From: an uncultured Burkholderiales bacterium
GTDB lineage: Bacteria > Pseudomonadota > Gammaproteobacteria > Burkholderiales > Burkholderiaceae_C
Direction: 5' to 3'
Assembly (NCBI GenBank): GCA_903952885.1
Contig: CAJBHE010000178.1
Location: 1-33,455 of the forward strand
Length of the DNA: 33,455 nucleotides
A program made the translations under genes and the position numbers. Below, one piece after another: positions 1 to 33,455 of this stretch. The notes under the pieces are model-generated. The model was not told the DNA's origin. It worked only from the letters and a program-made list of their open reading frames with translations, and did no database searches. Position 1 is the stretch's first letter, and each line of letters opens with the position of its first letter.

Positions 1-55
1 ATGACGGTCTTGAGGAGCCTTGCAGACACCTTTTTATTTTTAAGGCCTGCACCTC
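1..55. other. Short leader before the first permease
   Basis: I see no gene or clear promoter here. The T/A-rich CTTTTTATTTTTAAGG could belong to a promoter or to the end of an upstream transcript, but the window starts too close to tell. Confidence 0.3.
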
Positions 56-871
56 ATGGATTTCCAACCCCAACTGATTGTCGAACTTGCCACGCTAGGT
101 ATTTGCACTGGCTTTTTAGCGGGCTTGCTTGGCATTGGCGGTGGCATGGTGATGGTCCCTTTCATCACGTTCATGTTGTCGCATCGTGGTGTGGATGCCG
201 ACTTGGCTGTCAAGATGGCCATTGCCACCTCCATGGCTACCATCATCTTCACCTCGGTGTCTAGCGTGCGTGCGCACCACAAACGCGGTGCGGTGCGTTG
301 GGACCTCGTCAAAGGATTAGCGCCAGGCATTGTGCTGGGCAGCCTGATCAGCAGCTTGGGTGTGTTTGCGTTGCTCAAAGGCTCTTACTTGGCCATCTTC
401 TTTGGTTTGTTTGTGGGCTTTTCTGCCACCCAAATGTTCTTGGACAAAAAGCCAGCGGCCGCTCGCCAAGTGCCTGCCACAGCAGGCCTCATGGGCGCGG
501 GTGGTGTGATTGGCTTTATCTCTGGCTTGGTTGGTGCGGGCGGCGGTTTTATCAGCGTGCCATTCATGACCTGGTGCAATGTGGCGATTCATAACGCCGT
601 GGCCACCAGCGCAGCTCTGGGGTTTCCGATTGCGGTAGCCAACGTGGCGGGTTACATCGTCAGCGGCATGTCGGTGCAAGGCTTGCCTAACGATGCGTTT
701 GGCTTTATCTGGATGCCTGCCTTGGTCATCATTGCAGCATGCAGCGTTTTCACAGCGCCATTAGGTGCCAAAGCGGCGCACATGCTGCCGGTGAAAAAAC
801 TCAAACGCATATTTGCTAGCGTTTTGTATTTGCTGGCTGCCTACATGTTTTACAAAGGCTTGTCGGGCTGA
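56..871 (+). CDS. TauE/SafE-family membrane permease (DUF81)
   Basis: A 271-residue polytopic membrane protein. Two internally homologous halves each carry the family's glycine-rich loop, GLLGIGGGMVMVP near residue 25 and GLVGAGGGFISVP near residue 160, which is the classic TauE/SafE arrangement. Family members export sulfite, sulfoacetate or related small organic anions across the inner membrane. The substrate cannot be told from the sequence. The ATG at 56 fits the family's N-terminus; upstream there is only a weak AAGG, 12 bases away. Its stop codon directly abuts the stop of the convergent downstream gene. The family call is secure and the substrate unknown. Confidence 0.9.
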   Translation: MDFQPQLIVELATLGICTGFLAGLLGIGGGMVMVPFITFMLSHRGVDADLAVKMAIATSMATIIFTSVSSVRAHHKRGAVRWDLVKGLAPGIVLGSLISSLGVFALLKGSYLAIFFGLFVGFSATQMFLDKKPAAARQVPATAGLMGAGGVIGFISGLVGAGGGFISVPFMTWCNVAIHNAVATSAALGFPIAVANVAGYIVSGMSVQGLPNDAFGFIWMPALVIIAACSVFTAPLGAKAAHMLPVKKLKRIFASVLYLLAAYMFYKGLSG

Positions 872-1585
872 TCACTGAGGTACCAAGCACCACGGCGCTT
901 GGTACTCGACCAAGCCCATCCACAAGGCCCAGCCAGAGCTGACAGCCAAAGCGAGGCCTGCCAATCGCACACCCCATGCGCCATCGCCAGTGGCCATGAT
1001 TTGTCCACCACTCAGCCGCAGCCACACCCAAGGGCCAATGGTCAGCACCACGGCGCTGCCGAGTGCAAACAAAGCCATCACACCCGCGCCCTCTGAGGGA
1101 CTGTTGCTCAGTGCCGCGACCAAGAGTGCGCCATACAACAAACCGCAAGGCATCAAAGCCCACAACACTCCCAAGATAACCGGCCCACCGTTGCGCAGTT
1201 TGAGGTGAGCGGTCATGCTTTGCACACGCCGCCAAATGACACGGCCAAAGACTTCCAACCAAATGGGTTGCTCGCCACGCCAAAGCAACAAGCCACCCAT
1301 CATGAACGCCACGATGTGCAACATCGTCCAAACAGGTCTAAACACAGCCGACTGCGTGCTGAGCCAACCCACACCTTGCATGGTGCTGGCGGCCAACGCA
1401 CCCAACACGCTATAGCCGATGATGCGGCCTAGCTGAAACAGCAGCATGGCAGATACCCCCTGCCCGCCTGTTTGCTTTTGGGCGGCACGACCAATGCCAG
1501 CACAAGCCGCACCGCACATGGCCAAACAATGGGGCCCACCCGCAAGGCCCATAAGAAGTGCGGTGAGAGCCAACGTGGTGTTCAT
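872..1585 (-). CDS. TauE/SafE-DsbD_2-like membrane protein next to hemN
   Basis: A 237-residue protein with about six membrane segments. It has GGPHCLAMCGAACAG near residue 17 and MPCGLLYGALL near residue 145. Such HCxxMCG and PCG cysteine motifs are typical of the branch often annotated 'sulfite exporter TauE/SafE' or 'DsbD_2/cytochrome c biogenesis transmembrane region'. This branch often lies near cbb3 oxidase or copper genes, so a role in metal or thiol-redox handling for oxidase assembly is plausible but inferred. Its ATG overlaps the hemN stop by one base (TGATG), so the two genes are translationally coupled and probably share the FNR-controlled hemN promoter. Confidence 0.8.
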   Translation of the reverse strand: MNTTLALTALLMGLAGGPHCLAMCGAACAGIGRAAQKQTGGQGVSAMLLFQLGRIIGYSVLGALAASTMQGVGWLSTQSAVFRPVWTMLHIVAFMMGGLLLWRGEQPIWLEVFGRVIWRRVQSMTAHLKLRNGGPVILGVLWALMPCGLLYGALLVAALSNSPSEGAGVMALFALGSAVVLTIGPWVWLRLSGGQIMATGDGAWGVRLAGLALAVSSGWALWMGLVEYQAPWCLVPQ

Positions 1586-2973
1586 CAGATGATTTTAGAG
1601 AACCTTGCGCGGTTCTTGTCGGCTTGCAGGTATTTGTCAAACACCATGGCGACGCCACGCACAAAAAACCAACCTAGCTCGGTCACTTGAATGCCCGAGT
1701 CATCGAGGGTCAACAAACCTTGATCTTGCATGGCTGCCAAGCTTTCCAACTCGGGTGCAAAGTACTGTTTAAAGTCCACCAAGTGCGCCAACTCCACCGA
1801 TTCAAACAACACACTGCCTTGGCACATCAGGCCCATGATGACCGTGCGTCGCACCAAATCGTCACGCGAAAGCGCCATACCACGTGCCACAGGCAAACGG
1901 CCTTGGTTGAGCAAGTCGTAGTACTCATCCAAGGTCTTGACGTTTTGGCTGAAGGTCGGCCCCACACGCCCAATAGAAGACACGCCCAAAGCGATCAGGT
2001 CGCAATCGGGTTGTGTGCTGTAGCCCTGAAAGTTGCGGTGCAAACGGCCTTGTCGTTTGGCTACAGCCAGAGCGTCAGTAGGTAACGCAAAGTGATCCAT
2101 GCCCACATACACATAACCAGCGGCCATCAAAACGCGCATGGCACTCGACAGCATGAGCAACTTAGATTTAGCAGCCGGCAAGTCTTGTGCGTGAATACGG
2201 CGCTGTGGCTTAAAACGTTCGGGTAAATGCGCATAGGCGTACAAAGCAATACGATCAGGTCGCAGCTGGGTGACTTGCCCTAGCGTTCGCTCGAAGGTTT
2301 CGGGCGTTTGCATGGGCAAGCCATAAATCAAATCGATGTTGACCGACTCAAAGCCCAACACTCGCGAGGCAGCTACCAAATCAAACACCTGCTCTGCGGG
2401 TTGGATACGGTGTACGGCTTTTTGCACAGCCAGCTCAAAATCTTGTACCCCAAAGCTCAAGCGATTAAAGCCCTGCTCTGCCAGGGCAGCCAGACGTTCC
2501 TGCGTGACCGTGCGGGGGTCAATCTCCACGGAATATTCACCACCCGGTGCAAACTGAAAATTGTGACGCAACATGGCCATGAGCTTGGCTAATTCAGCAT
2601 CGCTCAAAAATGTAGGGCTGCCACCGCCTAGATGTAACTGCGACATCACTTGACCTTCGCCTAAGTGGGCAATGTTGAGGTTGACCTCGCGCTCAAGGTA
2701 TTGCAAGTATTCGGCCCCGCGCTCATGGTGCTTGGTGATGATCTTATTACAAGCACAGTAATAACAAAGCGACTCACAAAAAGGAATGTGGACATAAAGT
2801 GACAAAGGGTAGGCTTTTGCCCCCACACCATCTCGGCGCTGCTCAAGTGCTTGCAAGTAATCTGCCTCGCAAAACGCTTCCACAAATCGGTCAGCTGTGG
2901 GGTACGAGGTGTAGCGAGGACCGGTCACATCGTAACGTTGCAAGAGTTCTGGATTCAACACAAGAGAATGCAT
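1585..2973 (-). CDS. hemN: Oxygen-independent coproporphyrinogen III dehydrogenase
   Basis: A radical-SAM enzyme of 462 residues that converts coproporphyrinogen III to protoporphyrinogen IX without oxygen, keeping heme synthesis going in low oxygen. YVHIPFCESLCYYCACNKI carries the CxxxCxxC cluster motif plus the extra HemN cysteine, and GGGSPTFL follows. The N-terminal LLQRYDVTGPRYTSYPTADRF is diagnostic of true HemN rather than HemW. I place the start at ATG 2973 instead of 3000: an AGGTG Shine-Dalgarno lies 7 bases upstream, and the predicted transcription start (about 2991) lies downstream of 3000. It is divergent from fnr across a shared FNR box and overlaps the next gene by one base. 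Confidence 0.96.
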   Translation of the reverse strand: MHSLVLNPELLQRYDVTGPRYTSYPTADRFVEAFCEADYLQALEQRRDGVGAKAYPLSLYVHIPFCESLCYYCACNKIITKHHERGAEYLQYLEREVNLNIAHLGEGQVMSQLHLGGGSPTFLSDAELAKLMAMLRHNFQFAPGGEYSVEIDPRTVTQERLAALAEQGFNRLSFGVQDFELAVQKAVHRIQPAEQVFDLVAASRVLGFESVNIDLIYGLPMQTPETFERTLGQVTQLRPDRIALYAYAHLPERFKPQRRIHAQDLPAAKSKLLMLSSAMRVLMAAGYVYVGMDHFALPTDALAVAKRQGRLHRNFQGYSTQPDCDLIALGVSSIGRVGPTFSQNVKTLDEYYDLLNQGRLPVARGMALSRDDLVRRTVIMGLMCQGSVLFESVELAHLVDFKQYFAPELESLAAMQDQGLLTLDDSGIQVTELGWFFVRGVAMVFDKYLQADKNRARFSKII

Positions 2974-2998
2974 AAGTTCACACCTAAATATGCGCTCC

Positions 2999-3039
2999 AT
3001 AATAGATGTGTCGGTGTTTTAAAAGTTGACCTGTATCAA
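2999..3039 (-). promoter_or_regulatory. FNR-dependent hemN promoter and shared hemN/fnr FNR box
   Basis: TTGACCTGTATCAA at 3026-3039 matches the FNR consensus TTGAT-N4-ATCAA at all but one position. On the minus strand a -10 element, TATTAT, lies at 3004-2999. This puts the box centre about 40.5 bases upstream of the predicted transcription start, within one base of the class II activator position (-41.5). For fnr on the plus strand the box ends only 21 bases before the ATG, too close to activate in the usual way, so autorepression is the likelier effect there. The geometry is read directly from the sequence; activity is inferred. Confidence 0.82.
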
Positions 3040-3060
3040 CACAAATGACTGTTCACACCC

Positions 3061-3786
3061 ATGAATCCCATCAGCATCAAAGTCGCCTGTTCTAACTGCA
3101 ATTTGCGTGAGCTCTGCATGCCACTAGGTTTAAGCGAGAGCGAGATGGAGCGTGTAGATGATGTGGTGGCGACGCGACGCAAAGTGGCGCGTGGCGACAA
3201 CTTGTTTAGAAACGGCGACAAGTTCAATGCGCTGTATGCCATCCGAACAGGCTTTTTCAAAACACGCATCTCTGCTGAAGACGGTCGAGACCAAGTGACG
3301 GGATTTCAAATGGCGGGTGAAATCATTGGCTTGGACGGTATTGTCAGCGACCACCACACCTGTGATGCCGTGGCGCTAGAAGATGCAGAAGTTTGTGTGA
3401 TGCCGTTTGATCGAATCGAAGAACTCTCACGCGAAATCACCTCGTTGCAACGTCATGTGCACAAGATCATGAGCCGCGAAATTGTGCGTGAAAACGGTGT
3501 GATGTTGTTGCTAGGTAGTATGCGCGCCGAAGAACGCTTAGCAGCCTTCTTGCTAAATTTGGTGCAACGCTTGCACGCAAGGGGCTTTTCGCAGACAGAG
3601 CTGGTGTTGCGCATGACGCGCGAAGAGATTGGCAGTTATTTGGGTCTCAAACTCGAGACCGTCAGCCGCACGTTTTCAAAGTTTGTGGATGACGGTTTGG
3701 TAGAAGTCAAGCAACGCTATGTCCGAATTTTGAATCCTGAGGGACTCAAGCAGATCATGAATTCACAAAACTGCCAAACCAATTAA
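3061..3786 (+). CDS. fnr: FNR-family oxygen-sensing transcription regulator
   Basis: A 241-residue CRP/FNR regulator. Cysteines 10, 13 and 19 (Cx2Cx5C) plus Cys101 match the four ligands of the oxygen-labile [4Fe-4S] cluster of E. coli FNR (C20, C23, C29, C122). A cyclic-nucleotide-like beta-barrel follows, then a helix-turn-helix whose recognition helix reads ETVSR. The E..SR pattern is what reads TTGAT half-sites, and such sites occur three times nearby. It should switch on the cbb3, hemN and usp genes when oxygen falls. The ATG at 3061 is well placed. Its TAA abuts the stop codon of the convergent 79-residue gene with no spacing. Confidence 0.95.
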   Translation: MNPISIKVACSNCNLRELCMPLGLSESEMERVDDVVATRRKVARGDNLFRNGDKFNALYAIRTGFFKTRISAEDGRDQVTGFQMAGEIIGLDGIVSDHHTCDAVALEDAEVCVMPFDRIEELSREITSLQRHVHKIMSREIVRENGVMLLLGSMRAEERLAAFLLNLVQRLHARGFSQTELVLRMTREEIGSYLGLKLETVSRTFSKFVDDGLVEVKQRYVRILNPEGLKQIMNSQNCQTN

Positions 3787-4026
3787 TTAAACAGCAGCTG
3801 CCTCGAAGGGCGACAGCGACAGCAATGTTGTCAATGCACTTGATGCCGAAGTGATGGTCCAAAACACAAAGAAGGACAATGTGTAAACGCCCTGCCGCGA
3901 CATTTCAATGGGATGACCAAACCATTGAAGATCTTGCGGATCGACAAAGGCAAACACGAACATTTCTAGTACACCCGCCACCAAAAAGGCGGGCCATACG
4001 ATCCACATCATTCGTTGAGCCAACAT
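3787..4026 (-). CDS. Small uncharacterised membrane protein ending the cbb3 operon
   Basis: A 79-residue protein with two likely membrane helices (about residues 6-28 and 46-68), joined by a short loop with charged and aromatic residues (DPQDLQWFGHPIEMSR). I do not recognise a named family. A clear AGGAG lies 8 bases before the ATG, so it is probably a real gene. It lies 56 bases downstream of fixH on the same strand and is likely the last cistron of the cbb3 cluster. Its stop codon touches that of fnr. Context suggests a role in oxidase assembly, stability or membrane sensing, but nothing in the sequence proves one. Confidence 0.75.
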   Translation of the reverse strand: MLAQRMMWIVWPAFLVAGVLEMFVFAFVDPQDLQWFGHPIEMSRQGVYTLSFFVFWTITSASSALTTLLSLSPFEAAAV

Positions 4027-4082
4027 TTGAATTCTCCTGAAAAGGAATTTGCTTCAGTTTAAGCGCTGATGATGTCGTGCAC

Positions 4083-4373
4083 TCATGGGGTTTTCGTGAG
4101 GGACTCGGCCTTGGCTGAATCGGGCTTTGGCGTGACCACATGATTACGCGACTGCATGGCAGGTGCGAGCTGAAGGTCTTTTTCAGCGGCCAGGGTTTTG
4201 TTGATCTCCAAGCCACGTTTGTAATAATCGTCCGCAATCACAGGGTCAGGCCTACCAATGGCAATACCCAAGGTAATAAAGCCAGCCACGATGACTGCAG
4301 AAGGCCCGGCGATGATGAGCCAGACGTGGCCATATCGCCACCAAGGTTTGGTATCGGTTGTTTGTTGTTTCAT
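4083..4373 (-). CDS. ccoH: FixH/CcoH-like cbb3 oxidase assembly protein, short form
   Basis: A 96-residue protein with one membrane anchor (about residues 16-39) followed by the FixH signature DDYYKRGLEINKTLA near residue 48. FixH/CcoH binds assembling cbb3 oxidase and is needed for its stability or copper insertion. The protein ends soon after the signature in a Pro/Lys-rich tail (VVTPKPDSAKAESLTKTP). The periplasmic beta-domain of longer family members is absent. Downstream bases in other frames do not continue it, so this is not an obvious frameshift. It starts 6 bases after ccoG. The family call rests on the signature and the operon position. Confidence 0.82.
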   Translation of the reverse strand: MKQQTTDTKPWWRYGHVWLIIAGPSAVIVAGFITLGIAIGRPDPVIADDYYKRGLEINKTLAAEKDLQLAPAMQSRNHVVTPKPDSAKAESLTKTP

Positions 4374-4379
4374 GATGAA

Positions 4380-5828
4380 TTACCTAGGAACGATGAACAC
4401 AGATTTTTCGATCACAAACTCGTTACTGCCCTGCGCCTGAATTTCAAACATGATTTTGTGGGACCCACTCTCAACAGAGCCATAGGGAATATCAGCACGC
4501 AGAACAATCCAGCGGGCTTGAGCAGGGTCAACCATCACTTCAGTGTCAGTGATGATTTTCAGGTTCGGTAAGCCTTTCACGGACAAACGATAGGTCTGCG
4601 CATTTTCAGCCGCGTTCATGATCTGTAAACGATAAACGTTTTCTAATGTGCCGTCCTCGGTGATGCGCGAGAGTGTGGAGCGGTCACGCACAACATCCAC
4701 CTTGAACGGCGTGCGTAAACTGAGTGAGACCAACAAACCCACTGTCACCGCGACCAAAATCATGGTGTAAATCTGGATGCGAGGACGCATCAAACGTTGC
4801 CGCATTTGATTCGACGTCCATTGGTTGTCAATCGCGTTTTGCGTGGTGTAACGCACCAAGCCACGGGCATATCCGAGCTTGTCCATTACGGTGTCGCAAA
4901 CATCAGCACAAGCACCGCAGCCAATACATTCATACTGCAATCCATCGCGAATATCGATTCCTGTTGGGCAAACCTGCACGCACAAGCTGCAATCAACGCA
5001 AGCGCCTAAGTTCAACAAGCTTGCATCGGCACTTTTGGCGCGTGGTCCTCGGGGCTCGCCACGCGCTGCGTCATAAGTCACGATGAGTGTGTCGTTGTCA
5101 AACATGGCACTTTGAAAGCGCGCGTACGGGCACATGTATTTACAAACTTGTTCGCGCATGAAGCCTGCGTTGCCATAAGTGGCAAAGGCGTAGAAGAAAA
5201 CCCAGAAAACTTCCCATGAACTCATTTGAGTCAGGAAGAACTCCGTCGCCAATTCATGAATCGGCGTGAAGTAGCCTACAAAAGTAAAGCCCGTCCAGAT
5301 CGATAAAAAGATCCAGATGATGTGCTTGTAACATTTTTTGACCAGTTTCTCCATCGAGAAATTGGCGTCATCCAAGCGCATACGGGCTGAACGGTCACCT
5401 TCGACCTTACGTTCAATCCATAAGAATATTTCACTGTACACAGTTTGTGGACAGGCATAGCCACACCACAAGCGACCGGCCACGGCGGTGAACAAAAACA
5501 GCGCCAAGGCTGAGATCACCAGCAGTCCTGTGAGATAAATGAAGTCTTGTGGGTACAAGACCAAACCAAAAATATAAAAGCGGCGTGATGCCAAATCAAA
5601 CAACACCGCCTGGCGTGTGCCCCATTCAAACCAAGGCAAGCCGTAAAAAACCAATTGCGTCAGGACAACCAAAATCCAACGCCAATAGGCAAAGACGCCC
5701 TCGACAGAGCGAGGGTAGATTTTTTGAGATGCAGCATAAAGCGAAACCATCGCCTCGTCCGCAGAGCCCGAGGGCTCTGGAACGATGGGGATGGTTTTGC
5801 GCTGCTTAGCGTCATCAGCAGAATTCAA
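4380..5828 (-). CDS. ccoG: cbb3 oxidase accessory ferredoxin-like protein CcoG
   Basis: A 482-residue membrane iron-sulfur protein (FixG/RdxA family). CcoG proteins are linked to copper reduction for cbb3 maturation. Visible motifs are WCGYACPQTVYSE after the first helices, CKYMCPY mid-protein, and two adjacent 4Fe-4S motifs, CVDCSLCVQVCP and CIGCGACADVCD. Several helices follow, then a C-terminal Ig-like domain with VYRLQIMNAAENAQ. The start codon is TTG at 5828. An AAGG Shine-Dalgarno overlaps the end of ccoP just upstream, which argues for translational coupling and for this non-ATG start. ATG at codon 27 would remove only a variable N-terminus and remains an alternative. Confidence 0.95.
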   Translation of the reverse strand: MNSADDAKQRKTIPIVPEPSGSADEAMVSLYAASQKIYPRSVEGVFAYWRWILVVLTQLVFYGLPWFEWGTRQAVLFDLASRRFYIFGLVLYPQDFIYLTGLLVISALALFLFTAVAGRLWCGYACPQTVYSEIFLWIERKVEGDRSARMRLDDANFSMEKLVKKCYKHIIWIFLSIWTGFTFVGYFTPIHELATEFFLTQMSSWEVFWVFFYAFATYGNAGFMREQVCKYMCPYARFQSAMFDNDTLIVTYDAARGEPRGPRAKSADASLLNLGACVDCSLCVQVCPTGIDIRDGLQYECIGCGACADVCDTVMDKLGYARGLVRYTTQNAIDNQWTSNQMRQRLMRPRIQIYTMILVAVTVGLLVSLSLRTPFKVDVVRDRSTLSRITEDGTLENVYRLQIMNAAENAQTYRLSVKGLPNLKIITDTEVMVDPAQARWIVLRADIPYGSVESGSHKIMFEIQAQGSNEFVIEKSVFIVPR

Positions 5829-5834
5829 AGTGTT

Positions 5835-6755
5835 TTACCTTGTGGCCGCGGGTTTGTTAGAGAAGCCCCAAACATAGGCCGTCAACACATGGATTTGCGA
5901 CGCTGTCAAACGGCCTTCTTGCGCTGGCATTTGATTGACTTTACCGTTGTTAATCATCGCCGTGATGGCTTCTTCGCCCCAGCCATGCAACCAGATTTTG
6001 TCGGTGAGGTTGGCTGAGCCCATGGCTTGCATGCCAGCACCATCAGGCCCGTGACAGGCAGCACACGCGCCAAACTTACCTTTACCCAAAGCAGCACGCA
6101 CGGAGTCGTGTGGACTACCCGACAGGCTCAACACATAGTGTGAGACATTGCGAATGTCGTCAGGCGCGCCCACGGCAGCTGCCATAGGTGGCATTTGACC
6201 GATACGGCCTTTTGTCAAAGTCTCTTTGATTTTTTCTGTAGTCCCACCATGCAACCAGTCCTTGTCGGTCAGGTTAGGAAAGCCCTTTGAGCCTCGTGCA
6301 TCAGAGCCGTGACATTGGGCGCAGTTGTTCATGAACAAACGCTCGCCTACCGCCATGGCTTTGGGGTCTTGAGACAGTTGCTCTGGGGTTTGTGCGTTGA
6401 AGGCGGCATACAAAGGCTCGAGGTCTTTGTTGGCCTTGGCCACTTCGGCCTCGTATTGACCTTCAGATGTCCAGCCCAACTTGCCAGCGAAGCTACCCAA
6501 GCCTGGGTAAGCAATGCCGTACACCACAGCAAACACCATGGTAATGATGAACAACCACAACCACCAACGTGGCAGCGGATTGTTCATTTCGCGCAGGTCT
6601 TCGTCCCACACGTGGCCGGTTGTGCCGTCGATTGGATCGTGTGCGCCCACTTTGACTTTTGCTGAAAACCAGAGCAACAGCGCACAATAAACGACGCCCA
6701 AAATAGAGATGCCGGCCACGAAGATCGACCAAAAATTACTTGTGAAATCACTCAT
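5835..6755 (-). CDS. ccoP: cbb3 cytochrome c oxidase diheme subunit III
   Basis: A 306-residue membrane-anchored diheme cytochrome c that passes electrons to CcoO and CcoN. It has two N-terminal hydrophobic segments (about residues 9-31 and 63-85) around the conserved DGTTGHVWDEDLREMNNPLPRWW stretch. Two periplasmic c-type heme domains follow: CAQCH at residues 145-149 with Met in QMPPM near 188, and CAACH at 231-235 with Met in QMPAQ near 275. Length and layout are standard. It lies 30 bases after ccoQ and 6 bases before ccoG. Confidence 0.97.
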   Translation of the reverse strand: MSDFTSNFWSIFVAGISILGVVYCALLLWFSAKVKVGAHDPIDGTTGHVWDEDLREMNNPLPRWWLWLFIITMVFAVVYGIAYPGLGSFAGKLGWTSEGQYEAEVAKANKDLEPLYAAFNAQTPEQLSQDPKAMAVGERLFMNNCAQCHGSDARGSKGFPNLTDKDWLHGGTTEKIKETLTKGRIGQMPPMAAAVGAPDDIRNVSHYVLSLSGSPHDSVRAALGKGKFGACAACHGPDGAGMQAMGSANLTDKIWLHGWGEEAITAMINNGKVNQMPAQEGRLTASQIHVLTAYVWGFSNKPAATR

Positions 6756-6785
6756 GATTCGATTCCTTTACAAAGGCCTATGGCC

Positions 6786-6923
6786 TTAGTCTTGATCGAG
6801 GGGCAGCCTCGAGGCAACCTCAAAATCTTCTTTGTTACGTCTAGAAAAAGTCCACACCAAGATGCCGATGAACACAGCAAATGAGAGCACCGTGGTGATG
6901 ACGCGCAGATCATTGACATCCAT
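6786..6923 (-). CDS. ccoQ: cbb3 oxidase small subunit CcoQ (missed by the ORF track)
   Basis: A 45-residue ORF absent from the supplied track because of its length. It translates as MDVNDLRVITTVLSFAVFIG, followed by ILVWTFSRRNKEDFEVASRL and PLDQD. A single membrane helix (about residues 8-26) is followed by a basic/acidic cytoplasmic tail with the FSRRNKEDFEEA-like motif typical of CcoQ. The Shine-Dalgarno AAGGAGG is the strongest in the operon. CcoQ stabilises the cbb3 complex. It sits 12 bases after ccoO and 30 before ccoP, the canonical position. The track's ORF at 6752-6973 is a different frame and is not a gene. Confidence 0.95.
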   Translation of the reverse strand: MDVNDLRVITTVLSFAVFIGILVWTFSRRNKEDFEVASRLPLDQD

Positions 6924-6935
6924 GAATGTGCCTCC

Positions 6936-7559
6936 TTATTTGAGCGCGAGGCCAAGGGATTGAAGGAAAGCAATCACTGCTTCGATCTCAGTTTTACCTG
7001 TGACTTCCTCTGTCGCCTTAGCGATTTCTTCATCTGTGTAAGGCACCCCCACTGAGCGCAAGGCTTTCATGTGTGAAGGCAAGTCATCGGCATCAACCAA
7101 GTTTTTGGCCAACCATGGGTATTCGGGCATGTTGGACTCAGGCACAAGATCGCGAGGGTTGTTCAAGTGGACACGATGCCATTCGTCACTGTACTTGCCC
7201 CCCACGCGAGCCAAGTCTGGACCGGTTCGCTTGCTACCCCATTGGAAGGGGTGGTCATACACAGACTCGCCAGCCACAGAGTAGTGACCATAGCGCAAAG
7301 TTTCTGCACGGAACGGACGGATCATTTGTGAATGGCAGTTGTAGCACCCTTCGCGGATGTAAACATCGCGCCCCGCCAGTTGCAAGGCTGTCAAAGGCTT
7401 TACACCCGTCACAGGCTCGGTGGTAGATTTTTGGAAGAACAATGGGACGATCTCAACCAGTCCGCCGAAAGCAACGGCAATCAAGATCAACACAATCATC
7501 AAAAAGTTATTGGTCTCCACGCTCGCGTGGGAGAAGCCTTTGGAATTGTTATCAGACAT
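6936..7559 (-). CDS. ccoO: cbb3 cytochrome c oxidase monoheme subunit II
   Basis: A 207-residue membrane-anchored monoheme cytochrome c. An N-terminal helix (about residues 18-40) precedes the heme c site [18 protein letters not shown] near residue 70. The distal region [12 protein letters not shown] supplies the Met ligand. CcoO relays electrons from CcoP to the CcoN catalytic subunit. Length is typical of the family. It starts 10 bases after ccoN and ends 12 bases before ccoQ, on one transcript. Confidence 0.97.
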
Positions 7560-7569
7560 GTATTTCTCC

Positions 7570-8997
7570 TCAGGCGTGTGCAGGTGCTGGAATCATCACG
7601 GTCACGGTGTTACCGCTCGTGACAGTCTTGAGGACGTTCCACAACATGATGAGCATGCCGCTCAGATACAACAAGCCGCCGCCCACTCGAATCACGTAGA
7701 ACGGATAAGTGGCTTTGACTGACTCAACGAAGGTGTAAGTCAATGTGCCGTCGGCGTTGATGGCGCGCCACATCAAACCTTGCATCACACCGGCAATCCA
7801 CATGGCAGCGATGTACAACACGATACCGATAGTGGCTAACCAGAAGTGAACTTCGATCGCCTTGACGCTGAACATTTCCTTGCGGCCGAACAACTTAGGA
7901 ATCAAGAAATAGATCGAACCCATGGACACCAAGCCCACCCAGCCCAGAGCCCCGGAGTGCACGTGGCCGACGGTCCAGTCTGTGTAGTGGCTCAAGGCGT
8001 TCACAGTTTTGATGGCCATCATGGGGCCTTCAAACGTAGACATCCCATAGAAAGACAAGGAGACGATCAAGAACCGCAGGATTGGGTCGTCACGCAATTT
8101 GTGCCATGCGCCAGACAACGTCATGATGCCGTTGATCATGCCGCCCCAGCTTGGCGCTAACAAAATTAATGAGAAGACCATGCCCAAAGACTGCGTCCAA
8201 TCAGGCAACGCGGTGTAATGCAAGTGGTGAGGACCCGCCCACATGTAAGTGAAGATCAAAGCCCAAAAGTGAACGATCGACAAACGATAAGAGTAGACGG
8301 GGCGACCTGCTTGCTTTGGAATGAAGTAATACATCATGCCCAAGAAACCAGCGGTCAAGAAAAATCCCACCGCGTTGTGACCGTACCACCACTGCACCAT
8401 CGCATCTTGTGCGCCAGCGTAAGCAGAGTAAGACTTCGTCATGCCCGCAGGAACCGCAGCGCTGTTAACGATGTGCAATAAAGCCACAGCAATGATGAAC
8501 GCACCGTAGAACCAGTTGGCCACGTAGATGTGTTTGACCTTACGAATGCCAACTGTGCCGAAAAACACCACGGCGTAGGCGACCCACACCACAGCAATCA
8601 AAATATCAATCGGCCACTCGAGTTCAGCGTATTCCTTGCCCTGCGTGAAACCCAATGGCAAAGTGACTGCTGCAGCCAAGATCACCAGCTGCCAACCCCA
8701 AAAAGTGAAAGCGGCCAGCTTTGGCATGAACAAGGCTGTGTGGCAGGTGCGTTGCACCACGTAATAGCTGGTGGCAAACAAAGCGCAACCGCCGAAGGCA
8801 AAGATCACCGCATTTGTGTGTAGCGGGCGCAAGCGGCCATAAGTCAACCAAGGAATGCCAAAGTTAAGTTCAGGCCAAGCCAGTTGAGAGGCGATGATCA
8901 CACCCACCAACATGCCAACCACACCCCAAACTACCGCCATGATGGAAAACTGCCGTACAACGGTGTCGCTGTAAACGGCTTGTTCTGATGAGTTCAT
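7570..8997 (-). CDS. ccoN: cbb3 cytochrome c oxidase catalytic subunit I
   Basis: A 475-residue, about twelve-helix heme-copper oxidase subunit that reduces O2 to water with high affinity and pumps protons. The heme and copper histidines are visible: [11 protein letters not shown] near residue 60, [10 protein letters not shown] near 207, [15 protein letters not shown] near 258 (the CuB pair) and [17 protein letters not shown] near 340 (heme b and b3). An AAAGGTGA ribosome site lies just before the ATG. Its own FNR-type promoter sits immediately upstream at the end of ccoS, so oxidase subunits can be raised independently of ccoI-ccoS. Confidence 0.98.
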
Positions 8998-9021
8998 CGG
9001 TCACCTTTCATTTTTCAAACC

Positions 9022-9063
9022 AGTATCGTCAAATCACCCTTGTGGGTTTTTGATTCAAATCAA
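9022..9063 (-). promoter_or_regulatory. Class II FNR promoter of ccoNOQP
   Basis: TTGATTCAAATCAA at 9050-9063 is a perfect FNR box (TTGAT-N4-ATCAA). On the minus strand a GATACT -10 element lies at 9027-9022, giving a predicted transcription start at 9015 and a box centre at exactly -41.5, the class II activator position. The box overlaps the ccoS stop codon, so the operator is partly coding sequence. Sequence and spacing are observed; activation by the nearby FNR is inferred from the known family code. Confidence 0.92.
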
Positions 9064-9197
9064 TCGTCTCGCAGAATACGCTCACCCTCTTGCTCCACGC
9101 TGTCAAATTGGCCCTTGTAAATAGCCCACCAGAGACCACCCAAGATACAAAGCACCAACAAGACCGACAGCGGGATCAACAAATACAAGATATCCAT
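9060..9197 (-). CDS. ccoS: cbb3 oxidase maturation protein CcoS
   Basis: A 45-residue protein, MDILYLLIPLSVLLVLCILG..., with one membrane helix followed by WWAIYKGQFDSVEQEGERIL, the family signature. CcoS is needed for cofactor insertion into cbb3 oxidase. The ORF track gives a longer version from 9335, but the extra part lies inside ccoI. ATG 9197 overlaps the ccoI stop by one base (TGATG) and matches the family N-terminus. Its stop codon lies inside the FNR box of the ccoN promoter. Confidence 0.95.
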   Translation of the reverse strand: MDILYLLIPLSVLLVLCILGGLWWAIYKGQFDSVEQEGERILRDD

Positions 9198-11452
9198 CAA
9201 AATCCTTTGGTGAGTCGCAAAGAGTTCAACACGACCCACAACGAGCTGAGCGCCATTCCCAAACCAGCCAACCAAGCGGGCAACAAACCCACCACAGCCA
9301 AGGGCACACAAATAGTGTTGTAAGCCGCAGCCCACATCAAGTTTTGCTTGACGACGCGCAGGGTATGCCTAGCCAACTTGACGCTTTGCGCCACCACCAA
9401 CAAGCTGCCGCCCATCAAGACCAAGTCAGATTTGGACTGAGCTAAGGGCACTGCATTTCCAAATGCCATCGACACATGCGCGCCTGCTAAAACAGGACCG
9501 TCATTTAGACCGTCCCCAACCATCGCCACCCTTGCACCATTCAACTGCGCGGCTCGCATACGTGAGAGCTTTTCTTGCGGTGTACACGCCCCAAATGCTT
9601 GAGAAATGCCTATTTTTTGTGCGACATGCTGGGCCGTTTCAGGCTTATCGCCTGAAAGCAGCCAAACATTGACTTTCAACCTCTTGAGCGCCTGCACGGT
9701 TTGCACCGCATCAGCACGCACGTCTTCAGAAAGTTGCCAGCTCGCTAACCACTCGTTTTCCCTTACTAAGTGTACTTGGCAAACGATCGCGGATTCGGGT
9801 ATTCCCTTGGTTTTTGAAGAACAAAAAGAGTAAGAGCCCAAACGCAGCTCACCATCTAACAGGCCCTCTAGACCTTGACCAATCATTTCTTGGACATCTT
9901 GCATTTCAAAACTTTCGCTTTGTTCTGATTCTTCAAACGCTTTGACCAAGGCTCGCGAGAAAGGATGTAATGAGTGTTTGGCTAACGCAGCAGCCAAGCT
10001 CAAGGCGTGGGCAGGCGTCACACCTTCGGCCGTCATCACGAGCGTGATGCGCTGGCCGTCTTGGGTCAGCGTGCCGGTCTTGTCAAAAATCACCGTATCA
10101 ATGTCAGCCAAAGACTCCAAGGCCTGAAGGTTACGCACCAGCACGCCGTGGCGCGCTAGGTTGCCAGCCGCTGCCAACATGGCGGCTGGTGTAGCCAGCG
10201 ACAAAGCACATGGGCAGGTCACGACCAAAACAGCCACCGCCACCATCAGCGCATGCCCTGGGTTGGTCGGCCACCAATACACGGCCGACAAAGCCGCCAA
10301 CACCAACACGCCAATCAAGAAAGGTTTGGCAATCCGATCTGCCAGTTGCGCCAACCGTGGCTTTTGCAACGAGGCGTTTTCCATCAAAGACACAATTTGA
10401 GAGAACTGCGTGCCCTCCCCCACTTGCACCACGCGCACAGTGACGATACCGCTGAGGTTATGGCTCCCTGCTACCACCGAGTTGCCCACGACGCGTGCTT
10501 GAGGGTGTGACTCGCCCGTCAACAATGCTTCATCGACCAATGTCTGGCCTTGCAAAATCACACCATCGGCAGGAAAACTTTCTGAAGGGGACACACGAAT
10601 CACATCGCCCACCATCACACGGCGCACGGCTACGCGCTCAAATTCGCCATTGGGCAACTGACGCTCGACGCTATCGGGCAATCGATTCATCAATGCTTCT
10701 AGCGCGCCTGCGGTGCGGTCACGCAAGCGCAACTCTAACCATCGCCCCGTGAGCAAAAAGAACACGAACATGGTGAGCGAGTCGTAATACACCTCAGCAC
10801 CAAACACGCCTTCGGGCTCAAATGTGGCTATAGAGCTGAGCAAAAAGGTGATCAACATCCCCAAGGCTACTGGTAAATCCATGCTCACACGTCGTCCACG
10901 AATATCACGCATGGCATTGCTGAAAAATGGCCCACACGAAAACAGCACCACAGGCAACGTCAACACCCACGAGGCCCAGCGCAACAAAAATACCATGTCA
11001 GGTGCGATGTCGCCATCGTGTGCCACATAGGCGGGGTAGGCATACATCATCACTTGCATCATGCAAAAGCCCGCCACCAACCAACGCCACAGGGCGCGTC
11101 GCCCTTCGTCGTGGCGGACTTGGCGCAAGTTGCTATCGGCTGCGGGCAAGGCGCTGTAGCCCGCCTTTGCAATCGCAGCCATCCAAACTGAGGGCTTGAC
11201 CACATCCGCTGACCACACCACTTTGGCGCGGTGTGTCGAGGCGTTCACTTCGACCGAGCGGACGCCTGGCACATTAAGCAGCGCCTCTTCCACCGTGAAG
11301 GCACACGCAGCACAGTGCATGCCTTGAATCACCACATGGGAATCCCAGTTGTCACCGCTATCTTGGGAGTTTTTGGCTTTGTGTGGTTGGCTGAATCGCA
11401 ACCACTCTTGGCGGTCATCAAGCAAGACAGCCATCGAAGAATCTGAATGCAT
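9197..11452 (-). CDS. ccoI: Copper-translocating P1B-type ATPase for cbb3 assembly
   Basis: A 751-residue P-type ATPase of the CcoI/FixI branch that exports copper across the inner membrane for the CuB centre of cbb3 oxidase. Features in order: a metal-binding domain GMHCAAC (Cys47, Cys50), membrane helices, TGES near 312 (dephosphorylation), the CPC ion site at 413-415, DKTGTLT with phospho-Asp457, the HP motif at 496-497 and GDGLNDG near 646. Two starts are possible: ATG 11452 (used here) or ATG 11434, codon 7. Neither has a strong Shine-Dalgarno. It is coupled to ccoS and divergent from usp, with an FNR box between them. Confidence 0.95.
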   Translation of the reverse strand: MHSDSSMAVLLDDRQEWLRFSQPHKAKNSQDSGDNWDSHVVIQGMHCAACAFTVEEALLNVPGVRSVEVNASTHRAKVVWSADVVKPSVWMAAIAKAGYSALPAADSNLRQVRHDEGRRALWRWLVAGFCMMQVMMYAYPAYVAHDGDIAPDMVFLLRWASWVLTLPVVLFSCGPFFSNAMRDIRGRRVSMDLPVALGMLITFLLSSIATFEPEGVFGAEVYYDSLTMFVFFLLTGRWLELRLRDRTAGALEALMNRLPDSVERQLPNGEFERVAVRRVMVGDVIRVSPSESFPADGVILQGQTLVDEALLTGESHPQARVVGNSVVAGSHNLSGIVTVRVVQVGEGTQFSQIVSLMENASLQKPRLAQLADRIAKPFLIGVLVLAALSAVYWWPTNPGHALMVAVAVLVVTCPCALSLATPAAMLAAAGNLARHGVLVRNLQALESLADIDTVIFDKTGTLTQDGQRITLVMTAEGVTPAHALSLAAALAKHSLHPFSRALVKAFEESEQSESFEMQDVQEMIGQGLEGLLDGELRLGSYSFCSSKTKGIPESAIVCQVHLVRENEWLASWQLSEDVRADAVQTVQALKRLKVNVWLLSGDKPETAQHVAQKIGISQAFGACTPQEKLSRMRAAQLNGARVAMVGDGLNDGPVLAGAHVSMAFGNAVPLAQSKSDLVLMGGSLLVVAQSVKLARHTLRVVKQNLMWAAAYNTICVPLAVVGLLPAWLAGLGMALSSLWVVLNSLRLTKGF

Positions 11453-11488
11453 AAGGTCTATAGCCTAACGGTTTGCCCTGATCTGAAC

Positions 11489-11502
11489 TTGACTTGGGTC
11501 AA
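11489..11502. promoter_or_regulatory. FNR box between ccoI and usp
   Basis: TTGACTTGGGTCAA is a symmetrical FNR/Anr-type site, with C/G replacing the inner T/A of each half. Toward usp, a weak -10 (TAAGCT at 11524-11529) would place the box centre at about -40.5 to -41.5. Toward ccoI, candidates such as TAGGCT (11467-11462) give a similar distance but leave almost no leader before ATG 11452. It may drive both genes. It is weaker than the ccoN box and less certain. Confidence 0.75.
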
Positions 11503-11558
11503 AACCCTCGCTGCCAAACAGAGTAAGCTCAATGCGAAATCAACAAAAGGAGCAGTTT

Positions 11559-12002
11559 ATGTACAAACGAATTTTGGTCGCCACCGACGGCTCGACCTTG
11601 TCAAAGAAAGCCATTTCGAGCGCCATCGAACTTGCTGCTTTGAGCGGCGCGGAATTGATCGCCGTGAAGGTCACTCCACGTTACCCACAAAGCTACTTCG
11701 AAGGCTCATTGCCTTTGTCTGCCACCGAGGTTTCCAAAATTGAAAAAGGTTGGACCGATGGCGCACAAAAAGTGCTGGACGCTGTGTTGAAAGCGGCCAA
11801 AGCAAAAGGCGTCAACGCGAAAGCCGTGGTGGTCAAATCTGACATCGTCTCTGACGCGCTGATTGGTACTGCCAAAAAACACAAAGCCGATTTGATTGTG
11901 ATGGCGTCCCACGGTCGCCGTGGCATCAAGCGTTTGCTGTTGGGTAGCGAGACACAACAGGTGTTGACGCATGCCAGTGTGCCAGTGCTCGTATTGCGCT
12001 AA
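11559..12002 (+). CDS. Universal stress protein (UspA-like)
   Basis: A 147-residue single-domain Usp. It opens with MYKRILVATDGSTLSKKAI and ends with MASHGRRGIKRLLLGSETQQVLTHASVPVLVLR. The nucleotide-binding motif G-x2-G-x9-G-S/T is nearly intact: its first Gly is Ala here, the second Gly and the GS are kept. Usp proteins help survival under energy or oxygen limitation. Start ATG 11559 is chosen over the track's 11532 because AAAGGAG lies 7-8 bases upstream and the family begins at MYKRIL. An upstream FNR box suggests anaerobic induction. Confidence 0.92.
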   Translation: MYKRILVATDGSTLSKKAISSAIELAALSGAELIAVKVTPRYPQSYFEGSLPLSATEVSKIEKGWTDGAQKVLDAVLKAAKAKGVNAKAVVVKSDIVSDALIGTAKKHKADLIVMASHGRRGIKRLLLGSETQQVLTHASVPVLVLR

Positions 12003-12056
12003 AGGGGGCTTAAGGCGAGCTGTATTTGTTCCAAACGAAGCCGGCCCTTTCACCTC

Positions 12057-12088
12057 AAAAAATAACCGCTGAAAAGCGGCTATTTTTT
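12057..12088. terminator. Bidirectional intrinsic terminator (usp / etf operon end)
   Basis: AAAAAATA-A-CCGCT-GAAA-AGCGG-C-TATTTTTT: a 5-bp GC-rich stem with a GAAA tetraloop is flanked by complementary A and T runs. Either strand therefore reads as a hairpin followed by a U tract. It lies between the convergent usp and the nitronate monooxygenase-like gene and can end transcription from both sides. Confidence 0.9.
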
Positions 12089-12117
12089 GGTCTTCGCGCA
12101 TGACATCGGGCTAAAAC

Positions 12118-13071
12118 CTAGGCCGTGAAGCGCAGCTTAGCCTCTTGGTACTCACGTTTCAAACGCGCCACCAACTCAGCCGCAGGCACCACCGCCTTCA
12201 CCGCGCCAATGCCTTGACCGCAGCCCCAAATGTCTTTCCACGCTTTTTGAGCACCGCCACCAAAGTTCATCTTGCTAGGGTCACTCTCGGGTAAGTTCTC
12301 CGGGTCCAAGCCTGCATTGCGGATGGACGGAGCTAAGTAGTTGCCGTGCACGCCTGTGAATAAATTGCTCAACACGATGTCGTCAGAAGTGCCATCCACC
12401 ACGGCTTGTTTGTAGTCGTCTGCGGCACGCGCCTCCTCTGTGGCAATGAAAGCTGAACCTATGTAGGCAAAGTCCGCACCCATCGCTTGGGCCGCCAGCA
12501 CAGCACCGCCAGTGGCAATCGAACCACTCAACGCTATAGGGCCATCAAACCACTCACGAATTTCTTGAATCAAAGCGAAGGGGCTCTTCACACCTGCATG
12601 ACCACCCGCGCCAGCAGCTACAGCAATGAGGCCATCCGCACCTTTTTCAATCGCCTTCCTGGCGAACTTGTTGTTGATGACGTCGTGCATCACGATGCCG
12701 CCGTAGCTGTGCGCAGCTGCATTCACATCTTCACGCGCGCCGAGCGAGGTGATGATGATCGGCACTTTGTACTTCACGCACAAGGTCATGTCGTGCTCTA
12801 AGCGATCATTGCTCTTGTGAACAATTTGGTTAATCGCAAAGGGTGCAGCGGGCTGATCTGGATGTTCTCGATTATGCGCAGTCAATGCCTCAGTGATTTC
12901 AACCAACCACTCTTCCAACTGTTCTGCAGGACGCGCGTTGAGCGCGGGCATAGAGCCCACAACGCCCGCTTTGCACTGCGCAATCAATAACTTAGGGTTG
13001 CTGATGATGAACAGCGGAGATGCGATGACGGGGAATTTGAGCGACTCAAAAACAGCAGGAAGTTTGGACAT
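12118..13071 (-). CDS. Nitronate monooxygenase / NPD-family FMN flavoprotein
   Basis: A 317-residue TIM-barrel FMN enzyme. Family features include PVIASPLFIISNPKL at the N-terminus, GAGGHAG near residue 153 and ALSGSIATGGAVLAAQAMGADFAYIGSAF, which binds FMN phosphate. Characterised members oxidise nitronates such as propionate-3-nitronate; others act as enoyl reductase-like or unknown oxidoreductases. It is the last gene of the etf/acyl-CoA dehydrogenase operon, 27 bases after the hydrolase gene. A role linked to CoA-thioester metabolism is therefore possible, but the family call alone is secure. Confidence 0.88.
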   Translation of the reverse strand: MSKLPAVFESLKFPVIASPLFIISNPKLLIAQCKAGVVGSMPALNARPAEQLEEWLVEITEALTAHNREHPDQPAAPFAINQIVHKSNDRLEHDMTLCVKYKVPIIITSLGAREDVNAAAHSYGGIVMHDVINNKFARKAIEKGADGLIAVAAGAGGHAGVKSPFALIQEIREWFDGPIALSGSIATGGAVLAAQAMGADFAYIGSAFIATEEARAADDYKQAVVDGTSDDIVLSNLFTGVHGNYLAPSIRNAGLDPENLPESDPSKMNFGGGAQKAWKDIWGCGQGIGAVKAVVPAAELVARLKREYQEAKLRFTA

Positions 13072-13098
13072 GCATCACACTTTCAAAAGTAGCGTACC

Positions 13099-13896
13099 TC
13101 ATGGCACAGGGTGTTTTATCCAAGCCGAAATTTGGGCAACAGCTTCGGGTTCCATCTCTATATAGCCATGGTAATGAAACGCTTCACAGTCTGGACCGAT
13201 GGGGTTTTGCCCGCCCTCGACTTCCATGTACTTCTTTACCGATGACGCGGTGAGCTTCGAGATCAAGCGTTTGGCCAAATAAGGCGGCGTGAGTTTGCAG
13301 CTGTCTTTCGCATGTTGATGCACGAGCACAGGTACAGTTAGCTTAGCCAAAGCCAAATCAGACACCGAGCCGCCAAACTGCTGACCGCTCAACGTGGCAG
13401 TCAGCACCACACCTTGAACAGCTGACCCTAAATCGATGCCGGCTGCAGCAGCACTGATAGTGCCTTGGCTGGTTCCCACCAACCAGATCGGTCCAGGGCT
13501 TCGTGTTTGAACGTCTTGCACTACCGCACGCACGTCCGCAAAGTGCTCGGCTGACTGACGAAATGCAGGCGTCAGTCTAGGAGTATCACTGGGGTTACCC
13601 ATCAATGCGACATTGAAACCTGCCTTGGCGAACTCATCTCGGCTGCGAATTAAAAAGTTACCTGACTTAGGTTCGCCATCACGGTAGCCAATATCTCCGC
13701 CGCCACCCGAGAACAACACCACCGAGGCAGTAGCTCCGTCTCTTGGCATCCACCAATAGCTGGTCGTGACGTCGGGACGTGTATTGACAGGAATCAAACG
13801 GTCAACCGCCCAAGTCGGCAGCACCACACACAGCGTCAATAGACCTGCAAGTAAGCCACGTAAGTACCTTACTTGCATCTTGGCTGCGCATTGCAT
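13099..13896 (-). CDS. Exported alpha/beta-hydrolase-fold protein
   Basis: About 265 residues with an N-terminal signal peptide: a basic start (MQVRYLRG), the hydrophobic LLAGLLTLCVVLPTWA, and likely cleavage after TWA. The mature domain has a glycine-rich turn, FSGGGGDIGYRDG (oxyanion-hole region), the nucleophile elbow GTSQG (Ser), HQHAKDSC with a likely acid Asp, and FHYHGY near the C-terminus with a likely catalytic His. The substrate is unknown. ATG 13896 is preferred over the adjacent GTG; ATG 13878 is also possible. It sits 11 bases downstream of an acyl-CoA dehydrogenase gene in the same operon. Confidence 0.85.
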   Translation of the reverse strand: MQCAAKMQVRYLRGLLAGLLTLCVVLPTWAVDRLIPVNTRPDVTTSYWWMPRDGATASVVLFSGGGGDIGYRDGEPKSGNFLIRSRDEFAKAGFNVALMGNPSDTPRLTPAFRQSAEHFADVRAVVQDVQTRSPGPIWLVGTSQGTISAAAAGIDLGSAVQGVVLTATLSGQQFGGSVSDLALAKLTVPVLVHQHAKDSCKLTPPYLAKRLISKLTASSVKKYMEVEGGQNPIGPDCEAFHYHGYIEMEPEAVAQISAWIKHPVP

Positions 13897-13907
13897 CACG
13901 TAGGTGC

Positions 13908-15698
13908 TTAAAACGCGTCGAGCGCCAACTCAGTCACGCTGTCTGCACCCTCTACGATGCTGTCGCCCATGCCTGGCACCTTAACCAAGATGTGGTCGGC
14001 ATAGAAACGCGCTGTGGTGATTTTGGATTGCATGAACACCGCCTCGTTGCCTTTGGCCAACTCAGACTCGGCCACCAACAAAGCACGACCCATTTGCCAG
14101 CCTGCCACCAAGTTACCCGTGAGCATGAGATAAGGCACGCTACCTGCAAACACAGCATTGGGGCTGGCTTTGGCCCCAGACACCACGAAGTCGACCACAT
14201 GCAAGAAGGCTTCGCGTGCGGCCTTTAAGCGTGCGGCCATTGCCTTGGCGTCGGCGCTGCCGCTCTTGAGCAAATCAGCTTCGGTGTTGGCAATTTGCGC
14301 GGCAATGCCTTTGGCGGTTTGTCCACCATCACGGCCTGTTTTACGGCCGATCAAGTCATTGGCTTGAATGGCTGTCGTGCCTTCGTAAATCGTCAAAATT
14401 TTGGCATCACGGTAATACTGCGCGGCGCCTGTTTCTTCGATGAAGCCCATGCCACCATGCACTTGCACGCCAAGGCTTGTGACTTCTAAACTCATCTCGG
14501 TGCTGAAGCCTTTGACCAGCGGCACCAAAAATTCGTAGAACGCCAAGTTGTCTTTGCGTGTGTCGGCATCTGGGTGGTGATGCGATGCGTCGTACGCCGC
14601 AGCAGCCACGGTGGCCATCGCGCGGCAGCCTTCGGTATAAGCGCGCATGGTCATCAACATGCGGCGCACATCGGGGTGATGAATGATGGGCGCGCTGGTT
14701 TTCATGCTGCCATCCACGGGGCGGCTTTGCACGCGGTCACGAGCAAACGTCACCGCTTTTTGGTAAGCACGTTCGGCAATCGCAACGCCCTGCACGCCCA
14801 CGGCGTAACGCGCAGCGTTCATCATGATGAACATGTATTCGAGGCCGCGGTTTTCTTCGCCTACAAGGAAGCCCATAGCACCGCCGTGGTCGCCATACTG
14901 CAACACGGCTGTGGGGCTGGCTTTGATGCCCATCTTGTGTTCGATGCTCACGCAGTGCACGTCGTTGCGGGCACCCAATGAACCATCTTTGTTCACCATG
15001 AATTTGGGCACCACAAACAAGCTGATGCCTTTCACGCCTTCGGGTGCGCCTTGCACGCGAGCCAACACGAGGTGGACGATGTTCTCGGCCATGTCATGCT
15101 CACCGTAGGTGATGTAAATCTTGGTGCCAAACACTTTGTAGGTGCCGTCTGGCTGTGGCTCAGCGCGGGTGCGCACGGCGGCCAAGTCAGAGCCGGCTTG
15201 TGGCTCAGTCAAGTTCATCGTGCCAGTCCACTCGCCGGAGATGAGCTTCTCAAGGTAAGTGGCTTTCAATTCGTCAGAGCCTGCTGTGAGCAAAGCCTCA
15301 ATCGCGCCGTCGGTCAACATTGGGCACAAGGCAAAGCTCATGTTGGCCGAGTTGAGCATCTCGCCGCAAGCTGCACCAATGGTCTTGGGCAAGCCTTGAC
15401 CGCCGAAGTCTGCAGGGTGTTGCAGGCTTTGCCAGCCACCCTCGCAGTACTGCTGGTAGGCTTCTTTGAAGCCAGGCGTGGTGGTCACGTGGCCATCTTT
15501 GAAGAACGAAGGGTTCTTGTCGCCCTCCCAGTTCAACGGCACGAGCACCGACTCGTTCAACTTCGCGCATTCTTCGAGAACGGCTTGGGCGGTTTCCACG
15601 CCCATGTCTTCGAAGGCAGGAATTTGGGCCACAAGTTCCAATCCTGCCAAGTGCTCCATGTTGAAGACCATGTCTTTGATGGGGGCGATGTAGCTCAT
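13908..15698 (-). CDS. Acyl-CoA dehydrogenase, long C-terminal-domain type
   Basis: A 596-residue FAD enzyme that introduces the alpha,beta double bond into an acyl-CoA and passes electrons to ETF. EWTGTMNLTEPQAGSDLAAVRT near residue 160 is the FAD/substrate signature. GVQVHGGMGFIEETGAAQYYRD and ILTIYEGTTAIQANDL near 435 mark the catalytic and FAD-contact region. Roughly 100 extra C-terminal residues and the N-terminal YIAPIKDMVFNMEHL cap place it in the larger ACAD subfamily that also contains DmdC. Chain-length specificity cannot be read. It lies 23 bases after etfA. Confidence 0.93.
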   Translation of the reverse strand: MSYIAPIKDMVFNMEHLAGLELVAQIPAFEDMGVETAQAVLEECAKLNESVLVPLNWEGDKNPSFFKDGHVTTTPGFKEAYQQYCEGGWQSLQHPADFGGQGLPKTIGAACGEMLNSANMSFALCPMLTDGAIEALLTAGSDELKATYLEKLISGEWTGTMNLTEPQAGSDLAAVRTRAEPQPDGTYKVFGTKIYITYGEHDMAENIVHLVLARVQGAPEGVKGISLFVVPKFMVNKDGSLGARNDVHCVSIEHKMGIKASPTAVLQYGDHGGAMGFLVGEENRGLEYMFIMMNAARYAVGVQGVAIAERAYQKAVTFARDRVQSRPVDGSMKTSAPIIHHPDVRRMLMTMRAYTEGCRAMATVAAAAYDASHHHPDADTRKDNLAFYEFLVPLVKGFSTEMSLEVTSLGVQVHGGMGFIEETGAAQYYRDAKILTIYEGTTAIQANDLIGRKTGRDGGQTAKGIAAQIANTEADLLKSGSADAKAMAARLKAAREAFLHVVDFVVSGAKASPNAVFAGSVPYLMLTGNLVAGWQMGRALLVAESELAKGNEAVFMQSKITTARFYADHILVKVPGMGDSIVEGADSVTELALDAF

Positions 15699-15721
15699 GC
15701 GAGTGCCTTTTCAAATAGGGT

Positions 15722-16666
15722 TTAAAGCGCGGCAACCAACTCTGGCACAGCCACAAAAAGGTCAGCCTCCAAGCCGAAGTCGGCCACCGAGAAAATCGGT
15801 GCTTCTGGGTCTTTGTTGATGGCCACGATGACCTTGCTGTCTTTCATACCCGCCAAGTGCTGAATCGCACCGCTGATGCCGCACGCCACATACAACTGAG
15901 GGGCCACAATCTTGCCTGTTTGACCCACTTGCAAATCGTTGGCGGCGTAACCAGCATCCACCGCTGCGCGGCTGGCACCAATGGCAGCACCGAGCTTGTC
16001 GGCCAGCGGAATCATGACTTCGTCAAACTTCTCGGAGCTGCCCAAAGCACGGCCACCTGAGACGATGATTTTGGCTGCGGTGAGTTCTGGGCGATCGTTC
16101 TTGGTTACTTCACGACCCACGAAGCTGCTCTTGCCTGAGTCTGTGGCTGCTGCCACTCTTTCGACAGCCGCCGAACCACCTGCGGCAGACGCTGCGTCAA
16201 AACCCGTTGTACGTACAGTGATGACTTTGAACGCATCGCTCGATTGCACGGTGGCAATCGCGTTGCCTGCATAGATGGGACGCTCAAACGTGTCAGGGCT
16301 GTCCACCTTCGTAATGTCACTGATTTGGCCCACGTCCAACTTGGCAGCCACGCGCGGTGCCACGTTTTTGCCGTTGGCTGTGGCAGGGAACATGATGTGG
16401 GTGTAGTTGCTGGCTGAATTTGAAATAAGTGCCAAAACTTGCGCGGCCACATTCTCAGCCAAACCGGCTTCTAGCGTTGCGCCATCGGCGTGAATCACTT
16501 TGCTTACGCCTGCGATTTGCGCAGCAGCTGCAGCTGCCGCGCCTGCGTTGTGACCTGCCACCAAGACGTGCACGTCAGCGCCCATGGCCGCTGCGGCTGT
16601 GACGGTGTTCAACGTGGCGGGCTTGATGGATGCGTTGTCGTGTTCTGCAATAACGAGGGATGTCAT
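15722..16666 (-). CDS. etfA: Electron transfer flavoprotein alpha subunit
   Basis: A 314-residue ETF alpha subunit. The N-terminal half is Ala-rich (SLVIAEHDNASIKPATLNTV). The C-terminal FAD domain has VSGGRALGSSEKF, the GQTGKIVAPQLYVACGISGAIQHLAGM stretch that holds the FAD, and INKDPEAPIFSVADFGLEADLF. With EtfB it carries electrons from acyl-CoA dehydrogenases to the ETF-quinone oxidoreductase, which is not in this window. It starts 24 bases after etfB. Confidence 0.97.
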   Translation of the reverse strand: MTSLVIAEHDNASIKPATLNTVTAAAAMGADVHVLVAGHNAGAAAAAAAQIAGVSKVIHADGATLEAGLAENVAAQVLALISNSASNYTHIMFPATANGKNVAPRVAAKLDVGQISDITKVDSPDTFERPIYAGNAIATVQSSDAFKVITVRTTGFDAASAAGGSAAVERVAAATDSGKSSFVGREVTKNDRPELTAAKIIVSGGRALGSSEKFDEVMIPLADKLGAAIGASRAAVDAGYAANDLQVGQTGKIVAPQLYVACGISGAIQHLAGMKDSKVIVAINKDPEAPIFSVADFGLEADLFVAVPELVAAL

Positions 16667-16690
16667 GTGTAATTCTCCTGCGCTTCTAAA

Positions 16691-17440
16691 TTAGATGACC
16701 TTGGCCACGTTCTTCAACTTGTCCACCAATGTGGCAACGTCTGGCACCTTGATGCCGGCGCTGCGCTTGGCAGGCTCCATCACTTTGAGGGTCTTGATGC
16801 GAGGGGCCACATCCACCCCGAGGTCTTCTGGCTTGAACACATCGAGTTGCTTTTTCTTTGCCTTCATGATGTTGGGCAAGGTCACATAGCGTGGCTCGTT
16901 CAAACGCAAGTCGGTCGTGATGACCGCAGGCAGGCTGACAGAGAGGGTTTCTAAACCGCCGTCGACTTCGCGGGTCACGCTGGCTTTGTCGGCCGTCAGC
17001 TCAACCTTGGATGCAAATGTGGCTTGGGGCATGTCCGCCAACGCCGCCAACATTTGGCCGGTTTGGTTGCAATCGTCGTCAATCGCTTGCTTACCAAGAA
17101 TCACCAAGCCTGGCTGCTCTTTGTCCACCAAAGCTTTGAGCAGCTTGGCCACCGCCAAGGGTTGCAGCTCTTCAGTGGTCTCTACCAAGATGCCACGGTC
17201 TGCACCGATGGCCATGGCGGTACGCAAAGTTTCTTGGCATTGGGTCACGCCACAAGACACGGCGATTACCTCTGTCACCAAGCCCTTTTCTTTAAGGCGC
17301 ACGGCTTCTTCTACCGCGATTTCGTCAAAGGGGTTCATGCTCATTTTGACGTTGGCAATGTCAACGCCCGAGTTGTCCGACTTGACGCGGACCTTGACGT
17401 TGTAGTCCACCACGCGTTTGACAGCGACCAAAACTTTCAT
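16691..17440 (-). CDS. etfB: Electron transfer flavoprotein beta subunit
   Basis: A 249-residue ETF beta subunit. It opens [19 protein letters not shown], followed by [19 protein letters not shown] and the AMP-binding region with [43 protein letters not shown] is the conserved family core and [28 protein letters not shown] is the ETF-beta signature. It is the first gene of a five-gene operon. GGAG lies 9 bases before the ATG, and a perfect palindrome lies 34 bases upstream of the start. Confidence 0.97.
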
Positions 17441-17473
17441 GGCAAAAGCTCCAATTTTTAGAATGATACAGAT

Positions 17474-17493
17474 TGACGTTTACGTAAACGTCA
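17474..17493. promoter_or_regulatory. Perfect 20-bp palindromic operator upstream of etfB
   Basis: TGACGTTTACGTAAACGTCA is its own reverse complement, with no mismatch over 20 bases. It lies in the only sizeable non-coding gap before the etf operon, next to a possible TATCAT -10 on the minus strand. This symmetry is that of a repressor site. ACGT-rich palindromes of this kind are, from memory, predicted for MerR-type LiuR regulators of fatty- or branched-chain-acid breakdown, but a TetR-type regulator is equally possible. No regulator gene is adjacent. Confidence 0.8.
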
Positions 17494-17561
17494 CATTGTA
17501 GAGATCAATCCGATACTTTAAGCGAACGACCGTGCTTTTCCAGGAAAGTCCCTAGTAAAAC

Positions 17562-18812
17562 TCAGGTCGGATAGCGCAACACCACCTCTTGCGGCGAATG
17601 CACCAGCACCACACCCGCAGTGCGCAAAGCACTCAAAACCGCGATATTGACGCGTGAACGAGTCAACGACTGGCCATTGACGGGATCCTCCATCCAGAAA
17701 TTCAAATTAAACCGCAAACCTTGCGGCGCTACCTCAGCCAGTAACGCTTGAGGCGCAGGCTCGGACAGCACCCACTCTGCGCTCAACGCGGCATGTATCA
17801 AGAGCGCTTGCACATGCTCGACATCGCTCTCCAGCCCCACCCAAAAGATACAGGTCTGCAACAAATGGCGGCTTTCCAACGACAAGTTCTCTACGCGCTG
17901 AGTCAACAGCAGCTCATTGGGGACCACCGACTCGCTGCCATTACTAGCACGCACCAAGGTGTAGCGGGTTTTGATATCGGTCACCCGCCCCTCAAAACCA
18001 TCGACGCGAACAAAATCACCGATGCGCAGCGAGCGCTCGAGCAAGATGACAAAGCCGCTCACATAGTTGGCGGCCAACTTCTGCAAACCAAAACCAATAC
18101 CCACGCCCAAAGCGCCACCAATCACAGACAACGCAGTGAGATCAAAGCCCAATGACGACAACGCAAACAAAGTACCCATCACAAGCAGCAATACACGCAT
18201 AGCGTTCGCGGCCACTTTGCGCATGGACAAATCTTCAAACGCGCGGTTGAGCACTCGCTCCTCCAGCGTGGCTGATAGCCACAGTGCCAGCACCAGCACA
18301 AAGCCGGAGGTAAACACCACCTCCAACACATGCGAGACGCTGATACGCGTTTTGCCCAGCATGAACTGCAAGCCATCCAACTCATCCAAGATCGGGCCAG
18401 CCAAGCCGGTGATCCACAACACTGTCAAGCCCCATGCAAACCATGAAACAACTTGCTCAAGTAATCGGGCACCTCGGGAAATAGGAAATACCGCTGCCAG
18501 CACACGTGCGATCAAACGAATCAGCACCAACGACACCAACACTGGTAGCGCCACCTTTAGCACGGGCACAGGCATGAGCTGCACTTTTGTCAACAATAGC
18601 TTGGCGGCGAAGGTGAAAACCAAAGCCACCGCAGGAAACAGCACACCGTCAATCAAACGGCGACCAAACAGAATCGACTCGGGCGACGTAAATCTGTGGC
18701 CCAAAGCCCAGCTGATGAGCCAAGCCAAGATCAAAGATAAGGCTAAACAGGCGAGCTCTAACGCAACTACTGGACTTTGCAGATCCAGCCACAATTCTTG
18801 TAATTCGTTCAT
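17562..18812 (-). CDS. MscS-family mechanosensitive channel
   Basis: A 416-residue inner-membrane protein with about five to six N-terminal helices, followed by the MscS pore and beta-domain core. ALGVGIGFGLQKLAANYVSGFVILLERSLRIGDFVRV spans the glycine/alanine-packed pore helix and the start of the beta domain. GRVTDIKTRYTLVRASNGSESVVPNELL follows. A family member opens under membrane tension to release solutes on osmotic downshock. It starts 3 bases after the stop of the deacetylase-like gene, so both are probably on one transcript. Confidence 0.92.
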   Translation of the reverse strand: MNELQELWLDLQSPVVALELACLALSLILAWLISWALGHRFTSPESILFGRRLIDGVLFPAVALVFTFAAKLLLTKVQLMPVPVLKVALPVLVSLVLIRLIARVLAAVFPISRGARLLEQVVSWFAWGLTVLWITGLAGPILDELDGLQFMLGKTRISVSHVLEVVFTSGFVLVLALWLSATLEERVLNRAFEDLSMRKVAANAMRVLLLVMGTLFALSSLGFDLTALSVIGGALGVGIGFGLQKLAANYVSGFVILLERSLRIGDFVRVDGFEGRVTDIKTRYTLVRASNGSESVVPNELLLTQRVENLSLESRHLLQTCIFWVGLESDVEHVQALLIHAALSAEWVLSEPAPQALLAEVAPQGLRFNLNFWMEDPVNGQSLTRSRVNIAVLSALRTAGVVLVHSPQEVVLRYPT

Positions 18813-18815
18813 GTT

Positions 18816-19769
18816 TTAAATATCTGCCAACACGCGCACATGCGCTTCAACGCTACGACTCAGCGCACTCAAATCGTAGCCGCCTTCTAGGCAAGACACG
18901 ATACGCCCCTGTGCATGGCGAGCGGCGATATCACGCAACCGGTAGGTGATCCAAGCGTAATCTTGCTCGGTCAGACCCATTTGACCCATGTCGTCTTCGC
19001 GATGGGCATCAAAACCTGCGCTGATGAAAATCATCTCAGGCTTGAATTCTTCTAAGCGTGGCACCCAATGCGTTTCAATCAACTCACGCACTTCCATGCC
19101 CTTGGTGTAGGCCGGCACAGGAATGTTGACCATGTTGGCTGCAGGGTTCTCTGTGCCGCTGTGTGGGTAAAAAGGGTGTTGGAAAAAACTCACCATCAAC
19201 ACACGGTCATCGCCACTGAGGATGTCTTCGGTGCCATTGCCGTGGTGCACATCAAAGTCCACCACCGCCACGCGTTTCAAGCCATGGCGCTCGAGGGCGT
19301 ACTTGGCAGCAATGGCCACATTGTTAAAAAAACAAAAACCGCTCGCGTGGTGGCGTGACGCATGGTGGCCAGGGGGCCGAATGGCGCAAAACGCATTGGC
19401 TAGCTCACCTTCAATCACCGCGTCCGTCGCCGCCACCGCAGCGCCCGCAGCAGCCAGGGCAGCTTTCCATGTGAAGCTGTTGATGCTGGTGTCAGCGTCC
19501 AAGTGCGCATAAGACGGTCCGCCTGCGGCCATGTCGTCCACCAGCTGTTCAGACAACCCGCGCAGTGAGGCGATGTACATGCGGTCGTGGGCCAGCTCGA
19601 TGTCGGCCAAAGGTGCCTCGGGCGCCTCGATCGCGGTGAGTCCCAAATCCACGCCACTGATGAGCAGGCGGTCATGAATGGCGCTGAGCCGCTCGGGGCA
19701 CTCTGGGTGCCCCTCACCCATCTCGTGCTTCATGCACAAGGGGTGTGTGTAGTAGCCTGTTTTACTCAT
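18816..19769 (-). CDS. Histone-deacetylase-like zinc amidohydrolase
   Basis: A 317-residue protein of the bacterial class II HDAC/acetoin-utilization family. AIRPPGHHASRHHASGFCFFNN has the His-His pair of the active site, VDFDVHHGNGTEDIL gives Asp and His zinc ligands, and SAGFDAHREDDMG gives the second Asp. It probably removes acetyl or related acyl groups from small amides, polyamines or proteins; the substrate is unknown. I prefer ATG 19769 (MSKTGYYTHP, AGAGG upstream) to the track's TTG 19793. It is followed after 3 bases by the MscS gene and is divergent from mltB. Confidence 0.92.
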   Translation of the reverse strand: MSKTGYYTHPLCMKHEMGEGHPECPERLSAIHDRLLISGVDLGLTAIEAPEAPLADIELAHDRMYIASLRGLSEQLVDDMAAGGPSYAHLDADTSINSFTWKAALAAAGAAVAATDAVIEGELANAFCAIRPPGHHASRHHASGFCFFNNVAIAAKYALERHGLKRVAVVDFDVHHGNGTEDILSGDDRVLMVSFFQHPFYPHSGTENPAANMVNIPVPAYTKGMEVRELIETHWVPRLEEFKPEMIFISAGFDAHREDDMGQMGLTEQDYAWITYRLRDIAARHAQGRIVSCLEGGYDLSALSRSVEAHVRVLADI

Positions 19770-19838
19770 CGTGTCTGCCTCTGTCTTCTGCAAGTCAGCT
19801 TACCATGTGGACCTTGCTTTTTTCCTTGCAAACACTGA

Positions 19839-20993
19839 GTGAAAACACATACAGCCCCGTTTTATATGGCTTTGCAGCCAACTCTTGCGTTACGTCAAAT
19901 CACCGCCGCCTTGTTACTGCTGGCCGCATTTGTGGGTGGTGCTGCCGCCAAATCTCATGCAAAAGCACACAAACCAGTGGCAAACAAAGCCGTAGCTAAG
20001 CAAGCTTCTACGCATGGCCCGGCTTATGGAAAAACCGCTGAAGCCATGGCACTGGCCGATGAATTGGCCCAAGAGTACAACTTACCCAAAGCCTGGGTAC
20101 GCGAGCAAATCAGCAAAGCGCAATACCTGAAAGGCGTGCCAAAGATGGTGCTCCCACCCACCGTACCAACCGCCAAAAACTGGCGCGCCTATCGCGAACG
20201 CTTTATTGAAAGCCGCCGCATCGATGCAGGCACGCAGTTTTGGCAAACGTACCAAAGCGCCCTCACCCGTGCTGAGCAAACCTACGGCGTGCCTGCTGAA
20301 ATGGTTGTGGGCATCATCGGTGTAGAAACCTTCTATGGCCAAAACATGGGCAGCTACCGCGTGCTCGACGCTTTGACCACGCTCACGCTCAACTTCCCAG
20401 CCGCGCATCCACGCGCCTCAGAACGCCAAGCGTTTTTCAAGTCTGAGCTGGGACACTTCTTGGTACAAGCCCATAGACAAGGCGATGTAAGTGCCAAAGG
20501 CAGCTTTGCGGGCGCCATGGGCTGGCCGCAATTCATGCCGTCAAGCGTGGCCAAATTTGCGGTGGACTTTGATGGCGATGGCCGCATTGACCTGAGTAAC
20601 AACCCCTTGGACGCCATTGGCTCAGTGGCCAACTACTTCAAAGCCTTCGGCTGGCAAACCGGCATGCCCACCCACTACCCCGTTGGCTTTGATGAAGCAC
20701 GCCTAGACAAGCCCACCCTTTTGGCGCCAGACATATTGCCGTCCTTTAGTGTGAGTAACTTCACCGCCAAAGGCGCGGTGCTGGACGAGCAAGCGCAAAA
20801 ACACAACGGGCAATTGGCTTTGGTTGAACTGTTCAACGGTGATGAAGTGCCCAGCTATGTGGCAGGCACCGACAACTTTTATGTGGTCACCCGTTACAAC
20901 TGGAGCAGCTATTACGCGTTAGCGGTGATTGAATTGGGACAAGCGGTTAAATTAAATCGCGCGTTGATGTCTGTTCAATCTAACGCTCGCTAA
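19839..20993 (+). CDS. mltB: Membrane-bound lytic murein transglycosylase B
   Basis: A 384-residue peptidoglycan lyase. A signal-like hydrophobic stretch (ITAALLLLAAFVGGAAA) has no obvious lipobox cysteine. The catalytic region EMVVGIIGVETFYGQNMGSYRVLDALTTL carries the acid Glu in GVETFYG. PRASERQAFFKSELGHFL and GSFAGAMGWPQFMPSSVAKFAVDFDGDGRIDL are diagnostic of MltB. It cleaves glycan strands to 1,6-anhydroMurNAc products in the periplasm. The start is GTG 19839 in the track; ATG 19866 is an alternative, and neither has a clear ribosome site. The lack of a lipobox suggests a soluble or signal-anchored form. Confidence 0.94.
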   Translation: MKTHTAPFYMALQPTLALRQITAALLLLAAFVGGAAAKSHAKAHKPVANKAVAKQASTHGPAYGKTAEAMALADELAQEYNLPKAWVREQISKAQYLKGVPKMVLPPTVPTAKNWRAYRERFIESRRIDAGTQFWQTYQSALTRAEQTYGVPAEMVVGIIGVETFYGQNMGSYRVLDALTTLTLNFPAAHPRASERQAFFKSELGHFLVQAHRQGDVSAKGSFAGAMGWPQFMPSSVAKFAVDFDGDGRIDLSNNPLDAIGSVANYFKAFGWQTGMPTHYPVGFDEARLDKPTLLAPDILPSFSVSNFTAKGAVLDEQAQKHNGQLALVELFNGDEVPSYVAGTDNFYVVTRYNWSSYYALAVIELGQAVKLNRALMSVQSNAR

Positions 20994-21016
20994 AGCCACT
21001 TGTTGCACCCAGCCTC

Positions 21017-21238
21017 ATGAACCCTTTGAACCCCAAAAAATTGCACCTCTCCAAGTGGACGGCAGTGCAACCCGTGGCCAAGCAAAAGCACTTTTTGGTC
21101 AGCCGGGTGATTCAACCGGCTTCGCCCGAAGATCCGATTGAGTTGGTGGAAATTGAATCTGTGTTTTCAAATGCCACGCAGGTCATTGCCTGGCGTGAGC
21201 TACAAAACGACAATGTCTGGCGGCAAGGGTGGGTTTGA
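21017..21238 (+). CDS. Small Trp-rich conserved protein (TIGR02450-like)
   Basis: A 73-residue cytoplasmic protein with five tryptophans-plus-lysine-type family landmarks: KKLHLSKWTAVQPVAKQKHFLVSRVI at the N-terminus and ViAWRELQNDNVWRQGWV at the C-terminus. It resembles the 'tryptophan-rich conserved hypothetical' family TIGR02450, whose function is unknown. It follows mltB by 23 bases on the same strand and may be co-transcribed with it. Its end is convergent with the next gene, 24 bases away. Family assignment is from pattern recognition only. Confidence 0.8.
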   Translation: MNPLNPKKLHLSKWTAVQPVAKQKHFLVSRVIQPASPEDPIELVEIESVFSNATQVIAWRELQNDNVWRQGWV

Positions 21239-21262
21239 CACGGACGCGGCTTGGAACAACCA

Positions 21263-21610
21263 TCAATCTTTGGGGATGTGCCTTTGGTCATGAATTTCAC
21301 GCACCACCACATCCTCAATCACATCGGTCTCAATGCTTGAACGCTGCGGATGGACTTGGTCTTCACGCCATGACCTGTTACTGGTGCGAGGTGCTCCAGA
21401 CCAATCAGTTCCCTGACCGGGCTGCATGCCTTTGCGCATCGTTTGGATTTGTTGCCACATCATCAGCACTTGCGGCTTTTGGCCCGTGACCAGCCAACGC
21501 ACACAGGCAAATGCCACATACAAGACCAACCAACACAACACGCCTGCAGCAAACAACACGGCGAAGGCCATGCCTAGCAAAGTGAATAGCAAACGCGTGA
21601 AAAAAGCCAT
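21263..21610 (-). CDS. Small inner-membrane protein of unknown function
   Basis: A 115-residue protein I do not recognise. The N-terminal 45 residues form one long or two short hydrophobic segments (LLFTLLGMAFAVLFAAGVLCWLVLYVAFACV). A polar cytoplasmic tail of about 70 residues, rich in Gln, Arg, Ser and Asp, follows and ends EDVVVREIHDQRHIPKD. It starts 9 bases after the queG stop on the same strand, so it is likely co-transcribed with queG. Nothing suggests a particular function. Confidence 0.7.
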   Translation of the reverse strand: MAFFTRLLFTLLGMAFAVLFAAGVLCWLVLYVAFACVRWLVTGQKPQVLMMWQQIQTMRKGMQPGQGTDWSGAPRTSNRSWREDQVHPQRSSIETDVIEDVVVREIHDQRHIPKD

Positions 21611-21619
21611 GAATTGATG

Positions 21620-22720
21620 TTACTGCGCCAACGCCCACTGCACATGTTCACGCACCACCTCGCTGGGGTGCGATAGGTGGGCTTGTAGAGCTTGACACAA
21701 CGCCGCACGGTCAAAAGCCACATTGTCGGCTTGTCCCAGCGCGTTACCAGCGGCCACCGCCAAGTTACGCAGCCAGCGGACATGGCCTATACGGCGAATC
21801 GGGCTGCCCTCGGTGTAACGCAAGAACTCTTCTTCGGTCCAAGCCAACAAGCGCGCTATGCCCTGCCCCACCAAACCTTCACGCACATCGAAATCGGGCA
21901 AGCTTGAGCTTTGCGCAAACTTGTTCCACGGACAAATCAACTGGCAGTCATCGCAGCCGTAAATGTGGTTGCTCATCAAGGGACGCAATGCCTCGTCGAT
22001 GGATCCGTCGTGCTCAATCGTCAAATACGAAATGCAGCGTCGGGCATCTAACAAGCCTGGGGCCACGATGGCTTGCGTCGGGCACACATCGATGCAGGCG
22101 GTGCATTGGCCGCAGTGCGAACTGGTGGGTTCGGACGCGGGCAAGGCGACATTAAGAAAAATTTCGCCTAAGAAAAACATCGAGCCCGCCTCTCGGTTCA
22201 GCACCAAGCTGTGTTTGCCGCGCCAGCCTTGGCCGCTTCGGGTGGCCAACTCAGCCTCGAGCACTGGGGCTGAATCAGTGAAGGCGCGGTATTCAAAACC
22301 ATTGGGCTTCAAGGTATCAGACAACAAGGCGTCAATTTGCTGGGCCAGCGTGTCAAGCCGGGTTCGTAACACCTTGTGATAGTCGCGCCCTCTGGCGTAG
22401 ACCGACACCACGGCCTCACTCGGGTTGCGCAGCCGCTGCCACTCCACATCTTGCCAGCCCTCGGCGGTGTCGCGCGGCAGGTAGTTCATGCGGGCGGTCA
22501 GCACACTCAAGGTACCCGGCACAAGCTCGGCAGGACGAGCGCGTTTCATGCCGTGGCGGGCCATATAGTCCATGCTGCCATGGAAGTTTTGTGACAGCCA
22601 ATGCTGCAAATGTGGCTCGGCCGAAGACAAATCCAAGGGGGCCACCGCAATTTGCGAAAATCCCAGTGATTGTCCGAGAGCCTGGATTTGTGTGAGCAAC
22701 AATTTGTAAACGGTAAACAA
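21620..22720 (-). CDS. queG: Epoxyqueuosine reductase
   Basis: About 366 residues. It performs the last step of queuosine tRNA synthesis, reducing epoxyqueuosine with cobalamin and two 4Fe-4S clusters. HGSMDYMARHGMKRARPAELVPG and MNYLPRD are in the N-terminal domain. The ferredoxin module CGQCTACIDVCPTQAI, the later CIS..., and GCDDCQLICPWNKF supply the clusters, and a HEAT-like C-terminus follows. The track's start at 22891 runs deep into tsaE on the other strand. I place the start at TTG 22720, with AAGG upstream; TTG 22696-22699 is an alternative. The divergent tsaE begins 34 bases away. Confidence 0.92.
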   Translation of the reverse strand: MFTVYKLLLTQIQALGQSLGFSQIAVAPLDLSSAEPHLQHWLSQNFHGSMDYMARHGMKRARPAELVPGTLSVLTARMNYLPRDTAEGWQDVEWQRLRNPSEAVVSVYARGRDYHKVLRTRLDTLAQQIDALLSDTLKPNGFEYRAFTDSAPVLEAELATRSGQGWRGKHSLVLNREAGSMFFLGEIFLNVALPASEPTSSHCGQCTACIDVCPTQAIVAPGLLDARRCISYLTIEHDGSIDEALRPLMSNHIYGCDDCQLICPWNKFAQSSSLPDFDVREGLVGQGIARLLAWTEEEFLRYTEGSPIRRIGHVRWLRNLAVAAGNALGQADNVAFDRAALCQALQAHLSHPSEVVREHVQWALAQ

Positions 22721-22754
22721 CGCACACCTTTGAATAATTCGCCTGAGTAATGCT

Positions 22755-23216
22755 GTGATTGTAAAAACTCTTGTTTGGCCCGATGAAGCCGCCACCGCCG
22801 CGTTTGCCACGCAGCTGGCCGCCGCATTGACACACGCCAACTTGAACGCTTGCATTGCCTTGCATGGCGATTTGGGCGCAGGCAAAACCACCTTTGTGCG
22901 CTACCTGCTGCAAGCCTTGGGCGAAGAGGGCCGCATCAAAAGCCCCACGTATGCAGTGGTCGAGCCCTACACCGTGAATGTAGGCGAGGTGTGGCACTTT
23001 GACTTTTACCGCTTCAGCGATCCACGCGAGTGGGAAGACGCCGGCTTTCGTGACATCTTTGCTAGCGTTGGCTTGAAGCTGTGCGAGTGGCCTCAAAACG
23101 CTGCTGGCGTGATGCCCACACCCGACCTGGAACTCGACATTCAAGTGGACGACATCGAGCAACGCCAAGTGCGCATCAGCGTCCTCACCCCACGCGGGCA
23201 GGAGCTGCTGGCATGA
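22755..23216 (+). CDS. tsaE: tRNA t6A synthesis ATPase TsaE
   Basis: A 153-residue P-loop protein. LHGDLGAGKTTFVRYLLQALG is the Walker A region. IKSPTYAVVEPY and VWHFDFYRFSDPREWEDAGFRDIF are family signatures. TsaE works with TsaB and TsaD to form N6-threonylcarbamoyladenosine at position 37 of ANN-decoding tRNAs. Start is GTG 22755. Its stop overlaps the amiC start by four bases (ATGA); tsaE followed by an AmiC-type amidase is a common proteobacterial pairing. Confidence 0.95.
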   Translation: MIVKTLVWPDEAATAAFATQLAAALTHANLNACIALHGDLGAGKTTFVRYLLQALGEEGRIKSPTYAVVEPYTVNVGEVWHFDFYRFSDPREWEDAGFRDIFASVGLKLCEWPQNAAGVMPTPDLELDIQVDDIEQRQVRISVLTPRGQELLA

Positions 23217-24652
23217 CGCAGCACAACGGCGATCAGGGCCTACGCGACCATCACGGGATTCAGCGCCGTGGTCTACTGCAAGGCGGCACGCTTGCATTAC
23301 TGTTGGGAAGTGCAGACATTGCTTGGGGCGCCAGCATCGTGGCCGTGCGCGTGTGGCCCGCAGCGGCCTACACCCGAGTGACCATTGAGAGCGACATGGC
23401 ACTCAAAACCGTGCCCATCTTCGTGGCCAACCCACCGCGCTTGGCCGTGGACATTGAAGGCATCGAGCTCAACCCTGCCCTCAAAGAACTGGTGGGTAAA
23501 GTGCGCTCGGATGACCCCTACATCACGGGTGTGCGCGTAGGCCAATACGCCAACAAAACCGTGCGCTTAGTGCTTGACCTGCGCCAATTGGTCAAGCCGC
23601 AGGTGTTCAACTTGCAGCCCGTCAAAACAGGTAACACCCAATACCAACACCGCTTGGTGCTGGATCTCTACCCATCTGATGTAGCTGATCCGCTAGAGGC
23701 TTTGATCGTGGACAAGCTCAAAGGCGGCACCATCTACAACGCGCCGTCGATGACGGCCACTCCCACGTCACCGTCCGCCTCCAAGCTGAGCACGCATGCG
23801 GACCCTGTGGGCGACTTGATGGTCAAACCAAACAGCCCTACTGAACCCCCAGCGGCTGCAACGGCTGCGTCAGCCCCCATCACCACTGCCGCATCGGTGA
23901 ACCAAAAACAAGACGGCGAGCGCTACATCATCGTAGCCTTAGACCCTGGCCACGGCGGTGAAGACCCGGGCGCTTCAGGCCCCAGCGGCACGCGCGAAAA
24001 AGACGTGGTATTGAAAATTGCGCACCGCATGCGTGACCGTATCAACAACACTGTTATCAAAACCAAGCAAGGGAATTTGCCCATGCGGGCTTACCTCACG
24101 CGTGACGCCGATTACTTTGTGCCGCTGCAACAGCGCGTAGAAAAAGCCAGACGCGTACAAGCCGATTTGTTCATCAGCATCCATGCCGACGCGTTTCAAA
24201 CCCCAGATGCTAAAGGGGCAAGCGTATTTGCTTTGAGCGATGGCGCAGCATCAAGCGCTGCCGCAAAGTGGATGGCCAAGCAAGAAAACCGTGCCGACTT
24301 GATTGGTGGCTTGAACATCAAAACTCAAGACATCGCCCTGCAACGCGCCCTGCTCGACATGAGCACCACCGCGCAAATCAAGGACAGTCTTAAGCTCGGC
24401 AGCGCCATGCTGGGACAAATCAAACACATTGGCAAACTGCACAAACCACGCGTAGAACAAGCAGGCTTTGCGGTACTGAAAGCGCCAGACATCCCCAGCG
24501 TGTTGGTGGAAACCGCTTTCATCAGCAACCCCGAAGAAGAAAAACGTTTGATCAGCCCGCAATACCAAAACGACTTGGCTGATGCGCTGATGAAAGGCAT
24601 CGAACGCTACTTCTCACGCAACCCACCGTTGGCCAAAACCCGCAACACCTGA
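23213..24652 (+). CDS. amiC: Tat-exported N-acetylmuramoyl-L-alanine amidase
   Basis: A 479-residue cell-wall amidase that splits septal peptidoglycan during daughter-cell separation. The N-terminus [20 protein letters not shown] is a twin-arginine signal (Arg18-Arg19). An AMIN domain ([17 protein letters not shown]) and a Thr/Ala/Pro-rich linker follow. The Amidase_3 catalytic domain has [22 protein letters not shown] and [17 protein letters not shown], carrying the zinc ligands and the catalytic Glu. Start ATG 23213 overlaps tsaE by four bases; the track's 23081 start is an artefact of the open frame inside tsaE. Confidence 0.95.
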
Positions 24653-24656
24653 TGCC

Positions 24657-24926
24657 ATGACCAACACAACAGCGCAACCACGCAACCCCTTGCATGGCAA
24701 GACCTTAGAAGCCCTCGTCACCGAGCTGGCTGATTTTTATGGCTGGGAAGGCTTGGGCGAGCGCATCAACATCCGCTGCTTCACGCACGACCCAAGCGTG
24801 GGCTCAAGTCTGAAGTTTTTGCGCAAAACACCTTGGGCACGCGACAAGGTGGAAAGCTTGTATTTGTTCATGCTGCGCGACATGCGACGCGAGGAACGCG
24901 GGTTTTATAAAGCTGACGCGCCTTAG
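24657..24926 (+). CDS. VF530-family (DUF2132-like) small protein
   Basis: An 89-residue protein. [64 protein letters not shown] matches the VF530 family, named for a Vibrio fischeri protein reported to bind DNA; its role is not established. It starts 4 bases after the amiC stop, so it is in that transcript, and is convergent with dedA, ending 25 bases from it. No membrane segments or signal. Confidence 0.88.
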
Positions 24927-24951
24927 CTTGAATACAAACTCGGGTATAGCG

Positions 24952-25629
24952 TTATTGCGCAGCAGGCGGCTCGACACTGGCTTGTGAAGCACGCGACGCT
25001 TTCCACGAGCCATATATGGCCAAGGCACCCGGAATAAAAATCATCGCCCAAATGATTTTGTCCAAATGGGTTTTGACCCACGGGATGTTGCCAAAGAAGT
25101 AACCCGCCGTCACGATGCCGCCCACCCACAAAGCGCCGCCCGTGACGTCAAAGAAGGTGAACTTGCGGCGCGTCATCTGCGCCACGCCCGCCACAAACGG
25201 TGCAAAGGTGCGCACAAAGGGCATGAATCGCGCAGCGATTAAGGTGACACCACCATAACGCTCGTAAAACGCATGGGCTTGGTCAAAGGCGCGGCGGTTG
25301 AAAAACTTAGAGTCTTCCCACGTAAACACCTTGGGGCCGAAGAAACGACCAATCGTGTAATTGGTTTGGTTACCCGCCACCGCAGCAGTCAGTAGCAAGG
25401 CCACGGACAAGCCATAGTCCATCAAGCCCACACCGCACATGGCACCCACCACAAACAGCAGTGAGTCACCGGGCAAGAAGGGCATGACCACCAAACCAGT
25501 CTCCACAAAAATGATCAAAAACAGCAAGGCATAGACCCAAATGCCGTTGGCCTGCACAAAGGCTTCCAAATAGCGGTCCACGTGCAGGATGAAGTCGATC
25601 AAGAAGGTAATAAATTCCATAGGATGCAT
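24952..25629 (-). CDS. DedA-family inner membrane protein
   Basis: A 225-residue DedA/SNARE-associated (VTT-domain) protein. IFVETGLVVMPFLPGDSLLFVVGAM and FYERYGGVTLIAARFMPFVRTFAPFVAGVAQMTRRKFTFFDVTGGALWVGG carry the FLPGDS and R-x-x-P-F-x-R motifs of the family. Members act as lipid scramblases or flippases (undecaprenyl phosphate or phospholipid) and affect membrane homeostasis. Start ATG 25629 has GAGG nine bases upstream; ATG 25620 is also plausible by homology. It is divergent from mutL with only 25 bases between. Confidence 0.93.
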   Translation of the reverse strand: MHPMEFITFLIDFILHVDRYLEAFVQANGIWVYALLFLIIFVETGLVVMPFLPGDSLLFVVGAMCGVGLMDYGLSVALLLTAAVAGNQTNYTIGRFFGPKVFTWEDSKFFNRRAFDQAHAFYERYGGVTLIAARFMPFVRTFAPFVAGVAQMTRRKFTFFDVTGGALWVGGIVTAGYFFGNIPWVKTHLDKIIWAMIFIPGALAIYGSWKASRASQASVEPPAAQ

Positions 25630-25654
25630 TATCCCCTGCCTCTAAAATGAGCCC

Positions 25655-27607
25655 GTGTACCCTGCTACCCAACCCCCACGCGCCATCCGCGAACTCCCAG
25701 ATGAACTGATCAGCCAAATCGCCGCTGGTGAGGTGGTCGAACGCCCGGCCTCTGTGGTGCGCGAGCTGGTGGACAACGCGCTAGACGCCGGCGCCACGCA
25801 AATCACCCTGCGTTTGCTGGCCGGTGGTGTTCGCCTCATCAGCGTGGAAGACAACGGTCTGGGCATTCCTGCCAACGAACTACCCGTGGCCTTGAAGCGT
25901 CATGCGACCAGCAAGATCACCAGCCTGACTGAACTCGAATCCGTGGGCACCATGGGTTTTCGGGGTGAGGCATTGGCCGCCATTCAATCGGTTTCGGAGT
26001 TGTCGGTGCTGTCACGCACCGCTGCACAAGACAGCGCCATGCTGCTGGATGGCCGCAGCGGAGAGCTGCAACCCGCCGCCCGCGCACAAGGCACCACGGT
26101 CGAAGTGAAAGAACTGTTTTACAGCACGCCTGCTCGCCGCAAATTTTTAAAGACTGACAACACCGAACTCGCCCACTGCGTGGAAGCTGTTCGTCGCCAC
26201 GCCCTCACCCGCCCCGAGGTGGGATTTGCCATTTGGCACGAGGGCAAGTTGGTGGAGCAATGGCGTGCACAAACCATTGATGCTGCATCGGACGAAGATA
26301 GGAATACTCAATATCAACGCTCACTCGACCGCCGCTTGGCCGATGTGTTGGGTGATGACTTTTTAGACAACTCAGTGGCTGTGCATTACCAATCGGGCAA
26401 CGTCACAGTGGTGGGTCGCGCAGGTATTCCAGACGCTTCCCGCTCACGCGCCGACCACCAGTTTGCCTACGTAAACGGCCGCTATGTACGCGACAAAGTC
26501 ATCACCCATGCCGCACGCAGCGCGTATGAAGATGTGTTGCACGGCCACCGCCAACCCATCTATGCCTTGTACGTGGAGATTGAGCCCACGCGTGTGGACG
26601 TCAACGTGCATCCCACCAAAATCGAAGTGCGCTTTCGCGATGGCCGCGAGGTGCATCAAGCGGTGCGCCACGCGGTTGAAAATGCTTTGGCTGTGCCACG
26701 CGCCAACATGCTGATGGCCAGCGCCTTGCAAAACCATGAGTTGCCAATGACGGGAACTTTTGGCTCAGGTGGCGCAGCTAGCGGCACATCTACTTTGGGC
26801 GCAACGGCATCACCTGCTTGGCCCAACGCCAATTGGCAACAAGCCACCATGCCTTTGGCTGGCACACGTGTGGCAGATGTGGGTGCGCTCTGGCAGTCCA
26901 CACCTCGCTCAGGTCTGCCCGCCGAAGAACACCCCACTCAAAGTTTTGCAACTGACGCCGTCTTCAACGCACTCAGCGCTAACCACACCTCAGCGCCTTC
27001 GCTGCAAGATGCAGCTCCCGAAACTTGGCCCTTGGGCAAAGCCATTGCGCAGCTGCATGGCGTGTACATCTTGGCCGAGAACACACAAGGTTTAGTTCTA
27101 GTCGATATGCATGCGGCGCACGAGCGCATCGTATACGAACAACTGAAAACACAAATTGATACACAACGCATCAGCAGCCAACCGTTGTTGATTCCCGCCA
27201 CCTTTCCTGCCATCGCGCAAGAGGTCGCTACTGCCGAGGCCTGCGCGGATGCACTGCAAGAACTTGGCTTAGAAATTTCCACACTCTCCAGTAAGACCTT
27301 AGCTGTGCGTGCCGTGCCCAGCACCTTGGCGCAAGGCGATGCCGTGGCACTAGCGCGTAGCGTCTTGGCCGAGTTAAGCCAACACGACGCCAGCACCGTG
27401 GTGCAACGCGCACGCAACGAGCTGCTGGCCACCATGGCCTGCCATGGCGCTGTGCGTGCCAACCGCAAACTCACGATCGACGAGATGAACGGCTTGCTGC
27501 GCCAAATGGAAGTGACCGAGCGCTCGGACCAATGCAACCACGGCCGCCCTACATGGCGGCAACTGTCCATGCGTGAACTCGACGCGCTATTTTTGCGCGG
27601 CCGTTGA
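25655..27607 (+). CDS. mutL: DNA mismatch repair protein MutL
   Basis: A 650-residue MutL. The GHKL ATPase domain shows ELISQIAAGEVVERPASVVRELVDNALDAGAT, DNGLGI, ATSKI and GFRGEAL. NVHPTKIEVRF follows, then a low-complexity linker (about residues 360-450) and the dimerisation/endonuclease domain. The endonuclease motif is present as DMHAAHERIVYE, with ACHGAVRANRKL and QCNHGRPTW later. These fit the nicking-competent MutL found in bacteria without MutH. Start is GTG 25655 with no clear Shine-Dalgarno. The next gene overlaps its stop by one base. Confidence 0.96.
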   Translation: MYPATQPPRAIRELPDELISQIAAGEVVERPASVVRELVDNALDAGATQITLRLLAGGVRLISVEDNGLGIPANELPVALKRHATSKITSLTELESVGTMGFRGEALAAIQSVSELSVLSRTAAQDSAMLLDGRSGELQPAARAQGTTVEVKELFYSTPARRKFLKTDNTELAHCVEAVRRHALTRPEVGFAIWHEGKLVEQWRAQTIDAASDEDRNTQYQRSLDRRLADVLGDDFLDNSVAVHYQSGNVTVVGRAGIPDASRSRADHQFAYVNGRYVRDKVITHAARSAYEDVLHGHRQPIYALYVEIEPTRVDVNVHPTKIEVRFRDGREVHQAVRHAVENALAVPRANMLMASALQNHELPMTGTFGSGGAASGTSTLGATASPAWPNANWQQATMPLAGTRVADVGALWQSTPRSGLPAEEHPTQSFATDAVFNALSANHTSAPSLQDAAPETWPLGKAIAQLHGVYILAENTQGLVLVDMHAAHERIVYEQLKTQIDTQRISSQPLLIPATFPAIAQEVATAEACADALQELGLEISTLSSKTLAVRAVPSTLAQGDAVALARSVLAELSQHDASTVVQRARNELLATMACHGAVRANRKLTIDEMNGLLRQMEVTERSDQCNHGRPTWRQLSMRELDALFLRGR

Positions 27608-28794
27608 TGTCACCCACGCTCATCATTGTGTTGCTGTCGATGCTGCTGGGCATTCAGCCCGTCGCTACCGATTTGTATTTGCCAGCACTGCCCGCCATCA
27701 AAGCAGAGTTTGGCGCAGAGCTCTCTCAAGTTCAGCTCACACTCAGCGCCTTACTTTTGGCCTTTGGAACATCTCAGCTGGTGTGGGGCCCGTTGTCCGA
27801 CCGCTTTGGTCGCCGACCTATTTTGTTGTGTGGTTTGGCCACCTTCACCTTGGCGGGCTTGGGTTGCGTGCTGGCCAGCAGCATGCACGAACTCATCGTG
27901 TGGCGCGCCCTGCAAGGTGCGGCTATGGGCGCGGTGGTCATGTGCGCGCGCGCCATCGTGCGCGACCTCCACACACCAGAGACAGGCGCGGGTGTCATGT
28001 CTAAAGCGCTGACAGGCTTGGGCCTCTTGGCCTGTGTCAGCGCACCTTTGGGAGGCTTGCTGACCGACCTATTCAGCTGGCATGCCGCACTGAGTTTGGT
28101 CATGGGCTTTGGTGCGATTGCTCTTAGCTTGGTGGCTTGGAAATTCAAAGAAACCGTGCACCGCAAAAACCCACATGCCCTGCAGTTCAAGGTGTTGGTG
28201 CACACGTGGTGGCACATCGTGCGCAACCCCACGTTTGTGGCGTTTTCGTGTGTCGCAATAGGTTCTTATGGCGGTCTGTTCACCTTCTTGGCGTCGTCGT
28301 CTTTTGTCTTCATCAGTTTGATTGGGTTGGCGCGTTGGCAATACGGCTTGCTGTTGTTCTCGATGGCTTTTACGTATTTGCTGGGCACAGTCTTGTGCCG
28401 TCGACTATTGGTGCGGTTTGGCGTGGCATGCACTGTGGCGATAGGTGGTGCATTCACGTTGGTAGGTGGCGGCTTGATGGCCCTCAACGCGTGGTTGGGT
28501 TGGCAATGCGTGGTGGGCTTGATGGGGCCGTTTTATTTCTTCATTTTGGGGCATGGCATCCACCAGCCTTGCGGGCAAAGCGGTGCGGTAGGGCCATTCC
28601 CCAAAGCTGCAGGCGCAGCCTCGGCCTTAGGGGGATTTTTGATGATGGTGGCGGCTTTTGCCACGGGACTATGGCTGGGTGCAGCCAACGATGGCTCTGC
28701 AATGCCGATGGCGCAAAGCATCGCATTTTGGTCTGTGATGACCGCTCTGTCAGCTTGGTTGCTGGTGCTCCCGCGAGGCAGTTTTCGTGGCTAA
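27607..28794 (+). CDS. Bcr/CflA-family multidrug efflux transporter
   Basis: A 395-residue twelve-helix major facilitator. [26 protein letters not shown] in helix 1 is the DHA1/Bcr-CflA signature, and [19 protein letters not shown] is the canonical MFS motif A between helices 2 and 3. [23 protein letters not shown] is motif C-like. Family members export drugs or small metabolites by proton antiport; the substrate is unknown. The ATG at 27607 overlaps the mutL TGA by one base (TGATG); its own end overlaps miaA by eight bases. The three genes are likely co-transcribed. Confidence 0.92.
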
Positions 28795-29773
28795 AGACCT
28801 CTGGACGGTCAATGCCATCGCCTTGGTCGGTCCTACAGCCAGCGGCAAAACGGCAGCGGCTATGGCCATTGCACAGCAGTGGCCGGTTGAAATCATCAGT
28901 ATCGACTCAGCACTTGTCTATCGCGGCATGGACATTGGCACGGCAAAGCCGACTGCCCAAGAGTTGGCACAAGTGCCACACCACCTCATCAACATTCGCG
29001 ACCCATTGCACGCCTATAGCGCGGCTGAGTTTGCACGCGATGCCACTGCCCTGATGGCTGACATCCGCGCACGCGGCAAGTTGCCGTTACTGGTAGGTGG
29101 CACTATGCTGTACCTTAAAGCCTTGCGCGATGGTATTGACGACTTGCCCACCGCGCACCCACAACTGCGTGCAGAAATCGAACAACAAGCGCTGATCTTA
29201 GGCTGGCCTTCCATGCATGCCGAGTTGACGAAAGTGGACCCTATTACCGCCGCACGTTTGCCACCTCATGATGCGCAACGCATTTCTCGCGCGCTCGAAG
29301 TTTGGCGCGTCAGTGGCAAAGCTTTATCGCAATGGTTCGCTGAAGCAAACACCACTCGCGTCGCGCAACCTGCGTTGAATATGCCCCTACTTTCGCTGGA
29401 GCCAGAAAATCGTGCATGGTTACACGAACGCATCACGCAACGCTTTAACCAAATGTTGACGAGTGGATTTTTAGCCGAAGTAAGAGCACTTCGCGCGCGT
29501 GGCGACCTTCACATCGATTTACCCAGCATGCGTTGTGTGGGCTACCGCCAAGCGTGGGAATTACTCGACCGTGCAGAGACCACAGATGCACCCGTTAAAA
29601 GCATTTTGCCGCAGTTGCATGCGCTAGGAGTGGCTGCCACGCGTCAACTGGCCAAGCGTCAACTCACTTGGCTGCGTGGCATGGACGAGCGCATCGTGAT
29701 TCCGTGTGATGCGCCTGATACGTTGGTACAGACACTAGCCGCGTTAGCCCGGTTTACTGCAACGACTCTTTGA
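28787..29773 (+). CDS. miaA: tRNA dimethylallyltransferase
   Basis: A 328-residue enzyme that prenylates A37 of tRNAs reading codons starting with [21 protein letters not shown] is the P-loop, and [21 protein letters not shown] and [24 protein letters not shown] are diagnostic. [10 protein letters not shown] and [13 protein letters not shown] complete the set. Start GTG 28787 overlaps the efflux gene by eight bases. mutL-miaA linkage is common in proteobacteria, here with a transporter inserted. Its last 20 bases overlap the convergent DUF1178 gene. Confidence 0.96.
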
Positions 29774-30290
29774 GTACGTCTGGCAGTGGCATCACGGCAA
29801 TGCCCTCGTCGATCAATTCTTCAGTTTCTTCTGGAGTAGCATGGCCACGAATGTTGCGCTGCTCGGCTTCTCCGTAATGCATCCTGCGTGCTTCTTCAGG
29901 AAAGCTATGACCCACGTCTTCGGTGTTAGCCACCACATATCGCACCATCTTGAGAAAAGCAGCTTGCAATTGAGCAGGTTCTAAGTTAGCCACGTCTTGC
30001 AAACTCGGTAATTCGGTGGGAACGGCCGCAGCAGGGCGTATGGTTTGCGAGGACACGGCCGATGTCAAGGCGTCGCTCGACGGTGTGCGATGGTTGTCGG
30101 CTGGGTCACGCTCACCACGGAAGGTGTTCAAGTTCAAACGCGGCGCACTCAATTTTTTAGCCACATGTGCATCTCCACACATGGGACAAGTTACCAACCC
30201 ATTAGCCAGTTGGGCTTGGAAGTCATCTTCAGAGCCAAACCAGCCCTCAAACACATGATGATGGTCACATTGAAGGTCTAGCACTTTCAT
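29754..30290 (-). CDS. DUF1178 zinc-ribbon-like protein
   Basis: About 178 residues. [54 protein letters not shown] contains C-x2-3-H and CPMC, a likely zinc ribbon. The middle is a variable linker. The C-terminus has [49 protein letters not shown], the hallmark of DUF1178. Function is unknown. Start ATG 30290 matches the family N-terminus; the track's 30344 would overlap the NUDIX gene. It follows the NUDIX gene by 22 bases on the same strand. Confidence 0.9.
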
Positions 30291-30312
30291 GACGCAATTA
30301 TCTCGTAACACG

Positions 30313-30900
30313 TCATACGGTTTGCCATTCCAAAGACCATGCACCGCTGAGGTGGTTTTGCAACCACAACAAACCTGTCAAGGTTTTGGCATCGGTCAGC
30401 TTACCATCTCGTGACCATGTCAACAGCTCGTCTAAGCTGGCGTCAAACACGTCGAGAAATTCACCCTCATCCAACTGTCGCTGCCCCTGAGTGAGCCCAC
30501 GTGCGAACCATATGTCAATGAACTCGGTGGAGTAGCTGATCACGGGATGTAAGACGCCTGCATGCGCCCACTCGGTCGCTCGGTAACCAGTTTCTTCTAG
30601 CAACTCGCGCTGGGCACACACCAAGCGGTCTTCGCCTGGGTCGATCTTGCCTGCAGGAAACTCAATCATCACTTGTTTAACCGGGTAACGGTATTGACGC
30701 TCCATCACCAAGCGACCATCGTCACGCATCGCGATGATCATGACCGCACCGGGGTGAATGACAAACTCACGCGTGGCTGTCACACCATTAGGTAGACGCA
30801 CGTTGTCACGAAAGGCATGCAAAAAATGCCCTTTGAGTAGCTCCACATGATCTAGAGTGTGTTCAATCAAATGTTCGTCTGAGTTGGATTTCATAGTCAT
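30313..30900 (-). CDS. NUDIX hydrolase, ADP-ribose pyrophosphatase-like
   Basis: A 195-residue hydrolase. GKIDPGEDRLVCAQRELLEETGY matches the NUDIX box G-x5-E-x7-REUxEExGU at every position. Upstream EFVIHPGAVMIIAMRDDGRLVMERQYRYPVKQVMIEFPAG is typical of ADP-sugar (ADP-ribose) pyrophosphatases. It likely clears ADP-ribose or similar nucleotide sugars. ATG 30900 or ATG 30894 could be the start. It lies just past the terminator of the nuo operon, so it may depend on read-through or its own promoter. Confidence 0.92.
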   Translation of the reverse strand: MTMKSNSDEHLIEHTLDHVELLKGHFLHAFRDNVRLPNGVTATREFVIHPGAVMIIAMRDDGRLVMERQYRYPVKQVMIEFPAGKIDPGEDRLVCAQRELLEETGYRATEWAHAGVLHPVISYSTEFIDIWFARGLTQGQRQLDEGEFLDVFDASLDELLTWSRDGKLTDAKTLTGLLWLQNHLSGAWSLEWQTV

Positions 30901-30902
30901 GA

Positions 30903-30930
30903 TAAAAAAGCCAGCTCGTGAGCTGGCTTA
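30903..30930 (-). terminator. Intrinsic terminator of the nuo operon
   Basis: AAGCCAGCT-CGTG-AGCTGGCTT is a 9-bp perfect stem (10 bp if the C-G closing pair forms). On the minus strand it is followed by TTTTTT (30909-30904). It lies 18-45 bases past the nuoN stop and just before the NUDIX start, so it should end the complex I transcript. Confidence 0.92.
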
Positions 30931-30947
30931 GTTGGCGCATATCTACC

Positions 30948-32438
30948 TCAGGTACCCAATGTAGAAATGATGGCGCGAGCACACAAGGTCATCAAACCAC
31001 CAGGCAATAAACCCAAAACCAGCAACAAGCCGCTGTTGATCAATAACACCACGCGCACGTCTGTACCAGCGGAGACCGTGCTGGCTGTCAAAGGTGTATC
31101 AAAGTACATGACCTTCACCACGCGCAAGTAATAGAAAGCTGCCAACAAAGACATCATCACAGCGTAGGTTGCCAAGGCAATGGCGCCAGGTTGGTCTGAA
31201 GCCACCAAGGCTTGCAACACCGACAACTTACCAGCGAAGCCCACCATCGGTGGCACGCCAGCGAGCGAGAACATGCACAAGGCCATGACGCCTGCGTACA
31301 AGGGGCTACGTTGATTCAAGCCAGCAAAATCAGCGATCTCTTCGCTTTCAAAGCCTTCACGTGCGAGCAACATGATGATGCCGAACACAGCCAAGGTCGT
31401 GAGCACATAGGTGACCACATAAAACATAGCCGAGCTGTAGGCATTGGCTGCTGCTACCGTGTTGCCATTGACTACACCTGAGTACAAGCCAATCAGCACA
31501 AAACCCATTTGAGAGATTGTTGAGAAGGCTACCAAACGTTTAAGGTTGGTCTGAGCAATACCCGCTAAGTTACCAATTAACAAAGAAGCTACGGACAAGA
31601 CCATCAGCATTTGCTGCCAGTCAATGGCCAAAGGCATCAAGCCTTCCACTAGCAAGCGCATCGTCATGGCGAAAGCAGCCAATTTATGTGCGCCACCGAT
31701 CAAAAGGGTCACCACGGTGGGTGCACCTTGGTACACATCAGGCACCCACATGTGAAATGGCACCACACCGAACTTAAAGCCCAAGCCACACACCACAAAC
31801 ACCAAGCCTAATACCAACACTTTGTGATTGATTTGACCTGACGACACAGCCTTGAAGACGGTACTTATATCAAGTGAACCTGTTGCGCCGTAAAGCATGG
31901 ACATACCGTAGAGCAAGAAACCGCTGCCCAAAGCGCCGAGCACAAAATACTTCATTGCAGCTTCAGAAGCTGTGGCGTTGTCGCGACGCAAGGCCACCAA
32001 AGCGTAGCTAGACAGTGCCAACAGTTCCACACCGAGATACAGCACCAAAAAATTGTTGCCAGAGATCATGACGTACATGCCCAGCAAAGCAAAAAGGCCC
32101 AAGGTAAAAAGCTCGCCACCGTGCTTGAGCATGTCACGGTCAGCTGCATAAGGACGGCCGTAGACCAGTGTCACAAACACAGCCAGGGTTGAGAAGCACT
32201 TGAGCCAGTTGCCCATGGGGTCTGACACAACCATATTGCCAAAGCTATACACCGTGGTACCACTGCTGGCATCGTGGGCTTGGAGCACAGCCACAAGACC
32301 CATCGTCAACAAGGACAGCACATACGTGACGGTTCGGCGCGGCGACTTCACGAACAAATCGACCATCGCGATCACGATCGTCATCACGACTAACAGCAGC
32401 TCGGGGTAGAGGGCTGCTAAGTTGAATTTTTCAATCAT
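30948..32438 (-). CDS. nuoN: NADH-quinone oxidoreductase subunit N
   Basis: A 496-residue, about fourteen-helix antiporter-like subunit of complex I that takes part in proton pumping. GNNFLVLYLGVELLALSSYALVAL has the key Glu in helix 5, GLGFKFGVVPFHMWVPDVYQGAPTVVTLLI is diagnostic, and KRLVAFSTISQMGFVLIGL follows. It starts 15 bases after nuoM and is the last nuo gene, closed by the terminator at 30903-30930. Confidence 0.97.
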   Translation of the reverse strand: MIEKFNLAALYPELLLVVMTIVIAMVDLFVKSPRRTVTYVLSLLTMGLVAVLQAHDASSGTTVYSFGNMVVSDPMGNWLKCFSTLAVFVTLVYGRPYAADRDMLKHGGELFTLGLFALLGMYVMISGNNFLVLYLGVELLALSSYALVALRRDNATASEAAMKYFVLGALGSGFLLYGMSMLYGATGSLDISTVFKAVSSGQINHKVLVLGLVFVVCGLGFKFGVVPFHMWVPDVYQGAPTVVTLLIGGAHKLAAFAMTMRLLVEGLMPLAIDWQQMLMVLSVASLLIGNLAGIAQTNLKRLVAFSTISQMGFVLIGLYSGVVNGNTVAAANAYSSAMFYVVTYVLTTLAVFGIIMLLAREGFESEEIADFAGLNQRSPLYAGVMALCMFSLAGVPPMVGFAGKLSVLQALVASDQPGAIALATYAVMMSLLAAFYYLRVVKVMYFDTPLTASTVSAGTDVRVVLLINSGLLLVLGLLPGGLMTLCARAIISTLGT

Positions 32439-32453
32439 TGGGTCTATCCCTAT

Positions 32454-33455
32454 TTATTGGGGCAACTTGGATAAAGCGACGTGCTTGAGTAACTCAGCCA
32501 CGGACACATCCATCACATCGGTGAATGGCTTGGGGAAGATACCCATGGCCAACACGGCGATTGCCAACAAGGCCAACATCACAAACTCACGGCTGTTGAT
32601 GTCGGTCAATTCTTTGACTTGGTCATTGGCCACTGGACCCAAGTAAACGCGTTTGATCATCCACAAGGTGTAGGCTGCGCCAAAGATCAAGGCGGAAGCC
32701 GAAGCAAAGCCAACCCAGAAGTTGTATTTGATGGCGCCCAAAATGACCATCCACTCACCCACAAAACCTGCGGTGCCTGGCAAGCCGCAATTGGCCATAC
32801 CGAACAACAAGGCAAACGCTGCAAACTTGGGCATGGTGTTGACAACACCACCGTAGGCGGCGATCTCGCGTGAGTGCACGCGGTCATACAACACACCGAT
32901 GGACAAGAACATGGCGGCAGACACAAAGCCGTGAGCAATCATTTGCACCAAAGCACCAGACACACCGATGTCGTTGAAGATGAAGAAGCCCAAAGTCACG
33001 AAGCCCATGTGTGCGACAGAGGAATAAGCCACCAACTTTTTCATGTCCTCTTGCACCATGGCCACCAAGCCCACGTAGACCACCGCGATGAGCGACAGTG
33101 CAATCATGAGCCATGCGTATTCGTGTGCCGCATCAGGCGCGATGGGCAATGAGAAGCGCAAGAAACCGTAGGCACCCAACTTCAACATGATCGCGGCCAG
33201 CACAGCAGAACCACCGGTAGGCGCTTCCACGTGCACGTCGGGCAACCAAGTGTGGACAGGCCACATGGGCACCTTCACCGCAAAGGCTGCGAAGAAAGCA
33301 AAGAACAGCAGAGTTTGTGCATGCAAGGGCAATGGCAGCTTGTGCCACACAGCCAAATCAAAGCTACCAGCCGACTGGGTGTACAGATAGATCAAGGCGA
33401 CCAGCATCAACAAGGAACCCAACAACGTGTACAAGAAGAACTTGAACGCTGCATA
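32454..33455 (-). CDS. nuoM: NADH-quinone oxidoreductase subunit M, 5' end outside the window
   Basis: About 334 C-terminal residues of an antiporter-like complex I subunit normally close to 490 long. The frame is open to the window edge, reading AAFKFFLYTLLGSLLMLVAL; the track's start at 33434 is an internal TTG, not the true start. AFAVKVPMWPVHTWLPDVHVEAPTGGSAVLAAIMLKLGAYG is diagnostic of NuoM. KKLVAYSSVAHMGFVTLG carries the conserved lysine region. It lies 15 bases before nuoN. Confidence 0.96.
   Translation of the reverse strand, partial: YAAFKFFLYTLLGSLLMLVALIYLYTQSAGSFDLAVWHKLPLPLHAQTLLFFAFFAAFAVKVPMWPVHTWLPDVHVEAPTGGSAVLAAIMLKLGAYGFLRFSLPIAPDAAHEYAWLMIALSLIAVVYVGLVAMVQEDMKKLVAYSSVAHMGFVTLGFFIFNDIGVSGALVQMIAHGFVSAAMFLSIGVLYDRVHSREIAAYGGVVNTMPKFAAFALLFGMANCGLPGTAGFVGEWMVILGAIKYNFWVGFASASALIFGAAYTLWMIKRVYLGPVANDQVKELTDINSREFVMLALLAIAVLAMGIFPKPFTDVMDVSVAELLKHVALSKLPQ

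Follow-up and report, generated by a model that had tools for sequence, protein, structure and literature searches.

The question raised by this locus is what a small, unnamed membrane protein does at the end of a cluster of genes for a cbb3 oxidase. In the window, by which we mean the whole stretch of 33,455 nucleotides that was analysed, the minus strand carries ccoN (7570-8997; TIGR00780, 780 bits), ccoO (6936-7559), ccoP (5835-6755; its translation contains two CxxCH haem motifs), the cupric reductase gene ccoG (4380-5828; TIGR02745, 518 bits) and fixH/ccoH (4083-4373; Pfam PF05751, E 7.4e-10), the places of ccoO and ccoP in the gene order being conserved among relatives. Downstream of ccoG and fixH, and next after fixH, an open reading frame on the same strand (3787-4026) starts with an ATG at 4026, seven bases from the ribosome-binding site AGGAG (4034-4038), and encodes 79 residues. 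On its other side, tail to tail with it, lies the gene of an fnr-type regulator on the plus strand (3061-3786; NCBIfam PRK11161, E 3.4e-71), and because the two genes converge they are not in one transcript. The reading frame is a real gene: 34 of 61 relatives have a homologue whose frame is open, and codon comparison with the nearest relatives gives dN/dS values of 0.037 (L031) and 0.059 (L032), which indicates strong purifying selection on the frame. The first-pass annotation of this DNA, which had described a two-helix membrane protein with a good ribosome site and had proposed conservation of the frame as a check, is thus borne out on both counts, the helices by the hydrophobic segments and the model described below.

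The protein has two hydrophobic segments on either side of the loop DPQDLQWFGHPIEMSR, and a two-helix fold is predicted. In an AlphaFold2 model of a full-length relative (L033; mean pLDDT 88), helices span residues 2-27 and 44-69, the loop is short and structured, and the tail is of lower confidence. Transferred to the window, where the two proteins align one to one over that stretch, these limits place predicted transmembrane helix 1 at 3946-4023, the inter-helix loop (residues 28-43) at 3898-3945 and predicted transmembrane helix 2 at 3820-3897, all on the minus strand. Across 154 distinct family sequences, W11 in helix 1 and Y48 and W56 in helix 2 are invariant where aligned, and F14 and F25 in helix 1, D29 and P30 in the loop and F52 in helix 2 are conserved at 93-99%. 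The spacing of the conserved aromatic residues suggests that each set lies on one face of its helix. The mean net charge over 152 members is +1.1 at the N-terminus, -1.8 in the loop and +0.8 at the C-terminus, a pattern that predicts both ends to be cytoplasmic and the loop to be periplasmic.

Searches of curated collections leave the protein without a name. The window protein has no Pfam match at E up to 10 and no NCBIfam family match, a hit to PRK10718 (E 0.06) being dismissed as a chance membrane match, and 52 diverse relatives gave no consistent match to a Pfam or NCBIfam family, only chance ones. The PDB holds no relative (best sequence E 2.5, best fold E 6.3). Searches of the open literature, together with the few subscription papers covered, found nothing on a gene in either of its two positions, between ccoP and ccoG or behind fixH, and both annotated public records that were examined list its product as a hypothetical protein. 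Heme-copper oxidases are known to have small accessory proteins for their biogenesis; what is new is a two-helix family with no curated model, and the 79-residue protein belongs to such a widespread and unnamed family, for which we use the working name CcoG-associated two-helix protein. An origin in phage or mobile DNA is unsupported, as no phage match was found and the family occurs on three plasmid records, all of them large replicons of 0.5-2.5 Mb; in the two that are annotated the neighbours are ordinary respiratory genes. Very divergent reading frames with weak profile matches also lie between ccoP and ccoG at two loci (L173, 3165-3512; L128, 2993-3235), so that the counts below may understate the size of the family.

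Homologues were found in 91 of 220 genomes of the order Burkholderiales (about 41%) and 61 of 206 genomes of the class (about 30%), and a sample of 299 genomes of the phylum gave matches inside the class only. Within this range the gene is co-inherited with ccoG. In the class sample ccoG is present in 61 of 61 carriers and the homologue in 0 of 91 genomes lacking ccoG (Fisher p 2e-20, phylogeny ignored, as it is in all of these counts); among the relatives the homologue is found in 34 of the 46 that have ccoG and in none of the 15 that lack it; and in the order sample 89 of 91 carriers have a ccoG match, the exceptions being one genome in which none was detected (G114) and one with a fragment (G166). 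The two genes are also neighbours, lying side by side on the same strand in 56 of 61 class-sample carriers and within 1 kb of each other on the same strand for 71 of 91 homologues in the order. The first-pass annotation had asked whether homologues co-occur with ccoNOP and fixH; most do stand in cbb3 clusters and nearly all carriers have ccoN, but the tightest partner is ccoG, with which the gene moves and with which it persists where ccoN is missing. The association is one-sided. The two-helix gene is lacking in 54 of 115 class-sample genomes with ccoG and in second cbb3 clusters of carrier genomes, and in five same-genus genomes it has been cleanly lost while ccoG and fixH were kept; the gene is therefore not essential, and its product is an accessory rather than a core part. 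Many class genomes place a second cbb3 cluster, devoid of the two-helix gene, a few kb from a gene for Cox11/CtaG, which is usually linked with aa3 oxidases; one such cluster lies at 308671-317719 of G318:C1, with similar cases in G350, G353, G442, G445 and G455.

The position of the gene in the window, described earlier as that of the last cistron, is the betaproteobacterial one. The order ccoG, fixH, two-helix gene holds in betaproteobacteria and a few others, but elsewhere in the class, and in most class-sample genomes, the gene stands between ccoP and ccoG (ccoN-O-P, two-helix gene, ccoG, fixH). Neighbouring genes in this arrangement often overlap or are only a few bases apart, and for many members the distance to ccoP is between -14 and +14 bp. 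In Variovorax paradoxus, where the gene is annotated as encoding a hypothetical protein and shares 4 bp with fixH and 4 bp with hemN, the operon also contains ccoI, ccoS, ccoQ and ccoG. Rhodoferax-like genomes carry ccoG and the two-helix gene as a unit of two, with ccoN on another contig, and in G725 and G726 this detached pair provides the only copies found of either gene. A small gene resembling AhpD/carboxymuconolactone decarboxylases, identified by eye and not by a model, follows the detached unit in several of these genomes (L047, 482-826; also L035, L062 and L067). In three complete Xanthomonas-like genomes of one genus (G388, G543 and G663) no ccoN exceeds the family cut-off and the two-helix gene adjoins a shortened CcoG of about 350-400 residues; that of G388 (352 residues) retains the Fe-S cysteines and is missing the C-terminal domain. 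Xanthomonas sacchari has a comparable pair on a large plasmid, with no ccoNOP nearby; the first gene is annotated as encoding a hypothetical protein and the second a 4Fe-4S dicluster protein, and at this locus (L181, 4820-8382) the pair stands beside hemN and a gene for a group III truncated haemoglobin. The gene thus travels with ccoG, and this unit of two can be separated from the cbb3 oxidase genes.

The window copy differs from its relatives at its C-terminus. In most Comamonadaceae relatives the protein is 95-105 residues long and carries, after the motif SPFE, a cysteine tail of the form NRCPL...RPDGCPKQ.CC, and a length of 79 is atypical among them; DNA and family alignments show that the window protein instead ends in AAAV and a stop codon (3787-3801, minus strand). 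Aligned with L031 and L032, the window lacks about 60-70 bp directly 3' of SPFE, a few remnant bases aside, and the site of the deletion is at 3787-3804. The stretch missing relative to L033 is longer because the spacer between the gene and fnr is longer there. The deletion may be real, or possibly an assembly error, since the genome assembly is fragmented. Its consequence is that the reading frame now abuts the convergent fnr; the contact, which had been observed correctly and offered as a hint of function, is the product of a deletion between convergent genes, and a functional meaning for it is rejected. Six other relatives (L004, L010, L011, L014, L053 and L066) also lack the tail, so at least some lineages can dispense with it; outside the betaproteobacteria, a second cysteine in the tail is found in few members. 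A role for the cysteine-rich tail as an essential working part is rejected because the window copy and these relatives do without it, although the variable tail may touch copper where it is present.

Taken together, the genomic evidence suggests that the two-helix protein probably helps CcoG to supply copper to respiratory oxidases. Because the gene follows ccoG, even into genomes without ccoN, it is best read as encoding a helper of this cupric reductase in the supply of Cu(I) to heme-copper oxidases, and in that specific form we hold the proposal to be slightly favoured over the remaining readings combined. The protein would form a hairpin in the membrane, its two ends cytoplasmic and its conserved DP loop periplasmic, and its aromatic stripe, formed by the tryptophan and two phenylalanines of helix 1 and the Y48, F52 and W56 of helix 2, would pack against a partner protein, for which the membrane part of CcoG is the likeliest candidate. 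There it might stabilize CcoG or aid delivery of Cu(I), and so allow the CuB site of the oxidases to be loaded. A role in the maturation or stability of the oxidase had been suggested for this gene before; maturation remains the best guess, but the partner to which it points is ccoG and not ccoNOP or fixH. We regard as quite improbable the variant in which the protein is a membrane subunit for docking or electron input through which CcoG draws on the quinone pool or on some other donor in the membrane; if this held, CcoG would consist of two components across much of the Gammaproteobacteria.

The position of the gene directly after ccoP in most class-sample genomes, where it often overlaps or almost touches that gene, and the presence of ccoN in nearly all carriers would also be expected of a peripheral subunit that, like CcoM or CcoQ, lends structure or stability to the CcoNOP complex. 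Such a subunit is nevertheless unlikely, as the gene leaves ccoNOP together with ccoG in the Rhodoferax-like genomes, stands beside a CcoG-like gene in the three complete genomes without ccoN and on the Xanthomonas sacchari plasmid, and is missing from same-genus relatives that still have ccoG and fixH. Homologues widespread away from cbb3 genes had been named in the first-pass annotation as evidence that would count against a cbb3 role, and this is partly what is seen: a minority lie beside aa3 genes or alone, but nearly all of them are in genomes with ccoG. Neighbours of these displaced homologues were identified by eye from translations. Four divergent members (L125, L127, L131 and L132) are in or next to aa3 clusters, with ctaB, coxB or the cox11 cluster as neighbours, five are solitary (L126, L134, L137, L138 and L143), and two have either hemN or a UreH-like gene as neighbour (L151 and L153, hemN in the case of L153); L116 also stands beside hemN. 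At two of the aa3 loci the homologue ends the aa3 operon or sits just upstream of it (L125, 1317-1589; L127, 5642-5896), and these divergent members are possibly an aa3-specialised branch. The aa3-linked members and the hemN neighbours of L153 and L116 are what would be seen if the protein were a general factor in the biogenesis of both aa3 and cbb3 oxidases, acting in the insertion of copper, heme or subunits, with ccoG as one context among several. We consider this rather unlikely, given that the great majority of members adjoin ccoG, that the aa3-linked ones are few and that every genome in which these occur (G023, G033, G321 and G430) also has ccoG. Detached members beside fnr, hemN and the truncated haemoglobin gene would fit a shared low-oxygen regulon, and hence a protein unrelated to the oxidase, such as a sensor or stress protein, that shares with the cluster only control by FNR; yet the gene is absent from every class-sample genome that lacks ccoG and moves with ccoG where the cluster is split, which makes mere co-regulation very improbable.

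The reduction of copper in bacteria and its hand-over to the enzymes of oxygen respiration are only partly known, and a membrane protein family that is co-inherited with ccoG in a large share of the Gammaproteobacteria is a concrete candidate in copper supply. The comparison with known systems upholds the earlier view of the gene as a so far undescribed part of cbb3 clusters whose product resembles none of CcoQ, CcoS and CcoM; it is conserved, and FixH too is unlike its product. CcoM of Pseudomonas stutzeri is likewise a small membrane protein tied to cbb3; it is described as a cbb3 subunit with a single helix and 36 residues (PMC8267372; PMC10433244), whereas the two-helix protein is modelled with two helices, has mostly 75-105 residues and possesses its own invariant W, Y and W. 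CcoQ/FixQ and CcoS are small membrane proteins of the same clusters, but in Variovorax paradoxus they are encoded by separate genes in the operon that holds the two-helix gene, and none of the 52 members searched gave a Pfam or NCBIfam match to either. CcoQ is encoded between ccoO and ccoP and CcoS after ccoI, with a separate ccoS in relatives of the window, whereas the two-helix gene follows fixH or separates ccoP from ccoG. CcoH/FixH, a membrane assembly factor encoded next to the two-helix gene, is the product of a separate gene with the PF05751 domain, which neither the window protein (E up to 10) nor any of the 52 relatives (E up to 1) matches. The nearest genomic partner is CcoG (FixG/RdxA), to which the two-helix protein has no sequence relation; it carries no Fe-S motif and stands outside the enzyme as described. 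A review lists the physiological electron donor of the cupric reductase CcoG as unknown (PMC7558416), and CcoG is also found in bacteria without cbb3 (PMC7558416; PMC13038864); in Bordetella pertussis, whose ccoN is a pseudogene, loss of ccoG still impairs growth at low aeration (PMC13038864). It is with this enzyme that the two-helix gene is adjacent and co-inherited across the class, including where ccoNOP lies elsewhere or is absent, as would be expected of a CcoG accessory.
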